Source of the DNA: Polyangiaceae bacterium | Lineage (GTDB): Bacteria; Myxococcota_A; Polyangia; Polyangiales; Polyangiaceae | Direction of reading: 5' to 3' | Assembly: GCA_025353725.1 (NCBI GenBank) | Contig: JANXOF010000045.1 | Coordinates: forward strand, 1 to 64,000 | Length of the DNA stretch: 64,000 nt | Shown: piece by piece, positions 1 through 64,000 of the stretch | Layout: every line of letters starts with the position of its first letter | Position numbering within the stretch: position 1 is the first letter of the stretch | Notes under the pieces: generated by a model | Databases searched by the model: none | The model's input: only the letters and a program-made list of their open reading frames with translations | Told to the model about the DNA's origin: nothing | Program-made: the position numbers and the translations under genes

Positions 1-105
1 GGTGCACGCATCAAGTGGCTATTCACCGTTGAACGGGCCCGCGAGAAGCTCGGCAGGGCATATCTCTCGGTCCGCCCTCAAGTCGCCATTCGAGCTGCGG
101 CCTGA
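1..105 (+). pseudogene. Possible C-terminal end of an IS630-like transposase
   Basis: Frame 1 is open from the window edge to a TGA at 103-105. It reads as a basic tail containing WLFTVERAREKLGRAY, which resembles the last residues of IS630/Tc1-type transposases, where a Trp-x-Phe-Thr segment is followed by an Ala-Arg-x-Lys-Leu helix. Only 34 codons are visible, so neither the catalytic residues nor the inverted repeat can be checked. The assignment rests on a remembered motif and could be chance. It ends 29 bases before the stop of the convergent trpE gene. Confidence 0.3.
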
Positions 106-133
106 TTTCGGTCAGAACCTCTGTGTGCCGGTA

Positions 134-1639
134 CTAGTGCGAGGGCACGGGCGCAGCTTCGATCGCGCACAAGACGGCGCGAGCTTTCGTTCGCGTTTCA
201 TCGGCTTCCGCCTGAGGGTCGCTCGCTTCGACAATGCCGGCGCCGGCCGTGACCTCGAACGAGTCTCCACGGTCGACCATCGTGCGGATGGCGATTGCGA
301 AGTCGAGATCCGACGTGGTCGCGACGTAACCAATGGCGCCGCCGTAGATCCCTCGGGGTCGAGCCTCGAGCTCTCGAATGATTTGCATCGCTCGAACCTT
401 TGGCGCCCCCGACAGCGTGCCCGCGGGGAACGCCGCTCGAACGACTTCGAGTGGCGGCGTCGTTTCGGGCACTTTTCCCTTCACCTCGCTCACGATGTGC
501 ATGACGTGGGAATAGCGCTCGATTTCCATCCGCTTAACGAGCTCGACCGAGCCTATGGTCGCGACCCGACCGACGTCGTTTCGCCCGAGGTCAATCAGCA
601 TGACGTGCTCGGCGAGTTCCTTCGGATCCGCGAGAAGCTCGCGTTCGAGTGCCTCGTCTTCCGCTGGCGTCTGCCCGCGTCTCCGCGTTCCCGCGAGGGG
701 GCGGACGGTCATCGTCCCGTCCTCCAAGCGCACCATCGTTTCGGGGCTCGCGCCTGCGATGCGCGTGCGATGTGTTTCGCCTGGCGCGGGAGGCAGATCG
801 AGGTAGTACATGTACGGTGATGGGTTAAGGAGGCGCATCGCGCGGTACACATCAAACGCATCGCGCCCACGGCGAGGTACCGAAAATGTCCGCGCGAGGA
901 CCACTTGAAACGCATCGCCCGCCGCGATGTACTCCTGCGCCCGCACAACCTGCTTTTTGTACGTCTCATCGTCGAGGTCGACCGCGACGTCGTGGGGGAT
1001 ACGTGTTCGGTCGGGCGGTGTCAGCTCTGAGAGCTTCGGCGAGCGCGCGAGATCACGGAGTGCGCGGTCGATAGCCTCTTCATCCATCGCGGCGACTGTC
1101 ACGGTTTGCGCGAGGGAGTCGAATACAACGGTCGTAGCCCCGCCCAAAAAACGCGCGAGGGGAAGCTTGTGATTCTCCCACGTCGTCGGGTTCCCGGGCG
1201 GTACCTTCTCGATGAGATGCACGAGGTCCCATGCGAGGTAGCCGACGTGCGCCGCGGCGAAGCGCGCGGCTTGGTTACAGCGGCGCGCTTCTTGGTTTTC
1301 AGCGCTCCCAAGCGGTCGGAAAAGGGGTTCTATCGCACGCAGGGCATCCTGTGCGTCGGCGAGCGAGAGTGAGCTCGGAAAGGTCGCACCGCCACCGGAA
1401 AAGTCGGGCGGGAGTGAACCCGGCCGCGCCCCCGAACCGGGCCTCAGCTTCCACCCTGTACGGTTGAGGAGAATCTCATACCACGGCCGATAGCCGAGAA
1501 TCGAAAAGCGGCCCCAGCGCTCGCCGCTGACGACGCTTTCGAGCAGAAATGAAGCTCCCTCGGGATCGGCTTCGCGCAGCGCAGCGTAGGCCCGCACCGG
1601 CGTGAGCCCGTCGGCCACGATGGTTCGCGTGGCGATCAC
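134..1639 (-). CDS. trpE: Anthranilate synthase component I
   Basis: This enzyme makes anthranilate from chorismate in the first committed step of tryptophan synthesis, using ammonia supplied by a TrpG partner. The 501-residue length is normal. Residues 32-35 (LLES) match the tryptophan-binding motif used for feedback inhibition. The chorismate-binding half starts near residue 225 and shows IAGASPE (295-300), [10 protein letters not shown] (313-322), [10 protein letters not shown] (350-359), [10 protein letters not shown] (405-414) and GGAIGYV (433-439). The GTG start overlaps the stop of the upstream gene as GTGA, which suggests translational coupling. No trpG is seen before the window edge, so the partner lies elsewhere. 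Confidence 0.96.
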
Positions 1640-2880
1640 GGCGTGACCTCAGCGCGCGCCGTGGCGAGCAAAAGGGTCCGGGCGCGCGCGGGGTCGACAG
1701 GCGTGCGTCCGATCGAGCGCGCGTAGTCGGCGGCGCGTGCGACGAGAGGGGCGCTCCCCTCGGAGAGCACGCCCTTCGAGAGGTAGATGTTGTCCTCGAG
1801 ACCGACCCGCGCGTGACCGCCGAGGCGCATGGCGAGCTCGGTCATGGGCTGCTGAAACCGACCCACTGCGGCGACGCCCCAGGTCGCGTCCGCCGGGATG
1901 AGCGACAGCATGGTACGAACGTTGGCCTCGCTTGCGCCGATGCCTCCGGGAACGCCGAGCACGAACTGGAAGTGGAGCGGCTTCTGAAGAACGCCTTTTG
2001 CGGCGAGCGAAAGAGCTTCCTCGACGTGTCCGACTTCGTAGCATTCGAGCTCGGCCACCGCGCCGGATGCCTCGAGACGTGCGGCAATGTCACGAATCTG
2101 AGGTCGTGTATTGATGAAGACGTCGTCGCCGAAGTTGAGCGAACCGCAGTTCAGAGTCGCCATCTCCGGCTTGCAGGCGAGTGGACCCACGCGTTCCTCG
2201 ATGGACATTCCGACGGCCCCACCGGTCGACACTTGTAGAATGCAGTCGGTTTTCGCGCGAATGCGTTCGATCGTTTCCGCAAAGCGCTCTTTGGACTGCG
2301 TCGGACTGCCGTCGTCGTTACGGACGTGAAGGTGAATGACGGCGACGCCCGCCTCGCGGCAACGCGCCGCCTCGTCTGCGATCTCTTGCGGAGTGATGGG
2401 CAGGTACGGCGTCTGCGTGCGTGTGATCTCGGCGCCGACAAGGGCCGCCGTCAGAATGATCTCCTCGCAGGACCCGCCGGCGCGCGGCGTTCGCTGGAGC
2501 GCTTTCGGCGTCACGCACGTTCCCGTGGCGCGGCACACGACAAGAGGGGACACCAGTACTTCCGCGGCGCTCGGCGATGTGCCGCGTTCGCGAAGATTGG
2601 TAATGACCTTGCGTGCTTCGAACGCGATGCGGCGGCTGCTCTGGCCAATCGCGACAAGCTCGCCAGTGACCTCGATGTAGTCGCCGCTCAACACCGGGGC
2701 GAGAAACTCGACATTGTCGTACGCGCGAAAAAGCCCCTCGTCGCCGTCGAGGCGGATGAGCAATTCGGTCGCGACATCGCCGAAGAGGGCAAGCATGCGT
2801 GCCCCGTCGACGAGCTCGCCCGCGTAGTGCGCATCGTGCGCGCCCATGCGAAGCCTGAGGGTAACCTTGGTGCCGATCAT
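1636..2880 (-). CDS. Fused 3-aminobutyryl-CoA ammonia-lyase-like and 3-keto-5-aminohexanoate cleavage enzyme (Kal-Kce)
   Basis: This 414-residue protein joins two enzymes. Residues 1-130 form a hotdog-fold domain that closely resembles Kal, the 3-aminobutyryl-CoA ammonia-lyase of lysine fermentation (features such as DAHY at 16-19, LVDGARML at 23-30, FGDVATELL at 33-41, CRATGTC at 116-122). Residues 138-414 form a BKACE/Kce TIM barrel with the metal-binding HLHVR at 183-187 and a later GLEDN segment that holds the usual third ligand Glu. Kce condenses 3-keto-5-aminohexanoate with acetyl-CoA to give acetoacetate and 3-aminobutyryl-CoA, the substrate of Kal, so the fusion joins consecutive steps. 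No kamA, kamDE or kdd is nearby. The real substrate may differ, because BKACE enzymes are diverse. Confidence 0.85.
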
Positions 2881-3047
2881 CGTCCCGTCGTAGCAGAATC
2901 GGTTTGGGGCTTGAACGGTCGCGTACGGCGCGCGAACGGTCGAAGCAAAATCGCTCCTTGCGCGTCGTTCTTAGGCACGCCGAGCCCGGATGGCGCGCGA
3001 GCTAAAACCCGTCCTCGAAAAGGGACAATTGCCTGGAACCGCCGCAA

Positions 3048-3857
3048 ATGATACCGACCATGCGCCCTATGCCCTTCGTCGAAGCGCGAAACCTCCCGTC
3101 CCACGTCGGAATCATCATGGACGGGAACGGTCGCTGGGCGCAGCTCCGCGGTGACGCCCGCGTCGAGGGCCATCGCGAGGGCTCCCGCGCCGTGCGTAGA
3201 ATTGTGCGCACGGCCCGCCGCCTCGGACTCAAAGCGCTCACGCTCTACGCGTTCAGCGAGCAAAACTGGGAGCGCCCCGAAGAGGAGGTCGAGACGCTCA
3301 TGATTCTGTTGCGAGACTTCTTGCTCTCCGAGCGCGACGAACTTCTCGACAACGGCATCCGGCTCAACGCGATTGGCAACCTTGGGCGGCTGCCGGGCAT
3401 CGTTCGCGCCGTGCTCGACCCGCTTCGCAAAGAGAGCGCTTCGCGAGCAGAAATGACGCTCACGTTAGCTCTGAGCTATGGGGGTCGCGAAGAGATAGCG
3501 GCCGCCGCGCGCGAGCTCGCAACCGACGTGGCGAATGGCAAGCTACGTCCGGAGGATGTGACGGCCGAAGCGCTTCACGGCCGAATGCCGAGTCTTCGTG
3601 TCGGCGATCCCGACCTCGTCATTCGAACGGGCGGCGAGCGACGTATCTCGAACTTCCTCCTCTACGGCCTCGCCTACGCCGAGCTTCACTTTACCGATGC
3701 GTTGTGGCCGGACTTTTCAGAGGTCGACCTTTACGAGGCGATTGCCAGTTACCAGCGCCGCGAGCGTCGTTTCGGTTTGGTCGGTAAAGGCGTCGTCCCG
3801 AACGCGGCGGCTGCGGTGGGCGTTATCACCGGACGAAAATTGCGACTCGTCGGCTAA
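3048..3857 (+). CDS. uppS: Undecaprenyl diphosphate synthase (cis-prenyltransferase)
   Basis: The enzyme condenses isopentenyl diphosphate onto farnesyl diphosphate to form the C55 lipid carrier for peptidoglycan and O-antigen. The N-terminal IIMDGNGRWA (22-31) holds the catalytic Asp25. The conserved YAFSEQNW (near residue 66-73) and the C-terminal RTGGERRISNF and AYAELHF motifs are all present. The 269 residues include a short N-terminal extension; starts at 3060 or 3069 are equally possible because no clear ribosome binding site marks 3048. The stop is immediately followed by the GTG of the next gene, so this is the first gene of a uppS-peptidase-cdsA unit. Confidence 0.96.
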   Translation: MIPTMRPMPFVEARNLPSHVGIIMDGNGRWAQLRGDARVEGHREGSRAVRRIVRTARRLGLKALTLYAFSEQNWERPEEEVETLMILLRDFLLSERDELLDNGIRLNAIGNLGRLPGIVRAVLDPLRKESASRAEMTLTLALSYGGREEIAAAARELATDVANGKLRPEDVTAEALHGRMPSLRVGDPDLVIRTGGERRISNFLLYGLAYAELHFTDALWPDFSEVDLYEAIASYQRRERRFGLVGKGVVPNAAAAVGVITGRKLRLVG

Positions 3858-5615
3858 GTGGCGCGCACGATGCGTGGCGCGAGTCTGTTCGGTCTTGGGC
3901 TTGCGTTGGCAGCGTGTCGGCATGCCGGGCAACCGATGGTTCGCGATGAAGCGCACGTAGGTTTGGGGAACAAGCCAGGTGAGGCGGGCCTACCGGGACT
4001 CGCCGTGGTGACTATCCGCCTGGTTTTCGAGGAGCACGTGCTTCACGTGACCGTCGACGCTGTCGGGCGCTCGGCCTCGCTCGCGCGCTGGAAGTTGGGC
4101 AAAGACCCCGTCGAAAATCTTTTTGTGTCCTCGGCGGGCCAGCGGGTAGCGTTTCGACGCGAAGGAGACTTCGTTGACGTGGTTGACGCGAGGCAGGCAG
4201 TCTCCGTCGCCTACGACATCCTCGGGAAGGAGAGTGTCCCGTCAGCGACCGATGTCGCCTTCGATGAAGACCCGCGCACCTCGGTGATTGACACCAAGTT
4301 GCGCGTCGTGGGGGAACGCGTCCTCGCACTACCGACGGCAATCACGAATTCCGTGCCGATGACGGTAACGATCGACGCCCGCAAGGTGGGGGCTGTCGTC
4401 GCGGCTTCGAGCTTCAGCGCAGGCAGAGCCAAGACTACGCGTCGCGTGGTTGCGACTCCTCGGGCGCTCCTCCAGGCGGCGTTCGTGGCGGGGGCGGGTG
4501 GACACGCCGAGTTCGACGCACCCGAGGGACACGACGAAGCCGGATGGCTTGGATACACGTCGTTCGACCCGCGCGCAGTGAGTGCCGAAGTGGCTGGTTT
4601 TCGAGGGTTGCTTCACGATTATTTTCACGTCGGATCGCTGCCGCCCGCCACGATCCTGTTTGCCGTTGACCCGAGGCCTGTGGGTCACTTTCGTGTCACG
4701 CGGCTCACGAATGGCGTCTTCGTGACCCTCTCTGGCGCGGATCCTTACGACGCAGCGCTTCGCCTCGCGGTCGCTCACGAGCTCGTTCACGCGTGGATTG
4801 GCGAGAAAATCTGGGTCGGCGACGCCTCAAAGGGCCACGAGGCGGAAACCTATTGGTTTCATGAGGGTGTCGCGCGCTGGGTCGCCCGAGAGCAGCTTGC
4901 GCGCGCGCAGTTGCTCTCGCCGGACGAGTACGCGGCCGAAGTTTCACGCGTTCTCGGCGTTGTTGTGACTTCGCCTCATGCGTCGAAATCGCTGAAAGAC
5001 CTCGTGATCCTTGCGCCATCGTCAAGAGAGGCGGTCGCCCTTTTGGTCGCGCGCGGGACGCTTTTTGCCACGCGCGAAGACGCCCACGTGCGTAAGGTCT
5101 CGAAGGGGGCACGCTCGTTCGACGACGTCGTGCGCGCGCTTGCGTCCCATGCGGAGACGGTTCGCGGCCCGCTACCCGCTACGGCCGTCCGCGACGCCCT
5201 CGCCGTCGAGATCGGCGCGGAAAATGCGGCCATCGACTTCGATGACACGGTCGCTCACGGCACGAAAAATCGCCTGCCCGACGACGCACTCGGACCGTGC
5301 TTCGATTCGCGTGACGTCCTTCTTGACCTCTACGCGGCGGGCTTCGACGTGGGCGCGTCACGTACGGCGCACGCCCTTGTGGGGCTCGACGCCAAAGGGC
5401 CGGCGGCCGCCGCGGGTCTTCGCGAGGCAGACCGCCTCGTGACCATCGATATCCCGGAGCGATCGGACCGACCGGCGAGTGTAACCGTCGAGCGAGACCA
5501 GAAGCGTGTAGTTATCACCTATCGACCTGTCGCGGGGACGAAGCGGAGCCAAGCCTTCAGGCGGCGGGCGAATGTCTCCGAAGAGATGTGCCGAAAGCTC
5601 GCGCTTCGGCGCTGA
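3858..5615 (+). CDS. Lipoprotein gluzincin metallopeptidase with C-terminal PDZ-like domain (M61-like)
   Basis: A 585-residue secreted protein that starts with GTG directly after the uppS stop. The signal peptide ends in a lipobox (LAAC, Cys20). The zinc site HELVH is at 307-311 and the downstream WFHEG places the third ligand at Glu336, the arrangement of clan MA(E) peptidases such as M1 and M61. The C-terminal ~80 residues (GPAAAAGLREADRLV and after) look like a PDZ domain, as in M61 glycyl aminopeptidases. The substrate is unknown. Its position between uppS and cdsA suggests an envelope role. RseP, a site-2 protease with PDZ domains, often follows cdsA in other bacteria, but this protein has no membrane-embedded site and is not RseP. 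Confidence 0.75.
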   Translation: MARTMRGASLFGLGLALAACRHAGQPMVRDEAHVGLGNKPGEAGLPGLAVVTIRLVFEEHVLHVTVDAVGRSASLARWKLGKDPVENLFVSSAGQRVAFRREGDFVDVVDARQAVSVAYDILGKESVPSATDVAFDEDPRTSVIDTKLRVVGERVLALPTAITNSVPMTVTIDARKVGAVVAASSFSAGRAKTTRRVVATPRALLQAAFVAGAGGHAEFDAPEGHDEAGWLGYTSFDPRAVSAEVAGFRGLLHDYFHVGSLPPATILFAVDPRPVGHFRVTRLTNGVFVTLSGADPYDAALRLAVAHELVHAWIGEKIWVGDASKGHEAETYWFHEGVARWVAREQLARAQLLSPDEYAAEVSRVLGVVVTSPHASKSLKDLVILAPSSREAVALLVARGTLFATREDAHVRKVSKGARSFDDVVRALASHAETVRGPLPATAVRDALAVEIGAENAAIDFDDTVAHGTKNRLPDDALGPCFDSRDVLLDLYAAGFDVGASRTAHALVGLDAKGPAAAAGLREADRLVTIDIPERSDRPASVTVERDQKRVVITYRPVAGTKRSQAFRRRANVSEEMCRKLALRR

Positions 5616-5692
5616 CGCCAGGACTTCGGCCCACGGGTAGCTGTCGTGCTAATTTGCTCGCCTTGACGACGGACGCGAAGGCCGGTTGTGCC

Positions 5693-6544
5693 ATGAAACC
5701 CGAAGACTCAAAAAAGGCAAACGCGAACCTTGCCGTCCGCGTCGCGACCGCATGCGTCGGGGCGCCGCTTATCCTCGCGCTCCTTTACAAGGGCGCGCCG
5801 TGGGGATTTTACGTCCTCGTGATGCCCGCCACGCTTATCGCGGCGTGGGAATTTTTCGGTATGACGCACCCGGGTGACCGCCCGTCGCAGGTCGCGGGCA
5901 TGGTCGCGACGGCGGCCGTGTCGGTGGCCACCTACGTCGCTGGAGGCGACGCGCGCATTTTTGCCACGCTCCTCGTCGTGGTTCCTCTTTGGGGGCCGCT
6001 TCTTACGCTTTGGCGGCTTGGTGACATGAAGACGGCGGCTCTACGCGCCTGCGCGATGTCGTTTGGTCCGCTCTACATGGGGGTGCCGCTCACGTTGCTC
6101 GCGGTCCTTCGTCGCGATCTCGGCGCCGAGGGCCCCGGGTACGTGGTCTTAGCGATCATGTTCGCCTGGTTTGGCGACACCGGTGGCTACTTTGCCGGAA
6201 GGTTCCTCGGTCGGCACAAGCTCTACGAGGCGGTCTCACCGAAAAAAACGGTCGAAGGCTCGCTCGGCGGCTTGGCAGGGAGCGTATTCGGCGTTCTTCT
6301 GGCGCATTTTTGGTTTCTTCCGTCGCTTTCGTTGGCCCACGGAGTCATTCTTGCGCTCGTCGCGGGCGCGCTCGGGCAAGCCGGAGACCTTGGCGAGTCG
6401 GTGCTCAAGCGCTCGACCGGTGTGAAAGACTCGGGCGCGATCGTGCCCGGTCACGGTGGGATGCTCGACCGCGTGGACGCGCTTCTGGTCACCAGCGCCG
6501 TCGTGTTTCTCTATTCCATTTGGGTTTTACCGCACCCCATCTGA
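5693..6544 (+). CDS. cdsA: Phosphatidate cytidylyltransferase
   Basis: This integral membrane enzyme makes CDP-diacylglycerol from phosphatidic acid and CTP. The protein has several hydrophobic helices and ends with the family signature SVLKRSTGVKDSG followed by PGHGGMLDR. The open frame begins at 5588, inside the previous gene, but the ATG at 5693 (MKPEDSKK) leaves a normal 283-residue protein with a short cytosolic N-terminus, and I take that as the start. The 77-base gap after the peptidase gene contains no obvious terminator. The usual followers dxr and rseP are not present here. Confidence 0.94.
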   Translation: MKPEDSKKANANLAVRVATACVGAPLILALLYKGAPWGFYVLVMPATLIAAWEFFGMTHPGDRPSQVAGMVATAAVSVATYVAGGDARIFATLLVVVPLWGPLLTLWRLGDMKTAALRACAMSFGPLYMGVPLTLLAVLRRDLGAEGPGYVVLAIMFAWFGDTGGYFAGRFLGRHKLYEAVSPKKTVEGSLGGLAGSVFGVLLAHFWFLPSLSLAHGVILALVAGALGQAGDLGESVLKRSTGVKDSGAIVPGHGGMLDRVDALLVTSAVVFLYSIWVLPHPI

Positions 6545-6649
6545 CATCGTAACGCAGGTCTGAGTGTCGTGACGGCCCGCGCCTTTCGACGCGTTGCGGC
6601 GACGGTTTTCGCGGTTTGCCGGCGTTCAAATGCGCTAAGCATCATCTCG

Positions 6650-8038
6650 ATGAAACAGTCCGATCCCCCATCAAAAACGCTTTCGCGAGCTTCGAGCGCC
6701 CCTTCGGCCTCCGACTCGGAAGGCCTCTCAAGCACGCCCAGCATGGTGCCGATGGCTCCTGGCTCGTCGCGCACGATCGTCAAGGAGTACGACTTTTTCA
6801 AAGTCGTCCAGGATTACCTTGATCGCGCCGCCAAGGCCGTAAAGCTCCAGGAGTTCGTCCGGACGATCTTGAGCCAGCCTAAGAACGAACTCATCATCAA
6901 CTTTCCCGTGAAGATGGATAACGGCGAAGTCCGCCTCTTCAAGGGATACCGCGTTCAACACAATAACCTCCTCGGACCCTTCAAGGGCGGCATGCGCTTT
7001 CACCCGTCGGTCACGCTTGACGACGTGAAAGCACTCGCGGCGATGATGACGTGGAAGTGCGCGCTCATGCGTATTCCGTTCGGCGGCGGTAAGGGCGGTA
7101 TCAAGTTCGACCCGCACTCTGTCTCCAAAGGGGAATTGCAGCGGATCACGCGCCGCTTTACACACGCACTCGGCGAGAACATCGGGCCGGAATATGACAT
7201 CCCGGCGCCGGACGTCGGAACCAATAGCCAAACGATGGCATGGTTTATGGACACGTATTCGAACATGGTCGGCGCCGCGAACAAGCAGACGGTGAAGGGC
7301 GTCGTCACCGGGAAACCGGTAGCCAGCGGCGGTACGCTCGGTCGGGCGAAGGCGACGGGTCAAGGCGCCGTGTTTTGTATTGTGGAGTGGGCGAAAGAAA
7401 AGGCCTTTGGGCTCGAAGGCTCGACGATGTCCGTCCAAGGATTTGGCAACGTCGGTTCGCACCTTGCGGTGATTCTGTCGCGCCTCGGCGTGTCGACGAT
7501 CGCCGTCGGTGACCACTCGGGCTACCTCTTGAACCCCGAAGGTTTCAACGCGCACAAGCTGCAAGACTGGGTTGAAGAACACGGGTCTATCGCGGGCTAT
7601 CCCGGCGGCAAAGCCATCACGCGCGAGGAGTTTTTCAAACAGAAGGTCGATATCTTCGCGCCGTGCGCGCTTGAAAACCAAGTCGGCGAAAGCGAAGCGC
7701 GCTGGCTCGACTGCAAACTCATTGTCGAAGGTGCGAACGGCCCCTGCAACCCGGCGGGCGAGAAGATCGCGCTCGAGCGCGGTATCGACATCCTGCCCGA
7801 CGTTCTCGCCAACTCCGGCGGAGTGACCGTCAGCTACTACGAGTGGGTCCAGAACAAGCGCTCTGAGAGCTGGACGGAAGACGAAGTCGACGCGAAGCTC
7901 GAGAAGGCGATGGCGAGGGCGTACCGCGAAGTTGCAGATTTTTCGCGACAAAACAAGGTCGATCGTCGCATCGCCGCGTACGCGATAGCGCTTTCGCGCA
8001 TCGAGGCCGTCTACAAAGAGCGCGAGATCTTTCCGTAG
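6650..8038 (+). CDS. gdhA: Glutamate dehydrogenase (Glu/Leu/Phe/Val dehydrogenase family)
   Basis: It interconverts glutamate and 2-oxoglutarate plus ammonia with NAD(P). The protein shows the substrate-binding and catalytic region KGGMRFHPSV and KCALMRIPFGGGKGGI, the PAPDVGTNSQTM segment, and a Rossmann glycine motif VQGFGNVGSH. The C-terminal VEGANGPCNP and NSGGVTVSYYEWVQN are typical of the hexameric family. The frame is open from a GTG at 6569, but the ATG at 6650 (MKQSDPPS) gives about 462 residues, with a Ser-rich leader of some 40 residues before the conserved core. A UUCG-loop hairpin follows the stop. Coenzyme preference cannot be read with confidence. Confidence 0.93.
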   Translation: MKQSDPPSKTLSRASSAPSASDSEGLSSTPSMVPMAPGSSRTIVKEYDFFKVVQDYLDRAAKAVKLQEFVRTILSQPKNELIINFPVKMDNGEVRLFKGYRVQHNNLLGPFKGGMRFHPSVTLDDVKALAAMMTWKCALMRIPFGGGKGGIKFDPHSVSKGELQRITRRFTHALGENIGPEYDIPAPDVGTNSQTMAWFMDTYSNMVGAANKQTVKGVVTGKPVASGGTLGRAKATGQGAVFCIVEWAKEKAFGLEGSTMSVQGFGNVGSHLAVILSRLGVSTIAVGDHSGYLLNPEGFNAHKLQDWVEEHGSIAGYPGGKAITREEFFKQKVDIFAPCALENQVGESEARWLDCKLIVEGANGPCNPAGEKIALERGIDILPDVLANSGGVTVSYYEWVQNKRSESWTEDEVDAKLEKAMARAYREVADFSRQNKVDRRIAAYAIALSRIEAVYKEREIFP

Positions 8039-8042
8039 TCGA

Positions 8043-8058
8043 ACAGCCTTCGGGCTGT
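8043..8058 (+). terminator. Hairpin after glutamate dehydrogenase
   Basis: ACAGCC and GGCTGT form a 6-bp stem closed by a TTCG tetraloop, five bases after the gdh stop. There is no strong T-run after it, so it is only a candidate terminator or 3' stability element. Confidence 0.45.
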
Positions 8059-8115
8059 CGTACTTCCGCGCGCGTGAGATCTCATCTCGTGCCATCGCGC
8101 GCGCGTGGAGCCTAT

Positions 8116-8136
8116 AGCCTCTTCGTTCAAGAGGCT
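8116..8136. terminator. Inverted repeat between convergent genes
   Basis: AGCCTCTT and AAGAGGCT form a perfect 8-bp stem around a 5-base loop. It sits between gdh and the convergent lectin-like lipoprotein gene, touching that gene's stop codon, so it could act in both directions. Confidence 0.5.
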
Positions 8137-9638
8137 TAGCGACCCAGACCATAAAGGCGGTAGTTTGCGAGCTCGGCCCAGACCGACGCTTTTCCGTAAA
8201 CCTCGAGTCCAATATAGATACCTGCGATGGACGCATCGGCTGTTGGGGCACCGTTGAACCACGCGTAGCTTCGAAAGAGTCGCGTGAGCGGAAGCTGATA
8301 ACTAACAAGCCCGGCTCCGTCGCTCAGCGTCGGCAGCGAGTAGCCCAGGACCTGGTCCAGCTTACCGGCGTCGTAGTACAGCGTTTCCCCCGTAGCCCAG
8401 TGCGAGCGACGGTCGTAAAGGCCCGTCGTATCGCAAGGGTTCGGGGCGGATACGCCGTCAGCCCACCACGTCGCGCTGGGGGTTGCTCCGCAGCCGTCGT
8501 ACTCGGCGTCTTTCCAGAAGACCACTTCCAGAAAGTGGTCAATCCCGCCCCACCGGGCGAGGACACCGAGCATGATTCGCGACTTTCCCATCCCCGACTT
8601 AAACCCCTCGGCGATGGTCGACGCGTCGTAGTCGCGGCTATGACCGAAGAGTCCAATTTGTAAGTCTGCGTAAACGTTGTCCGTGAGAAGTGGCCGGCGG
8701 AGGGCGGAATTTTGGTCAAAGTTGTCGCCGAAACCAGCCCACGTATACTGATCTCGGTAGTCTCCAAACGAGACCTTGTCGATGGCCATTCCTAGTTGAA
8801 AAGTTCCCCCGGTTTTCGGGTGGAACGCGAAGTTCCAAAGGCGGTTCTCACCCGTTTTTTCGGCCGGAATCAGCGGCCCTGGCTTATAGCCCGTGGAGGC
8901 AATCCCTTCGTTGTATCCTGAAATAAGCCATGCGCGTGGCTTGGCCACTCCTCCCGGACCACGCTCGAGTGATTCGCACTTCGTGGAAGGCGTCCCGGGA
9001 AGCCGGTACCAGCCGTTGGCTTCCGTATCCCCGAAGATGTAACAGTCCGTGGCGAGGTACGGACTAAAGCTTAGGCTTTTTTGCGGCGATGCGAGCGTTT
9101 GAAAGTGCTGGCTCCAGTAGGCGGCATTGCACGCGGAGCTCGTGAGCGCGCCGTCACGGTCGGTGGTTGCCGACCCGAGGCACGTCGAGGATGCGACGCT
9201 TGCCAATTGCACGTGGTTGGAGTCGACGCGGCGTACCGCCCACTGCGCTTCGGGTCTCGCGGGAGAGCAGTCGCCCATCGCGAGGGTGCCTCCCACCGCG
9301 CTCGATTGAACGCACGCGTTTGTAAGTGCGCTGCGCATCACGAAGGTGTCTGGCGTTCCCGGGACGGCTACCAGCGTCCAGTCTTGGCTCGTCCACCCGG
9401 CCTCGCACCGCTGCGTGCGCGGGCGGCCTGCCGACGCCACGTCGGAGTCAAGGCAGAGGCCTCGCGCGCGGCCTTGGATGACGTAGGAGCCTCCTGGCGT
9501 CAGCGTCGGTCCTATGACTGAATCAGAGGCTGTTTCTTGTCCCTCCGACGCGCGCCCGGCCTCGCAGGCTGAAACGAAGGCACCAGCCAAGGCCACGCTC
9601 GCAAGTCCAAGCGCGAGAGGTACGAGGCGTTTCGCCAT
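8136..9638 (-). CDS. Secreted lipoprotein with ricin-type beta-trefoil lectin domain
   Basis: A 500-residue protein with a signal peptide and lipobox (VSAC, Cys25). Residues about 48-182 contain three repeats of the QxW type: a Cys-containing LCLDS/ACVQS/TCLGS strand followed by SQDW, EAQW and SQHF, the pattern of carbohydrate-binding beta-trefoil domains. The remaining 320 residues, rich in aromatic and Gly residues, are predicted to be mostly beta; I do not recognise them, and they may be a polysaccharide-acting or second binding domain. The likely site is the outer membrane or cell surface, and the sugar is unknown. It is transcribed alone, convergent with gdh. Confidence 0.75.
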   Translation of the reverse strand: MAKRLVPLALGLASVALAGAFVSACEAGRASEGQETASDSVIGPTLTPGGSYVIQGRARGLCLDSDVASAGRPRTQRCEAGWTSQDWTLVAVPGTPDTFVMRSALTNACVQSSAVGGTLAMGDCSPARPEAQWAVRRVDSNHVQLASVASSTCLGSATTDRDGALTSSACNAAYWSQHFQTLASPQKSLSFSPYLATDCYIFGDTEANGWYRLPGTPSTKCESLERGPGGVAKPRAWLISGYNEGIASTGYKPGPLIPAEKTGENRLWNFAFHPKTGGTFQLGMAIDKVSFGDYRDQYTWAGFGDNFDQNSALRRPLLTDNVYADLQIGLFGHSRDYDASTIAEGFKSGMGKSRIMLGVLARWGGIDHFLEVVFWKDAEYDGCGATPSATWWADGVSAPNPCDTTGLYDRRSHWATGETLYYDAGKLDQVLGYSLPTLSDGAGLVSYQLPLTRLFRSYAWFNGAPTADASIAGIYIGLEVYGKASVWAELANYRLYGLGR

Positions 9639-9763
9639 ACATGTGTTCGTGCAGCCTGTGTGCCATTCTGATTTGTGTGTACGTTGCCGTCAGCAAGGTC
9701 AGCGATGCTGGGCGACGGGATCCGCCGTGTTGAGCCTTCAGCGATCCATGTACGCGGTTGCCT

Positions 9764-10714
9764 TCATAGACGCCGCAGCGGATGACTTGGCGCATGCTCG
9801 AGTTCCGCCGCAGCGGACGCGACCACGGCGCGCAGCCACACGTGAGCCGGGTCGTTGTGTTGTCGTTCGTGCCAGACCATCGCCATCGAAAAACCTGGAA
9901 GTTCGAGCGGCGGAGCGAGCTGCCGTAAGCCAAGCAGTGGCGCGAGAGCGCGTGCTACGCGCCGCGCGAGCGTGAGAATGAGATCGGTCTCTCGGACGAT
10001 GTGCGGGGCGACGAGGAAGTGAGGCACCTCGACCGCGACGCGGCGTGTCTTCCCAAGTTTTGCGAGTGCCGTGTCGACGACACTTCCTGACTTACCTCGC
10101 GGCGCGACGAGGGCGTGCGAAAGCGAGACGAAATCGTCGAGCGAAAGCCTTTTTTTTAGGCGTGGATGTCCCTCGCGAACGACGCAAACGAAATCGTCGG
10201 TCAGTAAGCGCCTTGACCGGATCCCCCGAGGAGGGATGGGTTCGCCCATCGCGCCGACGACGCCGATAGCGATGTCGCTGCGACCTTCGCCAAGATGCTC
10301 AAACGCGCGGCTTCCGAGACTTGCGACGCGAACGTCGACGCCGGGCGCCTCGCGCGAAAGGGTCGCGAGGAGGCGTGGAAGAACTACGAGTTCGATGTAA
10401 TCGTTGGTCGCGATTCGGAACGTTTGCGTCGACGTCGTGGGGTCAAAAGCCTTGGGAGCGGCCAGCGCTCGCTCCACGTCTTCGAGTGCTCGCGCGAGCG
10501 GTCGAACAATGCCCGAGGCGCGCGCCGAAGGTTGCATACCCTTTGACGTCCGCACGAGAAGTGGGTCGTCGAGGAGCCCGCGAAGCCGCGCGAGTGCGTG
10601 GCTCATCGCGGGTTGTGAGAGTCCGACTCGGCGCGCCGCACGGGTGACGTGCCGCTCCTCGAGCAGGGCACGCAGCGCAACGAGCAAGTTGAGATCCATA
10701 GCTTCGAGATGCAT
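9764..10714 (-). CDS. LysR-family transcriptional regulator
   Basis: The N-terminal helix-turn-helix reads DLNLLVALRALLEERHVTRAARRVGLSQPAMSHALARL in outline, the standard LysR arrangement, followed by a periplasmic-binding-like effector domain. The frame extends up to 10753. I choose the ATG at 10714 because a GGGAG lies ten bases upstream and LysR proteins normally start just before the DLNLL segment; 10699 is also possible. It is divergent from an NmrA-like gene with a very short intergenic region, the classical LysR layout, so it probably controls that gene in response to an unknown effector. Confidence 0.9.
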   Translation of the reverse strand: MHLEAMDLNLLVALRALLEERHVTRAARRVGLSQPAMSHALARLRGLLDDPLLVRTSKGMQPSARASGIVRPLARALEDVERALAAPKAFDPTTSTQTFRIATNDYIELVVLPRLLATLSREAPGVDVRVASLGSRAFEHLGEGRSDIAIGVVGAMGEPIPPRGIRSRRLLTDDFVCVVREGHPRLKKRLSLDDFVSLSHALVAPRGKSGSVVDTALAKLGKTRRVAVEVPHFLVAPHIVRETDLILTLARRVARALAPLLGLRQLAPPLELPGFSMAMVWHERQHNDPAHVWLRAVVASAAAELEHAPSHPLRRL

Positions 10715-10796
10715 GGCCTGCATGCTCCCAGACGTGGCATCGATTGGGCGCATGACTAGAACACGTTAGCTTGAGCGGCGTCATGGGAGGTTTCCC

Positions 10797-11666
10797 ATGT
10801 ATGTCATTGCTGGTGTTTCTGGAAATACGGGCTCGGTCGTCGCTCACGCGCTGCTCGAGCAAGGTCAAAAAGTCCGCGTTCTCGTGCGCGACGTGTCGAA
10901 GGGCGACGCTTGGAAGGCCCGTGGCGCCGAAGTCGCCGTAGGCTCGATCGACGACGAAGTCGCGTTGGCCAAGGCCTTTGAGGGCGCGCTCGGGGCATAC
11001 CTTCTCTTGCCGCCGGATCCGGGCGCAAGTGACTTCATCGCGCAAAGGCTTGCAAGTGCGAACACGATGGCCCGAGCCGTTAGCGCGAGCCGATTGCCGC
11101 ACTTTGTGTTTCTGTCCTCGATTGGCGGTCAGCACAGCGCGGGCACGGGTATCATCGAATCGAGTCATAACGCCGAGCGTGTGCTCGGTGCGACGTCCGC
11201 CAAGGCGACCTTCGTTCGCGCAGCCTACTTCCTCGAAAACTGGGGCATGGTGCTCGGCGCAGCGGCCCAAGCGAAGCTACCGACATTTCTCCCGCCCGAT
11301 CCTCCGATTCCGATGGTCGCGACGAAAGATATCGGCCTTCTTGCGGCGAAGTCACTCCTCGCGCCTCCCGCAGGAAATAGCCAAATTTTCGAGCTATCGG
11401 GGCCTCGTGACTACACATCACGCGACATAGGAGCGGTGCTCGCGAGCCTCTACGGACGCCCCGTCGAAGTCGACGCAGCTCCGGTCGAGGCTGTCGTCCC
11501 TGCGTTCACGAGCTTCGGTATCAGCCCGAACGTCGCGGCGCTCTACCGTGGACTTTATGCGGGTATAGCGAAGGGCGTCGTTGCCTTCGACGGTCGAGGA
11601 CACCAGGTGCGCGGCACGACGGACGCCGAGGCCGTCCTTCGAGGGCTCGGCGCCGGCAAGCGCTAA
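10797..11666 (+). CDS. NmrA-like NAD(P)-binding SDR protein
   Basis: A 289-residue atypical short-chain dehydrogenase. Residues 1-10 (MYVIAGVSGNTGS) carry the GxxGxxG dinucleotide-binding loop, followed by a basic VRVLVRD strand end that suits NADP. FVFLSSIGGQHS and FVRAAYFLENWG match the NmrA/QOR2-type family that senses redox state or reduces small carbonyl compounds. A GGGAGG ribosome site precedes the ATG at 10797 by six bases. It is divergent from the LysR gene and is its likely target. Confidence 0.88.
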   Translation: MYVIAGVSGNTGSVVAHALLEQGQKVRVLVRDVSKGDAWKARGAEVAVGSIDDEVALAKAFEGALGAYLLLPPDPGASDFIAQRLASANTMARAVSASRLPHFVFLSSIGGQHSAGTGIIESSHNAERVLGATSAKATFVRAAYFLENWGMVLGAAAQAKLPTFLPPDPPIPMVATKDIGLLAAKSLLAPPAGNSQIFELSGPRDYTSRDIGAVLASLYGRPVEVDAAPVEAVVPAFTSFGISPNVAALYRGLYAGIAKGVVAFDGRGHQVRGTTDAEAVLRGLGAGKR

Positions 11667-11722
11667 CCGCGCTGTGGGGTCGCAGGCCCGCCTCGCGTCC
11701 ATGGTAACGTCGCCGAAGGGTG

Positions 11723-14125
11723 ATGAACTTCCGCGCGACCTTCAAGCGAGGCCTTACGCTTTGCGGAGCCGTTCGGCTTCGTGTCGTCGTTCGGCTCGCG
11801 GGGCAGGGGCTCGCGTTGGTGGTGGGCTCGACGCACCTTGAAGCGCGCGCGGCGGACGACGTGCCCACACCAAAAGGAGACCCGACTGTCGTTACGCCCC
11901 CGCGCGCGATTTTTCGCGAGACTCCCAACTATCCCGAGTTTGAAACGACGGACGCGGAGGTCGTCATCGAGCTGGTCGTCGAAGTCGACGGCGCCGCGTC
12001 CTCGGTGCGCGTCGTCGATGGGAGTGAGCCGTTCGCCTCCGAAGCGCAGAGGGTAGCCGCGCTCTTTCGGTTCGAGCCTGCCTCGCGCGAAGGCAGACCC
12101 GTGCGCGCTCGGATTAGGCTCGCCGTCGCGTTCAAAGCGCCTTCCGCGCTTACCGTCGTTGTACCGTCCACGCCGGATCTGAACGCGGGGAACGGGAGTG
12201 CGCCTTCCGCTCCCGACGTGCCTGCTCGCGCGAAGGCCGCGGTGGAGGACGACATCGACGTTCTCGGCTTGCGCCGTCGGCCCGTGGCTTCGCCGACCGA
12301 GCATCGGTTAGGGCGCGCGGAAATCAGGATGCTCCCCGGGGCATTCGGTGACCCGTATCGCGCTATCGACATTTTGCCGGGGGTCGTGCCGATCGTGTCG
12401 GGGCTGCCGTATTTCTTTATTCGAGGCGCGCCGCCCTCGCAGGTGGGATACTTCGTGGATGAGGTGCGTGTACCTTACCTGTTCCATTTCGGCCTCGGCC
12501 CGGGCGTTGTCCAGCCCGCGCTGATTGAGGAGGTCTCGCTCCACCCCGCAGCGTTCCCCGCGCGCTATGGTCGCTATTCGGGCGGTGTCGTCGCGGGAAC
12601 GCTTCGTGATCCGCCCACGGAGCTTCGGGGTGAAGCGCAGATTCGACTTTATGACGCTGGGGCTTACGTCGAAGCGCCATTCGCCGCGGGTCGTGCGACC
12701 GTCGGTCTCGGTGGGCGGTATTCCTACACGGCGACCCTCCTCTCCCTTTTGGCTCCGAAGATCACGATCGACTATCGTGATTACAACGCAAGAGTCTCCT
12801 ACGCGATAAACGACGAAATTCGCATTTCGGCCTTTGCGCTCGGGGCCTTCGATTACACGTCGACGGTCGAGGAGGACGTTGAACGAGTGCTCTTTGCGTC
12901 CGAATTTCACCGTCTTGACCTCCGGCTCGACCGCCAAACGGCGCGGTCGAACAGTCGCGTCGCGCTGATGATTGGACTGGATCGCACGCGTCTTGAGAAT
13001 GCTCGATTCGCGCAAAATCGACTGGTCGGCCTTCGCGGAAGGCACCGAGTCGGAATCGGCAAAGACGTCGAGGTCGAAATCGGTGCCGATGCTCTCGGCG
13101 AATTCTACGGTGGCGATCTCCCGAGTCCTTACGCGGTGAGGAAGAGCAGCTACGAAGAGGCGTTCAACTTTTTCTCCCCCCGAACCGACACGTCGGCGGG
13201 GGCATGGGTATCGGCAAGCCTTCACCCGGCGAAAGGTTGGGACCTCACAGGCACGCTCCGCGGTGACGTCTTCACGAGCGCGGGCAAGGTCGCTTTTGGG
13301 CCGAGTCCGCGTGCGTCGATGCGCATTCCGCTTGCGCCAAAGATTGCGTTTCTTGCGGCTCTGGGCGTCGCGCCCCAGCCACCCGCGTTCGCGATTCCTA
13401 TTCCCGCCGTTGGGTACCGCGGTTTGCCAGGAGGTCTTGCGTTTTCTTATCAAAAAAGTGCGGGTTTCGAGTTCGTGCTACCGGCGAAGTTCACTCTTCG
13501 CACCGTGGGGTTTCACCATACGTACGTGAATCTTCGCGATTTTACGCGCGACCGATCGAGCCTTGACATCACGGATGTGACTCCGCCCACTGGCAGTCCG
13601 GCGCAGGGCTTTGGACTCGAGGTATTCCTCAATCGGAAACTCACGGAGCGTGTCGGCGCTTTTGTAAGCTACACGCTTTCGCGCACCCAGCTCGGTTCGA
13701 CGCGCGCCGCGCAGGCGACGGTCGCTCCGTTCGACCGCACCCACGTCTTCCAAGTGGGAGGCGCGGTCTCCCTCGGAAAGAACTGGCGCGCTTCGGCTCG
13801 CGTTCTGAGCTACACAGGCTGGCCGAAGCAAGAGGGGTCTCGCGACGACGCGGGAGCGTCCGTCACCGCGTCGTCCTCGTCGTCCTCGTCCTCGTCCTCG
13901 TCGTTGTCGAGCGGGCGCCTCCCGCTTTTCGCGCGGCTCGACATTCGACTCGAAAAGCGATGGAACCTCCGAAAAGCTGGCCACGTTTCGTTTGTGATGG
14001 AAGGCTTGAACGTGACGGGTACGCGTGACGTGGTCGGTCAAACCTGTGCGGGGCCGAGAGGGTGTCGCGACGAATACTTCGGTCCTGTAATCGTGCCCAG
14101 TCTCGGAGTCGAGGGGGCGCTGTGA
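11723..14125 (+). CDS. TonB C-terminal domain fused to a TonB-dependent outer-membrane receptor
   Basis: An 800-residue exported protein (GTG at 11720 is an alternative start one codon earlier). After the signal peptide (ending near ARAAD), residues about 55-140 look like a TonB C-terminal or energy-transducer-like domain (VVIELVVEVDG, VVDGSEPF, ALFRFEPA). It is followed by a receptor plug (RMLPGAFGDPYRAIDILPGV, FIRGAPPSQVGYFVDEVRV, RYGRYSGGVV) and a beta-barrel. A run of Ser from a TCG/TCC tandem repeat lies near residues 715-730, probably in an external or periplasmic loop. The cargo is unknown. The EF-hand protein downstream is coupled by a GTGA overlap and may be its partner. Confidence 0.85.
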   Translation: MNFRATFKRGLTLCGAVRLRVVVRLAGQGLALVVGSTHLEARAADDVPTPKGDPTVVTPPRAIFRETPNYPEFETTDAEVVIELVVEVDGAASSVRVVDGSEPFASEAQRVAALFRFEPASREGRPVRARIRLAVAFKAPSALTVVVPSTPDLNAGNGSAPSAPDVPARAKAAVEDDIDVLGLRRRPVASPTEHRLGRAEIRMLPGAFGDPYRAIDILPGVVPIVSGLPYFFIRGAPPSQVGYFVDEVRVPYLFHFGLGPGVVQPALIEEVSLHPAAFPARYGRYSGGVVAGTLRDPPTELRGEAQIRLYDAGAYVEAPFAAGRATVGLGGRYSYTATLLSLLAPKITIDYRDYNARVSYAINDEIRISAFALGAFDYTSTVEEDVERVLFASEFHRLDLRLDRQTARSNSRVALMIGLDRTRLENARFAQNRLVGLRGRHRVGIGKDVEVEIGADALGEFYGGDLPSPYAVRKSSYEEAFNFFSPRTDTSAGAWVSASLHPAKGWDLTGTLRGDVFTSAGKVAFGPSPRASMRIPLAPKIAFLAALGVAPQPPAFAIPIPAVGYRGLPGGLAFSYQKSAGFEFVLPAKFTLRTVGFHHTYVNLRDFTRDRSSLDITDVTPPTGSPAQGFGLEVFLNRKLTERVGAFVSYTLSRTQLGSTRAAQATVAPFDRTHVFQVGGAVSLGKNWRASARVLSYTGWPKQEGSRDDAGASVTASSSSSSSSSSSLSSGRLPLFARLDIRLEKRWNLRKAGHVSFVMEGLNVTGTRDVVGQTCAGPRGCRDEYFGPVIVPSLGVEGAL
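13863..13906 (+). repeat. TCG/TCC microsatellite encoding a poly-Ser tract
   Basis: An imperfect trinucleotide repeat of TCG and TCC codons gives a run of about a dozen Ser residues in the receptor barrel. Length changes would stay in frame. Confidence 0.85.
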
Positions 14126-14991
14126 AGCGTCCTCATGGGCCGCCTACGGCCGTTCTGGCGGGAGTGACTGCAGCCGCCCTTTTGGTGTGTTGCGTCCCCG
14201 CGAGTGAACCTGCAAAACCCGCGGGCGCAATTGGATTCCGTACGGAGCCCACCGCCGCGTCGCTCGGTGAACCGTTCGTCACGGACGACGGTTGGACGGT
14301 GCGCGTTGAGTCGTTTGCGCTCCAGCTGCGTGTGAGCGGTTCGAGTGTGGAGACCACAGAAAGTCGCGGCTATACCTCTGATAGCGACAGCGCCGAGTAC
14401 CGCATAGCGTCGACGGCGCGGGCCGAGCTCTTCGCCCGCGCTCTCCCTGTGGGAGTTGCCCGCTTCAGCGTTTCATTGCAAGGAAGTTACTTCTATAGCG
14501 ACTCGGAGACCTCGGACTCGACCCGGATCGAAAGCTTCGGTTTATCGCCCGCGGTTGCCGCGCGATTCCGCACGCCTGCCGACGCTGCGCCCGTGGTCTG
14601 GCAGTCACCGGTCACGTACGGGCCTTCGCTGGTGCTGGCGGTCCGGGCAGTCAAAGGCGAGCTCCGTGAACGCTTCGACCTCTCGTTGCTTACCTTTAGT
14701 CTGACGTCTGAGGCGGGCGCCTCACTCGAGGCGTCCGGAGAAGTGCGGGCCGACGCGCTCACGACGGTACCACTTACCGTCGCGGCTGAAGCCCTCTTCC
14801 GCGACGTCCGCACCGGCAGATTGTCGTTTGATGACGTAGCTTCGGTGGATACGGACCGAAACGGAACGATCACGGGTGATGAACTCAATGCGACCGCGAC
14901 GCCTTCGCGGATTGGAAGCTCAAAACCTCGCGAACCGGGGCTCTTGGAGACACTCGTCGAGCGCTCCTCTCGAATCTTATCTTTGCGCTAA
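14122..14991 (+). CDS. Exported protein with an EF-hand calcium-binding loop
   Basis: A 289-residue protein whose GTG start overlaps the receptor stop (GTGA). The N-terminus is a signal peptide ending in LLVCCVPAS, probably a lipoprotein although the box is not canonical. Most of the protein is predicted beta and unrecognised. Residues about 243-254 (DTDRNGTITGDE) form a perfect 12-position EF-hand loop with Asp, Asp, Asn, Gly, Ile and Glu in the expected places, within a segment like those of dockerin or single EF-hand proteins. The overlap with the TonB-type receptor suggests joint work in binding a ligand at the outer membrane. Confidence 0.75.
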   Translation: MKRPHGPPTAVLAGVTAAALLVCCVPASEPAKPAGAIGFRTEPTAASLGEPFVTDDGWTVRVESFALQLRVSGSSVETTESRGYTSDSDSAEYRIASTARAELFARALPVGVARFSVSLQGSYFYSDSETSDSTRIESFGLSPAVAARFRTPADAAPVVWQSPVTYGPSLVLAVRAVKGELRERFDLSLLTFSLTSEAGASLEASGEVRADALTTVPLTVAAEALFRDVRTGRLSFDDVASVDTDRNGTITGDELNATATPSRIGSSKPREPGLLETLVERSSRILSLR

Positions 14992-15014
14992 ACGCTAAAC
15001 GCTAAATGCTAAAC
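14987..15014. repeat. Four-copy 7-bp tandem repeat at a gene end
   Basis: GCTAAAC is repeated four times (third copy GCTAAAT). The first copy contains the stop codon of the EF-hand gene, and the array reaches the stop of the convergent gene. Every copy carries a TAA. Confidence 0.9.
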
Positions 15015-15015
15015 G

Positions 15016-16581
15016 TCACCACGTTCCCTGTATGCCCGCTCCATAGGCGGGAACGCCTCCCTCACGTGTAGCAGAGTGGCCGACAATGCCGCCAAAAGGT
15101 AACGTTGTGGGTTGGCGTAGTGCAGTCGTCCCTCGGTTCGTCGGCTTCCCGCGCGTAAGGAGCCAAGCGCCCGCGCCGCCAAGGAGCATTCCGCTCGCCG
15201 TGGCCGCTACGAATCCGCGCGTCTTCGTCGGCGTTACGTTTTCGAAAAGTAAAGGGCTCGCGAGTGCTGCGCCTGTCGCCGCACCGAGGCCGGCACCGAG
15301 GTCGACGAGAAGTACGCGAGAGGGCGAAACCTCGACGCAAGCGGCTAGCGCCCCGCCCGCGACCAAGCCCACGGCGGTGCCGTACCCGGCTCCGGTGTAA
15401 GGGGAGCGCGTCTCGAGGTCGCCCGCGTGGAACAACTCGCCGAGTGCGCCCAGGCTGAGTCCGACAGCCGCTCCGGAGTGCACGAGTACGGCGTCTCCTT
15501 CATCCGCTTTGCCGCGTGTGAGCGAGAACGTTGCGAGGCTTAGGCCGAGAAGGCCACCGCCTACGCCCCACGCGTATCTATCCGTCAACGGTTGGACCCG
15601 CCTTCCGTTTGCGACGGCTAGGCCGGCGGCAGCTCCCCACCACGCGGCGCTCGAGAGCGTCCAGGCGTCGCCCGTCCCGACGTCCCACTCCTCGGCGACG
15701 AGCAGCGCCCCGCCGAGTCCGATGCCTGTGCCGAGCGTCAGAAGCGGATAGAGCAAGCGCGGATCTTCGGATCCGCTCGCGCGCTGGACGCTGAAGGCGG
15801 TGAAGGCTCCGAAGAGAGCCGCATTCACGGCAAGGACAGCGCGGCCCTGCGAACGAAGCGACGACATCACGCCGCTGTTGGCGGATTCTTGTGGCGTAGG
15901 TCCGGATTCTGTCGTCGCTCCTGTCGGCGTAGCGAGCAGATCGCGAAGCAGGACAAGCCCGCGCACCGAAAGGTCGAGAGCCGACACTTTCTCCACGCGG
16001 ACGCGCAGCTGTTTGCCTTTTGGAGGCACGACCATCATGCGGAGCAGAAGAGTGTCGACGCCCCCGCGCTCGAGGCGTGCGCTTACGACCCACGTACCCG
16101 GGTCCGACGGAGCTCCCCGCGTGCCCGAGCGGCCCGCGCGTTCGACGAGATCGAGATCGCGTGTATGACCGAGCGTCGGGCCTGGGTCGGCGACGTCAAG
16201 CGTGAACCCAAAGTCTTGCACCGCGTCTCGTAGCGTCGCATCGAGCTCCCGCGCGAAGGCCGAAACGGCACCCTCTGATTCGGACGGTTTATGAACGGCG
16301 ACTGGACCTGATTCGTCACCGAGGGGTGTGAGGGTTGGCCAAACGATGATGGTTTTGTCGGCGAGCGCACCGGGTTCCGCGGGAGCGGCCCTAGCGGAAG
16401 AAGGCGCAAGGGGCGTGTCGGCAAACGCGAGCGCGTTACGGCCACATGACGCGAATGACGCGAATGACGCGAATGACGCGACCCGAGTAACCCATCGAAG
16501 GATGCCACGACGAAGACCTAGAAAGCGTGGATCGAAACGTAACCGACACGGCCCCACGCTCATCGTGGCCGACGCTACCAT
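15016..16581 (-). CDS. Exported protein with hydrophobic Gly/Ala-rich repeats in its C-terminal half
   Basis: A 521-residue protein not recognised as a named family. The N-terminus is a signal peptide whose hydrophobic part contains a FAS-FAS-FAS triplicate made by a 9-bp DNA repeat. Residues about 75-210 resemble a periplasmic domain with strands. The C-terminal half carries many Gly/Ala/Leu-rich hydrophobic segments (for example GGGLLGLSLATFSLT and GAGLGAATGAALASP) that look like either membrane helices or hydrophobic hairpins. It is upstream of nothing on its strand. An envelope protein is the only safe statement. Confidence 0.75.
   Translation of the reverse strand: MVASATMSVGPCRLRFDPRFLGLRRGILRWVTRVASFASFASFASCGRNALAFADTPLAPSSARAAPAEPGALADKTIIVWPTLTPLGDESGPVAVHKPSESEGAVSAFARELDATLRDAVQDFGFTLDVADPGPTLGHTRDLDLVERAGRSGTRGAPSDPGTWVVSARLERGGVDTLLLRMMVVPPKGKQLRVRVEKVSALDLSVRGLVLLRDLLATPTGATTESGPTPQESANSGVMSSLRSQGRAVLAVNAALFGAFTAFSVQRASGSEDPRLLYPLLTLGTGIGLGGALLVAEEWDVGTGDAWTLSSAAWWGAAAGLAVANGRRVQPLTDRYAWGVGGGLLGLSLATFSLTRGKADEGDAVLVHSGAAVGLSLGALGELFHAGDLETRSPYTGAGYGTAVGLVAGGALAACVEVSPSRVLLVDLGAGLGAATGAALASPLLFENVTPTKTRGFVAATASGMLLGGAGAWLLTRGKPTNRGTTALRQPTTLPFGGIVGHSATREGGVPAYGAGIQGTW
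16446..16480. repeat. 9-bp tandem repeat inside a signal peptide
   Basis: GACGCGAAT is repeated nearly four times and is read on the minus strand as Phe-Ala-Ser units in the hydrophobic core of the signal peptide. The 9-bp unit keeps the frame. Confidence 0.9.
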
Positions 16582-16669
16582 TATCCGGAAGATCCGTCAC
16601 ATCGCGACAGTCGTCGAAGTCCGCGGCCGCGCGCCGCGATGTCCGTCTGTGCGCGGGCGTTCGCGGCGT

Positions 16670-17641
16670 TCAATGCGGCGCTCGCCATCGGGTTAGCGCC
16701 GCTTGGAGTCGTCCCTCGTCGCCCGTCGCGGACCCCGCGAGAGCGATGCGGACGGCGGCTACTGCGCACGCCGCGCGCGCGATGCCGCGTGACGCGACGC
16801 TTTCAGCGGCGAGCTCGCCAAGGGAGCCCGAGTCGGGCGCCGGCACGGAGAGGTTGGCGCGGGCGGTCGAAACTGTGCTCATGCGCGACCTCAACTCGTG
16901 CACGTGATCCGACGCCCGTTCACACGCCTCGAGCGAGCTTTTTACGGCCCTTGCGGAGTTTAGCTCGACCATCGCCTTCGCTTTTAGCGTGAGCGTGCGT
17001 TTTGCATCGATTCGTCGCCATGGCGGAGCGATGCCACCGTCCCTCGCGCTGTCTTCAACTGTGACATCTTCGGCTATCCAAACGTGCGAGGCTCCGAGTA
17101 AAGATTGCATAATGCACGCATGTGGCGAGGCACTGAATCGGTGTACGCCCGATGTCCATCGCATCGTCCCGCACGCCGTTGCGGCCCATTGCTCAACTCC
17201 GGGCGCTTCGGCGCTGCCGGGCATGCCGACGATGGCCCCTTCGGCGACGAGCGCGACGTCGCTCCCGCATGCGCGAACGCGGCCAGGGCCCTCGAACTTC
17301 ATTTCGCGCCCTGTCTCGAGCGTGCGGACAGTGAAGGTCGACGCGGCCGGGAGGTCGATCCAACGCGTCGCGTCGGCCGATGCGGCGGGGCCACCGTCGG
17401 AGCTCATGACCTTGCAGGCTGGCCTTACGGTCTCGTTCGGAAACGGCAACGACTTCGGTGTCGGTGGCGATTCCGCTGTCGCACCTGCGTCAACGGCCGC
17501 ACTTGGAGTGCTTCGACTTTTTGATGAGGCTCCGTTACAGCCGATCGTCCCGAGCGCGAACGCGGCGATACCCCACGCCGCAGAATCACGACACGTCCGC
17601 CCGCGCGTCATCGTGCTCATCCCCTTCGGTGCCGGCGTCAC
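16670..17641 (-). CDS. FecR-like lipoprotein
   Basis: A 323-residue secreted protein. The signal peptide ends in LGTIGC, a probable lipobox, followed by a Ser/Ala/Pro-rich linker. The middle part (SAPTRW-like strand, FTVRTLETGREMKFEGPGRVRAC, VALVAEGAIV) has the jelly-roll repeat style of FecR/LytR sensor domains, and the C-terminus is helical. Its GTG start overlaps the stop of the PP2C gene as GTGA; a second start at 17620 is possible. Coupling to a phosphatase with a cyclic-nucleotide domain suggests a place in an envelope signalling chain. The FecR relationship is by pattern only. Confidence 0.65.
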   Translation of the reverse strand: MTPAPKGMSTMTRGRTCRDSAAWGIAAFALGTIGCNGASSKSRSTPSAAVDAGATAESPPTPKSLPFPNETVRPACKVMSSDGGPAASADATRWIDLPAASTFTVRTLETGREMKFEGPGRVRACGSDVALVAEGAIVGMPGSAEAPGVEQWAATACGTMRWTSGVHRFSASPHACIMQSLLGASHVWIAEDVTVEDSARDGGIAPPWRRIDAKRTLTLKAKAMVELNSARAVKSSLEACERASDHVHELRSRMSTVSTARANLSVPAPDSGSLGELAAESVASRGIARAACAVAAVRIALAGSATGDEGRLQAALTRWRAPH

Positions 17642-18996
17642 CGTTTGAAGAACGAGCCTCCGCGTTCGGCCCCGCCCTCGATCCCAGGGAAAATCTCGAT
17701 TGAACCGTCTGTAACTTCATTCACGTCGGAAGCGCTCAGCTCTTGCTTCGCGTGCCGGAGTTCGCTCGACGTTTGGTCGAGTCGATCGGCCAGAACGCCG
17801 AGAAACTGCCAAAGCATCTTCACGGCGATTTCATGTTCATTGCGTAGAATCTCAAAAACATCGGCGCGCCGAATCACAATGAGCTGAGCGCCCCCGTCGG
17901 AGGTCGCGCTCGCGGAGCGTGGCACCGCACGAATGAGCGCCATTTCGCCGAAGTGCTCGCCCGCGCCGAGGCGCGTCAGGACTTCGCCGTCCCGCGAGAT
18001 ACTCACCTTTCCCGTTAATACGATAAAGAGCTCGTCACCCTTATCGCCTTCGCGAATCACCATTTGCTGGTCGTCGTAGGCGCGCACTTCGACCGACTGC
18101 ATGACGCGCAGGAGCTCGCGATCGTCGAGACGCGAAAAAAGCGGCATCCGGCCGAGCACCTCACGCTTCAAGGCGAGCTGCTTCACGCGTTCGTCGTTAT
18201 CGTTCGTCTCGCCGCCCAGGCGCACGAGGACTACCGTGATGTTGTCGCGCCCCCCGCGCATCTTCGCGAGGTCGACGAGCGCCTTGGTCACGGAGTCACC
18301 GTCGTCGCTGTTGTCGCCACCGACGTACGCGAGGAGCTCCTCGGTGGTCTCGAGGTAGCCCGTGAGCCCGTCACTCGCCAGGAGGAATTGGTCGCCGGGA
18401 AGCACCTCAATCATGAGCGTGTCGACCTCGACGCGCTCGTAGATACCGACCGCCCGAGTGATAGCGTTCTTGTGGCCTATGTTTTCGACTTGCTCGCGGG
18501 TGAGGCGACCGCGCTTGAGAAGCTCGTTGTAGACGGTGTGATCCTCCGTGACCTGTTGGACGGAGCCGCCTCGCGCCAAGTAAATGCGGCTGTCTCCGAC
18601 GTGCGCGATGAACCCGCGCGCGCCGAGGACGATGAGCGCGCTCAACGTCGTCCCCATGCCGCGCTTTTCAGCGTCGGCCTGCGCCTCCTCGTGGATGCGG
18701 GCGCAGGCGCGAAGCACTGCGTGCTCCATCAACGCCAGAATGTCTTTGTTGGTTACCCGCGCGGACCCGCGCGCGCCGGCCATGAAATCCGCGAGCAACT
18801 CGCGTTCGCGTTTGATTTCCTCGTGAACGGTCCGGACGGCGATAGCGCTCGCGACTTCGCCGGCGGCATGACCGCCCATGCCGTCGGCGACGACGAAAAG
18901 CGACAGCTTCTTGTCGACGAGAAAGTTGTCTTCGTTGTGCTCGCGGACGTTGCCTACGTCGGTCGCGGCGAAGAAGTGAAGAGCATCCGTCAACAC
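17638..18996 (-). CDS. PP2C-type protein phosphatase with C-terminal cyclic-nucleotide-binding domain
   Basis: A 452-residue cytosolic protein that probably removes phosphate from Ser/Thr residues. The N-terminal ~245 residues hold the PP2C metal-site motifs: VREHNEDNF, VVADGMGGHAAGEVAS, GMGTTLSALIV, AHVGDSRIYL, LLASDGLTGYL and GGRDNITVVL. The C-terminal part (about 285-410) is a cNMP/CRP-type domain: PLFSRLDDRELLRVM, VIREGDKGDELFIVLTGKVSI and the binding-cassette-like LGAGEHFGEMALIRAVPRSASA, with Glu and Arg in place. Cyclic-nucleotide control of dephosphorylation is the reasonable inference. The start is GTG at 18996. A Hanks kinase elsewhere in the window could be an opposing enzyme. Confidence 0.94.
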   Translation of the reverse strand: MLTDALHFFAATDVGNVREHNEDNFLVDKKLSLFVVADGMGGHAAGEVASAIAVRTVHEEIKRERELLADFMAGARGSARVTNKDILALMEHAVLRACARIHEEAQADAEKRGMGTTLSALIVLGARGFIAHVGDSRIYLARGGSVQQVTEDHTVYNELLKRGRLTREQVENIGHKNAITRAVGIYERVEVDTLMIEVLPGDQFLLASDGLTGYLETTEELLAYVGGDNSDDGDSVTKALVDLAKMRGGRDNITVVLVRLGGETNDNDERVKQLALKREVLGRMPLFSRLDDRELLRVMQSVEVRAYDDQQMVIREGDKGDELFIVLTGKVSISRDGEVLTRLGAGEHFGEMALIRAVPRSASATSDGGAQLIVIRRADVFEILRNEHEIAVKMLWQFLGVLADRLDQTSSELRHAKQELSASDVNEVTDGSIEIFPGIEGGAERGGSFFKR

Positions 18997-19012
18997 AGCT
19001 TGATCCTACCGC

Positions 19013-19405
19013 CTACTCGGCCTTTCGGACTCCCACGACAAAGTAGTCGGTATCGCCAAAGCAGTGCGAAGGAAGGCCTTTGTGCTCCTCGTAGATAAGA
19101 GCCACCTTGTGACCCGCGAGGGCATTGATTTCGTCGACGACCTTGTGCTCTTTGACGGTGAACGAGAACATTTGAGCCGGTTGGCCAGCAATATTCACCA
19201 TCGCGAGGTCACCTTCGTTGGTCTTGCAGACCCAGCCCTTTTCCGAGACTTTCTGCACGAATCCGATGCGCTCGCCCTTCGAGAACGAAAACTTCAGCGC
19301 CGAGTAGGTGTAGACCGTCGTTCCGACGACCGTCAGGAGGACGCCGCCAACCCCGATCCGGATGAGCCACTTGCGCGCCGTTGTTTTCGCTTTATCGAGA
19401 GACAT
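19013..19405 (-). CDS. Small single-pass membrane protein of unknown function
   Basis: A 130-residue protein with a basic N-terminus, one transmembrane helix at about 15-36 (IGVGGVLLTVVGTTVYTY) and an extracytoplasmic domain with strands and two Cys (WVCKTNEG, SHCFGDTDYF). It lies 16 bases upstream of the PP2C gene on the same strand and may share its transcript. I do not recognise the family. Confidence 0.8.
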   Translation of the reverse strand: MSLDKAKTTARKWLIRIGVGGVLLTVVGTTVYTYSALKFSFSKGERIGFVQKVSEKGWVCKTNEGDLAMVNIAGQPAQMFSFTVKEHKVVDEINALAGHKVALIYEEHKGLPSHCFGDTDYFVVGVRKAE

Positions 19406-19639
19406 AGCGGGACTATCGCGGGGCCTTCAAGCGAGGTCAACTCGTTCCCGTGCGGTTCTTGTTTGAGCCAAAGAAGCGGCTTCAAAGCGCGCCAGCTCGC
19501 GTACGCCCGCGCAAGCTCGAGCGCACCGCGTGGCAAAACGTCGCGCATGCGACCGCGTCGATCCGGGTGGACCGAGCGTCCTAAGCTCCGCTTATGCCAA
19601 GTACGGTGTGTCAACCGGGAAATGGAGCGACACTCACGA

Positions 19640-20131
19640 ATGGGTAACCGTTTCCACTTTGTTCGATGCGCTATCGGCCTCCTCTTGGTCGTCCTGACGG
19701 CTCGGTCTGAAGCGCGCGTCGCAGACACAGTTCCGGGAGCGAAAGCCTTTGAATCTAGGCTCTACGCGCCGTGTTGCTACAACGGAACGTTGGATACGCA
19801 CGAATCGGAACTTGCCCGCGAGCTTCGAAAGGAAATCGAGTCGCGTCTTGATTCGCGCGAGTCGCTAAATTCGATTCACGCCGATTTGATAGCGCGATAC
19901 GGCTACAAGGTGATAGCGGCACGAAGCGATAAGCCAGCGCAGGCTGTCGGGGTTGCGCTCCTGGCGCTCATGGTCCTCGTTGCGACAGGCCTCGCCTTTG
20001 CCCTTCGTCGTTGGCTAAGAGCGGGCCTCGTCGCTAAACGCCCGACGGAGGCTCGCTCCGCGTCCGACGTGTGCGAGGAGGACCCGCTTGACGCCCGTAT
20101 CCGTGCTGAACTAGCCGAGCTGGACAGCTAG
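19640..20131 (+). CDS. CcmH/NrfF-like cytochrome c maturation protein with an altered cysteine motif
   Basis: A 163-residue protein with a signal peptide, a short helical domain and a C-terminal transmembrane helix (VGVALLALMVLVATGLAFAL). The domain follows the CcmH plan (ESELARELRKEI, then LIARYGYKV) in which an LRCxxC motif normally reduces apocytochrome cysteines before haem attachment. Here the motif is APCCYNGTLD, two adjacent Cys in place of CxxC, so the redox chemistry may differ. The frame is open from 19064 and an ATG at 19622 is possible; I prefer 19640 with a GGAG twelve bases upstream. No other ccm genes are beside it, but the window has several c-type haem proteins that need such a system. 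Confidence 0.75.
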   Translation: MGNRFHFVRCAIGLLLVVLTARSEARVADTVPGAKAFESRLYAPCCYNGTLDTHESELARELRKEIESRLDSRESLNSIHADLIARYGYKVIAARSDKPAQAVGVALLALMVLVATGLAFALRRWLRAGLVAKRPTEARSASDVCEEDPLDARIRAELAELDS

Positions 20132-20245
20132 ATCGTCTCGAAGTGAGCGACGTCGTTCGCTCGCTCTCCCGTCCTTGCCTGTCGCCCCCGAGGTTAGGCG
20201 CGCGTTGACGACGCTCTTCCGTGCGGGCACGTTACACCGAAGGTC

Positions 20246-21442
20246 ATGGCGAACGAGATCGAGGGCGTGCTTGAAAATATCGCGGAAGCAGGCGAAGCCG
20301 ACGCGTTAACACAGGCTTTCGCCACGGTGGACCGCATGAACCGTGAGGGGCGCATCCGTGAGCTCGTCCAGCTTTCAGAAGCGATTGAGAACGCAAAAGG
20401 CGCCCACGGTGCGCTGACGCTTCCGCACGAGACGGTGGCCGACCACATCGAAGAGGTGCTTGCGCTGACGCCCTGCAATCTCCGCGTCGCTGCTCTTTTT
20501 TCTCTGTTTGCAAACGATCGGGTGCGCAGTGTCGTGAAGCCGCTGTCTCGTTCGCAGCGGGCGCGCACACTCGCCTCGCAGCTCGCGTACGGTCAGCCGA
20601 AAGACGCGCTTCTGGCCGCCCTTCAGCGTGCTGAGGAGACGCAGGTTGAGGTACCCCACTATGAGGTCTTGGCGTGCTGGCTGCACGAGCTCCTGCTGCG
20701 CGGGGCGGTGCTCGATCAGGCGCCCGAGGCCAAGTCCTTTCACGCCGCGCTTTCGTCGCAAGGCCACCCGCTGGGTTCGCTCCCCCTCGCCCTGCTCGAG
20801 GCCGAACAAGAAGCACCCACGTACATGCCCATGTACGGTACAACTGCCATAGCCGACGCCGTGCAGTGCCTCGCGAACGGGTCAGCGTCGATGCGGACGC
20901 TGCCGCCTCCCGAAGGCCAAGCCCCGCCGCGTGCTACGCGACTCGACGACACCCTTGTCGAACAGCGTTTGATCGAGGCTGTCAGACCGTGGCTAAAAGC
21001 TGCTGGCTCCAACGGCAAGTCGGAAGCCAAAGTGTTTCGCCTTGACCCGCCTCTTGCGAACGGAGCGGCGGGACGCTGGCTGCTTCAAGCGCTGCCGCTT
21101 ACGTGCGTGGAGAGCGTCGACGGTCTCCGCGCGGAGCGCTGTGAGGCCGAAGCGGTGTGGGGCGCGCTCTTCGCCGCGGCTGCGAACGGAGGGGCGTACT
21201 CGTCAGGTCTCGGTGGAGCGTACGGCAGGCGCGCCGCCTGGACCTCGCTCGGCGCCCTCGTGGACGCCTCCGCCGATGCCTCTCCCAGTGCGATAAACGT
21301 GCGCGCTCGCGCCTCCGCGTTTCTTATGTTTGGAGCTGCCGCAGGCGCTTGGTGGAACGACGTCGCGTGGGATATCGGAGCGCTCGCTCTGCGCGAGGGA
21401 GGTGCGTCGGTGGCCGTGCTCGCGGCTTCGGACGTCGACTAG
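20246..21442 (+). CDS. Conserved-looking cytosolic protein of unknown function
   Basis: A 398-residue protein with no signal peptide or membrane helix, mostly helical in the first half (an Ala/Leu-rich repeat pattern), with a C-terminal part rich in Ala and Gly (GALFAAAANGGAYSSGLGGAYGRRAAW). It vaguely resembles a myxobacterial DUF6183-type protein, but I am not certain. It starts a run of three plus-strand genes ending with a haem-protein-like gene. Confidence 0.75.
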   Translation: MANEIEGVLENIAEAGEADALTQAFATVDRMNREGRIRELVQLSEAIENAKGAHGALTLPHETVADHIEEVLALTPCNLRVAALFSLFANDRVRSVVKPLSRSQRARTLASQLAYGQPKDALLAALQRAEETQVEVPHYEVLACWLHELLLRGAVLDQAPEAKSFHAALSSQGHPLGSLPLALLEAEQEAPTYMPMYGTTAIADAVQCLANGSASMRTLPPPEGQAPPRATRLDDTLVEQRLIEAVRPWLKAAGSNGKSEAKVFRLDPPLANGAAGRWLLQALPLTCVESVDGLRAERCEAEAVWGALFAAAANGGAYSSGLGGAYGRRAAWTSLGALVDASADASPSAINVRARASAFLMFGAAAGAWWNDVAWDIGALALREGGASVAVLAASDVD

Positions 21443-21497
21443 CGTGCGCGCCCAGTGAGCCGAGTCGTCGAGCGCGAAGTGTGCTAAATCTTGGGCC

Positions 21498-22283
21498 ATG
21501 AGCGAGGTAACGGCATTTGAAGGCGTAAAGGGCCTGCCGCCGGTTGACGTCCACGAATACGGCGGAAAAAAGGAGGGCGTGAAGCAGGCTGTCAACCGCC
21601 GCCTCTTCATGCAGCTGCTTGTGTTCCGGGTGCCGCCGCACGTGGGTGTCGGCGCTGACGCAAAGGGGTCTCCTGCCGCCGTAGGCGCTGAACTCGTGAG
21701 CCTATTGAGGTCGCGAAAGGTCCCCGGCGTCGTTTACGCTGACACGATGGACCCGCGAAGTCTGGCTTTGCTCTCCTGGGGCGAAGATCCCGCGGACTTC
21801 GTCCGAAACGTGCGTCCTCTTTTCGCAGAGGCTCCGCTCTCGAACGTTGAGCTGCGTGACGACTTCGGCATGCTCGGCCGCACCTACTCGACGGGCCATG
21901 AACCTGAGCTCGAGTGGTCACTTCTGGAACGACCTATCGAGAACGTAACCAAGGAGTCCACGCCTTGGCACGTTTGGTATCCACTCCGCCGTAAAGGCCA
22001 TTTTGCAAAAGTCGAACCGCTCGACCAAAGCCACATCATGCGCGAACACGCCGCGCTTGGCATTGCCTACGGCCAGCAGGACCTCGCCACCGACGTTCGC
22101 CTCGCGTGTCACGGGATCGACGCGGGGGACAACGAGTTCGTGATCGGCCTGGTCGGCAAAGACCTCCATCCGCTTTCGCACCTTGTGCAGGCGATGCGTA
22201 AAACGCGTCAGACAAGTGAATTTATCGAAAAGATGGGTCCTTTCTTCGTGGGTTACGTGCTCGGCTCGACCCGCGGCCAGTAA
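21498..22283 (+). CDS. Chlorite dismutase/HemQ-family haem protein
   Basis: A 261-residue protein. The C-terminal half follows the HemQ/chlorite-dismutase pattern: a WYPLRRKGHFA segment, then LDQSHIMREHAALGIAYG, where the His before AALG matches the proximal haem-ligand position, then DDNEFVIGLVGKDLHPLSHLVQAMR and SEFIEKMGPFFVGYVLG. Most members in such bacteria are coproheme decarboxylases that finish haem synthesis. True chlorite dismutases have a distal Arg that I cannot verify here, so haem synthesis is the more likely role. It precedes a MORN-like gene by 22 bases. Confidence 0.85.
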   Translation: MSEVTAFEGVKGLPPVDVHEYGGKKEGVKQAVNRRLFMQLLVFRVPPHVGVGADAKGSPAAVGAELVSLLRSRKVPGVVYADTMDPRSLALLSWGEDPADFVRNVRPLFAEAPLSNVELRDDFGMLGRTYSTGHEPELEWSLLERPIENVTKESTPWHVWYPLRRKGHFAKVEPLDQSHIMREHAALGIAYGQQDLATDVRLACHGIDAGDNEFVIGLVGKDLHPLSHLVQAMRKTRQTSEFIEKMGPFFVGYVLGSTRGQ

Positions 22284-22305
22284 CCTCGGTAAGGGTTTTC
22301 GTCCG

Positions 22306-23109
22306 ATGGCTTCTGCGAAACGAAAGCGCGCCCCGAAAGAGTCTCCGAATCGACCGGACGACGTCCCGGACGCGGCTCGCTGGAATGCCCATGAAGAAAT
22401 GTGGGCGGCAGGCTGGTCGGAAAACGGCAAACGAACCGGACCGTGGACTTTCTACTTCGCGGACGGCGGCGTCGCAGGTCACGCGAATTACGTCGGGGGC
22501 CTTCGCGATGGCGTAGCGGTGTGGTTCCACAGGAACAAGAGCGCCGACTTGCGAGAGCAAAGCACCTACGTCGGTGGCAAGTTTCACGGCAAGCGAATAT
22601 GGCAGCGTTCCCGCAAAGGTAAGACTCCCGGTTTCGAGTGGTTCGACAAGCTCGGCGCCGGTACGTGGCGCTACGAAGTGCCCCATTGGAGCGGCGCGGG
22701 CCAACCGCGCTGGGCGGCGTTCTATGGCAAGTTGGGTACGGAAGCGCAGGTGCCTTGCACGGCCGAAGGTCGTTCCGTGGAGCTTGGTGAGCATCTCGAA
22801 AAGCTAGAGCCTCAAACTGTTCTCATCCTCGTCGAGGAGTCGTTTATCGATTGCGAGGAGCGGGAGGTTCACGACGGCTCTCTCGCGCGCATCGGGCGCG
22901 GAGCGAAAACGATACGCGGAAGATATCTCTACATGGGTCGCACGGCCGAAGACGTCTACGAACTTCACTTTATGTATGACGACACGCAAGGTGCGTCGCT
23001 AACGGCTGAGTACATGGTTGACGCAAACGAGCTTTCGCGGGCATTCACGCTCGCCGTGGATTATTACCCAGCCGCGCGGCTCGTCTTCGACACTCCGCGC
23101 AAGCGCTGA
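22306..23109 (+). CDS. MORN/YwqK-like antitoxin-type repeat protein
   Basis: A 267-residue cytosolic protein. The middle carries short repeats of the pattern Gly-x-Trp/Phe-x5-Asn/Gly (ENGKRTGPWTFYFADGGV, ANYVGGLRDGVAVWFHRN, TYVGGKFHGKRIWQR) as in MORN and YwqK-type proteins. The C-terminal half is beta-rich (ETV, TIRGRYLYMG) and unrecognised. The frame is open from 22183, but the ATG at 22306 gives a start after the stop of the upstream gene. It sits five bases before the next gene in the same operon. Confidence 0.7.
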   Translation: MASAKRKRAPKESPNRPDDVPDAARWNAHEEMWAAGWSENGKRTGPWTFYFADGGVAGHANYVGGLRDGVAVWFHRNKSADLREQSTYVGGKFHGKRIWQRSRKGKTPGFEWFDKLGAGTWRYEVPHWSGAGQPRWAAFYGKLGTEAQVPCTAEGRSVELGEHLEKLEPQTVLILVEESFIDCEEREVHDGSLARIGRGAKTIRGRYLYMGRTAEDVYELHFMYDDTQGASLTAEYMVDANELSRAFTLAVDYYPAARLVFDTPRKR

Positions 23110-23114
23110 GCGCC

Positions 23115-23519
23115 ATGGCTTTCTGGAGTGGTTGGTTCGCGGTGTTCTTGATCGCTTTCGCCGCGGCCGTTCCACTCCGTGCTCGCCTTTGGGGCGGGCG
23201 TCGCGCAGTGCCGTCGTCACCGGCCATACGCATGCACGTCGTTCTCGGCCTGACGACGTCAGCCGTCGCATTTTTGCATACGATTTTGGTCATTCCCGCG
23301 CTCGGGTCGCCTGCGGCGATTGGAAGCGGGCCTATGGCGATAGCGCCTGCGGGCTTGGCTTTTTTTCTGATCGTCGCGCATGCTGGCTTGGGCTTGCAGC
23401 TCCGCGATGAGCGCTTGAGAACGCGAGCGAAAACACGTCGTTCTCATGCGACGACGGCGTTCGCGATTACGGTTGCCGTGGTCATTCATATTGTCACCTT
23501 GGAGCAGGCCCGTCCGTGA
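23115..23519 (+). CDS. Small four-helix membrane protein with conserved-position His residues
   Basis: A 134-residue protein with four predicted transmembrane helices. His residues fall inside or next to each helix (RMHVVLG, FLHTILV, AHAGLGL, RRSHATT, VIHIV), a pattern seen in b-type cytochrome and ferric-reductase-like membrane domains. I cannot prove haem binding. It begins five bases after the MORN-like gene, in a group that also contains the HemQ-like protein. Confidence 0.7.
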   Translation: MAFWSGWFAVFLIAFAAAVPLRARLWGGRRAVPSSPAIRMHVVLGLTTSAVAFLHTILVIPALGSPAAIGSGPMAIAPAGLAFFLIVAHAGLGLQLRDERLRTRAKTRRSHATTAFAITVAVVIHIVTLEQARP

Positions 23520-23544
23520 AAGGTGCTCTCTGCCCAGGCAAGTC

Positions 23545-24696
23545 TTAGCGAGGGTTGCCGCCGCTGACTTCGAAGTTGGCGATCGCGTTGTCGCCATAGG
23601 TAGGGAGATCGCCGTTTGATGTCGCAAAAAGCTGCGCGTCCATGATGGCCTTCGTGATCTCTACTCCGACGCGAACATGCGACTGCGCGAGCTGCGAAGG
23701 CCAATGGAGGAACACTCGTGGAACCGCGTTCAGGTCTCTCGTCAGGCGGACCTTGACCTCGTTCACCGAGCCCTCAATGGCTGGACTCGCGCGTAGCAAC
23801 GCGATGTCCTTCCGCGGATGACTCATGAGATATCCGGTTACGTACGTCACATTGTTGCAAAGGTAAGTGTTGCTCGTCCTCGGAAACGCGGAGAGCTTGA
23901 CCCCCGTAAGGGTGTCACTCAACGTTGCCCGACCATCACGGTCGCCCGCATGCGTGGTGACGATGGTCCGTGCGGCTCCCTCGACCGCGCGCCACGACAG
24001 GAGATTCGGGCGAGCGCTTTCCTCGGGGGCGGCATCCTCGATGAGCGGAGTTTCACTACGGCCATTGTTCGTGAGCGGATGAAGCGCTTGCGACCCGTCG
24101 TCGAGTCGTGCGGCACTGTTTACAGAGCCGAGCTCGATCCAAAGCGGTTGACGGGCGTCGGCCGCGCCGTTCATCAAGACGAACGATGGATGGAAGGCCT
24201 CCATCTCTTTTGCGATGAGAATGGCGGCAAGGTCCCACGTAACGGGAAGGATCATCGCGCACACGTCGACCAGCCCCACATGCGCGAGTGAGAGCGTGGC
24301 CGTGCCTACGCTGACTTGATTGCCGGGGGGGTCCACCACGCCTGGTGCCGAAGCGCGTGTTTCAGGGTATCGCGCGGTCGGCACGACTTCGCTCACGATG
24401 CGTCCCGTGGGGTTGTCGTGGATGTTCATGAACCGACCAAAGCCCGTGAGCAGTACGCGCGGCCGTCCATTCGCCGTCGGCCCACACCGCGCGGTGTAGC
24501 TGGTTGCGAAGGTGACGTTCGCGTCGTACTGCCTTCGCGCGACCGGTGCGCTCGTATCGACGGTAACGGCGTCCGACGTCCGTGTGACGTCGTCGCCTTG
24601 GCTCGCGGGCTCGCTAGCGCACGCCGTCAGCGACAGTCCGAGTGCGAGTCCAAGCCGACGGTCACGCGAGCGAAGCCAAAGCGTCGGAGATTGCAT
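23545..24696 (-). CDS. Lipoprotein pyroglutamyl-peptidase-I-like protein (C15-type)
   Basis: A 383-residue secreted protein. The signal peptide ends in a lipobox (SLTAC); I use the internal ATG at 24696 because it gives a compact signal. After about 55 linker residues the C15 fold begins with RVLLTGFGRFMNIHDNP, matching the first strand of pyroglutamyl peptidase I. The catalytic triad positions are kept: Glu189 in IELGSVNSAARL, Cys280 in NTYLCNNVTY, and His331 in VFLHWPSQ. An exported, membrane-anchored member is unusual, because the classic enzyme is cytosolic and removes N-terminal pyroglutamate. The substrate may be secreted peptides. Confidence 0.8.
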   Translation of the reverse strand: MQSPTLWLRSRDRRLGLALGLSLTACASEPASQGDDVTRTSDAVTVDTSAPVARRQYDANVTFATSYTARCGPTANGRPRVLLTGFGRFMNIHDNPTGRIVSEVVPTARYPETRASAPGVVDPPGNQVSVGTATLSLAHVGLVDVCAMILPVTWDLAAILIAKEMEAFHPSFVLMNGAADARQPLWIELGSVNSAARLDDGSQALHPLTNNGRSETPLIEDAAPEESARPNLLSWRAVEGAARTIVTTHAGDRDGRATLSDTLTGVKLSAFPRTSNTYLCNNVTYVTGYLMSHPRKDIALLRASPAIEGSVNEVKVRLTRDLNAVPRVFLHWPSQLAQSHVRVGVEITKAIMDAQLFATSNGDLPTYGDNAIANFEVSGGNPR

Positions 24697-24863
24697 CAAA
24701 CTCACGAGGTGCAAGAACGGCACCGGTGTGTGGCCTTGTGGTTCGCGGCGCGTAAACCCTGTTTTAGACGCGTTTTAACGCCAACGCTCGGGGCCACCGT
24801 GGATCGTCTGGGGCACCTGATGCCCACGGCGCCCGCAGGCGTGAGGCTTCGAGCGGAGCCGCT

Positions 24864-25325
24864 TCAATTGGACTGGCGATCGGTGGTCGTCTCGCTGCCG
24901 AAAATGTCGTCCCAGCCTTCGCGATACGCTTTGCTCGAAACTTTGGCAGGCCCTTTTTGGGGGAGACGAGGAGCGAAGCTCTCTTTGACATCGCAGACGC
25001 GCGGATTGCCCTCGCGCGGAGCAAGCGTCAGGACCTCGCCAGCGATCGGGCGACCCTCCGCGAGGGGTCTCAACTCGCCGATCTCAATCCGCTCCTGACG
25101 CGCGCGAAGCACGTGAACACCGCCACCGTCCGCGGTCCGCGGTCCGAGAAGTACGACGTCAGGCCCGCGCGGACGTTCCGAGGCGTCGACGTTCGCCGTC
25201 GTGTTCGTATCCGAGGCGGGTGTATCCGAAACGGGCTTAGCGCTCGCCGCTTGGGCTGCTGGGCTGCTCGAAGGAGAGGAAGCGCTCGGGCTCGGGGGTG
25301 GAGTCTTCGCAGGGGCATCGAGCAT
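24864..25325 (-). CDS. Small Ser/Pro-rich protein of unknown function
   Basis: A 153-residue protein starting at ATG 25325 (MLDAPAKT), with a disordered Ser/Pro/Ala-rich N-terminus and a compact C-terminal ~90 residues (PDVVLLGPRTADGGGVHVLRAR, EIGELRPLAEGRPI, EVLTLAPREG, WDDIFGS) that look folded. There is no signal peptide or membrane helix. It lies 26 bases after the stop of the coiled-coil membrane gene on the same strand, in a probable operon. The family is not recognised. Confidence 0.65.
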   Translation of the reverse strand: MLDAPAKTPPPSPSASSPSSSPAAQAASAKPVSDTPASDTNTTANVDASERPRGPDVVLLGPRTADGGGVHVLRARQERIEIGELRPLAEGRPIAGEVLTLAPREGNPRVCDVKESFAPRLPQKGPAKVSSKAYREGWDDIFGSETTTDRQSN

Positions 25326-25351
25326 CCCTTCGGTATAGCGCGCGCTTCGAC

Positions 25352-26098
25352 TTAGTGCGTGTCGATGTGGCCGCAAAGCGGATCGAACTTGTAAAGGCAG
25401 GGATTCCCGTCGGGTTCGTGGGCGCGTGGTGGCTTCGTCGGCGTCGTTGTAGGACGTGGATTGGCGGTCGCGTGCGCCGGTGCGGCCATCAGCGGGGATT
25501 TCAGTACAGGAGGCTCGTCGGGTGCCTTCTGCGTACGCCTTTCGAGCTCAGCGACAACGTCGCGTTGTCTGTCTACCCTCTCAGCGAGCCCCTCTGCGCG
25601 CTCGCGCTCGCTTACGACCTCCCGTTTTGCCTCAGCTATTTTGCTCTGACTGGCCGGTGCTGAGACCGAGAAGTACACGATGAGGCACCCACCGAGCGCA
25701 AGTGCCGCGCCACCAAACGCACTTCCGATGAGGCTACCGTAGGCGCTGGGGTGAGCCACGTGCACCGCGCGTATTCGCTCGAGTTCGACCTCATGGCGTC
25801 GCGAAAATTCGGCTTCGTCGGCTCGCGTCCGAGCTTCGACGGAAATGCGCGCTTGCTCCACGAGTGCACGCTGTAGCGCGTCGCGACGCGCCTCGTTTTC
25901 GTTCGCTTGACGCAGGGCGCGCGCGAGGTCTTCTCCCTCGATGCGAGTCCGTGCGGCGGCTGCGTCCCGTGCGGCGCTCAAGGCCTTGGCGCGCAGTTCT
26001 GCTTCCTCCTCGATACGCTCGGCTTCGAGTCGCCTCAATTCTCCAAGAGAAAAACTTACGCTCTCATCGCGCACCTCGGGGCAGCTTTTCATGGACAC
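25352..26098 (-). CDS. Coiled-coil single-pass membrane protein
   Basis: A 248-residue protein. Residues about 15-110 and 155-195 are strongly coiled-coil (long Glu/Arg/Ala heptad stretches). A single transmembrane helix lies between them near 122-146 (GSAFGGAALALGGCLIVYFSV), and the C-terminus is Pro/Thr-rich and ends with two Cys (NPCLYKFDPLCGHID). A start at 26092 is also possible. The layout suggests a structural or sensor-like envelope protein. The family is unknown. Confidence 0.7.
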   Translation of the reverse strand: MSMKSCPEVRDESVSFSLGELRRLEAERIEEEAELRAKALSAARDAAAARTRIEGEDLARALRQANENEARRDALQRALVEQARISVEARTRADEAEFSRRHEVELERIRAVHVAHPSAYGSLIGSAFGGAALALGGCLIVYFSVSAPASQSKIAEAKREVVSERERAEGLAERVDRQRDVVAELERRTQKAPDEPPVLKSPLMAAPAHATANPRPTTTPTKPPRAHEPDGNPCLYKFDPLCGHIDTH

Positions 26099-26143
26099 CT
26101 CGGCGTCTACGACACGCCGCGCCCGTAGAGTTTTGGTCGAACG

Positions 26144-27058
26144 TTACGGTTTGGGCGAAGGCTGCGCGGCTCGGCGCGGCCTCAGCGGAGTGTGCGATGG
26201 TGACTCGCAGCCGCAGCCACACGCATTTTGAAACGAGCGGGTGTCAGGCGTGCACGTATACCGAACGGTTTCGCACGTTTCGGGCGTGCCGTAATAGATA
26301 CGCCAAGGTTCGGCCTCGGGATCGCAAGCGCACACCCTGGTCGTACAAACGACGGCTCCCGTCGCCATGCAGCCGCAGGTGTTGCAATCGTCATTCGCTC
26401 GAAATGTATCGCCCGGTCGGTAGGTCGCGCCATTGTAGCTACAGGTAATAGGCGCCGATGATTTGACCGACAGCGTGACAGTGAATGTCGCCTCGAGCAA
26501 TTGGTAGTCCCGAAACACAATACGGAACGGACTTAGAGGGCTGCCAGAAGGAACCTTGTAAACCACTTTCGCATCGGTCGTTCCGCTGGACGAGTCGTCA
26601 TTCGTCGCCAAGATGTCGTTGCCTGCGGTCGTAATCCAAGCGATGGCGTCACCGTTGATCGAGGTGACGTCAGCCGTGACTTCATCGCCGCCCTTTGCAA
26701 GAAAACCGTAGGCCTGGAAGCGCGGTGGATTCCGGTAGGCGCGCGTCTTCGTCTCGCCGCTCGCGATGGGTCCTAGATAAAAAGGAGGAGCAAGGCGAAG
26801 CTCGCTGACGGAAGTGCCTGTCCCGCGATCGTTAGGGGTTTGAACGCCGGAAGTCTCCTCTGTCGCGCCCGCTCCCTCCGAAGCCGCGCAGCCCTGGGAG
26901 CCTACGCTACCCACAACCGTACTTACGAAAGTGATCACGTGAGCGAGGGCCACCCCGCGGCTTGAGGCTAACGCTGAACTCAAACTGTTCACGCCGGCAC
27001 GGGCCCCGGAGCTCGTGCGACAGGCAATTCGTAATGCACGTAATGCACGTAATGACAT
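26144..27058 (-). CDS. Secreted lipoprotein with a VWC-like cysteine domain
   Basis: A 304-residue protein with an N-terminal signal region (LRALRALR repeat at the very start, then a hydrophobic stretch ending in SQGC). A beta-rich central domain runs from about 85 to 200. Residues about 205-245 contain CSYNGATYRPGDTFRANDDC, CGCMATGAVVC and CAC, the Cys spacing of von Willebrand factor type C-like domains. A further Cys-rich segment with CGCGC follows. The function is unknown; surface adhesion or protein binding is plausible. The true start is uncertain, because the first codons come from a 9-bp DNA repeat. Confidence 0.7.
   Translation of the reverse strand: MSLRALRALRIACRTSSGARAGVNSLSSALASSRGVALAHVITFVSTVVGSVGSQGCAASEGAGATEETSGVQTPNDRGTGTSVSELRLAPPFYLGPIASGETKTRAYRNPPRFQAYGFLAKGGDEVTADVTSINGDAIAWITTAGNDILATNDDSSSGTTDAKVVYKVPSGSPLSPFRIVFRDYQLLEATFTVTLSVKSSAPITCSYNGATYRPGDTFRANDDCNTCGCMATGAVVCTTRVCACDPEAEPWRIYYGTPETCETVRYTCTPDTRSFQNACGCGCESPSHTPLRPRRAAQPSPKP
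27030..27056. repeat. 9-bp tandem repeat at a lipoprotein N-terminus
   Basis: CGTAATGCA is present in three copies (the last one diverged). On the minus strand it encodes the Leu-Arg-Ala repeats at the start of the VWC-like lipoprotein. Confidence 0.85.
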
Positions 27059-27451
27059 GGTTCGTGAGTTCCCCTACGACGACTACGTTGCACTGGCCGT
27101 GGCTGAATCAGGCGTCCCGTCACTCGCCCGCGCGGCTTAGCCCCGCAACTTAGAACGGTCAAGTACGACTCACGAACTTCGTTAGTCGCCACATGAGAAC
27201 TGAACCGACAGAAGGGAGAGTTTGCTCAATGACACTAAGCGTCATTGAGCGATAGTGGGCGCGAATTTCTTCAAGAAACTTGCCACTAAAGGCAAAAAGA
27301 TGTCAGGCGCCCACGTTGTCCTACTTCTGCGTTTTGGTATCGAATTCGCGCGCCCTTTCCCGAGCGCAATGCGTTGTCTCGTCGACGCTCTAGAGGTTTC
27401 CAGAGAAGAGACCCTTCGCTCACCCGAAACCGAGGGTAAGCTGCGGGCTCT
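27059..27451. other. Divergent intergenic region
   Basis: About 390 bases between two divergently transcribed lipoprotein genes. They hold the perfect inverted repeat listed separately at 27224. An open frame at 27255-27455 (66 codons, overlapping the next start) has weak codon bias and I do not call it a gene. Confidence 0.6.
27224..27250. promoter_or_regulatory. Perfect 10-bp inverted repeat, 7-base spacer
   Basis: GCTCAATGAC and GTCATTGAGC flank ACTAAGC. It lies in a divergent intergenic region, about 200 bases before the next plus-strand start. No T-run follows, so an operator is more likely than a terminator, but no regulator is known. Confidence 0.6.
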
Positions 27452-28078
27452 ATGACGTTCCATCGCGCGGATCTTGCCGCGCCGCTCGCTTCCCCTGCAC
27501 TCGCACTCGCACTTTCATTCGGGTTGCTTTTTGCGGCGACCGCTTTGTCTTGTCGCTCAAGCAAGAACGAAGCTCACGCTGCGCGTGCGGCCCACCCTGC
27601 CGCGAGCGGGGGGCCGCTCGAACGTTACTTTCCTCTCGCCGACGGACATCTCTACAACTACGTCACCACGGACGGAGCCGACACCGGCATGCTGGTGGCT
27701 ACCGTTCATCGGGTGGACGCCGCGCACGGCGAGCTTCGTCTCTCGAATGCAACACGGCGCTTTGTGCTCACGACCGACGGCGTGGCCTACGAATCCGGCG
27801 CGTTTATTCTTAAAATGCCGCTCACTGTGGGGACTTCATGGGTAGGCGAGCACGGCGGCACGACCCGAATTACGGAAGTGAATGCCTCGAAACACGTGCA
27901 AGCCGGTAGTTACGACGCGTGCGTCGAAACTGTCGAGGAGGGTGGGCGGCCCGCAGGGTCAACGTACTCTTCGTCGTACTGTGAGGGCGTAGGCATGGTC
28001 CTTCTCCGTGTTCAGGCCGGGGGACGTGAGGCCAAGGCCGAGCTGAAGAGCTATGGGTTACCGGTAAGGATTGACTAG
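27452..28078 (+). CDS. Secreted lipoprotein of unknown function
   Basis: A 208-residue protein with a signal peptide ending in TALSC (lipobox). The mature part starts with an Ala-rich stretch, then a predicted beta domain: RYFPLADGHLYNYVTTDG, VLTTDGVAYESGAFILKMPL, GTTRITEVNAS, YCEGVGMVLLRV. The DGHLYNY opening and repeated strand-turn pattern look like a DUF-type secreted beta-sandwich found in myxobacteria, but I cannot name it. It follows the divergent region with the 27224 inverted repeat. Confidence 0.75.
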   Translation: MTFHRADLAAPLASPALALALSFGLLFAATALSCRSSKNEAHAARAAHPAASGGPLERYFPLADGHLYNYVTTDGADTGMLVATVHRVDAAHGELRLSNATRRFVLTTDGVAYESGAFILKMPLTVGTSWVGEHGGTTRITEVNASKHVQAGSYDACVETVEEGGRPAGSTYSSSYCEGVGMVLLRVQAGGREAKAELKSYGLPVRID

Positions 28079-28291
28079 TCGAGCTTGCTCGGAGGCGACG
28101 GCCGACGGCCCAAGCCGATTTTCGTGTGGGAGGAGTACTTACGGAGGTCAGCCCATCGCGTTTGGTTCGCTCGAGGCCGCCGCAGGCGGCGCACGATCGG
28201 CGGAGTTGACCCCGCGTCGTCGCCGCTTGGGCGGGTTCGCGCGTTCAACGCTGGGCAATCAGGGGTCCCGGCCAGTAAGCTCGCGCGGGAG

Positions 28292-29095
28292 ATGACTTGC
28301 TCGCTCAATCGCGCATCCCCCGTGCGCCTCCGAATGCGCCGCGGGAGGCGCTTCGGTATCCGCATCCGCCTCGGCATCGGCCTCGGTGGGGTCTTCGCCT
28401 GCGCCTTTGGGATTGTTCTCGGCGGTTGCTCACCCAAGGCTGGGGCGAGCTGTAAGATCGAAACCAAGGAAAGCTGCGTCTCCGAGAAGCAGGCGCTCGT
28501 CTGTCACGATGGCGCCTGGGAAGAGATGTCGTGTCGTGGGGCGATGGGGTGCACGAAGAGCGGTACCGAAAACATCTGCGACCAGTCGGTCGCCGAGGAG
28601 AAAGACGTCTGCAATCTCGTGAGCGACTTCGTTTGCAGCGGCGACAAGAAGAGCATGCTCGAGTGCACGAAAAACCGCTGGTCTTTCGTCCAACACTGCT
28701 TCGGTGATAGGGCCTGTTCGATCGATCAGAAGAAGGTGACGTGCGATAACAGTGTGTCGAACGTGGCTGACGCGTGTCGTGAAGAAGACGACTACGCATG
28801 CTCCCCGGACAAGAAAAACGCTCTTGTATGCAGGAGTGGCAAGTTTGTCGTTGCGAGCCATTGTAAGGGTAAGAATGCGTGCCGCGTGACCGGCGATAAG
28901 AGCGCAGGTTTCAAAGTCGAATGTGATGACTCCATCGCGATGCAAGGCGACCCTTGCGACAAGGAGGGGCACTTTGCGTGCGCCCCGGATGAGAAGCAGA
29001 TTGTGAAATGTGTCGGGAAGAAGTTCGTGGCCGACGATAAGTGCAAAGCGAAAGAAAAATGCGCGGTCAAAGGCGAACTCGTCGGCTGCTACTGA
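28292..29095 (+). CDS. Cys-rich repeat lipoprotein
   Basis: A secreted protein of about 267 residues. The signal peptide ends in VLGGC (lipobox). The mature part is made of four similar units of about 50-55 residues, each with the pattern Cys then acidic/Lys-rich, C-x4-W or K, then CxG/CK-x-C and a final CDN/CDD (for example EKDVCNLVSDFVCSGDKKSM, ACREEDDYACSPDKKNALVC, CDKEGHFACAPDEKQIVKC). Disulfide pairing within each unit is likely. The frame is open from 28085; starts at 28292 and 28334 are possible, with no clear ribosome site. It is probably a surface or periplasmic scaffold; the function is unknown. Confidence 0.75.
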   Translation: MTCSLNRASPVRLRMRRGRRFGIRIRLGIGLGGVFACAFGIVLGGCSPKAGASCKIETKESCVSEKQALVCHDGAWEEMSCRGAMGCTKSGTENICDQSVAEEKDVCNLVSDFVCSGDKKSMLECTKNRWSFVQHCFGDRACSIDQKKVTCDNSVSNVADACREEDDYACSPDKKNALVCRSGKFVVASHCKGKNACRVTGDKSAGFKVECDDSIAMQGDPCDKEGHFACAPDEKQIVKCVGKKFVADDKCKAKEKCAVKGELVGCY

Positions 29096-29197
29096 CCGGC
29101 GCGTAGGAATGCGGTCGCGAGGCGCCGTGTGGCATTGTCGATACGGCGCGCGACAACCTCACACGGGCGAGCGGGGCTGTTCGATCGTGCGGAAACG

Positions 29198-30175
29198 CTA
29201 TCCCGCCGCGAGGCGCTCGGTTAGCTGCATCTCGAGACCCTCGATGGCCTTCGTGAAGCCCTTCACACCTTCATCAAGCTTGTCGTTGGCCATGCGATCC
29301 TCTTCGTGGGCCTTTCGAAATGCCGCCTCATTCATCACAATTCTAGGCAAATCCATGGCCACCGCCGACTGCGCATCGAGCTTTCGTGGCAGCGGTGCCT
29401 CCATCTTCTCGAGATCCGCGAGAAGGTTGGGCGCGATGGTGAGGAGGTCGCATCCCGCAAGTTCAATAATCTCGCCGACGTTGCGGAAACTCGCCCCCAT
29501 GACCTCGGTCTTGTGGCCATACTTTTTAAAGTAGTTGTAGATTTTAGTGACGGATACAACGCCTGGATCTTCCGCGGGCGCATACCCCTCTTTCCTCGTC
29601 GACTTCTTGTACCAATCAAGGATTCGACCCACGAACGGCGAGATCAGCGTGACGCGCGCATCTGCACACGCTACCGCTTGGTGCATCCCAAAAAGAAGCG
29701 TAAGGTTGCAGTGAATACCCTCTCGCTCAAGGATCTCCGCCGCCCTGATTCCCTCCCACGAAGAGGCGAGCTTGATAAGAATTCGTTCTTTCCTTACGCC
29801 AGCGCCCTCGTACATCGCAATCAGCAATCGTGCCTTCTCGATCGACGCCTGCGTATCGTAGGAGAGTCTTGCATCGACCTCCGTGGACACGCGGCCCGGA
29901 ATGATTTGAAGAATCTTCAAGCCGAATTCGACCGAAAGCCTGTCGATCGCGTGTTTCACGACGTCTGCGTTGCTGCCGGTAGGCGCCGCGCTTCGAGCCC
30001 AAGCGAGGGCGTCGTCAACGAGTTTTGCGTAGGCTGGCATCACGGCCGCGGCGGCGATGAGCGACGGGTTGGTCGTCGCGTCGCGCGGCGTGAACTTTTC
30101 GATCGCGTTAATGTCGCCCGTATCGGAGACAACAACCGTCATGTCCTTGAGTTGATCGAGAAGATTTCGAGCCAT
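29198..30175 (-). CDS. tal: Transaldolase
   Basis: It moves the dihydroxyacetone unit between sugar phosphates in the non-oxidative pentose phosphate pathway. The 325-residue protein shows [21 protein letters not shown], the active-site segment [19 protein letters not shown] with the Schiff-base Lys, [17 protein letters not shown] and [11 protein letters not shown]. The frame is open to 30241, but the ATG at 30175 has an AGGAGTG ribosome site and matches the family start. It is transcribed alone on the minus strand, next to a frameshifted gene. Confidence 0.96.
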
Positions 30176-30359
30176 GACTTCACTCCTACCTAGCGCGCTA
30201 AAACGAGCGCCCCTTGGTGTTAGCGCCGCGCCTCGCCGCATGTCGAGACAATCCGGCGAACGGGACGATCTGCCACTCGTCGCTCACGCGAGGGTAGGGG
30301 ACGATGAGGCTTCAACGCGCCGTTTTGGCGTACGGCTCGACGCTTGCTGATCTACGGTC

Positions 30360-30799
30360 ATGCCGATGTCGAAGCGGTGGGTGCCTGTGGCGTGCGTGCT
30401 TCTTGTCGCCTTTGCGACCTCCGGCGGCGCGAACGCGGCCAATACGTCGATTGCCCTCGGTGACATCGCGGTTCCTCCGTCGACTTCGGGCGTCGACCGT
30501 GAGGCTCTTCGAGGCGCAGCCGAGGGCGAGCTTGGTGGCGTTGACCCTACGAAGCTCCGTGCACTCCGGAAAAACGGGTCGTCTTGGTCTCCGTCGCGAT
30601 GGTGTTTGCGGAGCGTTCGCCGTTTGCATGCACGATCAACGCGATGCTCCACGACGCGAAAACAGGCACCATGATCGCGGTCCTCGAGGGCCGCGCCAAG
30701 TCGGAAGGCTACGCGAACGATGAGCTTCGAGCTCGCGTACTGCGCGCGGCACTGAAAAGCGCGCTGAGTCAAATTCCCGCAGCGCTCGCTGCGAACTAG
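30360..30799 (+). pseudogene. Small secreted protein gene broken by a single-base deletion
   Basis: Two overlapping frames together make one protein of about 145 residues. The first frame from ATG 30360 gives a signal peptide (VACVLLVAFATSGGANA) and a start domain ending near LGGVDPTKLRAL. The second frame continues from around 30566 as KRVVLVSVAMVFAER, CTINAMLHDAKTGTMIAVLEG and ends at 30799. One base is missing near 30567, beside an A5 run. The joined protein resembles a small secreted myxobacterial protein class. Either the gene is decayed or the assembly has an error. Confidence 0.7.
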
Positions 30800-30853
30800 A
30801 CTGCACTATGCAATCAACACCCAAACGCACGCCGCGGTGATACTCCGGTAGGT

Positions 30854-32290
30854 ATGGTTGATTCGAAAGGGCGTGAGGGCCAACGCTGCCGCATCGACAC
30901 GGACAGCATGGGAGACGTCGAGGTCGCGGCTGATAAGTTCTGGGGCGCTCAAACACAGCGCAGTCTCCAAAACTTCAAAATTGGCCACCATCGTTTTGGC
31001 CGCCCCGTGATTCGTGCGCTGGGCATCGTCAAAAAGGCGGCGGCGCTCGTGAATGGTGAACTAGGGACGCTCTCTCCTCAATGCGCTACCTGGATTGCGG
31101 AGGCGGCGGGCAAAGTTGAGGCGGGCGAACTCGACGCGCACTTTCCGCTTGTCGTTTGGCAAACAGGGAGCGGCACACAGACGAACATGAATGCGAATGA
31201 AGTGATCGCGAACGTCGCCAATGAACTCGCGGGAGTGCCGCTCGGAAGCGGCGCGAAGAGGCCGGTTCATCCCAACGATCACGTAAACTTGTCGCAGTCT
31301 TCGAATGATGTGTTTCCGACGGTGATGCATATCGCCGCCGCGACGCAATTGAGTGAGCGCTTGCTTCCCGCCGTCGCGCGCTTGCGTGCTGCGACCTCCG
31401 AGAAAAGTGATGCGTTTGCAGATATCGTCAAGATCGGGCGCACGCACCTCATGGACGCCACGCCTCTTACGCTAGGCCAGGAACTGAGCGGGTGGGCGTC
31501 ACAGCTCGCGTTCGCGGAGCGAAAGCTCACGCAAACAGTCGACGACTTGATGGACTTGGCGCTCGGCGGCACGGCGGTCGGCACAGGCTTCGGCGCGCCC
31601 GCAGAATGGCCCGAGCTCATCGCCTCGAAGGTTCGCGAGCTCACAGGCCTTCCGTTTCGCACGTCACCGAACAAGTTTGCCGCGCTTGGCGGGCACGAAG
31701 CCATCGTGGCGGCGAGCGCGGCGACGCGAATTCTTGCGGTGGTGTGCATGAAGATAGGTAATGACGTTCGCCTTCTCGCGAGTGGGCCGCGCTCGGGTTT
31801 TGGTGAGATCACCTTGCCGGCGAACGAACCGGGTAGCTCGATGATGCCAGGGAAAGTGAACCCCACGCAAACGGAGGCGCTTACGATGGTCTGCGCCCAG
31901 GTGATGGGTAACGACACCGCCATCGGCATTGCGGGCGCCGGAGGGCACCTCGAGCTCAATGTGTACAAGCCGATGCTTATTCACAACCTTCTTGAAAGTG
32001 TCGATCTATTGGCCGACGCGTGTGACAGTTTTCGTGACCACTGCGTCCTGGGTATCGAGCCAAACCGCGAGGTCATTGCGCGCCACCTATCCCAGTCGCT
32101 AATGCTGGTGACGGCGCTTGTTCCGCGGCTCGGCTACGACCGATCGGCGGCGATAGCGAAGCGAGCGTATGAACACAACCTCACGTTGAGGGAGGCTGCG
32201 GTAGCGTCAGGATTTTTGACGTCCGAGGAGTTCGACGCCGACGTGCGACCTTCCGAGATGGTGGGGCCTCGCCCCGCTCCGCACCCGTGA
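30854..32290 (+). CDS. fumC: Fumarate hydratase, class II
   Basis: It interconverts fumarate and malate in the TCA cycle. The 478-residue protein has WGAQTQRSL near the N-terminus, SSNDVFPT, GRTHLMDATPLTLGQ, TAVGTGF, the fumarase/aspartase signature GSSMMPGKVNP and the flexible loop. Class II, oxygen-stable enzyme. It begins with ATG at 30854. The following gene is aconitase, so two TCA enzymes are encoded together on the same strand. Confidence 0.97.
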   Translation: MVDSKGREGQRCRIDTDSMGDVEVAADKFWGAQTQRSLQNFKIGHHRFGRPVIRALGIVKKAAALVNGELGTLSPQCATWIAEAAGKVEAGELDAHFPLVVWQTGSGTQTNMNANEVIANVANELAGVPLGSGAKRPVHPNDHVNLSQSSNDVFPTVMHIAAATQLSERLLPAVARLRAATSEKSDAFADIVKIGRTHLMDATPLTLGQELSGWASQLAFAERKLTQTVDDLMDLALGGTAVGTGFGAPAEWPELIASKVRELTGLPFRTSPNKFAALGGHEAIVAASAATRILAVVCMKIGNDVRLLASGPRSGFGEITLPANEPGSSMMPGKVNPTQTEALTMVCAQVMGNDTAIGIAGAGGHLELNVYKPMLIHNLLESVDLLADACDSFRDHCVLGIEPNREVIARHLSQSLMLVTALVPRLGYDRSAAIAKRAYEHNLTLREAAVASGFLTSEEFDADVRPSEMVGPRPAPHP

Positions 32291-32368
32291 TGCCCGGACG
32301 TCGCCGTAAAAGCGTGAGTCTCCTTTTCGTGGTGGTCGCCGGGCCGAGGGCACGCCTATATTCGCGGC

Positions 32369-35113
<2,745 letters not shown>

Positions 35114-35176
35114 AAAGGTCCAATTAGCGCTCCTACTTTTAGTTCCTATCGACAAAACCAACAGAAGAGACAGACC

Positions 35177-35503
35177 ATGAGTGAGCTCACGATCGAGGAT
35201 ATGAAGACGGGCGCTGGCGCCGAGGCCGTGGCGGGGAAGCAGGTTACCGTGCATTACGTGGGCACCCTGACCGACGGTAAGAAGTTCGACAGCTCGCGAG
35301 ATCGAGGCGAGGGATTTGGCTTTGCCCTCGGTCGCGGCCAGGTGATTCAGGGGTGGGACCAGGGCGTCGCCGGGATGAAAATCGGGGGCGTACGCAAGCT
35401 CACGATTCCTCCCGCGCTGGCTTACGGTGAGCGAGGGTTTCCGCCCGTCATTCCGCCGGGGGCCACGCTCGTCTTCGAGGTCGAGCTGCTCCGGGTCGAC
35501 TGA
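35177..35503 (+). CDS. FKBP-type peptidyl-prolyl cis-trans isomerase
   Basis: A 108-residue single-domain FKBP without a signal peptide: [77 protein letters not shown]. The catalytic-pocket Tyr, Asp, Trp and Phe positions are kept. An AGAAGAGA stretch precedes the ATG. Probably a cytosolic folding catalyst, 63 bases after acnA. Confidence 0.95.
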
Positions 35504-35637
35504 GCCGGGACGAAAACAACTTACACGACGCCATTCGTCGTGCGGTGTCGGTCTCGCTCGAGGCACGTAGATGGGGAACGAAGAAGCGAGTCGTGATGGC
35601 TCGCGAGGATGCCGTCGCGTACCCTTTCTTCATCCCC

Positions 35638-36621
35638 ATGCGCCTTCACTTTATTGCCTGCGGTGCTCTCCTCTCTTCCACTGCGTTTTTCGGGCTCGGA
35701 GCCTGCGGTTCCGCGAAAGAGGTGCCCGGCCTAACGGCGACGACTGACGGCGGCAAGCGCACCGATGCGACCACGCCAGGCACGCCTCTTGAACCAACGA
35801 CCTTGACGGATGGCGGCGAAGGCGATGGCGGCAATTCTGGTGGTGGTCGGGTGTACGCTCACACGACGGATACACTTTACTTCTACGAGCCGGTCGGCGG
35901 GGTACTCACGCAGCGCGGTAAGTTTGCGCCCACGCGTGATGCAACCGAACGCTTCGTCGACCTTGCCGTGGACCGAACCGGCGCGATGTTTGCGACCAGC
36001 TGGTTGTATTCTGGAGAAGATGTGTCCCAGACCCGCTTTGTCTCGGTCGACCCGATGACTGCGAAATGTACTGAAATCGCAGTTCGGACGCCGACGGAAT
36101 CGTATTATCCGAACAGCTTATCGTTTGTTCCTGCAGGTACAGTCGACGCAACCAAGGAGACGCTTGTCGGATACTCGTCGTCGCGGACTAATCCGGTTAA
36201 TACAGACTATGTACGTATCGACGTCGTCACGGGTGCAATGACCCAAATAGGGTCACTCAATGGATCCGTAGACGGTGTTCAGTACGAAGCCTCTGGAGAT
36301 ATGGTTTCAATCATCGCAGATAGTAATAAAGCCTATCTTACGGTTCACGAACTTGGCGTAGCGACGGCTACCGATAAACTCGCGACCGTAGACCCGAAAA
36401 CGGGCAAAATTCTTACGATCGTCGGTGACACCGGGCAAGAGCGTATTTACGGACTCGGTTATTGGGCAGGGAAAGGCTACGGTTTCAACGTTAGCGGAAC
36501 CATCCTCGAAATTAATATGCAGACGGGCAGTTCAAAGGTTTTGAAGACGGCATCGGGGCAAGGCGGCATCAACGTTCTTTGGTTCGGAGCGGGCGCCACC
36601 ACGCAGGCTCCCGTTCGCTAA
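35638..36621 (+). CDS. Secreted lipoprotein, probable beta-propeller
   Basis: A 327-residue protein with a signal peptide ending in GLGAC (lipobox, ATG 35638 taken because it places the hydrophobic stretch correctly) and a Thr/Gly-rich linker. The rest is repeated strands such as FVDLAVDRTGAMFATSW, YYPNSLSFVPAGTV, YVRIDVVTGAMTQIGSLNG and KLATVDPKTGKILTIVG, the repeat style of YVTN/PQQ-like propellers. From about 36060 to 36560 the DNA is visibly AT-richer than its surroundings, which could mean a different history for that part. The ligand is unknown. Confidence 0.72.
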   Translation: MRLHFIACGALLSSTAFFGLGACGSAKEVPGLTATTDGGKRTDATTPGTPLEPTTLTDGGEGDGGNSGGGRVYAHTTDTLYFYEPVGGVLTQRGKFAPTRDATERFVDLAVDRTGAMFATSWLYSGEDVSQTRFVSVDPMTAKCTEIAVRTPTESYYPNSLSFVPAGTVDATKETLVGYSSSRTNPVNTDYVRIDVVTGAMTQIGSLNGSVDGVQYEASGDMVSIIADSNKAYLTVHELGVATATDKLATVDPKTGKILTIVGDTGQERIYGLGYWAGKGYGFNVSGTILEINMQTGSSKVLKTASGQGGINVLWFGAGATTQAPVR

Positions 36622-36653
36622 GCTCGGGCCGCGAATGCGCCGTTATCATCATT

Positions 36654-36673
36654 GAAAGCGAGACTCGGCTTTC
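36654..36673. terminator. Hairpin between convergent genes
   Basis: GAAAGC and GCTTTC form a 6-bp stem around an 8-base loop between the propeller-like and expansin genes. A short T-rich stretch follows on the plus strand. Weak candidate. Confidence 0.35.
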
Positions 36674-36682
36674 GCCGTGTTT

Positions 36683-37462
36683 CTATTGAAACTGCTTCGT
36701 GCCTGCGACCACGCGTCCACTCACGACCGCGGGCAGCGTCTCTTCAACGACCTGCCCGTCCGTGGCGGTGACGCGAAGCGACAGTCCGTTTCGTTGCTCG
36801 CCGACGCCTTGCGACTCAACGAAGTAATTGTAGTCGGTGCGTGGCATCGAGACGTAGGTCCCGTTTCTCGAGTATTCCACCTTCGCGATCGGGAGTCGGT
36901 GGTCGCGGATTTGAATGGCTGTCCAAAAACTGGAGCTTCCCTCCTTGAATCGGTAGGACATGGCGCCGCTGACGTCGCATCGAGCGACTTTGTACGTGAT
37001 AGCAACGCGTCCGTCCCTGGGCTCCGCAACCTTGGCGAAGGCCTCGGCGCTTAAATCGATTTGATTGCCATCGCAACCGGGGCAACTGTCGACCACGCGC
37101 ACCTTGAGGCGTCCCTTCGGGCCCACCACGTCGAGGCATGAGCCACATGCCGCGGCGGTCGCGTATTCGCCGAGGTTCATGGCGGCCACCTGGACGTCGG
37201 GCCCGATACCGAACCCACATGCGACCTCCGCGCCGCCGGAGTAGTCGTAAAACGTCGCGACGCCTGCCTTTGGCGACGTGGGCAAAGAGAGCTGCTCCGT
37301 GCTTGAGGGTGCGTCGTCGGCGTTGCAACCCACTGCGGCGAGGACCCCCACCACGAGAAAACTTACATAACCGGTGAGGCCACCTAGGTGCTCGCGGGTA
37401 CTCGAACTGTGCTTCACGCGGCAGAGTATAGCGTCGAGGTGGTTCTCCACGCGAACTCGCAC
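36683..37462 (-). CDS. Bacterial expansin, secreted lipoprotein
   Basis: A 259-residue protein with the two-domain plan of bacterial expansins such as YoaJ/EXLX1. After the signal (VVGVLAAVGC, probable lipobox) comes a double-psi barrel (GVATFYDYSGGAEVACGFG, ACGSCLDVVGPKG, SCPGCDGNQIDLSAEAFAKV) and a C-terminal carbohydrate-binding domain (YRFKEGSSSFWTAIQIRDHR, IAKVEYSRNGTYVSMPRTDYNYF, VTATDGQVVEETLP). Expansins loosen cellulose or peptidoglycan without hydrolysis. The signal start is uncertain; GTG at 37462 or 37417 are options. This family is not common in myxobacteria. Confidence 0.9.
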   Translation of the reverse strand: MRVRVENHLDAILCRVKHSSSTREHLGGLTGYVSFLVVGVLAAVGCNADDAPSSTEQLSLPTSPKAGVATFYDYSGGAEVACGFGIGPDVQVAAMNLGEYATAAACGSCLDVVGPKGRLKVRVVDSCPGCDGNQIDLSAEAFAKVAEPRDGRVAITYKVARCDVSGAMSYRFKEGSSSFWTAIQIRDHRLPIAKVEYSRNGTYVSMPRTDYNYFVESQGVGEQRNGLSLRVTATDGQVVEETLPAVVSGRVVAGTKQFQ

Positions 37463-37483
37463 GAGGCACCTCGAAACTTTCGG

Positions 37484-39286
37484 CTACAGACACTCCAGTT
37501 TGTATTTCTTCCGCCCGTTCGAATCAAGTGTGTACGGCGGATCGCAATGTTTCGTCGTCACCTTATTCGTCGGCGCGTCAGCGTGCACTGAAGGTACTGG
37601 TGTGGAGATTGAGCGAGGCGCCGCGTGCACGACGGCCGGAATGGATGGCACCGGCGTTCGGCCGGTGGAGGCCACGGCCGTCGCAGACCCTAGCGGCGTG
37701 CCTTCATGAGGCTGAACATCGGCAGAGGGTGCAACGCCTTCCTGAGGCGGCGGCGCCGGAGCCGCGATGACTTGGGTTGCGGGGGCGAGCTTTGCGCTGG
37801 CCTCGCTCCCGGTCACGGCGTCGCTTCCCGCGGTTTTGCGAATGACTTCTCCAGACGATCCACGCCCAAGGAGCACGACACCCACGATGGCAATCAGCAC
37901 CGAGAGTCCGAAGAGGCTCGCGAGAATCGGAAGCCTCTTATCGACGGGAAGGGACAAGGAGGCGGTAAATCGCGAGCGTGTTCCCTGCGACCCGGTGTGC
38001 TCGTCGCTGCTGCTGGCGTGCAAACCGCTCGCATGTGAGCCGAGTGCACGATCCGAATCGCCCGCGACGAGTCGATCGCTTTCACCCATCGCCATCATCG
38101 GAGTCGGACCGCCAAACCGTCGCTGATACGCCGTCGGTACCGCCAAAGACCCACTTGGTGCGCCGACTCCGAGCAACGTTCCGTGGCGCGAGCTCGGCAC
38201 ACCCTGGACTTCGGAGTCGGTGTCGAGTGACTCGGGCTCTGGACGTCCCGAAGGCGAGACACGCAGCCCTGCCGAGTTACTCTCGATTTCGGCGATCTGG
38301 TCTTCGCGCGCGCTCAGTACCGCGCCGACCCTGTTTTCGACCCATTCTCCGACCTCGCTCGCGGTCGCGACGCCGACGCACTTCTCGAGATCGAATGCGA
38401 GCTCACGCGCGGTAGCGTGGCGCTTGCCCGGCTCGCGCGACAGCGCTTTGAGCAACGGCGTGTCAAAGGCTTTCGTCAGCCCCGCAACGACGGCGCTTGG
38501 CGGCACCACCGGATCACGGAGGATTTTCCCTAGGGTTGCAGCCTCCGTTTCGCCTTTAAAAAGTCGATCTCCGGTGAGCGACTCCCACATCACGACGGCT
38601 GCTGCGTAGACGTCAACCGCGCGCGTAACGTCACGACCTGAGAGCTGCTCAGGCGGCATGTAAGCAAGCTTTCCTTTGATCTGACCATCGCGGGTTACTT
38701 GAATGCGTCCAGCGGCCTTTGCAATGCCGAAATCGAGCACCCGCGGTATGCCGTCTGCCCCGACGAGAACGTTTTGAGGCGATACGTCGCGATGCACGAG
38801 ATTGATGCGTGTGCCGCGTTCGTCTTTTGCTTCGTGCGCGGCGTGCAGCCCGTGCAGAAAGCCGCAGACAATAGATGCTGCGATGCGCGGTGGCATGCGC
38901 TCGCCGTGTTTCCTGGTGGAACGGAGGAGTTTCGAGAGGGACTCGCCACGCACGTAGTCCATGATCAGAAAGAGCTCGCCCTCGGTGGCGACAACGTCGA
39001 TGGTCGCGACGACGTTCGGGTGTTGCACGCGCGCGGCGAGCCGAGCTTCGTCGAGAAACATCGAAACGAATTCAGGGTCCTTCGCGAACTGTGGGTGAAG
39101 TCGCTTTACGGCGACGGTTCGTGCGAACCCGACGGGACCGAGCAAACGGCCAATGTGGACGGTCGCCATGCCGCCAGCCGCAATTTCATTGTAGATCGCG
39201 TAGCGTCCTACGACGCGTAGCGGTCCGCGCTCAGCCGCATTCATCGAATCGGAAGCATAACGGTTTTCATTCGTCGAGGTCACCAA
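37484..39286 (-). CDS. Hanks-type Ser/Thr protein kinase with one membrane helix
   Basis: A 600-residue protein. The kinase domain has a Gly-rich loop (IAAGGMATVHIGR), the ATP-binding Lys61 (VAVKRL), HRDVSPQN (165-172) and DFGIAK (185-190), and the activation segment GKLAYMPPEQL. A Ser/Thr-rich linker follows, then a transmembrane helix near 455-477 (LFGLSVLIAIVGVVLLG) and an Ala/Pro-rich external tail ending in CDPPYTLDSNGRKKYKLECL. The start is TTG at 39286 or ATG at 39244. It lies just downstream (15 bases) of the haem lipoprotein and porin genes on the same strand, so it could regulate that set. Autophosphorylation sites are unknown. Confidence 0.93.
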   Translation of the reverse strand: MVTSTNENRYASDSMNAAERGPLRVVGRYAIYNEIAAGGMATVHIGRLLGPVGFARTVAVKRLHPQFAKDPEFVSMFLDEARLAARVQHPNVVATIDVVATEGELFLIMDYVRGESLSKLLRSTRKHGERMPPRIAASIVCGFLHGLHAAHEAKDERGTRINLVHRDVSPQNVLVGADGIPRVLDFGIAKAAGRIQVTRDGQIKGKLAYMPPEQLSGRDVTRAVDVYAAAVVMWESLTGDRLFKGETEAATLGKILRDPVVPPSAVVAGLTKAFDTPLLKALSREPGKRHATARELAFDLEKCVGVATASEVGEWVENRVGAVLSAREDQIAEIESNSAGLRVSPSGRPEPESLDTDSEVQGVPSSRHGTLLGVGAPSGSLAVPTAYQRRFGGPTPMMAMGESDRLVAGDSDRALGSHASGLHASSSDEHTGSQGTRSRFTASLSLPVDKRLPILASLFGLSVLIAIVGVVLLGRGSSGEVIRKTAGSDAVTGSEASAKLAPATQVIAAPAPPPQEGVAPSADVQPHEGTPLGSATAVASTGRTPVPSIPAVVHAAPRSISTPVPSVHADAPTNKVTTKHCDPPYTLDSNGRKKYKLECL

Positions 39287-39301
39287 ACCCGCGACGCCGG
39301 G

Positions 39302-39853
39302 CTATTGAACGATAGCTTCCTCGCACTTTGCCTTGTTCACCGTGCCTTCGATCCATGAGATGAGGCACTCAAAGCCGGGGTCCGTGCCGCGAAGCACCGG
39401 CCCGCCCTTGTGGCGCACCCCTCCACCTTCGATTCCGAGTGGCTTTTTTAGGAGCAAAAAGTCGGTAAAATCACCTTTGGTCACACGAGCCATGCTGATG
39501 TCCTCGGGTTCGAGGCCCACCGTGGCGTAGTAATTCTCGAGCAGCTCATCGGGCTGCGTAGCTCTGACGTCTCGGACGCCCTTGACAAGGTTCTTTCGAA
39601 GCCCGTTGGAACTGTAGAGTCGCAAAGGCCTGCCGACTTGCCCGTGGCAATCGAGGGAGCCGCAACGTTTTTCCATAAAGGTACTCACGCCTTGGTCGAT
39701 AAATTGAGCTTTGTCCGGTAGCGCGTTTGCAGAGACAGCTTGGCTGTCGATGGAAGAGCAACCGAGGGGAAGCGCGAGTCCAAGGAGCGCCGGGAGCAAG
39801 CCGAACGTTCGCTTGGGTGCAAGCCCGCTTCGGTGACCCTCACGGCGGTTCAT
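39302..39853 (-). CDS. Haem-binding lipoprotein with one CxxxxCH site
   Basis: A 183-residue secreted protein (start ATG 39853). The signal ends in LPLGC (Cys32). Residues 64-70 read CGSLDCH, a CxxxxCH pattern that can bind a c-type haem through a longer loop than CxxCH. The rest is helical with a Cys pair near the C-terminus (ECLISW, KCEEA). The start overlaps the stop of the upstream dihaem gene (TGATG), so the pair are translationally coupled. Confidence 0.75.
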   Translation of the reverse strand: MNRREGHRSGLAPKRTFGLLPALLGLALPLGCSSIDSQAVSANALPDKAQFIDQGVSTFMEKRCGSLDCHGQVGRPLRLYSSNGLRKNLVKGVRDVRATQPDELLENYYATVGLEPEDISMARVTKGDFTDFLLLKKPLGIEGGGVRHKGGPVLRGTDPGFECLISWIEGTVNKAKCEEAIVQ

Positions 39854-40401
39854 CACTTCGCGGCTCCGACGTAGATTTGGCCCACCGACGCGCGCGGGTC
39901 TTGGGAGGCGAAGGCAAGGGAGCTTGCAGCACTTGGCATATGGCATTCGTTGCACGACCCTTCGCGATTCACCGTGGTCGTCATCGGAATCACCTTCTTG
40001 TTGGCCACGAGGCCTACTCTGAAGGGAAAGGTGAGGTCGGGCCACTCCTCTTCGCGGACGAAGAAGTTACCTACGGAGTTCGTCTGGGTTTCGCGTTGCG
40101 AGCTCGCTGCATCAATGAACAATACACGCACGTCAGCCGCCCCCTTCGACTTGGCTTCGGAGGTCTCGAAGATCGTTCCGCCGATGACGAACTTCTTCGC
40201 GCTCGCAGGACCTCCGTCGGAATGGCAGAGTACGCACGGCTGGCCTGGCCGATGCTCTGGCCCGGGGCCACCTCCGACTTCGGTACCGAGGAGTTGAATC
40301 GAATGGTCTCTCACCGGATCGGTACACGAGGCTCCCGCGAGCGCGAGCGCGAGACATCCGAGCTGCGCGCGCTTACACATCGTAGACGGATAGGTTCGCA
40401 T
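39853..40401 (-). CDS. Dihaem cytochrome c lipoprotein
   Basis: A 182-residue protein with a signal peptide ending in GASC (lipobox) and two c-type haem sites: CVLCH (56-60) and CNECH (150-154). Between them lie beta-like segments (KKFVIGGTIFET, DVRVLFIDA, SVGNFFVREEEW) that resemble an Ig-like or carboxypeptidase-regulatory-like domain. It begins three bases after the stop of the putative barrel gene. Outer-membrane attachment facing the periplasm is inferred. Confidence 0.82.
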   Translation of the reverse strand: MRTYPSTMCKRAQLGCLALALAGASCTDPVRDHSIQLLGTEVGGGPGPEHRPGQPCVLCHSDGGPASAKKFVIGGTIFETSEAKSKGAADVRVLFIDAASSQRETQTNSVGNFFVREEEWPDLTFPFRVGLVANKKVIPMTTTVNREGSCNECHMPSAASSLAFASQDPRASVGQIYVGAAK

Positions 40402-40404
40402 GGT

Positions 40405-42180
40405 TTAAAAATCTGCCTCAAAGCCGAGCGTTCCGTACACCGCTGCGCGTGAGCGGATATAGAGCGACTTCAAATAGCGCGAGTACATAACCTCACCTGA
40501 AAGGATGACGGCGTACTGCGTTGACGCCCCTTCCGAGGTAAGAGCGATACGCATCCCACCGCCCGCTGTGACACTAAGCATCGGCGAAAGCTCTCGATCG
40601 CTCGTGCGAAATTGGAAAACGTCGAGCGTGCCGTCGGCGTTAATCGAGGCAGGATAGGCAAGTTTGTAAAAACTCGCGGCGGTCTGTGCGTGAACGCGCA
40701 GATGCGGCCAGACACGAAGATGAGCGCCGAGGTCGTGGAGGTACTTGACATCGGTCGTGCTGGCTTTGATGCCCCAGGAGTCCGAGTAGAGGCGCTCCTC
40801 GACGCGAACTGTCCCACTCCCCGTACGATGGTTGAGGCGGGCGCCGGCCGAAAAGCGATCGCGTTCCCGCGGAACCACCTCGCGCGAGCGCACGGGGAGT
40901 CGGTTCGCGTTGACGGCATCGACCGACTCTCCGGGCGTCACACGTGCCGCGATTTCAGGCGAAAACATCGGCACGTAGCGATACAGCTTGGCGTTCTCAC
41001 CGCGTTCGATTTGCGCTGTGACGCCAGTGACGAGCAGTGTGGTGGGGGAAAGTACGAGCGTAAGTCCCGCCTCGAATTCGTTCGTGGTGAGATTGCGCTC
41101 GAATTGACTGAACGGTGTATTCCGAATTCCAATGCGGTCCCGCGTGTAGTTGAACCCGATACGCGGAGTGACCATCTTCTCTCCGAGCTCGACGGAAAGA
41201 GCGCCGCCCCCGGTCATCGAAAGGTAGTCGGGCTCGCTGGAGACGTTTCCGTTTCCGTTGAGGCCTACGGGGCCGAGCTTGTAACCGCCACCAAGAGCGA
41301 CGGCATGCCTGACCTCTTTGTAGCTTCGCGAAGCTGACGAAACAATATCGGGTGAAGCGGCCGTGGTGAAGTCGACGAGGTACGAACCGCCGATGTTCCA
41401 GCCCTCGGTCGGCGAAACGATGGAGGCATTCATAGCAGGGGTCACGACGTGAACGTTGGTCGAGTCTGTATACGCCGATGTTTCCAAACCGACGTGCACG
41501 TTCGGTCGTGTCGACTTTCGTTCGACGCACGCGAGCTTTTCTTCGTACGAAGTCGCGCGCTGCAAGCATTCGACCTCGCTGCTCGTCGCGTTCGTCGGTT
41601 TCGGCACGATTTCGACCGTTTTGTCTTCGCCCTCTTTGAACGTAACACGCTCTTTGAAAAGGCTCCGTTCGCCCTTGTCGTCGCGTTCCGCGTCGATGAC
41701 GTGGTCGCCCGGGTCGACGGCGATGCGTTGTTTAAAGAGCGCTTTGCGCACCGGCACACCATCGAAGGTCACCTTCATCCCGGACGACGCGGCGGGTAGG
41801 AGAAGCTTCACGTGGGCGATTCGTGGGAGTAGCTCCGTGACGCGAGCGCGCGCCGATCGCTGCAGGTCTTCGTCCTCGTTGCGGATACCCGCGCCAAGTG
41901 CATCTTTGGCTCGCGTGAGCGCTTCGACGAGTCTCCCCGAAGCCGACAGGCACGACGCGAGGTGAAGCTTCACGTAGGCATGGTCTTCGAGCGCCAGCGA
42001 CGCTTGGTCCTTCTCGACGCAGAGTTCGAGATTGTTTGCCTTCTTCGCTTCGATGGCCGCCTTCGCGAGTTCGAGGGCGCGTGGGTTCGCCCAGCCGCGC
42101 GCCGCAGCGTGCGACGTTCGAGGTACGAGAGCGCAGGCGACGAGCGCCAAAGCCATGAACCACGCGCCGGGTTTCGTCAT
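40405..42180 (-). CDS. Putative outer-membrane barrel with N-terminal TPR/PEGA-like periplasmic part
   Basis: A 591-residue protein (ATG 42180, signal ending near SHAAA). The N-terminal ~200 residues are helical repeats (KAAIEAKKANNLELCVEKDQ, AYVKLHLASCLSASGR) and a PEGA-like strand segment. From about 240 the protein is a long series of alternating hydrophobic strands (for example YLSMTGGGALSVELGEKM, FEAGLTLVLSPTTLLVTGVTA, YAVILSGEVMYSRYLKSLYI), ending in a C-terminal Phe, typical of barrels such as DUF3570 proteins. Its direct operon partners are haem lipoproteins and a kinase, so a porin-cytochrome complex is one reading. Confidence 0.78.
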   Translation of the reverse strand: MTKPGAWFMALALVACALVPRTSHAAARGWANPRALELAKAAIEAKKANNLELCVEKDQASLALEDHAYVKLHLASCLSASGRLVEALTRAKDALGAGIRNEDEDLQRSARARVTELLPRIAHVKLLLPAASSGMKVTFDGVPVRKALFKQRIAVDPGDHVIDAERDDKGERSLFKERVTFKEGEDKTVEIVPKPTNATSSEVECLQRATSYEEKLACVERKSTRPNVHVGLETSAYTDSTNVHVVTPAMNASIVSPTEGWNIGGSYLVDFTTAASPDIVSSASRSYKEVRHAVALGGGYKLGPVGLNGNGNVSSEPDYLSMTGGGALSVELGEKMVTPRIGFNYTRDRIGIRNTPFSQFERNLTTNEFEAGLTLVLSPTTLLVTGVTAQIERGENAKLYRYVPMFSPEIAARVTPGESVDAVNANRLPVRSREVVPRERDRFSAGARLNHRTGSGTVRVEERLYSDSWGIKASTTDVKYLHDLGAHLRVWPHLRVHAQTAASFYKLAYPASINADGTLDVFQFRTSDRELSPMLSVTAGGGMRIALTSEGASTQYAVILSGEVMYSRYLKSLYIRSRAAVYGTLGFEADF

Positions 42181-42367
42181 CAGAGCGTCGCCATCCGCAG
42201 AACAAAAGAGAGCACGGAGCGAGGCTTCCGGATACGACGACAATGCGTCGTCTTACCCCACCGCTGACGCCCTCACGGTGTCGCTGGTTGTTGCCAAGGC
42301 GCGACCGTTGGCGCGGCCACCCGGGTCCGCTTCGCGCGCGACTCGACTCCGTGCTTAACTAGTGGCC

Positions 42368-42880
42368 ATGCCTTGCCGCCATCGGACGTCCAGGGTTGCG
42401 CTCTTCTCAAGCACCGCTTCGCTCGTGACGCTCGCGTTCGTTGCGTGCTCCGATGGTGATCCCAAATACGGACCCCCGGATGCCATCCGCGGACGCACAA
42501 TTAATTACGGCGTCGAGGTTCCCAAGGCCGACACGCTCGCGGACGGAGGAACTGGCTCCGGCGCCACGAAGACGCCTCAACAGCTATTCAATGATCTTTA
42601 TCTAACGATTACAGGGACCGGTGCGGGGACGAAGTGTACGCCGTGCCACGAGCCTGGAGGGATAGGCGTCACGCTCTTCGTCGGAACGAGCTCTTCTACC
42701 TCTTACGCAATTTTTAAGACGAACGGTTATCAGGATCTTGCGAAGGTGAATGCGTTCTACACGAAAGGTCAACACACGGGAAATCCGTTGACGCCAGCTC
42801 AGCAAGCGCTGGCCAAGGCCTGGTCCGTCGCTGAGGCCGCGGGCGGAACGCCGTCGCCGGTCGACGCGGGAGGCGGCTGA
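42368..42880 (+). CDS. Monohaem c-type lipoprotein
   Basis: A 170-residue protein (start ATG 42368; GTG at 42362 possible) with a signal peptide ending in FVAC and one CTPCH haem site near residue 92. Repeats of Gly/Thr separate the signal from the haem domain. It is divergent from the porin-haem operon with about 190 bases between, and likely serves the same electron-transfer function. Confidence 0.78.
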   Translation: MPCRHRTSRVALFSSTASLVTLAFVACSDGDPKYGPPDAIRGRTINYGVEVPKADTLADGGTGSGATKTPQQLFNDLYLTITGTGAGTKCTPCHEPGGIGVTLFVGTSSSTSYAIFKTNGYQDLAKVNAFYTKGQHTGNPLTPAQQALAKAWSVAEAAGGTPSPVDAGGG

Positions 42881-42885
42881 CACGG

Positions 42886-43347
42886 ATGGAATGGAAGCTC
42901 AAGGGCTGGAGCGACGTGACCCGCGACGAACTTTATGCCTTGATGGTTGCCCGGCAGCGGGTGTTCGTCGTGGAGCAAGCATGCGCGTACCTCGACGCTG
43001 ACGGGACCGACGCGCACGCGCTCCATCTTTGGGCGCATGACGACGCAGCTTCGGTGCTCGCTTACCTGCGCGTCTTCGCCCCGGGAGTGAAAGGGCTCGA
43101 AGCCAGTCTCGGGCGCGTGCTTACGACCGCCGCCGGTCGACAAAAGGGACTCGGCCGCAGTCTGATGCGACGCGGTATCGAGGTCGTCCGCGAGCGGTTT
43201 GGCGTCGTGCCGATTCGCATCAGCGCGCAGAAGTACCTCGAGCGATTCTATCGCGAGCTCGGTTTCATTGCGGAGGGGACGGATTATCTCGAAGACGGAA
43301 TCGTTCACGTGGCCATGGTGCGTCCCATCGGGGACACTCACGGTTGA
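42886..43347 (+). CDS. elaA: ElaA-like GNAT acetyltransferase
   Basis: A 153-residue GNAT protein: LYALMVARQRVFVVEQACAYLDADGTD, then LAYLRVFAPG and the acetyl-CoA loop GRVLTTAAGRQKGLGRSLMRRG, ending with YLERFYRELGFIAEG. This matches the ElaA family. The substrate is unknown. It starts five bases after the monohaem lipoprotein gene. Confidence 0.9.
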   Translation: MEWKLKGWSDVTRDELYALMVARQRVFVVEQACAYLDADGTDAHALHLWAHDDAASVLAYLRVFAPGVKGLEASLGRVLTTAAGRQKGLGRSLMRRGIEVVRERFGVVPIRISAQKYLERFYRELGFIAEGTDYLEDGIVHVAMVRPIGDTHG

Positions 43348-43426
43348 GCCGCTCGCGCGCCAAAGCTTGCGCGAACCCGCTAAACCGATTCACACTACGG
43401 GGCGGCAGGTGCGGTTCCGTCTTTTC

Positions 43427-43942
43427 ATGCGCGTCTTTTTGACGTTCGCGACGTTTGTGGCCGTGTGGTTGGCCGCCGGCCAAGCGGAGGCTTCGCGCGT
43501 GCCCCGTGCGTCGTTCGTGCCAGACACGTTCGCGTCTTCGGCGTCTTTCGGTGATGACGTGGTGGCCGCGAGCGTCGAGGGTCTTGGCGAAAACGGTGGC
43601 GAACGCGAGGTTCGCCTTGTCGGTGCGCCCCTCTGTGACGCGCGCGGAGCCACAAGGCTTGCCCCGCCCTCGCAGACGCAGGACGTCGAGGTCTCGGTCG
43701 AGTCCGGGCTGACGCTCGAGGACTGCTTGGGCGGTACGGCGACAGCGCGCTCAGGTCGCATCACGCCACGTCGCGTTCCTTGGCGCTTTGGGTCTTCTTC
43801 CGCGTTCCAAGGCCTCGCGCTTCTTCGCGCTGTCGTAAAGGTTTTGCCCTGTCGCTACACCCGGCTCGCCGCGCCGATAGCAGGGCGGTTCGAACAGCGC
43901 GCGGGGGTTCTCCGCTCGATCGAGCGTCCGCCGCGCGCCTGA
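43427..43942 (+). CDS. Secreted protein of unknown function
   Basis: A 171-residue protein with a signal peptide (VFLTFATFVAVWLAAGQAEA) and no recognised domain. The mature part has repeated acidic/valine strands and two Cys (LCDARG, LEDCLGG), and a basic C-terminus. The frame is open from 43199, but the ATG at 43427 gives the signal peptide. Coding potential becomes weaker after about 43770. Confidence 0.6.
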   Translation: MRVFLTFATFVAVWLAAGQAEASRVPRASFVPDTFASSASFGDDVVAASVEGLGENGGEREVRLVGAPLCDARGATRLAPPSQTQDVEVSVESGLTLEDCLGGTATARSGRITPRRVPWRFGSSSAFQGLALLRAVVKVLPCRYTRLAAPIAGRFEQRAGVLRSIERPPRA

Positions 43943-44060
43943 CGTTCTCCTCGCGAGAACACGCAGGTTCAAGGCGCGAGTGCGCGTGTGCGTTCGGGTG
44001 AACGCGCGTTGCGTGCTTTGCAGAATCGTCGCCGTTTCAAAAATCGAATAAGGAACCATC

Positions 44061-46073
44061 ATGGCCTCAGACAAGACTCACAAAAGCCACGCGGCCGATG
44101 TGCGCCCCTCGCCTTCCGAAGGCGGAGGCGTCAACACGGGCGTTGCTATCATTGGATTTTTACTGTGCTTTCTCGCGGGCGGCGCGGTCATGTGGGGCTA
44201 CGACAGCCACCGCATGAAGACCGCCGGCGGAATCACCGCCGATTCCGGCGGCCCCGCCTGGTCGGATTCGGATTCTCCGATTTCCGTCACGAGCCAAGAC
44301 CCCGTTTGGGGCAACCGAAGCGCCCCGGTGACGATCGTCACGTTCTCGGACTTCCAGTGCCCGTTCTGTTCCAAAGTCGAGCCTTCACTCGACCAAGTGA
44401 AAACGGCGTACGGCCCCGACAAGGTGCGCATCGTCTGGAAAAACCAGCCGCTTCCGATGCACGACAAGGCAAAGCCCGCAGGCGAAGCGGCCCAAGTCGT
44501 CTTTATGTTGAAGGGCTCCGATGCGTTCTGGAAGTTCCACGACACCGCCTTCAAAAACCAACAGCAGCTGTCACCCGAGAGCTACGAGAAGTGGGCCGTG
44601 GCGTCGGGCGTCGACCTCAACGCCTTCAAGGCGGCGATGGCCGCGCACAAGGGGGCGAAAAAGGTCGAGGACGACATGCAAGTCGCCAACAAGGCGGGGG
44701 CAAACGGTACGCCCGCGTTTCGCATCAACGGCGTGGAGCTCTCGGGCGCGCAGCCGTTCGAGAAGTTCAAAGAGACCATCGACAAGGAGCTCGGAAAGGC
44801 CGAAGCGAAGGTCAAGGCGGGAACGCCGAAAGACAAGATCTACGTCGCAATGTCGTCTGAAAACTTCAAAAACGCTCCTGCTAAAAAGGGCGAAGACGAA
44901 GAAGAGGGCGAGAAGGAAGACACGAAAACTGTCTGGCGTGTGCCCGTGGCCAATTCGCCGGTCTACGGCAAGGCTGACGCGCCCGTGACGATTATCGAGT
45001 TCTCGGACTTCCAGTGCCCCTACTGCAAGCGCGTGGGGCCGCAGATGCAGAAAATCAAAGAGACGTATGCCGACAAGGTTCGCATCGTCTGGAAGCACGC
45101 GCCGCTTCCGTTCCACCCGCGCGCCGAACCGGCGGCGGAGGTCTCGATCGAAGCGCGCATCCAAAAGGGCGACAAAGGCTTTTGGGATGCTCACGACAAG
45201 CTCTTCGAGTCGCAGCCGAAGCTCGACGACGCGGACTTGGAGAAAGTCGCGGCCGATCTCGGACTCGATGTCGGCAAGGTCAAAGCCGCGATTAAGGACA
45301 AGAAGCATAAGAAAGAAGTCGATGCCGACCTCGAGTTGGTTGAGGACGTCGCGGCTCAAGGTACGCCTCACTTCTTCGTGAACGGCCGGCGGCTCGTGGG
45401 TGCGCAGCCTTTTGAGAAGTTCCAAAAGATTATCGATGAAGAGCTGCAGAAGTTCGACGCCCAAAAGGGCAAGGTCGCGGCGAAGGATTATTACGCGTCG
45501 CTCATGAGAGACGCGAAGGGAGCGCCCGAGCCCGAGAAGAAGCAAGCACCGCCGGTTCCCGCGGGGAACGCGTTCAAGGGCGGAAAAGACGCTCGCGTCG
45601 TCATTCAGCAATGGAGCGACTACCAGTGCCCCTTCTGCTCGCGCGTTGAGCCGACGGTTAATGAGGTCCAAAAGGCCTATGGCGACAAGGTGAAAATCGT
45701 ATGGCGCGACAAGCCCCTTCCGATGCACTCCGATGCGCCGCTCGCCGCAGAAGCAGGCCGTGAAGCCCTCAAACAAAAGGGCTCGGATGGCTTTTGGAAG
45801 ATTCACAAGAAGATGTTCGAAAATCAGCAAAAGTTGAAGCGCGAAGATCTCGAGAGCTATGCCAAAGAGATCGGCCTTGACATGGATAAGTTCAAAGCTG
45901 CACTCGATAACCGCACTCACAAGGCGGCTGTCGAAGCCGATGACAAGGCGGGCACAGACATCGGCATTAGCGGTACCCCCGCATTCCTGATTAACGGGTA
46001 CTACATAAGCGGCGCTCAGCCGTTCCCGAAGTTCAAGAAGCTGATTGACCGCGCGATGGCCGAAGGCAAGTAA
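44061..46073 (+). CDS. Membrane-anchored protein with three tandem DsbA-like domains
   Basis: A 670-residue protein with a transmembrane anchor near 27-47 and three DsbA/thioredoxin-4 domains. Each has a CPxC active site in the VTxxxFSDFQCP context: CPFC (100-103), CPYC (319-322) and CPFC (523-526). Each ends with the cis-Pro element (GTPAFRINGVELSGAQPFEKF, GTPHFFVNGRRLVGAQPFEKF, GTPAFLINGYYISGAQPFPKF in outline). Linkers of about 25-70 Lys/Glu-rich residues separate the domains. Such enzymes exchange disulfides in the periplasm. Three in one chain is rare. A perfect-looking terminator follows. A paralog lies 1 kb downstream. Confidence 0.92.
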   Translation: MASDKTHKSHAADVRPSPSEGGGVNTGVAIIGFLLCFLAGGAVMWGYDSHRMKTAGGITADSGGPAWSDSDSPISVTSQDPVWGNRSAPVTIVTFSDFQCPFCSKVEPSLDQVKTAYGPDKVRIVWKNQPLPMHDKAKPAGEAAQVVFMLKGSDAFWKFHDTAFKNQQQLSPESYEKWAVASGVDLNAFKAAMAAHKGAKKVEDDMQVANKAGANGTPAFRINGVELSGAQPFEKFKETIDKELGKAEAKVKAGTPKDKIYVAMSSENFKNAPAKKGEDEEEGEKEDTKTVWRVPVANSPVYGKADAPVTIIEFSDFQCPYCKRVGPQMQKIKETYADKVRIVWKHAPLPFHPRAEPAAEVSIEARIQKGDKGFWDAHDKLFESQPKLDDADLEKVAADLGLDVGKVKAAIKDKKHKKEVDADLELVEDVAAQGTPHFFVNGRRLVGAQPFEKFQKIIDEELQKFDAQKGKVAAKDYYASLMRDAKGAPEPEKKQAPPVPAGNAFKGGKDARVVIQQWSDYQCPFCSRVEPTVNEVQKAYGDKVKIVWRDKPLPMHSDAPLAAEAGREALKQKGSDGFWKIHKKMFENQQKLKREDLESYAKEIGLDMDKFKAALDNRTHKAAVEADDKAGTDIGISGTPAFLINGYYISGAQPFPKFKKLIDRAMAEGK

Positions 46074-46076
46074 GCC

Positions 46077-46100
46077 GCTCGCTCGCTCGCTCGCTCGCTC
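46077..46100. repeat. GCTC tetranucleotide repeat
   Basis: Five to six copies of GCTC/CGCT follow the triple-DsbA stop. A simple sequence repeat, no coding role. Confidence 0.85.
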
Positions 46101-46151
46101 ACGCGCGCGTCGTGCGCTGCGCATGAGCGGCGCTGCACGCGCGTGAACCTC

Positions 46152-46187
46152 GAAAAGCCTCTTCTCCATTTGGAGAAGGGGCTTTTC
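46152..46187 (+). terminator. Strong 16-bp hairpin after the triple-DsbA gene
   Basis: GAAAAGCC with CTTCTCC pairs with GGAGAAG and GGCTTTTC around an ATTT loop, one G-T wobble in an otherwise complete 16-bp stem. It lies 78 bases after the stop. Confidence 0.8.
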
Positions 46188-46283
46188 GCTGTCCCAAGCT
46201 TTGCTCCTTTCCGACCCGCGCGCTTCGTTTCGAGCGTCGCCTCTTTTTAGCCGACTGCAAAAGCGCTAGCATCAGCCAAAACG

Positions 46284-46973
46284 ATGGTTGGAAATGCGGA
46301 CGCCCCGGTCTCACGGCTAAAGCCTGGGGCACTGAACTATGAACGCCCTGAGCTCGATAGCCACTTCTGGGTAAAAGACGATATTCTCGAGAATCCGCTC
46401 GAGGTCACGCAACGCTGCCTCAGCCAAGATCGCTGGATTCTCGGTACGCCGTACCGTGAAGAGAGCTGGCCAGGCATGCGTGCGCCCGGCGCACTCCTCC
46501 CGGAGGAACTCGCCCGAGTCGAAGCGTGGGTTATCAAAAAGCTTGGGCTTTTGGCCTTGAGTGCGCCGTCGGGGGCGCTGTCTCACAATCACGTTCAACT
46601 CGTCGGCGGTGGCGAATCCAGCGCGCGGCCGCACGTCGACTCACGAGCGCTCTGCGACCTTGCCGGCGTTCTGTATCTGCACCCGTTTCCGGCGACCAAA
46701 CACTCGGGAACATCGTTCTTTCGGCTTCGACTGCCTGACGGAACACTTGACGGTAACGTCTGCCCGCCGCCCTACAATGGGTTGCACGAAGCGCTCGGCG
46801 TCCGGAAGGTACCCATTCACGCATGGGTCGAGGAAGTCGAAGTCCCGAATGTGTTCAATCGCCTTGTCGTCTATCGTCCCGACATCGTGCATTCCGCCAC
46901 GTCTTACTTCGGCTCCGAGCACGCACAAAAGCGACTCACCGCGGTATTTTTCTGGAAAGTCACGCGCGCCTGA
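46284..46973 (+). CDS. 2-oxoglutarate/Fe(II) oxygenase-like protein (DUF6445 type)
   Basis: A 229-residue cytosolic protein with the His-x-Asp...His metal triad: HVD at 117-119 (ARPHVDSRAL) and His203 in PDIVHSATSYF, followed by Arg217 (QKRLTAVFFW) in the place of the 2-oxoglutarate-binding Arg. The Pro/Ser-rich segment and YLHPFPATKHSGTSFF fit a double-stranded beta-helix. I recall the DUF6445 family as similar. The substrate is unknown. The gene lies between the two triple-DsbA paralogs, 96 bases after the hairpin. Confidence 0.72.
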   Translation: MVGNADAPVSRLKPGALNYERPELDSHFWVKDDILENPLEVTQRCLSQDRWILGTPYREESWPGMRAPGALLPEELARVEAWVIKKLGLLALSAPSGALSHNHVQLVGGGESSARPHVDSRALCDLAGVLYLHPFPATKHSGTSFFRLRLPDGTLDGNVCPPPYNGLHEALGVRKVPIHAWVEEVEVPNVFNRLVVYRPDIVHSATSYFGSEHAQKRLTAVFFWKVTRA

Positions 46974-47043
46974 CGGGCCAAACGCCAAGGCGATAAGGGT
47001 CGCACCACGGCGGAAGGCGGGGTAGAAACTCGACTTACTACCC

Positions 47044-49122
47044 TTGCTTTTTAGAGCCCCGATATCGTTGACTCGATCGTCTGTCCGAGCACGTCTCCAT
47101 GCCTGCCTCGTTTTGGCGCAGGTTGCGCGGCTCGCTTTGGTGGCCGTTCTTTGCGTCGCGGTTGGCGCGTGCGGCGTGCCGGAACTCCCGCGCGTGGCCG
47201 TCGGCCCTGCGGGCTACGGGCGTGCGGATGAAACAGACGCTTCGAAGAACGTTTTGCCCTCGGAGTTTGCCTCGGAGAATGAGGCCGCAGTCCCCATCGA
47301 CAAGGATGACCCGGTGCGCGGGAAGCGTGACGCGTGGGTTACCGTCGTCGTGTGGTCAGATTTCCAATGTCCATTTTGCGGACGGCTCGCGGACACGCTC
47401 AGGCGGGTGGCTGAGACCTACAAAGACGATGTGCGCTTCGTCTTTAAAAACGACCCGCTTCCGTTTCACGAACACGCGCGGATGGCGGCCGAGGTAGGGC
47501 AGGGCGTGTTTGCGCTCCAGGGAAGCGAGGCCTTTTGGCGCTACCATGACTTCGCGTTTCGTCAGGTCTCGCGCATCAGCCCAGAAGCCATTCGAGGTTG
47601 GGCTATTGCGGCAGGCGCCGATTCTCGCGCCCTCGAGGATGGGCTGACGCGCAAGGCGTGGTCTGCAAAGGTCGCTCGCGACGAGGCTGTAGGGAAGCGC
47701 CTTGGTGTCAAGGGCACGCCTGCTTCGTTTGTCAACGGCGTACTGCTCGACGGCGCTCAGCCTTTTGAAAATTGGCAAACGGTTATCGACATCGAACTTC
47801 AAAAAGCGAAGGCTCTCAGCGCCACGGTCGGCGTTGGTCGCGAGCAGCTTTACGCGCGCGCCGCGTCCGCGAACGTCGCGGCCTCAAAAGTCTCAAAAGC
47901 TACGAAACCAGAGCGTGAGAGCGACGACGACAAGCCGGATACGTCGGTCTGGCGGGTGCCCGTGGGCACATCGCCTGTACGCGGCGGTCGCGCGGCGCTC
48001 GTCACCATCGTCGAATTTAGCGATTTTCAGTGCCCTTTTTGCAAAAAGGTCGAGCCCACACTTGAGCGGCTCCGCGCGGAGTATGGCGACAGACTTCGCA
48101 TCGTGTGGAAGGACGAGCCTCTCCCGTTTCATCCGCGGGCTCTCCCTGCCGCGCTGCTCGCACGCGCCGCACGCGCCCAAAAAGGTGATGCGGGCTTCTG
48201 GTCTGCGCACGATAAGCTTTTCGCCGCGCAGCCAAACCTCGAGGAGTCGGACCTCGAAGCCATCGCTCGCAGCCTGAGTGTCGAGGTCGCAGCGATGCGG
48301 GACGGAGCGAAAGCCAGAGCGCAAACGAAGGCGATCGAGGAGGATATCGCTCTCGGCGACGACGTTCACGCGAACGGCGCGCCGCACTTCTTTATCAACG
48401 GTCGTCGCCTTATCGGCGCTCAGCCTTACGAGTCTTTTAAGGCGGCCATTGATGAAGAGCTCCTGAAAGCCGAGGGGCTTGTCCGCAGTGGCGTCGCGAA
48501 AGAGGCTCTCTACGACGCACTCATCAAAGATGGCACGTCCGCACCCGAGCCGGAGCGCAAGATCGTCGCATTTCCGTCCAGCGCGCCGTTTCGAGGTTCC
48601 GCAAATGCGAAGGTTATCATTCAGGAATTTTCCGACTTTCAGTGCCCCTTTTGCGGCCGGGCCGAAGCCACGATGGACGAGCTGCTTAGGCTTTATCCTG
48701 GTCAGCTCAAAGTCGTGTGGCGCAACCTACCGCTCGCGATGCATGCCGATGCACCGCTCGCCGCAGAGGCTGCGCGCGAGGCGTTCGCGCAAAAGGGAAA
48801 TGACGGATTCTCGAAATTTCGCGCGCTTGTCTTCGAGCATCAGCGTGAAGAGGACGGTCTAAAGCGGGCCGCGCTCGAATCTTACGCCGCGACTGTGGGG
48901 CTCGAAGTTACAAAATTTGGCAAGGCGCTCGATGACCGCGTCCATCGCGTCGTGGTGGAAGAAGACGCCAAAGCCGCAAACGACGCCGGAATTGCCGGTA
49001 CTCCGAGCTTTCTCGTCGGCCCTTACGCCTTGAGTGGCGCGCAGCCCCTTTCAAAGTTCAAGCGGCTCGTCGAACGGGCGCTGACTGCGCCGCCCGCCGC
49101 CAAGTTGCCCGCCGCGAAATAA
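47044..49122 (+). CDS. Lipoprotein with three tandem DsbA-like domains
   Basis: A 692-residue paralog of the protein 1 kb upstream, but with a lipobox (AVGAC, Cys43) and no membrane helix. Active sites: CPFC (109-112), CPFC (330-333), CPFC (534-537), each in the same FSDFQCPFC context, and each domain with the GTPxFxVNG cis-Pro segment. The domains pair one-to-one in order with those of the paralog, so a duplication of the whole protein is likely. TTG at 47044 is the probable start, but a later one is possible. Anchoring differs from the paralog (outer or inner membrane by sorting), suggesting they act at different membranes. Confidence 0.9.
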   Translation: MLFRAPISLTRSSVRARLHACLVLAQVARLALVAVLCVAVGACGVPELPRVAVGPAGYGRADETDASKNVLPSEFASENEAAVPIDKDDPVRGKRDAWVTVVVWSDFQCPFCGRLADTLRRVAETYKDDVRFVFKNDPLPFHEHARMAAEVGQGVFALQGSEAFWRYHDFAFRQVSRISPEAIRGWAIAAGADSRALEDGLTRKAWSAKVARDEAVGKRLGVKGTPASFVNGVLLDGAQPFENWQTVIDIELQKAKALSATVGVGREQLYARAASANVAASKVSKATKPERESDDDKPDTSVWRVPVGTSPVRGGRAALVTIVEFSDFQCPFCKKVEPTLERLRAEYGDRLRIVWKDEPLPFHPRALPAALLARAARAQKGDAGFWSAHDKLFAAQPNLEESDLEAIARSLSVEVAAMRDGAKARAQTKAIEEDIALGDDVHANGAPHFFINGRRLIGAQPYESFKAAIDEELLKAEGLVRSGVAKEALYDALIKDGTSAPEPERKIVAFPSSAPFRGSANAKVIIQEFSDFQCPFCGRAEATMDELLRLYPGQLKVVWRNLPLAMHADAPLAAEAAREAFAQKGNDGFSKFRALVFEHQREEDGLKRAALESYAATVGLEVTKFGKALDDRVHRVVVEEDAKAANDAGIAGTPSFLVGPYALSGAQPLSKFKRLVERALTAPPAAKLPAAK

Positions 49123-49692
49123 ATGTTCGCTCTTCGCATTCGCATAGCTTCCTTCTGCATCGTGGGTTGGGGCGCGCTTGCTCCGAGCGAGGCCGCTGCC
49201 GTCGAGCATCAGCACCACGTCGGGCTCGATCCGTCTCTTTCAATTCTCAAAGTGGCCGACAAGTCCACGGCGAGCGTAGGCGTCGGATTGAGTGTGCATT
49301 ACACCTATGGGATAAGCGATCAATTCAACTTTATGTCGGAGTTGAACGCGTCTCAAGTCGCCGCGAGTCAGGAGCAGGACCAGCCCTCTTCGCCCCGCAC
49401 ACGGCCGTCGACCGTAGCTCACGGACTTGCCGGTGTCGGGTATGTCATTGATGTACTTCGCTGGGTGCCTTACGTCGGTGTACTCGTCGGCGGCTATCAC
49501 ATATCGGGAGGTACGCTCGACGCGAGCGCGCTTGCGTTTGGTGGTGCCGTACAGCTGGGACTCGACTACCAGCTCTCAAGGCACTGGGCGCTTGGCGCGT
49601 CCGGCGAGCAGCATCTTCTGGTCACGAAGCTAAGTCGCTATCCCTCGTATACGACGGCCATGCTCCGCGTCGAATACATGTGGGGGTTCTGA
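49123..49692 (+). CDS. Small outer-membrane beta-barrel protein
   Basis: A 189-residue protein that starts at the base after the lipoprotein stop. It has a signal peptide (ending in PSEAAA), then alternating strands (VGVGLSVHYTYGISDQF, AGVGYVIDVLRWVPYVGVLV, AFGGAVQLGLDYQLSRHWALGASGE) and a C-terminal Phe, the pattern of an 8-stranded OmpA-like or Ail-like barrel. It is translated together with the triple-DsbA lipoprotein, so it may be a client or partner. Confidence 0.78.
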   Translation: MFALRIRIASFCIVGWGALAPSEAAAVEHQHHVGLDPSLSILKVADKSTASVGVGLSVHYTYGISDQFNFMSELNASQVAASQEQDQPSSPRTRPSTVAHGLAGVGYVIDVLRWVPYVGVLVGGYHISGGTLDASALAFGGAVQLGLDYQLSRHWALGASGEQHLLVTKLSRYPSYTTAMLRVEYMWGF

Positions 49693-49719
49693 CGCATGAG
49701 GGTTAGCTGAGCCCCCCCG

Positions 49720-51024
49720 TCACTTCGTCTTCGTGCTTTTCGTCGCGTCCGTTGTCCTGGACGCGGCAGCCGGCGGCGATGCGAGGCCGAATCCGTCGTG
49801 AAGAGCACGAACCGCAAGTTCGGTGTATTTCGCATGTATCAAGCACGAGACCTTGATCTCACTCGTTGAGATGGCCTGAATGTTGATGCCCTCGGACGCC
49901 ATGATGCGAAACATCTTGGCCGCGATGCCCGCGTGGGAGCGCATTCCGAGGCCGACGATTGAAACTTTGACAATGTCTTCGTCATACCGCACCGCCTGGC
50001 TGCCGAGGCGCGCCGCGACCTCCTCGATGAACGGCTTTGCGCGGAGCAAGTCGCTTTTCGGCATCGTAAACGTGACGTCCGCGCGGTCCACGGATTCGCG
50101 GGAGACGTTCTGGATGATCATGTCTACGGAGATGTTTCTCTCGGCCATGGCGCCAAAGAGATCCGCGACGACCCCGGGCTTGTCGCTCAAACCGACACAG
50201 TGCACGCGCGCTTCGTCCTTGTCGTAGGCAACTCCGGCGACGACGACGTCTTCGAGTGATTTGTCTTCCGCCGTTACCCAAGTCCCTTCGGCCTCGGAGA
50301 ACGAGCTGCGAACGTGAATAGGTACGCCGTACTTCATCGCAATCTCCACACTACGAATTTGGAGCACCTTGGCTCCGAGGGATGCGAGTTCGAGCATCTC
50401 CTCATAGGAAATACGCGGGATTTTCCGCGCTGACGGACAGATGTTTGGGTCCGTCGTGTAGACGCCATCGACATCGGTGTAGATTTCACACGCTGTCGCG
50501 CCGATCGCCGCTGCGATAGCGACCGCGGACGTGTCGGAGCCTCCACGACCGAGCGTCGTGATATCGCCGTGGTCGTCGACGCCTTGGAACCCGGCGACAA
50601 CGGCGATCCGTCCCTTTTTCAGGGTCTCGAAAATTTTGGACCCCTCGATGGTCTTGATCCGCGCCTTGGTGAACGCGCCATCTGTGAGAATTTTTACCTG
50701 GTGGCCCAGGAGCGACCGCGCCTCGCCTCCCTCATTCTGGATGGCCATCGCGGTCAAGGCCGCCGCGACCTGCTCGCCCGTCGCGGCGATGACGTCCATC
50801 TCCCGGGCGTCGGGGACGCTTACCATGGCGTGGGCAAGTCCAAGGAGGCGGTTGGTTTCACCACTCATCGCGCTGACGATGACGACGACGTCGTCTCCTC
50901 TGCGCTGGGAAGCGAGCGCGCGGCGGGCGACGTTGCGAATCCTATCGATCGAGCCGACGGACGTGCCACCGAACTTTTGAACGACAAGTCCCACGGGCTC
51001 ATTTTCTATGGCTCTTGTCGTCAC
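49720..51024 (-). CDS. lysC: Aspartate kinase
   Basis: It phosphorylates aspartate at the head of the lysine, threonine and methionine pathway. The 434-residue protein has LVVQKFGGTSVGS, the catalytic-domain TLGRGGSDTSAVAIAAAIGA and EIYTDVDGVYTTDP, and two C-terminal ACT domains (VGLSDKPGVVADLFGAMAE, IVGLGMRSHAGIAAKMFRIMAS) for feedback control. Start GTG or ATG near 51024 within the same short stretch. The upstream region faces a divergent operon. Confidence 0.96.
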   Translation of the reverse strand: MTTRAIENEPVGLVVQKFGGTSVGSIDRIRNVARRALASQRRGDDVVVIVSAMSGETNRLLGLAHAMVSVPDAREMDVIAATGEQVAAALTAMAIQNEGGEARSLLGHQVKILTDGAFTKARIKTIEGSKIFETLKKGRIAVVAGFQGVDDHGDITTLGRGGSDTSAVAIAAAIGATACEIYTDVDGVYTTDPNICPSARKIPRISYEEMLELASLGAKVLQIRSVEIAMKYGVPIHVRSSFSEAEGTWVTAEDKSLEDVVVAGVAYDKDEARVHCVGLSDKPGVVADLFGAMAERNISVDMIIQNVSRESVDRADVTFTMPKSDLLRAKPFIEEVAARLGSQAVRYDEDIVKVSIVGLGMRSHAGIAAKMFRIMASEGINIQAISTSEIKVSCLIHAKYTELAVRALHDGFGLASPPAAASRTTDATKSTKTK

Positions 51025-51182
51025 GCGTCAACGGCTTCGGGCAACGACTCTTCGCGCGCATGACGGTGGAGTGTGATGAAAGAGGGGCCAGCATCCTACG
51101 GAACGGAGGCGGCAGGGACGCGCGCTTGTCGCGGCGGCGTGCGAGGACCGATAGCGTCAACGTGTGGAGGGCGAGTTTTCGT

Positions 51183-52613
51183 ATGCGTGAGCGTCAGCTG
51201 TCCATCGCCGACTCGTTGATGGACGCGCGTTCGCTCGTCGACGGTCGGTACCGGCTCGACGGATTGATCCGTCGTTCGGCCACGACGACCATTCACGTCG
51301 CGACCCATCGGAACGGAGCGTCCGCGTGGCTCAAGATGCCGGTCTCGGCCGCGCATGCGGAGTCGATAGCGCTCGAGGCGCGCATCGCAAACACCGTCGG
51401 TTCACCGCTCGTCGTGCGGGATGATGGCGTGACACCTGACGGAGTGCCGTACCTCGTTCTCGACCCTCCGGATGCGGAATCGCTCGCGTCCCTGCGCGCG
51501 CGTGGACGAGCAGGCGCGCGCCTGCCCTTCGCGCACGCCATGACTGCAGCGGACGCTCTGCTTCGCGTCTTCGCGGCGGTCCACGCCATGGGGTACGCTA
51601 TGTCGGGCGTCGAAGATGAGGGAGTCCTCGTGTTTTCGAACGGTGATGTGGCACTGCTCGACTTGCACGCGCTCGTTCCGGCGACGGCGTCTGGTGTGGC
51701 GACGGACGTGTTTCAGCTAAGCGTCGTACTCGCCGGGCTCGTCACGGACGTCGCGGAGGTGCGGGCGCTTGAACGCGCAGGCATCGAAGGCGTCCTTGCG
51801 GCCGCTTATGCGGATGTCGTCGCGCTGCAGTCCGCATGGCGAACCGTGTCTCCAGACCCGATTGCGCTTCCGCCGCGCGTGCGTCCGGGAAGTGTCGCGA
51901 CCGTGTCCGAGGTTCCTAGTACGCCACGCGTTCATGAGGCGGCAGGTGCGCGCGGCGCCTCGAGCGAAGCCGGTTTCGAGCATGACCCAGAGAGCTCGAT
52001 TATAGGGTTTTTACGAAGCGGAGGGCTTCCGTCGAGTCCGCAGCAGAGCGGTGCCTCGCAGCCGCGTGTCGTGATGTACGATCCTCTCTCGAAAGCCTTC
52101 GAGGTGCCGCGTCTTGTGCAAGCCACGATTCGTATTCCGGAACCTGCGTCGCGCGGCTCACAAGGCCGTTGGCTCGCGCTCGTCGGAGCGACCGTTGCCG
52201 TTCCGGTCGTTCTGCTCTTTACGCTGGCCGTATTCGTAATGTCGGCGGCGACAGCGAGTACAGGTTCGCACGGTGCGATGGCGACGACGCCCACAACGAT
52301 GGAGCTCGAAGCCGACCCGACCGTAGCGGAGTCGCCGCCCGCGACCGTCGTCGTTCCCCCCGCGCTCCCGGCGGTGGACGTCACGGACGAACTCGAGCTC
52401 ACGGCCCTTCTTCGCTCGGAGGGGGCGCCGGCAGGCCGCGAGGTACTCGTCGACGGCAAGGCGGTCGGAACAACGCCGCTTCGAGCTCCCGTTCCATGCG
52501 GCCTTCACACGCTCCAAATGATTGCGGGCGCACCAAAGCAAACCGTGGACTTTCCGTGTGGCGGCGAACGTGTCGTGCGGTACGACGCGAAGGGCCGATG
52601 GACGCTGCGCTAG
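51183..52613 (+). CDS. Pseudokinase-like protein with membrane helix and PEGA domain
   Basis: A 476-residue protein (ATG 51183). The first ~250 residues follow the kinase fold (SLVDGRYRLDGLIRRSATTTIHVATHR, AWLKMPV with a possible VAIK Lys) but the Gly-rich loop is lost, no HRD-D-N motif is seen, and DFG is replaced by LLDLH, so catalysis is unlikely. A transmembrane helix near 350-372 (LALVGATVAVPVVLLFTLAVFVM) is followed by a PEGA domain (VLVDGKAVGTTPLRAPVPCGLHTLQM) outside. It is the first gene of an operon with FliO-like and SctR-like proteins. Confidence 0.82.
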   Translation: MRERQLSIADSLMDARSLVDGRYRLDGLIRRSATTTIHVATHRNGASAWLKMPVSAAHAESIALEARIANTVGSPLVVRDDGVTPDGVPYLVLDPPDAESLASLRARGRAGARLPFAHAMTAADALLRVFAAVHAMGYAMSGVEDEGVLVFSNGDVALLDLHALVPATASGVATDVFQLSVVLAGLVTDVAEVRALERAGIEGVLAAAYADVVALQSAWRTVSPDPIALPPRVRPGSVATVSEVPSTPRVHEAAGARGASSEAGFEHDPESSIIGFLRSGGLPSSPQQSGASQPRVVMYDPLSKAFEVPRLVQATIRIPEPASRGSQGRWLALVGATVAVPVVLLFTLAVFVMSAATASTGSHGAMATTPTTMELEADPTVAESPPATVVVPPALPAVDVTDELELTALLRSEGAPAGREVLVDGKAVGTTPLRAPVPCGLHTLQMIAGAPKQTVDFPCGGERVVRYDAKGRWTLR

Positions 52614-52649
52614 CGCCTTCGGGGGTTGACGTTGGGCGGTGAACCGCCG

Positions 52650-53120
52650 ATGTTTCGGACTCGAATGGGGAGTTACGGGGGCTATCTTCTCGAAACGGCT
52701 GTCACACTGGTGGTCGTCTCGACCCTCGCGTTCGTGATTCTTTACGGTGCGCGCCGTCTCGGAGTCGGTCGGCCGCGGGGGCCGATTGAGCTGGTCGGTC
52801 AGCTCCCGCTCGATGCGCGCCGCGCGATCTATCTCATCCAGGTTGGGGAGCAGGTGCTGGTCGTCGGAGCCTCGGAGGCCGGTTTTACCAAATTAGGCGA
52901 AGTCTCATCGCGCGAGCTTCCCGTGGCCGAGACCGTGCGGGGCGCGTCGTTTCGCGAGGTTCTCGCGCGCGTCGTAGGTGACGGCAGGCGCAGTATCGAC
53001 CGAGGCGTGGGAACGTCGCACCCCGCGCCCAACGTACCGAACAAGCCGCCGGCACGTGATCTAGAGGCGGCTGGGAGCGATCCATGCAGCCTTGAAAGGG
53101 AAGTCCATGACGTTCGTTGA
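52650..53120 (+). CDS. FliO-like type III export accessory protein
   Basis: A 156-residue protein with one N-terminal transmembrane helix (LLETAVTLVVVSTLAFVILYGARRL) and a cytosolic domain of the FliO pattern: PIELVGQLPLDARRAIYLIQVGEQVLVVGASEAGFTKLGEV. TTG at 52626 is an alternative start. The C-terminus is Pro-rich. FliO helps assemble FliP. The stop overlaps the next gene by 14 bases, a tight coupling. Confidence 0.8.
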   Translation: MFRTRMGSYGGYLLETAVTLVVVSTLAFVILYGARRLGVGRPRGPIELVGQLPLDARRAIYLIQVGEQVLVVGASEAGFTKLGEVSSRELPVAETVRGASFREVLARVVGDGRRSIDRGVGTSHPAPNVPNKPPARDLEAAGSDPCSLEREVHDVR

Positions 53121-53829
53121 ACTCGGGCGCGCGTTCGCCTTTGCGGCCCCTGAGGTACCGCAGGTGGAGCAGATACTTGCCAAGCCCGTCGCGCTCGTTG
53201 TCGCTCTCGCGCTCGTTTCGCTCGTCCCCTTCGTCTTCATGGGGGTAACGGCATTCGTTAAAATTTCGACGGTTTTACAAATCGTACGCGGGGCCATCGG
53301 CGCTTCGTCCGTCCCGTCGAATACGGTGATTACAGCGTTAGCCACGGCGCTTACACTGATTGCCATGGCCCCGGTGGGCCAACGCATCGTCGACCGTACC
53401 CTGCCGCTTATCCAAAGCCGAAGCACGAAAGACGATGCCACGGTGCTTCTTGAGAAAGGCATCGATGCCATTCGAGAGCCGATGCGCGACTTCTTGAAAA
53501 ACAACGCAGCCGCGAAGGAACGAGCTCGTTTCCTCGCGGTGGCTAGGCATGCGCGACCCGAAGCCGAGCGCGCCAACGTTACCGCCGATGACCTCACGGT
53601 CCTCGTGCCGGCGTTCGTGGTCACAGAACTCACCGAGGCGTTCGCCATAGGCTTTCTGGTCTATCTCCCGTTCCTGATTATCGACTTAGTCATTGCGAAC
53701 GTGCTTCTCGCGCTCGGGATGCAGATGCTGAATCCGGCGCAGGTGAGTTTGCCATTCAAACTTCTGCTCTTTGTCGCCATAGACGGCTGGGGACTGTTAG
53801 CCCAGGCTTTGGTCTCTGGGTACCGGTAG
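53107..53829 (+). CDS. FliP/SctR-type export gate protein
   Basis: A 240-residue integral membrane protein of the core type III export gate: FVFMGVTAFVKISTVLQIVRGAIG, SVPSNTVITALATALTLIAMAPV, then a cytosolic loop with an EKG-region, LVPAFVVTELTEAFAIGFLVYLPFLIIDLVIANVLLALGM and NPAQVSLPFKLLLFVAIDGW. The FliP/SctR plan is complete. ATG 53107 is preceded by GAAAGGGA. No FliQ, FliR, FlhB or SctSTU follow; the next gene is an unrelated minus-strand lipoprotein. Whether it serves a flagellum or an injectisome is not decided by sequence alone. Confidence 0.9.
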   Translation: MTFVELGRAFAFAAPEVPQVEQILAKPVALVVALALVSLVPFVFMGVTAFVKISTVLQIVRGAIGASSVPSNTVITALATALTLIAMAPVGQRIVDRTLPLIQSRSTKDDATVLLEKGIDAIREPMRDFLKNNAAAKERARFLAVARHARPEAERANVTADDLTVLVPAFVVTELTEAFAIGFLVYLPFLIIDLVIANVLLALGMQMLNPAQVSLPFKLLLFVAIDGWGLLAQALVSGYR

Positions 53830-53990
53830 ACCGCGCGTGCTAAGCGCTACGCCGAGTGAATCGCCCGCCTGACCGCCGACGTTAAGCGCATCGTCCGACG
53901 GCACCGGAGGCCGACTCTTAGGCAGCGCCCAAAATCATTTCCGCTCCTGGCGCCGAGACGAGTGAACTGGCAGGTGACCATCGAGCGACG

Positions 53991-54851
53991 TTAGCGGGGA
54001 ACGCGACAACTTTTTAAGTTCCCCGAGTCCCTCATGAAGTCTGCTCGTATCGGCTTTTCGGCTAACGTCGACCAGTAGGCGTGCTTCTTTGGGAAGAGGA
54101 CAAACGGTGTATTCGCCTTGTTCGCCGCACGAACGAGAGTCGCGAGCACGCCTACTCCGCAGGAGAGGTTCTTCTGGGGGTCGAAGGTCGCGCCCTCGAC
54201 GAGTAAGTCTTTGCATTCGGCGTACTCGTTGCCATCGTCGCGAGACATCGAAAGGAGCCCGTCGCTGAAGTTCTGGTGAGGCCTTGCTTCTTGCACCTCG
54301 GGGCGGCCCTCGTAGCTCGCGAGTTCCGCTTTGCAAGCGGCTGCCTTTGACGCATCGCTTGCCTTCTTGACGGAGCTCATACACGCCGCGTCGCAAGTCG
54401 GCGGGGGGACAGGGGCGGTGAAAGGAAGGCTACCGCGGCACTGGCCGGGCTCAGCGAACGTATCTGTCGTCTTGAACGCGGACTCGTAGCGCGCAATTTC
54501 AGCGAAGAGCAGGGCGAACATCGCTGTCCGTTCTTCCGGTGTGGCCGAATCAAAAAGGGGACACAGCTCTTTCATTGCGCTAACCGGTTTCTCTGTCGAA
54601 ATCAGGGCTTTGCCGTGGTCTGCAATCGCCTCTGCGATGTACCGGTTCCATACCGGCTCCCACGCTCGCATCTGGGTGGTCCTCCCGAATCGGGCGGGTT
54701 CCACGTTGGCGAAGACAATTCGGTTGATGTCAAGCTGAACACTCTCGACGCCCAGAGCGCTCGAAGAGAGGTCGTTGTCGACTCCATCGCCGACAGCCGA
54801 GCAAGCCACCAAAGCAAGTGGCGCTACCACCCCACTACAAATTCTTTTCAT
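53991..54851 (-). CDS. Secreted lipoprotein with lysozyme-like/transglycosylase-like features
   Basis: A 286-residue protein (ATG 54851) with a signal and lipobox (LVAC). A segment FALLFAEIARYESAF places a Glu as in SLT-type lytic transglycosylases, followed later by SDGLLSMSRDDGNEY and DPQKNLSCGVGVLATLV, in the order seen in that fold. I am not certain of catalysis. Cys pairs are present in the middle (TCDAACMSS). It would act on peptidoglycan if active. Confidence 0.65.
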   Translation of the reverse strand: MKRICSGVVAPLALVACSAVGDGVDNDLSSSALGVESVQLDINRIVFANVEPARFGRTTQMRAWEPVWNRYIAEAIADHGKALISTEKPVSAMKELCPLFDSATPEERTAMFALLFAEIARYESAFKTTDTFAEPGQCRGSLPFTAPVPPPTCDAACMSSVKKASDASKAAACKAELASYEGRPEVQEARPHQNFSDGLLSMSRDDGNEYAECKDLLVEGATFDPQKNLSCGVGVLATLVRAANKANTPFVLFPKKHAYWSTLAEKPIRADFMRDSGNLKSCRVPR

Positions 54852-55112
54852 CACGGGGAACCTCCGACCTACCTGCCAGCACGTGGTGTGCCGTCCGCAA
54901 TGCGTTTATTTCGGCACATGGTGCGGCGAGGTGGGGTGTTGGGTCATCAGATAGAGGGGACGAAGGATCCGCTTCGGTTCGATCGTTGTGGACAGGCACA
55001 GTCACACAAATCAAGCTCACGAGTGTCTTCGCCTTTGAATCGACCACTTGACATCCTAAGCTAAGCGCGTAGAGTCCGCCGCCGTTGCAGACGCCGTCTG
55101 GCAGCACGATAA

Positions 55113-55185
55113 GGGGCAATAGCTCAGCTGGGAGAGCGCTGCGTTCGCAATGCAGAGGTCAGGGGTTCGATCCCCCTTTGCTCCA
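55113..55185 (+). tRNA. tRNA-Ala (anticodon CGC)
   Basis: A complete cloverleaf: acceptor GGGGCAA with TTGCTCC, D-arm GCTC...GAGC, anticodon stem CTGCG/TGCAG with loop TTCGCAA (anticodon CGC), and a TTCGATC T-loop. Discriminator A at 55185. CCA is not encoded. Confidence 0.97.
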
Positions 55186-55248
55186 CTTTATCTCGGGAGG
55201 TTTAGGGAACATCACTGAGTGGTGATAGCGACGTGCCGGACTGGTGCT

Positions 55249-55325
55249 CGGTTTTGCGGTTTTGCGGTTTTGCGGTTTTGCGGTTTTGCGGTTTTGCGGT
55301 TTTGCGGTTTTGCGGTTTTGCGGTT
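55249..55325. repeat. Nine perfect 8-bp tandem repeats (CGGTTTTG)
   Basis: CGGTTTTG is repeated nine times without error at 55249-55320, followed by a partial copy CGGTT. The array lies 64 bases after tRNA-Ala and 69 bases before the ATG of the next gene. The plus frame is open through the whole array into that gene; eight bases is not a multiple of three, so changes in copy number would shift this frame and change the spacing upstream. Confidence 0.97.
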
Positions 55326-55393
55326 CGGCAAGTCGGCTCCCGGGTTGCGCCTCCAACTCAAGACTTCAGCGTAATAAAGGGGAGCCGGAGTTC

Positions 55394-56044
55394 ATGATCA
55401 ACCCGCGTCTTATGCTCTCGGCGGCTCTCGGGTACGTTCGGAAGAATCCGGACGAGGTAGTCCGACAAGCGACGAAGGCAACGGGGCTTACGTTCGGTGT
55501 GCCTCTGGCTTCGCTTCGCTGGCTCGCGGGCCACCTGACGGGAAAAAAGGCGCCGAAGGACATTGAGATCCTGAGCGCGGCGCCGGCCTTGCGGTTGAGC
55601 GCTGTCGTCGATGCCGTGGGGACATCTGTTCGCGCATCCGCCGCAATCAAGGTCGAGGACGTTACTCTTTCGCCTGATTCGATCCGAATCGCCGTCCGTT
55701 TGCGCGACGTGAAGCTCGCGCTAGCGGGAGACTCGAACGAGTCTCCCGTCGCCACGCTTATTCAATCAGGCGTCCTCGACCTTTCGAAGCCTGGCAACCT
55801 CCTCAAGTTCATCCCGAAGAAGCCGCTCGCTATCGTGGAGGCAGACGGGGACCGCATCGTCGTCGATCTGATGAAAATTCCTCAAGTCGCGAGCGATGTG
55901 CGCTTTCGGAAAGTGCTCTCGATTCTTTCGCCGGTCCTCGGTATTCGATCCATCGAGACGGACCGCGATCACCTTTGGGTCAAGCTGCGCGCGACGCCGA
56001 GCGGCTTGCCCGAGGCCATCGCAAAGCTACGCGGAGTGAAATGA
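55394..56044 (+). CDS. Conserved-looking protein of unknown function, possible repeat-controlled gene
   Basis: A 216-residue protein starting at ATG 55394 with GGGGAG and GGAG upstream. It is mostly predicted strands after a helical start (LGYVRKNPDEVVRQATK), with segments LRLSAVVDAVGTSVRASAAIKVEDV, IRIAVRLRDVKLALAG and DLSKPGNLLKFIPKKPLAIVEADGDRIVVDL. No signal peptide or known motif. It lies between tRNA-Ala and tRNA-Pro. The frame stays open upstream through the 8-bp repeat array. Confidence 0.7.
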   Translation: MINPRLMLSAALGYVRKNPDEVVRQATKATGLTFGVPLASLRWLAGHLTGKKAPKDIEILSAAPALRLSAVVDAVGTSVRASAAIKVEDVTLSPDSIRIAVRLRDVKLALAGDSNESPVATLIQSGVLDLSKPGNLLKFIPKKPLAIVEADGDRIVVDLMKIPQVASDVRFRKVLSILSPVLGIRSIETDRDHLWVKLRATPSGLPEAIAKLRGVK

Positions 56045-56115
56045 TTCGTAACGTGGGAGGGGAGCGGTTCGCTCAAGGTGTCACTTGCGCAAAGACGTGA
56101 TAGGTTCGTCATATT

Positions 56116-56189
56116 CGGGGAGTAGCACAGCCTGGTAGTGCGCAAGCTTTGGGTGCTTGAGGTCGTGGGTTCGAATCCCGCTTCCCCGA
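56116..56189 (+). tRNA. tRNA-Pro (anticodon TGG)
   Basis: Acceptor CGGGGAG with TTCCCCG (one G-T), D-arm, anticodon stem CAAGC/GCTTG with loop TTTGGGT (anticodon TGG), and GTGGGTTCGAATCCCGC T-arm. Discriminator A at 56189. CCA is not encoded. Confidence 0.96.
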
Positions 56190-56525
56190 CTGGTTCCGCA
56201 TCGCTGTTCGTTCTTTAGTTTCCGTTCTTCGAACGTACAGTCGCTTGCCATGTGAGTACAGTTCGGCTTTTTTTGCGCCAGGCTGGACACACGTAGCTTG
56301 AGTCGTACGAAACATCTTTGTTTCGCAGCGCAGCGCAGCGTACGGGTCCGGGCCGTCCGGCGCTCCGCCCATCCGCCCATCCGACCCTTCGAACCGTCAG
56401 GCGCGCCGCCGAGGTCGGGCATGGGCGATTGTAGAGCGCCAAGACGCGCACGAGAGGGTGGTTCGTCGTGCTCGCCTGCTTCATGTCCGGGTTCAGTCCG
56501 CTGCGAGTACCCCGATGCTTCTGCG
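56190..56525. other. Intergenic region after tRNA-Pro
   Basis: About 335 bases with a T7 run near 56269 and a three-copy CGCAG repeat near 56325. No convincing gene was found. Confidence 0.5.
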
Positions 56526-58034
56526 TTAGTGGGCGTTGAGGTAAGTCACCAGCGCCGTTCGATCGTCGACGCTAAGGTCACACCCGTACGTGTGGCCTCC
56601 GTTGCCGAACGCTTTGGTGCTCACGTTTCCTCGAAGGCCGGCTGAGCAGAAGACCTCGTCGAGCGAGTCGACCGAGCCGTTGTGTAGAAAGAGGCGCATG
56701 GCCCAAAGCCCGACCAAGCGAGGCGACTTGATTCCGTGCGTCAACGCGTCGCCAGGCTGAAACCGTAATCCGTCTTGGAGGACGCCGTCCAAGTCCGGAT
56801 CGGCCCATCTCGCCATTTCGGCGTCTGTGCCTATTTCTGTGTAGGAATAGACTTTGAGGCCGCCGCCGCGCGGACCCCCGTGGCAATCGATGCATCCGCG
56901 GTCGCGAAAGAGAGCCTCGCCGCGGGCAAGAGCGTCAACGTTCACCGCTCGCGGCGGGACAGGGGCCTGCAGTGAATAGATGTATTCTGCAAGTGGCGCG
57001 AGCCGTTCTTTTGGCCACTTCGAGAGGTCTCCTCCGCCCAAATCGACGAACGACGCGAGAAAGTTTTCAAGCGATGCCGTTGCCCCGGTCCACCCGAGCA
57101 TCGCGCTCGGCATCGACGCCGCGTCGGCCTCTGCCTTTCGAGGAATTCCCCAGAGAGGACTAATCTTGCTCACCGTGTGAGCATGATCATTGATCGGTAA
57201 AGGCTCGATGAAAAAGTCCATCGTCCCAGGCTTCCAGTCTGCGTAATGCTTTTCGGCCTCCTTCGGAAATGCAGGTGCCGTTCCCGCTAAGCCGATGGGT
57301 AGGAGGGCGGCGACCAGTCGGCCTTTGAGGAGGATGTCCCGGTTCAATTGGTCGAGCATCGGTTGGATCCTGGCGATGGCATCCGGGTCGTGTGACGCGG
57401 CGTCTCCCTTTAGCGCGACGAGTGGAAGCACGGCCAAAGCGAGGTTTTGTAAGCCATAGGCGTAGTCATGGTTCGGCGCGCCCACGGAGTAGCGACCGTC
57501 GGGCAAGCGGCCGAAGTGACAGCTTGCGCAAGAAAACGCGAGGGTATCGACGCTGCCGAATTTTTTCCCGGGGGCCAAGCCGAGCGGGAGACTTTCGGTG
57601 GAACGCGGGTCGGGGATCATGCCCAACTTCGCGAAGCCCTTTCCTATCGCGTCTGGAAAGTTCTGCGCGAGGAAGGTGACGATCGGCTTCGGTACGCCGG
57701 TCGTGCCGAATCCTTCGTCGAAGAACATCGCTTTACCGCAAAGAAGCGTCGTTCTGCGGTCATGGGCGCCGGCTGCGTAACGCTCGCAGGCTCCCTCCAG
57801 CGCGTCTCTCTCAAGCACCCCATTGAGATCGGTGCTGTCGTTGAGGAGTCCCCCTGCGTCGTCGGGCGGCGTCCCGAAGGGGTCCGAGCGCGCGTTCGGT
57901 GCTCCCGGCACTTTTCGTAGCCTAGTCTGACCCCCCGCGAGGTCGCCCGCTCGTGACGTCTCGTCGGGCGACGACGCCGCGCACGCGGCGATCGTCATGC
58001 TGACTCCAAGCCCTATCGTGAAGAGTCTTTTCAT
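56526..58034 (-). CDS. Dihaem cytochrome c lipoprotein (peroxidase-like/MauG-type)
   Basis: A 502-residue secreted protein with a signal peptide and lipobox (AACAASS area) and two haem sites: CASCH (in FSCASCHFGRLPDG) and CIDCH (in RGCIDCHGGPRGG). The spacing and helical linkers, with an FF-Trp-Pro-rich middle, resemble MauG/bacterial cytochrome c peroxidases and the dihaem secreted proteins that use two lobes. The N-terminal 80 residues are a low-complexity linker. ATG 58034. No redox partner is adjacent. It adds to the several haem lipoproteins in this window. Confidence 0.82.
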   Translation of the reverse strand: MKRLFTIGLGVSMTIAACAASSPDETSRAGDLAGGQTRLRKVPGAPNARSDPFGTPPDDAGGLLNDSTDLNGVLERDALEGACERYAAGAHDRRTTLLCGKAMFFDEGFGTTGVPKPIVTFLAQNFPDAIGKGFAKLGMIPDPRSTESLPLGLAPGKKFGSVDTLAFSCASCHFGRLPDGRYSVGAPNHDYAYGLQNLALAVLPLVALKGDAASHDPDAIARIQPMLDQLNRDILLKGRLVAALLPIGLAGTAPAFPKEAEKHYADWKPGTMDFFIEPLPINDHAHTVSKISPLWGIPRKAEADAASMPSAMLGWTGATASLENFLASFVDLGGGDLSKWPKERLAPLAEYIYSLQAPVPPRAVNVDALARGEALFRDRGCIDCHGGPRGGGLKVYSYTEIGTDAEMARWADPDLDGVLQDGLRFQPGDALTHGIKSPRLVGLWAMRLFLHNGSVDSLDEVFCSAGLRGNVSTKAFGNGGHTYGCDLSVDDRTALVTYLNAH

Positions 58035-58215
58035 CACTCTTTTGTCGGCTCACGAGCGTGACGTGTCAATGTTGAGCTCGACGCCAAGAGTCGTGAGGCG
58101 CGATCGGGACGCGCTCATTGGGCGGTGAGCGCTTCCCTCGCATTAACCTGCGGGCCGTTGCCGCGGCGTGTCCGATTGAGCGTTTGCGTCGCGCTCGTTC
58201 ACGCCGCGTAGGACG

Positions 58216-59136
58216 TCAGTCACCGCGAGCCACGAAGTTGTCCACCCGAGCCTCACCGTCGACTGCTCCCGACATGCAAAACAATCCAACGTCAACGCTC
58301 TTCAGTAAACCGTAATCGCACAAGTCGAGATTGATGGGACTCGCATCAAGAGCGATTTTTCCGTCGATCCACACGTTCGCCACCGGTGTCGAAGCGGGGT
58401 CATTGACAATCTCGACGGCGACGCGAGTCCAGCGCCGAGGGTCTACGCCAATGGACAGCGGCAAAACCTGCCCGTTGGCGGCTGCGCCTGCAATATACAA
58501 TACTGTTTCGCCTTCTCGGGGATTCAGCGCAACTGTGCAAGGCTTCGTCCCGCTCGCGCCAGATATTTTAAACCTGTTCACGTAGGAGTTGAGTGGAAAG
58601 CCAGCAGTGTCGTCGGCGTGACCTAGGTATAGGTCGTATTCGACGCGCACCCGCGTTAGGTAGCCCGCGGAAAGTGTCCGAAGATCTTGGACCGACCGAC
58701 ATGTCCCAGGCGTCCCCGGAGGGACGTGAAATCGGCGGGACGACGGGCCGGAAACGAACCGTGCGGTATCGAGGGCGACGACGCCACCGGGTTCGACAAC
58801 AGACGACCACCCAGCGCCAAATGGGAGTACATCGAAATCTTCGCAAAGTGTGGCTACAGGGGCGAGCGACGAACAGAACGGAGGACCTACGTCCGGCCTA
58901 CCGTCGGGAGCGCCATCAGGCCCTGCATCCAGGCTCGTGTCGCTGCCCGCCTCGAGCGCGGCTTCGACTCTAGACGAAGAGTCTGGCATCTCGCTGGGCA
59001 CACGATTCGTTTCAGCAGCGTCGCGACCTGCGCCCGTCACGCCGGCAAGTCCGCTTACGTCCGTTAAAAGCGAACATCCTAAAGGCGCTCCAATAACAAC
59101 TAAGAGCGCCAGACGGGCCGAGAGCTTTCGCTGCAT
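58216..59136 (-). CDS. Secreted lipoprotein, probable beta-jellyroll
   Basis: A 306-residue protein with signal and lipobox (PLGC). A Ser/Asp/Ala/Gly-rich linker (SDTSLDAGPDGAPDGRPDV) precedes a domain from about 90 with alternating strands (FCSSLAPVATLCEDFDV, YLTRVRVEYDLYLGHAD, RWTRVAVEIVNDPASTPVANVWIDGKIAL, KSVDVGLFC) that has the look of LamG/concanavalin-like jellyrolls. The ligand is unknown. Similar lipoproteins with CSLL-type signals are frequent in this kind of genome. Confidence 0.75.
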   Translation of the reverse strand: MQRKLSARLALLVVIGAPLGCSLLTDVSGLAGVTGAGRDAAETNRVPSEMPDSSSRVEAALEAGSDTSLDAGPDGAPDGRPDVGPPFCSSLAPVATLCEDFDVLPFGAGWSSVVEPGGVVALDTARFVSGPSSRRFHVPPGTPGTCRSVQDLRTLSAGYLTRVRVEYDLYLGHADDTAGFPLNSYVNRFKISGASGTKPCTVALNPREGETVLYIAGAAANGQVLPLSIGVDPRRWTRVAVEIVNDPASTPVANVWIDGKIALDASPINLDLCDYGLLKSVDVGLFCMSGAVDGEARVDNFVARGD

Positions 59137-59540
59137 TCATCAAACCGTATCATCCACGGGGCTTCGCGAAGGCCGTTTATTAATGAGCCAGTCAATGGAT
59201 GATTGTAAGTAAGTGTCGATGGCGCACTCACGAAGATTCGCGGTTGCCACGACCTGATCTAAAACTACGCGTGGGCATCATCGGAGAGGGCGGGTCGGCA
59301 GCACCGAAGTGATGCGCGTAAGCATCACCTGAGACCGCAAGCCGTTCGCGCGGGTCGAGCTTCTCGCCATGGCTGGCCGTCATCGTCACGCCGCACTCCG
59401 CAACCGGTCCGCGATCGAGCCCTCTGCGCTCACTAAATGACCTGTGGACAAGCTGTGGTCCACTTACGGTAAGTACCTTTAAATAAGTCTCTCTAACGCC
59501 CAACCAAACCGCGCGGTTGGGCCCGCATGCCCAGGAAATA
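59137..59540. other. Intergenic region upstream of mraZ
   Basis: About 400 bases between a minus-strand lipoprotein start and the mraZ promoter. A TGTGGACAA at 59443 resembles one DnaA box with a mismatch, and GTGGAC/GTCCAC form a small inverted repeat at 59444-59463. No gene was seen. Confidence 0.5.
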
Positions 59541-59569
59541 TTGACAGGAGTAAGACTTAAAAATAGGTT
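59541..59569 (+). promoter_or_regulatory. Candidate sigma-70-type promoter for the dcw cluster
   Basis: TTGACA at 59541-59546 is a perfect -35, with TAGGTT 17 bases on as a weaker -10. It sits just before the possible MraZ boxes. Confidence 0.5.
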
Positions 59570-59581
59570 GCGATGGCTGCG

Positions 59582-59606
59582 TGGGAAGAAGTGGCGGGAA
59601 GTGCCA
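59582..59606 (+). promoter_or_regulatory. Candidate MraZ-binding repeats
   Basis: TGGGA, TGGCG and TGCCA start ten bases apart (59582, 59592, 59602), like the TGGGN repeats separated by five bases bound by MraZ to repress its own operon. Only the first is a perfect match. Confidence 0.5.
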
Positions 59607-59660
59607 AAAGTTGGCATCAACCTCGCCCGAGCCACCACGAAGCTCGAGGGTGCTTCGTCG

Positions 59661-60104
59661 ATGTTTCGCGGTCGGTACGAGCACACGGTGGACGCGAAAG
59701 GGAGAACCAGCCTCCCCGCGCGCTATCGCGACGTGCTTTCGTCGATGGGCGAGCGGCGCATCATTCTGACAAGCGCGCTCGACCCTTGCCTGGTCGCCTA
59801 CACGTCGCCCGAGTGGGCGGCCTTTGAAGAGCGTCTGGCAAAGCTCCCGCAGTTCGATCGTGCGGTGCAGAAGTTGAAGCGAATCTACGTGTCTGGCGCG
59901 GTGGAGTGCGAGGTCGACGACTCCGGGCGAATTCTCGTGCCGCCGACGCTTCGTGAGCACGCGCAGCTCAAAAAAGACGTTCTCTGGGCGGGAAGCGGCA
60001 AGTACGCCGAGCTCTGGGACGCGCAGGCGTGGAAGAAGTACTTCGAGACGACCGACGACGACCGCGAGCAGATCAGTGCGCGCCTCGCGGAGCTTGGCTT
60101 ATGA
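59661..60104 (+). CDS. mraZ: Transcriptional regulator MraZ
   Basis: A 147-residue AbrB-like DNA-binding protein that represses the dcw operon. It shows MFRGRYEHTVDAKGRTSLPARYRDVL, then the second repeat with VECEVDDSGRILVPPTLREHAQL. ATG 59661 with GAGGG ten bases upstream; the frame reaches back to 59517 but lacks homology there. Its stop overlaps the rsmH start. Confidence 0.95.
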   Translation: MFRGRYEHTVDAKGRTSLPARYRDVLSSMGERRIILTSALDPCLVAYTSPEWAAFEERLAKLPQFDRAVQKLKRIYVSGAVECEVDDSGRILVPPTLREHAQLKKDVLWAGSGKYAELWDAQAWKKYFETTDDDREQISARLAELGL

Positions 60105-61126
60105 GCACCGTCGACGATCACGTTTACGCACGGGTGCAGCTCGCGTTGCCGGGCCTCGCCGAAGAAACGAACCAAGAATGGGTCTGGACGGACGACATGG
60201 AAGAGGAGACCGACGTGCCGGGGTTCGTTCACGCTACGGTCATGAAGACGGAGGTTGTCCTCGCCCTCGCCCCGCGCGAAGGCACCTACGTCGACGTGAC
60301 GACCGGCGGTGGCGGGCACACGGAGGCCATCCTTGAAGCGCATCCTCAGTCGCGCGTCGTTGCGCTCGACCGCGATCAAACCGCCCTCGACGCCGCCCGC
60401 GTGCGGCTTGCGCGGTTCGGCGATCGCGTCACGTTCGTCAAAACGCCATTTGGCCGCGTGGCCGAAGCTTTGCAGGCTCTCGGCATCGCGACTGTCGCGG
60501 GCCTTTGTGCCGACCTCGGTGTGAGCTCGCCGCAGCTTGACGAAGCCGCGCGCGGCATGAGTTTCCGCCGCGAGGGGCCTATCGACATGCGCATGGACGC
60601 GAGCGAGGGCGAGGAAACGGCGCTCGAACTTATCGCGCGCGTTTCGGACGACGAGCTCGCGAACCTCATCTTTCAATACGGCGACGAGCGCCGCTCGCGT
60701 CGTATTGCACGGAGCGTAAAGCGAGCGCTCGGCGACAACCAACTCGTCACCACGCTCGACCTGCGGCGCGCCATCGTCCGCGCGGTGGGCCCCGTTCGCG
60801 TAGGCGGCGTCGACCCGGCCACGCGAACGTTTCAGGCGCTGCGCATTGCCGTGAACCGGGAGCTCCAAGAGATCGAGGAGCTGCTCGCTGCAGCGCCAGG
60901 GATCGTAGAAATCGGTGGCGTAGTGTCGATTCTGAGCTTTCATTCACTCGAGGACCGCCTCGTGAAGCGTGCGTTTCACGCCAAAGGAACGTGGACGTCG
61001 CTCTTCAAAAAGCCTCTCGTCGCGGGCGAGGAAGAGAACGCCTCGAACCCTCGCTCTCGAAGCGCCAAGCTTCGCTCTGCCCGGCGTGTCTCCGAGGAGG
61101 AGACGAAACGAGGAAAGTACACGTGA
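60101..61126 (+). CDS. rsmH: 16S rRNA (cytosine-1402-N4) methyltransferase
   Basis: A 341-residue SAM-dependent enzyme (MraW). It has YVDVTTGGGGHTEAIL, the GVSSPQLDEAARGMSFRREGPIDMRMD segment, TFQALRIAVNREL and LSFHSLEDRLVKR. An N-terminal acidic extension of about 40 residues precedes the core. It overlaps mraZ by ATGA and ends in GTGA with ftsL. Confidence 0.96.
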   Translation: MSTVDDHVYARVQLALPGLAEETNQEWVWTDDMEEETDVPGFVHATVMKTEVVLALAPREGTYVDVTTGGGGHTEAILEAHPQSRVVALDRDQTALDAARVRLARFGDRVTFVKTPFGRVAEALQALGIATVAGLCADLGVSSPQLDEAARGMSFRREGPIDMRMDASEGEETALELIARVSDDELANLIFQYGDERRSRRIARSVKRALGDNQLVTTLDLRRAIVRAVGPVRVGGVDPATRTFQALRIAVNRELQEIEELLAAAPGIVEIGGVVSILSFHSLEDRLVKRAFHAKGTWTSLFKKPLVAGEEENASNPRSRSAKLRSARRVSEEETKRGKYT

Positions 61127-61464
61127 CCCCCAAGCGCGCGCGGATCTTCTTGTTCACGTGGTCGCTCGCCGTCGTCGCGGCGGTCTGCGCCTTTGTCGTT
61201 CACCTTGCGATGCGCGGGCGCACAATTTCGCTCGGCTACGAGCTTGGCAAAGCGCGTAACGAGCAGATGCGCCTCCGTGAGGTAAAACGCGTTCTCGAAC
61301 TCGAGTCCGCGAGCTACAAGACGCCCGAACGCGTCGAGGTGATAGCGCGCACGCTGCTCGGGATGGAGCCGCCTCCGTCGGATCGAATCGTGAGCGTGAC
61401 GGGTAAGTCGCCTTCGACCGAAGAGGGAATCGAAGCGCGCGTCCAAGCGAAGTCGGGACTCTGA
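61123..61464 (+). CDS. ftsL: Cell division protein FtsL-like
   Basis: A 113-residue single-pass protein: short cytosolic N-terminus, transmembrane helix (FLFTWSLAVVAAVCAFVVHLAM), then a periplasmic coiled coil (RNEQMRLREVKRVLELESASY). The GTG start overlaps the rsmH stop as GTGA. The identity rests on its place between rsmH and ftsI and on this topology, because FtsL is poorly conserved. Confidence 0.85.
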   Translation: MTPKRARIFLFTWSLAVVAAVCAFVVHLAMRGRTISLGYELGKARNEQMRLREVKRVLELESASYKTPERVEVIARTLLGMEPPPSDRIVSVTGKSPSTEEGIEARVQAKSGL

Positions 61465-61470
61465 GCGTTT

Positions 61471-63588
61471 ATGCGAAACCTCGACCCAAAGCGCGCGAAA
61501 TGGATTCGGTTTCGCATGGGGCTGCTCTGCGGAACGATGTCCTTGGGTTTGGGCGGCTTCGTCTCGAGCGCGTTCCGTGTTCAAGTCGAAGATGGTGCGT
61601 CGTGGAAGGAAACCGCTGAAAACCAGCGCCAGCGGCGACTTCACGTGGAGCCTAAGCGCGGAGCGATTTACGACCGAAACGGCGCAGCGCTCGCGGCCAG
61701 CGTGGAGGTGCCGAGCATCAGCGGCGACGTCGTCGAAATGCTCCGCGGCATCGAAGGCGCTCCCGCACAGTCCGTTGCGCTGCAAGACCTCACGGTGCGG
61801 ATCGCTGCGGCGCTCCGTCTTGATCCCGCTGACGTGCACGCGAAGCTCACTCCGAAGCGTCGGTTTGTATGGCTCAAGCGGCGCGTCACGGCCGAAGAAG
61901 CGCAGGCCGTTCGCGACCTCGGTGACCCGAAGAAATCGATGAAGCCCGTGAAGGGCCTCGCGGTGGAGGGGGAGGGGCGTCGGTACTACCCGGGTCGCGA
62001 TCTCGCAGGCGCTTTGCTCGGGTTTGTCGCTCCTGACGGGTTCGGAAAGGACGGCCTCGAGCTGTCGCTCGACGACGAGCTGCGCGGACGTGCAGAAGAG
62101 GTCCGCGGGCTCCGCGACAGGTCCGGTCGACTCATTTTTTCCGAAGGCTCCACGGACGAAAGTGCATTTGCGGGACACGACGTGCAGCTGTCCATCGACG
62201 AAGGTATTCAGCACGTGGCCGAACGTGAGCTCACGGTCGCGCATGGCACCTACGAGACGAAAGGCGCGTCGATCGTCGTTCTCGACCCGAGCACGGGTGA
62301 GCTCCTCGCCATGGCTTCTGTCCCCGGCTACAACCCTAACGACTACGGCGACAGCGAGCCTTTGGCGCGCCGCGACCGCGCCGTCACCGACAGGTTCGAG
62401 CCAGGCTCGGTGATGAAGACGTTTACCGTCGCCGCGGCACTTGCGAGCGGCAGCCTTACGCCGAATGAGACGATCTACTGCGAACACGGTAGCTTCAAAG
62501 TCGCCAACGTCACGATTCACGATACCCACGAAAACGACTGGCTTACGCCGACTCAAGTGCTCGCAAAGAGCTCGAACATTGGCGCGCTGAAAATCGGCCT
62601 GAACCTCGGCGAGCCTTTGATGTACGCGGCGTATCGTCGTTTCGGGTTCGGTGAGCCTACGGGGTTGCCACTTCCCGGTGAAGCGGGGGGCGTACTTCGG
62701 CCCCGAGGGCGCCCGTGGTTCGAGGTCGAAACTGCCAATGCGTCGTTCGGTCAGGGCATCAGCGTGACGACCGTGCAACTCGCGGTCGCGATGGGGGCTA
62801 TCGCGAACGCCGGCAAGTTGATGGAGCCTATTGTCGTTCGCAAAGTGACGGACGCGCGCGGCGCCGTTCTCAAGGAATGGACGCCGCACGTAAGGCGCGA
62901 AGCGGTCCCGGCAAGCGTCGCGAAGACGGTCGCCGAAATGCTCACGGCGGTCGTCGAAGAGGGCGGCACGGGCGTCGAAGCCGCGATGAATGGCTTTCGC
63001 GTGGCAGGCAAGACCTCGACGGCCCAGAAGGTCGACCCCGCCACGGGCAAGTATTCAGAAGACAAGTACACCGCTTCGTTTGTCGGTTTTGTTCCCGCAG
63101 AGAAACCTCGCTTGGTCATCGCCGTCGTGCTCGACGAGCCCATGATCGGCCGCTACGGGGGAGACCTTGCCGGTCCCGTGTTCCGCCGTGTCGCCGAGGC
63201 GAGCCTGCGGTATCTCGGTGTTCCGCCCACCGACGGCGCCCCGAAAATCAAGAACGTGACACGTAGCCTTGACGTTGCTGACGCGACTATCTCCGCATTA
63301 AAGGCAAGTGCTGTCCTCTCTGGAGGTTCCGCAGCATCGTCCGCCTCGCGCGAGGGAGAAGCTGCACTCGCACGTCCGCCCGCGCCGGTGGGCCCTCCTG
63401 TAGCAAGTGATGTGCGTGTGCCCGACGCGCTCGGCATGGGGACGCACTCCGCGGTTCGTCGGGTGGGCAGCGCGGGGCTTGTCCCGCTGGTCGAGGGAAC
63501 GGGTCGACTCGTCAAGCAGGTGCCGCCGGCAGGAACGTCGGCGCCACGAGGGTCGAGCGTGCGACTGGTTTTCGAGCCCGCGTCATGA
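61471..63588 (+). CDS. ftsI: Peptidoglycan transpeptidase FtsI (PBP3) with C-terminal PASTA domain
   Basis: A 705-residue septal penicillin-binding protein: N-terminal membrane anchor, pedestal with RGAIYDRNGAALA, and the transpeptidase motifs SVMK (313-316), SSN (367-369) and KTS (514-516, the usual KTG position). The C-terminal ~60 residues (VPDALGMGTHSAVRRVGSAGL, VKQVPPAGTSAPRGSSVRLVF) form a PASTA domain, linked by an Ala/Pro-rich stretch. PASTA is typical of Gram-positive PBPs and some delta-group bacteria. Six bases separate it from ftsL; its stop overlaps murE. Confidence 0.96.
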   Translation: MRNLDPKRAKWIRFRMGLLCGTMSLGLGGFVSSAFRVQVEDGASWKETAENQRQRRLHVEPKRGAIYDRNGAALAASVEVPSISGDVVEMLRGIEGAPAQSVALQDLTVRIAAALRLDPADVHAKLTPKRRFVWLKRRVTAEEAQAVRDLGDPKKSMKPVKGLAVEGEGRRYYPGRDLAGALLGFVAPDGFGKDGLELSLDDELRGRAEEVRGLRDRSGRLIFSEGSTDESAFAGHDVQLSIDEGIQHVAERELTVAHGTYETKGASIVVLDPSTGELLAMASVPGYNPNDYGDSEPLARRDRAVTDRFEPGSVMKTFTVAAALASGSLTPNETIYCEHGSFKVANVTIHDTHENDWLTPTQVLAKSSNIGALKIGLNLGEPLMYAAYRRFGFGEPTGLPLPGEAGGVLRPRGRPWFEVETANASFGQGISVTTVQLAVAMGAIANAGKLMEPIVVRKVTDARGAVLKEWTPHVRREAVPASVAKTVAEMLTAVVEEGGTGVEAAMNGFRVAGKTSTAQKVDPATGKYSEDKYTASFVGFVPAEKPRLVIAVVLDEPMIGRYGGDLAGPVFRRVAEASLRYLGVPPTDGAPKIKNVTRSLDVADATISALKASAVLSGGSAASSASREGEAALARPPAPVGPPVASDVRVPDALGMGTHSAVRRVGSAGLVPLVEGTGRLVKQVPPAGTSAPRGSSVRLVFEPAS

Positions 63589-64000
63589 TCGCCGACCGAG
63601 CGAAGGGCGAGAGCGCCTTCCTCGATGAGGCTCGGCAACCCTTCGAGCTGACGCTTGCCGACGTCGCGCGCGAGATTCCGGGAGTTACATCGATTCAAGG
63701 CGACACCTCCGTGCGTATCCGAGGCGTTCAGCACGATTCGAGGCGGGTGCGGCCTGGGGATCTCTTCGTCGTGCGTCGTGGCGAATCCTTCGATGGACAC
63801 GCCTTCGTCGCCGACGCCGTCGCCCGCGGCGCGGTCGCCGTCCTCACGTGCGTGTCTGCGTCGGCATCGCGTGTGGCCGCGGGCATCGCGCCGTCCGCGG
63901 TCCCGACCCTTTTCGTCGAGGATGCATCCACCGCGCTTGCTTACGCTTCGGTCGCTGTCTACGGACATCCCGAGCTCGCGCTCGACATTATCGGAATTAC
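63585..64000 (+). CDS. murE: UDP-MurNAc-tripeptide synthetase, N-terminal part
   Basis: The ATG at 63585 overlaps the ftsI stop (ATGA). The visible 138 codons include LADVAREIPGV, VQHDSRRVRPGDLFVVRRG and GHAFVADAVARGAVAVL, the first-domain pattern of MurE. The P-loop and amino-acid-binding parts lie past the window end. It adds meso-diaminopimelate (or lysine) to UDP-MurNAc-dipeptide. Confidence 0.88.
   Translation, partial: MIADRAKGESAFLDEARQPFELTLADVAREIPGVTSIQGDTSVRIRGVQHDSRRVRPGDLFVVRRGESFDGHAFVADAVARGAVAVLTCVSASASRVAAGIAPSAVPTLFVEDASTALAYASVAVYGHPELALDIIGI

Follow-up and report, generated by a model that had tools for sequence, protein, structure and literature searches.

Genes A and B of a Polyangiaceae genome (assembly GCA_025353725.1, contig JANXOF010000045.1) each encode an envelope chain of three linked, individually complete DsbA-like domains, and the family formed by these genes is widespread in the Myxococcota. 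Both lie in the window, the 64,000-nucleotide stretch of DNA analysed here. The favoured reading, put at slightly under an even chance, is that both proteins are thiol-disulfide foldases of the envelope, acting as isomerases via their three linked sites. The family might represent a single-chain bacterial equivalent of the multi-domain protein disulfide isomerases (PDI). A broader proposal is put forward more tentatively: the Myxococcota would possess their own multi-domain PDI analogue made of concatenated DsbA domains (three, four, or more), with A at the inner membrane, B as an outer-membrane lipoprotein, and selenocysteine at the first site in some lineages, replacing the DsbC/ScsC oligomers and operating without DsbB. 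The open reading frames of the locus are arranged on the + strand in the order small protein, A, DUF6445 gene, B, and barrel (Table 1).

Table 1. Features of the multi-domain DsbA locus; positions are those of the window.
Feature	Position	Strand	Remarks
Small secreted-looking protein, 171 aa	43427..43942	+	hydrophobic N-terminus, APLCDARGA motif, C-terminal ERPPRA; no Pfam family
Gene A, membrane-anchored triple-DsbA protein, 670 aa	44061..46073	+	anchor helix residues 26-54
A domain 1	44292..44786	+	CPFC, GTP
A domain 2	44952..45440	+	CPYC, GTP
A domain 3	45576..46049	+	CPFC, GTP
DUF6445 gene ("2OG-oxygenase-like"), 229 aa	46284..46973	+	judged an inserted neighbour, outside the conserved unit
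Gene B, triple-DsbA protein with lipobox, 692 aa from a TTG start	47044..49122	+	AVGAC-G, Cys 43
B domain 1	47302..47790	+	CPFC, GTP
B domain 2	47965..48456	+	CPFC, GAP
B domain 3	48586..49074	+	CPFC, GTP
Small outer-membrane beta-barrel, 189 aa	49123..49692	+	8 modelled strands; zero gap after B

Pfam analysis showed that Thioredoxin_4 matches three stretches in A (274 bits) and three in B (216 bits); PF13462 matches six domain stretches, each above the cut-off. All six domains contain CPFC or CPYC and keep the cis-proline, which is preceded by GT in five of them and by GA in the second domain of B. The two paralogous chains with six DsbA-like domains described in the first-pass annotation are thus confirmed, with all sites intact. 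The only cysteines besides those of CPxC are located in the N-terminal membrane or signal segments (C36 in A; C21, C37, and the lipobox C43 in B). One chain was also expected to be membrane-anchored and the other to be a lipoprotein, and the sequence shows a membrane helix in A and a lipobox in B. B is a predicted lipoprotein, with a lipobox recognized by eye and an uncertain TTG start codon. The anchors are conserved among the relatives, a membrane anchor in the A type and a lipobox in the B type.

The fold evidence is an AlphaFold model of A alone, which consists of helix 26-54 followed by three DsbA folds (pLDDT 90.8; pTM 0.60, which leaves the mutual facing of the three domains unfixed). 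The approximately 75 residues preceding domain 1 were modelled as the anchor helix and low-confidence stretches. The modelled domains of A have the DsbA fold with the inserted helical domain, and all three match solved DsbA-like chains at Z 20-24. Domain 3 matched BdbD (Z 24.1), alpha-DsbA2 (Z 23.2), ScsC (Z 22.6), and BcfH (Z 21.7), domain 1 matched 4pwo (Z 20.2), and domain 2 matched alpha-DsbA1 (Z 20.1); this list is populated mainly by domain 3, and families missing from it carry no meaning. BdbD and Corynebacterium DsbA are among the solved chains that come closest in sequence and in fold.

Of the 51 Myxococcota families sampled, 22 have confirmed multi-domain DsbA genes, the others being unexamined or weakly matching, and some of the genes contain four or more domains. 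In a profile-aligned count of 96 three-domain genes, all three CxxC are present in 88, and CxxC together with cis-proline in 87; GT-cisPro is found at positions 1, 2, and 3 in 92, 89, and 91 genes, respectively. The loss of Cys or cis-Pro from most domains, which the first-pass annotation had considered, is therefore not seen. The rows of a separate 69-row alignment were a selection (P0001, P0003, and 67 of the 89 references). As the Thr/Ser variants L107 and L127 are not among them, the residues that appear invariant give a slightly optimistic picture.

Both chains also match the NCBIfam family NF041057 (Rcas_1661 family thioredoxin-like (seleno)lipoprotein), with 293.5 bits for A and 202.3 bits for B (cut-off 190) when three stretches are summed. 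The name covers selenocysteine forms and lipoproteins, and B has a lipobox; however, the profile has 247 positions and corresponds to one such domain, and A has a membrane helix and is not a lipoprotein. A 2009 survey recorded that some proteins of bacteria contain two or three DSBA domains, the same architecture as that of A and B (PMC2757866). Its passages on such proteins are silent on function, distribution, anchors, selenocysteine, and gene context. The earlier remark that the system was not described is only partly correct. No assay of a multi-domain DsbA system of this kind was found in the literature listings searched.

In the domain tree, the A and B domains group by position, and position-specific identity has been kept. 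The pairing indicates that the triple arose first and that the whole gene was duplicated later, and separate single-domain duplications in A and B were rejected on the basis of this tree. This settles in favour of the whole gene the choice posed by the first-pass annotation. The tree comprises neither two-domain genes nor domains below 110 bits or 140 residues; its single-domain genes are those of four chosen loci, from which three rows passed. These rows do not cluster together, and because two of them sit within the big clades, the root of the tree is arbitrary. Labels change 9 to 17 times per position, with 4 to 5 of the changes forced by starred branches, and some genes thus do not fit the simple picture. 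The whole-gene A/B tree gave no two clean clades; its A and lipoprotein labels, like some of those behind the anchor conservation, come from a text pattern and are wrong in some cases (L084 is A type by sequence).

Gene order is conserved in part. The linkage of B and the barrel, already noted in the first-pass annotation, is kept in the genus, and a chance adjacency of these two genes was rejected within the genus. The rejection is weaker for A and B: their spacing is about 17-21 kb in three genomes (G002, G005, and G006), and many of the relatives' DNA stretches examined contain a single A-type gene. The gene between A and B scored 38 bits to Pfam DUF6445 (cut-off 24), and its 2OG-oxygenase label is putative, based on an HxD...H pattern. 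It had been proposed as a member of the unit. It was found in only one of the 55 other relatives' genomes, where it lies elsewhere, and other genes occupy the A-B gap in G007. The DUF6445 gene was therefore rejected as a member and judged an incidental, chance neighbour.

These layouts bear on a disulfide relay, in which electrons would pass from domain to domain along A and across the periplasm to B, joining the inner and outer membranes. Such a relay would use the three sites in each chain, the anchor of A, and the lipobox of B, and the position-specific identity of the domains would allow differing redox potentials. It is nevertheless highly improbable, as A-B adjacency is not fixed and many stretches show a single A-type gene.

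The barrel matches OMP_b-brl (36 bits, cut-off 28.7), and its model has eight strands (pLDDT 86.6). Sixteen loci have the barrel gene, and in 14 of them it lies no more than about 500 bases after a triple gene. It may be the partner of B or merely a co-regulated gene. The small protein is conserved just upstream of A in the relatives, and precedes 18 of 105 multi-domain genes, which are of the A type and never of the B type. Such linkage would suit a specialised system, in which the two chains would serve a small number of neighbouring gene products (the small APxCDxRGA protein, the barrel, or outer-membrane partners) by maturing them, and not envelope proteins generally. The clients themselves make this improbable: beyond its signal segment the barrel of the window lacks Cys, which is also very scarce in 16 homologues, and in the small protein a single Cys is well conserved. 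Moreover, the barrel was found only within the window's own family of genomes, and the small-protein motif was found outside it once (L128), without the tail. Other recurrent neighbours are Ser/Thr kinases, PilZ, PspA, and CesT/YbjN, and a recurrent downstream protein without a Pfam family is GNAT-like by look; they give no clue to function. None of the five locus proteins matched a defence system in PADLOC, and a defence role was rejected.

The favoured isomerase reading is based on the combination of linked sites and GT-cisPro, which fits a disulfide isomerase, although an oxidase shares the motif. CPFC and CPYC are compatible with an oxidase, an isomerase, or a reductase alike. The conservation of all three CxxC in 88 of 96 genes is expected if every site works. 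In passages of a comparison of five isomerases, GTcP is common to all, and two or more catalytic domains are given as a requirement for strong isomerase activity (PMC6450060); A and B have three per chain. The most telling isomerase feature given there is an N-terminal oligomerisation extension (PMC6450060), and none is evident in A or B. Passages on PmScsC report that, without its trimerisation part, isomerase activity is lost and oxidase activity gained (PMC5524982). Further points count against the favoured reading. The second domain of B carries GAP, not GTP; 48 of the 56 genomes encode a VKOR; and Corynebacterium diphtheriae DsbA (4pwp; MdbA, an oxidase) contains SGTPAF, alongside a closely similar ISGAQP stretch.

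The nearest functional parallels are ScsC (Proteus, Caulobacter), alpha-DsbA2 (Wolbachia), and BcfH. Like these enzymes, A and B have a DsbA fold in each catalytic domain (Z 21.6-23.2), three catalytic sites per molecule, and GT-cisPro. Whereas these enzymes are homotrimers, A and B hold three sites in one chain, with an anchor or lipobox in place of the ScsC-type trimerisation stalk. Unlike ScsC, they have no ScsB/DsbD family member nearby, as judged from a scan of 11 other genes of the window that surround the unit. The eukaryotic PDI family also has several catalytic thioredoxin-fold domains in tandem in one chain. ERp46 is one such member with several catalytic domains. PDIR has three, as stated in passages of PMC7687155. 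However, the A and B domains are of the DsbA type (Pfam DSBA/Thioredoxin_4) and not classical thioredoxins, and the chains are bacterial and membrane-tethered.

Tandem DsbA-like domains are also found in the folding sensor UGGT, which has four of them, each with its own Pfam family (Thioredoxin_12 to _15), according to passages of PMC7687155. Among the 50 Foldseek matches listed, the only chain-long ones of A are eukaryotic UGGT entries (5n2j_A, 562 columns, rank 1). The tandem domains might accordingly serve mainly as a clamp for misfolded clients, with redox chemistry secondary. This seems very improbable: rmsd 15.4 and TM 0.22 indicate a series of similar domains in a different arrangement, Thioredoxin_12 to _15 are absent from the Pfam matches of A and B, neither chain has the glycosyltransferase domain of UGGT by Pfam, and 88 of 96 genes retain their CxxC sites.

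The redox partners were searched with Pfam models. DsbB was detected in none of the 19 genomes searched. VKOR was detected in 48 of 56 genomes, the own genome included, where the VKOR chain already carries a DsbA domain of its own. The eight genomes with neither VKOR nor DsbB all carry relatives of A. The five whose DNA was examined (G001, G059, G062, G064, and G076) each contain a three-domain gene, and four of these eight genomes (G059, G062, G071, and G076) reach 98-100% completeness. In the own genome, the only one searched for DsbD, a 598-aa ORF with DsbD_TM and thioredoxin was found on another contig.

The main alternative is that A and B are multi-site thiol oxidases, DsbA-type proteins of high capacity that would insert disulfides into exported proteins and be re-oxidised by VKOR, in line with the thiol-oxidation module supposed in the first-pass annotation. 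The VKOR counts are consistent with it, as is the presence of BdbD and Corynebacterium DsbA, which are oxidases, among the closest solved sequences; CPxC with Pro is also of the DsbA type. An oxidase role and partners are known for BdbD and Corynebacterium DsbA/MdbA, which are single-domain proteins; A and B differ from them in having several domains and no DsbB. The lack of DsbB, the eight genomes with A relatives and neither acceptor, and the prior fusion of the own VKOR all count against an oxidase, which is considered rather unlikely.

If A and B are isomerases, A would act at the inner membrane, on its periplasmic side, and B would work from the outer membrane. One flexible chain would engage one client through several CPxC sites, and wrong disulfides would be broken and then remade by the linked sites. 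One polypeptide would thereby do what ScsC, alpha-DsbA2, and DsbC do by trimerising or dimerising. The isomerase would depend on a reductant, for which the DsbD-like protein of the own genome is the most likely candidate, and new disulfides would come separately from the VKOR-DsbA fusion. A relay of disulfides along the chain would not be required.

The described bacterial disulfide isomerases reach several active sites by oligomerising, according to passages of PMC6450060. The A/B family instead carries its sites on a single polypeptide, intact in 88 of 96 genes, which makes the sufficiency of covalently linked sites for isomerisation directly testable. If the favoured reading is true, envelope folding in many Myxococcota, without detected DsbB and sometimes without VKOR, runs on such a system.

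In four genes of three other genomes, TGA replaces the codon for the first Cys of domain 1; together with tRNA-Sec, this makes them likely selenocysteine forms as judged from the DNA. A loop motif is present after the TGA; a hairpin of above-usual strength was not found there. The apparent selenocysteine at one of the three sites marks a point at which the three may be non-equivalent. Selenocysteine was rejected for the window's own genome, where a 47.4-bit tRNA-Sec match is a tRNA-Ser by ARAGORN. Another genome, G202, has a candidate tRNA-Sec match of 48.6 bits.

The first-pass annotation placed four genes correctly as open reading frames, and its description of six DsbA-like domains in two paralogs holds, as Pfam Thioredoxin_4 matches gene A three times and gene B three times. 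A scan of the whole 6.6 Mb assembly detected eight Thioredoxin_4-type domains, six of them in A and B. All six carry CPFC or CPYC together with a Thr- or Ala-cis-proline, and the cysteines of A and B outside the active sites are confined to the N-terminal membrane or signal segments. The AlphaFold model of A contains an anchor helix (residues 26-54) and three DsbA folds, with pLDDT mostly >90; at a pTM of 0.60, the mutual placement of the three domains is not fixed by the model. Among solved folds, the A domains are nearest to BdbD and to the isomerases alpha-DsbA2, ScsC, and BcfH. The A-type proteins share an N-terminal segment, approximately M(N/S)KG(T/S)AIVGF.L.F.AG..LM.G; the B-type proteins carry a lipobox, for example ACG. 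In B, Gly occupies the +2 position; under the E. coli rule this would presumably direct the protein to the outer membrane.

Features of the window and the VKOR gene of the same genome
Feature	Location	Strand	Description
Small secreted-looking protein	43427-43942		171 residues, upstream of A, no Pfam family
A	44061-46073		membrane-anchored triple-DsbA protein, 670 aa
DUF6445 gene	46284-46973		between A and B
B	47044-49122		triple-DsbA protein with lipobox, 692 aa
Barrel	49123-49692		OMP_b-brl
FliO and FliP export genes	52626-53829		downstream of lysC, recurring with lysC in related loci
VKOR-DsbA fusion	L130:6521-7546 (contig C36)	-	341 residues

Relatives of the A protein (query P0001) were found in 95 of the 96 genomes of the order, its own included. 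Across the phylum, 185 of 188 sampled genomes had relatives at 1e-20; a match does not by itself denote a triple protein, and about half of the 185 give no match as strong as 1e-60, as expected of single-domain proteins. Domains were counted in 90 stretches (the window plus 69 and 20 loci); these were chosen by their match to A, so the counts describe the family and no random sample. Among the 121 genes recognised, 96 have three domains, 10 two, 8 four, and 6 one; the remaining gene (locus L168) has five and a sixth cut short. Six genes have four DsbA domains with CPFC at all of them (L162, L165, L166, L169, L170, and L177). Genes with at least three domains were seen in 22 of 51 families (f1, f2, f3, f5-f8, f10, f11, f14, f18, f19, f21, f23, f31, f33, f39, f40, f42, f44, f45, and f48). 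A search of a named genome collection with A gave 79 loci. A three-domain gene is present in 43 of these, which bear labels such as Myxococcales, Polyangiaceae, Labilithrix, Sorangium, Lujinxingia, and Deltaproteobacteria; 3 hold only a two-domain gene. The 33 loci with single-domain genes only include Bdellovibrionales, Dadabacteria, Uhrbacteria, and Bacillus, and also some Myxococcales, one Archangium, and one Polyangiaceae record. A 2009 survey (PMC2757866) had already mentioned two- and three-DSBA-domain proteins in bacteria. Among the titles listed, which mostly leave out subscription papers, none concerns what such proteins do, or how they are distributed, in Myxococcota.

In profile-aligned columns, no site has lost its CxxC in 88 of the 96 three-domain genes (a first-position TGA being scored as kept). 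The cis-Pro is also kept throughout in 87, so the possibility raised at first pass, that most domains had lost Cys or cis-Pro, does not apply. In an alignment of 69 chosen proteins, sites 1 and 2 have both Cys invariant and site 3 its first; all three cis-Pro are invariant too, and the remaining Cys, the second of site 3, is almost invariant. The eight exceptions include one gene with a first domain too short for its site to be scored, and a gene pair in genome G042 with Thr or Ser as the second residue at all three sites. Triple-DsbA paralogues with Thr/Ser for the second active-site Cys are L107 (G042; at all three sites), L104, L105, and L127; judged by their residues, these are predicted monothiol or non-redox versions.

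Four genes have TGA in place of the codon for the first active-site Cys of domain 1, the frame being otherwise open: L098 and L132 (both G055), L099 (G072), and L167 (G221). A tRNA-Sec above the Rfam threshold was found in G055, G072, and G221 (74.3, 62.5, and 73.1 bits), and ARAGORN reported a tRNA-SeC (tca) in G055 and G072, the two of these three that were run. The only other strong tRNA-Sec among 13 genomes tested was in G042 (69.4 bits), where no TGA form was seen. A small hairpin with GU in its loop lies 3' of the TGA in 4 of 4 genes, L098 and L132 being near copies, versus 38 of 311 Cys sites; its energy is ordinary (-8.0 to -14.0; Cys mean -9.2, SD 3.6). The tRNA-Sec and the GU-loop hairpin make it likely that these genes encode selenocysteine forms. 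Selenocysteine in a DsbA is already known, since DsbA-like UxxC selenoproteins are among the entries of a published list (PMC13188914). Selenocysteine in one of three linked domains had no description among the literature matches listed.

A FastTree phylogeny of 319 domains, rooted poorly by its single-domain rows, grouped the domains by position. The first-position clade (67 rows, 65 of them first domains; support 96) holds A1 and B1, the second (69 rows, 66 second domains; support 55) A2 and B2, and the third (83 rows, 81 third domains; support 52) A3 and B3. Sets of nearly equal size around A1, A2, and A3 have supports of 98, 99, and 96. Of the 95 first domains, 65 fall in the clade of their position, as do 66 of the 96 second and 81 of the 92 third ones; the others lie in smaller groups, and domains of longer chains mostly form groups of their own. 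The same-position identities agree (A1-B1 47%, A2-B2 54%, and A3-B3 54%). By the tree and the identities, the three-domain chain predates A and B in the window's lineage: they arose by duplication of the whole gene, not of single domains.

The functions weighed on the basis of sites and partners include a foldase/isomerase and an oxidase re-oxidised by VKOR. Pfam models found no DsbB in the window's own genome. Its one VKOR is fused to a DsbA domain and is probably a self-contained oxidase; the genome also encodes a single DsbD_TM protein, which has a thioredoxin at its C terminus (the DsbD search covered this genome), and one further single DsbA-like protein. VKOR was found in 48 of 56 genomes, and DsbB in none of 18 relatives searched, including all eight without VKOR. 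Four of these eight are 98-100% complete (G059, G062, G071, and G076; two share one genus). A three-domain gene is present in all five VKOR-free genomes whose DNA was examined, including G059, G062, and G076; G071 has relatives of A. Pfam models detected no VKOR and no DsbB in any of these four. In such genomes a divergent oxidant may have been overlooked by these models. One chain with three linked sites supplies, without a stalk, the two or more catalytic domains reported to be required for strong isomerase activity (PMC6450060). Three linked sites, no DsbB, VKOR-free genomes, and a DsbD-like protein together make foldase/isomerase the best reading of A and B, a tentative one with a little less than an even chance. 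Against it, the oligomerisation extension, named in the same paper as the most telling isomerase feature, is not evident here; GTP, found at positions 1, 2, and 3 in 92, 89, and 91 of the 96 genes, also occurs in a closely similar stretch of a Corynebacterium DsbA (4pwp); and isomerase activity is a prediction from sequence and partners. Foldseek also gave chain-long matches of A to UGGT (rmsd 15.4), a precedent for tandem DsbA-like domains handling misfolded clients, although such an rmsd is silent on their arrangement.

The barrel starts at the base right after the B stop codon. It is modelled with eight strands, and in Foldseek it is matched best by small barrels of the NspA/Ail/OmpA/OmpW type. 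Homologues occur in 16 of 69 loci searched, each in another genome and all of the window's family. In 14 of them the barrel lies no more than ~500 bases 3' of a same-strand triple-DsbA gene, which is B-type in 13 and A-type in one (L084); in L087 and L093 it lies 2-4 kb away. The proposed coupling to B is conserved within the genus, as the barrel is 3' of B in 8 of 8 genomes with a stretch past B (G001, G002, G005-G009, and G011); the contig of G010 ends at B, and G003 and G004 lie outside the neighbourhood set. The adjacency of A and B was borne out in part: at least 20 of 69 stretches contain two or more three-domain genes, whereas A and B are ~17-21 kb apart in G002, G005, and G006. The DUF6445 gene, originally regarded as a 2OG-oxygenase-like member of the unit, does not belong to it. 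It was found in only one of 55 other genomes, G020 (75% identity), on contig C16 away from the triple genes (C88, C96, and C146); it was probably acquired by transfer. In the nearest relative, G007, the gap between A and B contains other ORFs, one of which is secreted-looking (475 residues). Of 105 multi-domain genes, 18 have the APxCDxRGA motif of the small secreted-looking protein upstream, and all 18 are A-type; a C-terminal RPPR-type tail accompanies the motif in 17. Past the barrel, homologues of lysC, fliO, and fliP are found in many of these loci.
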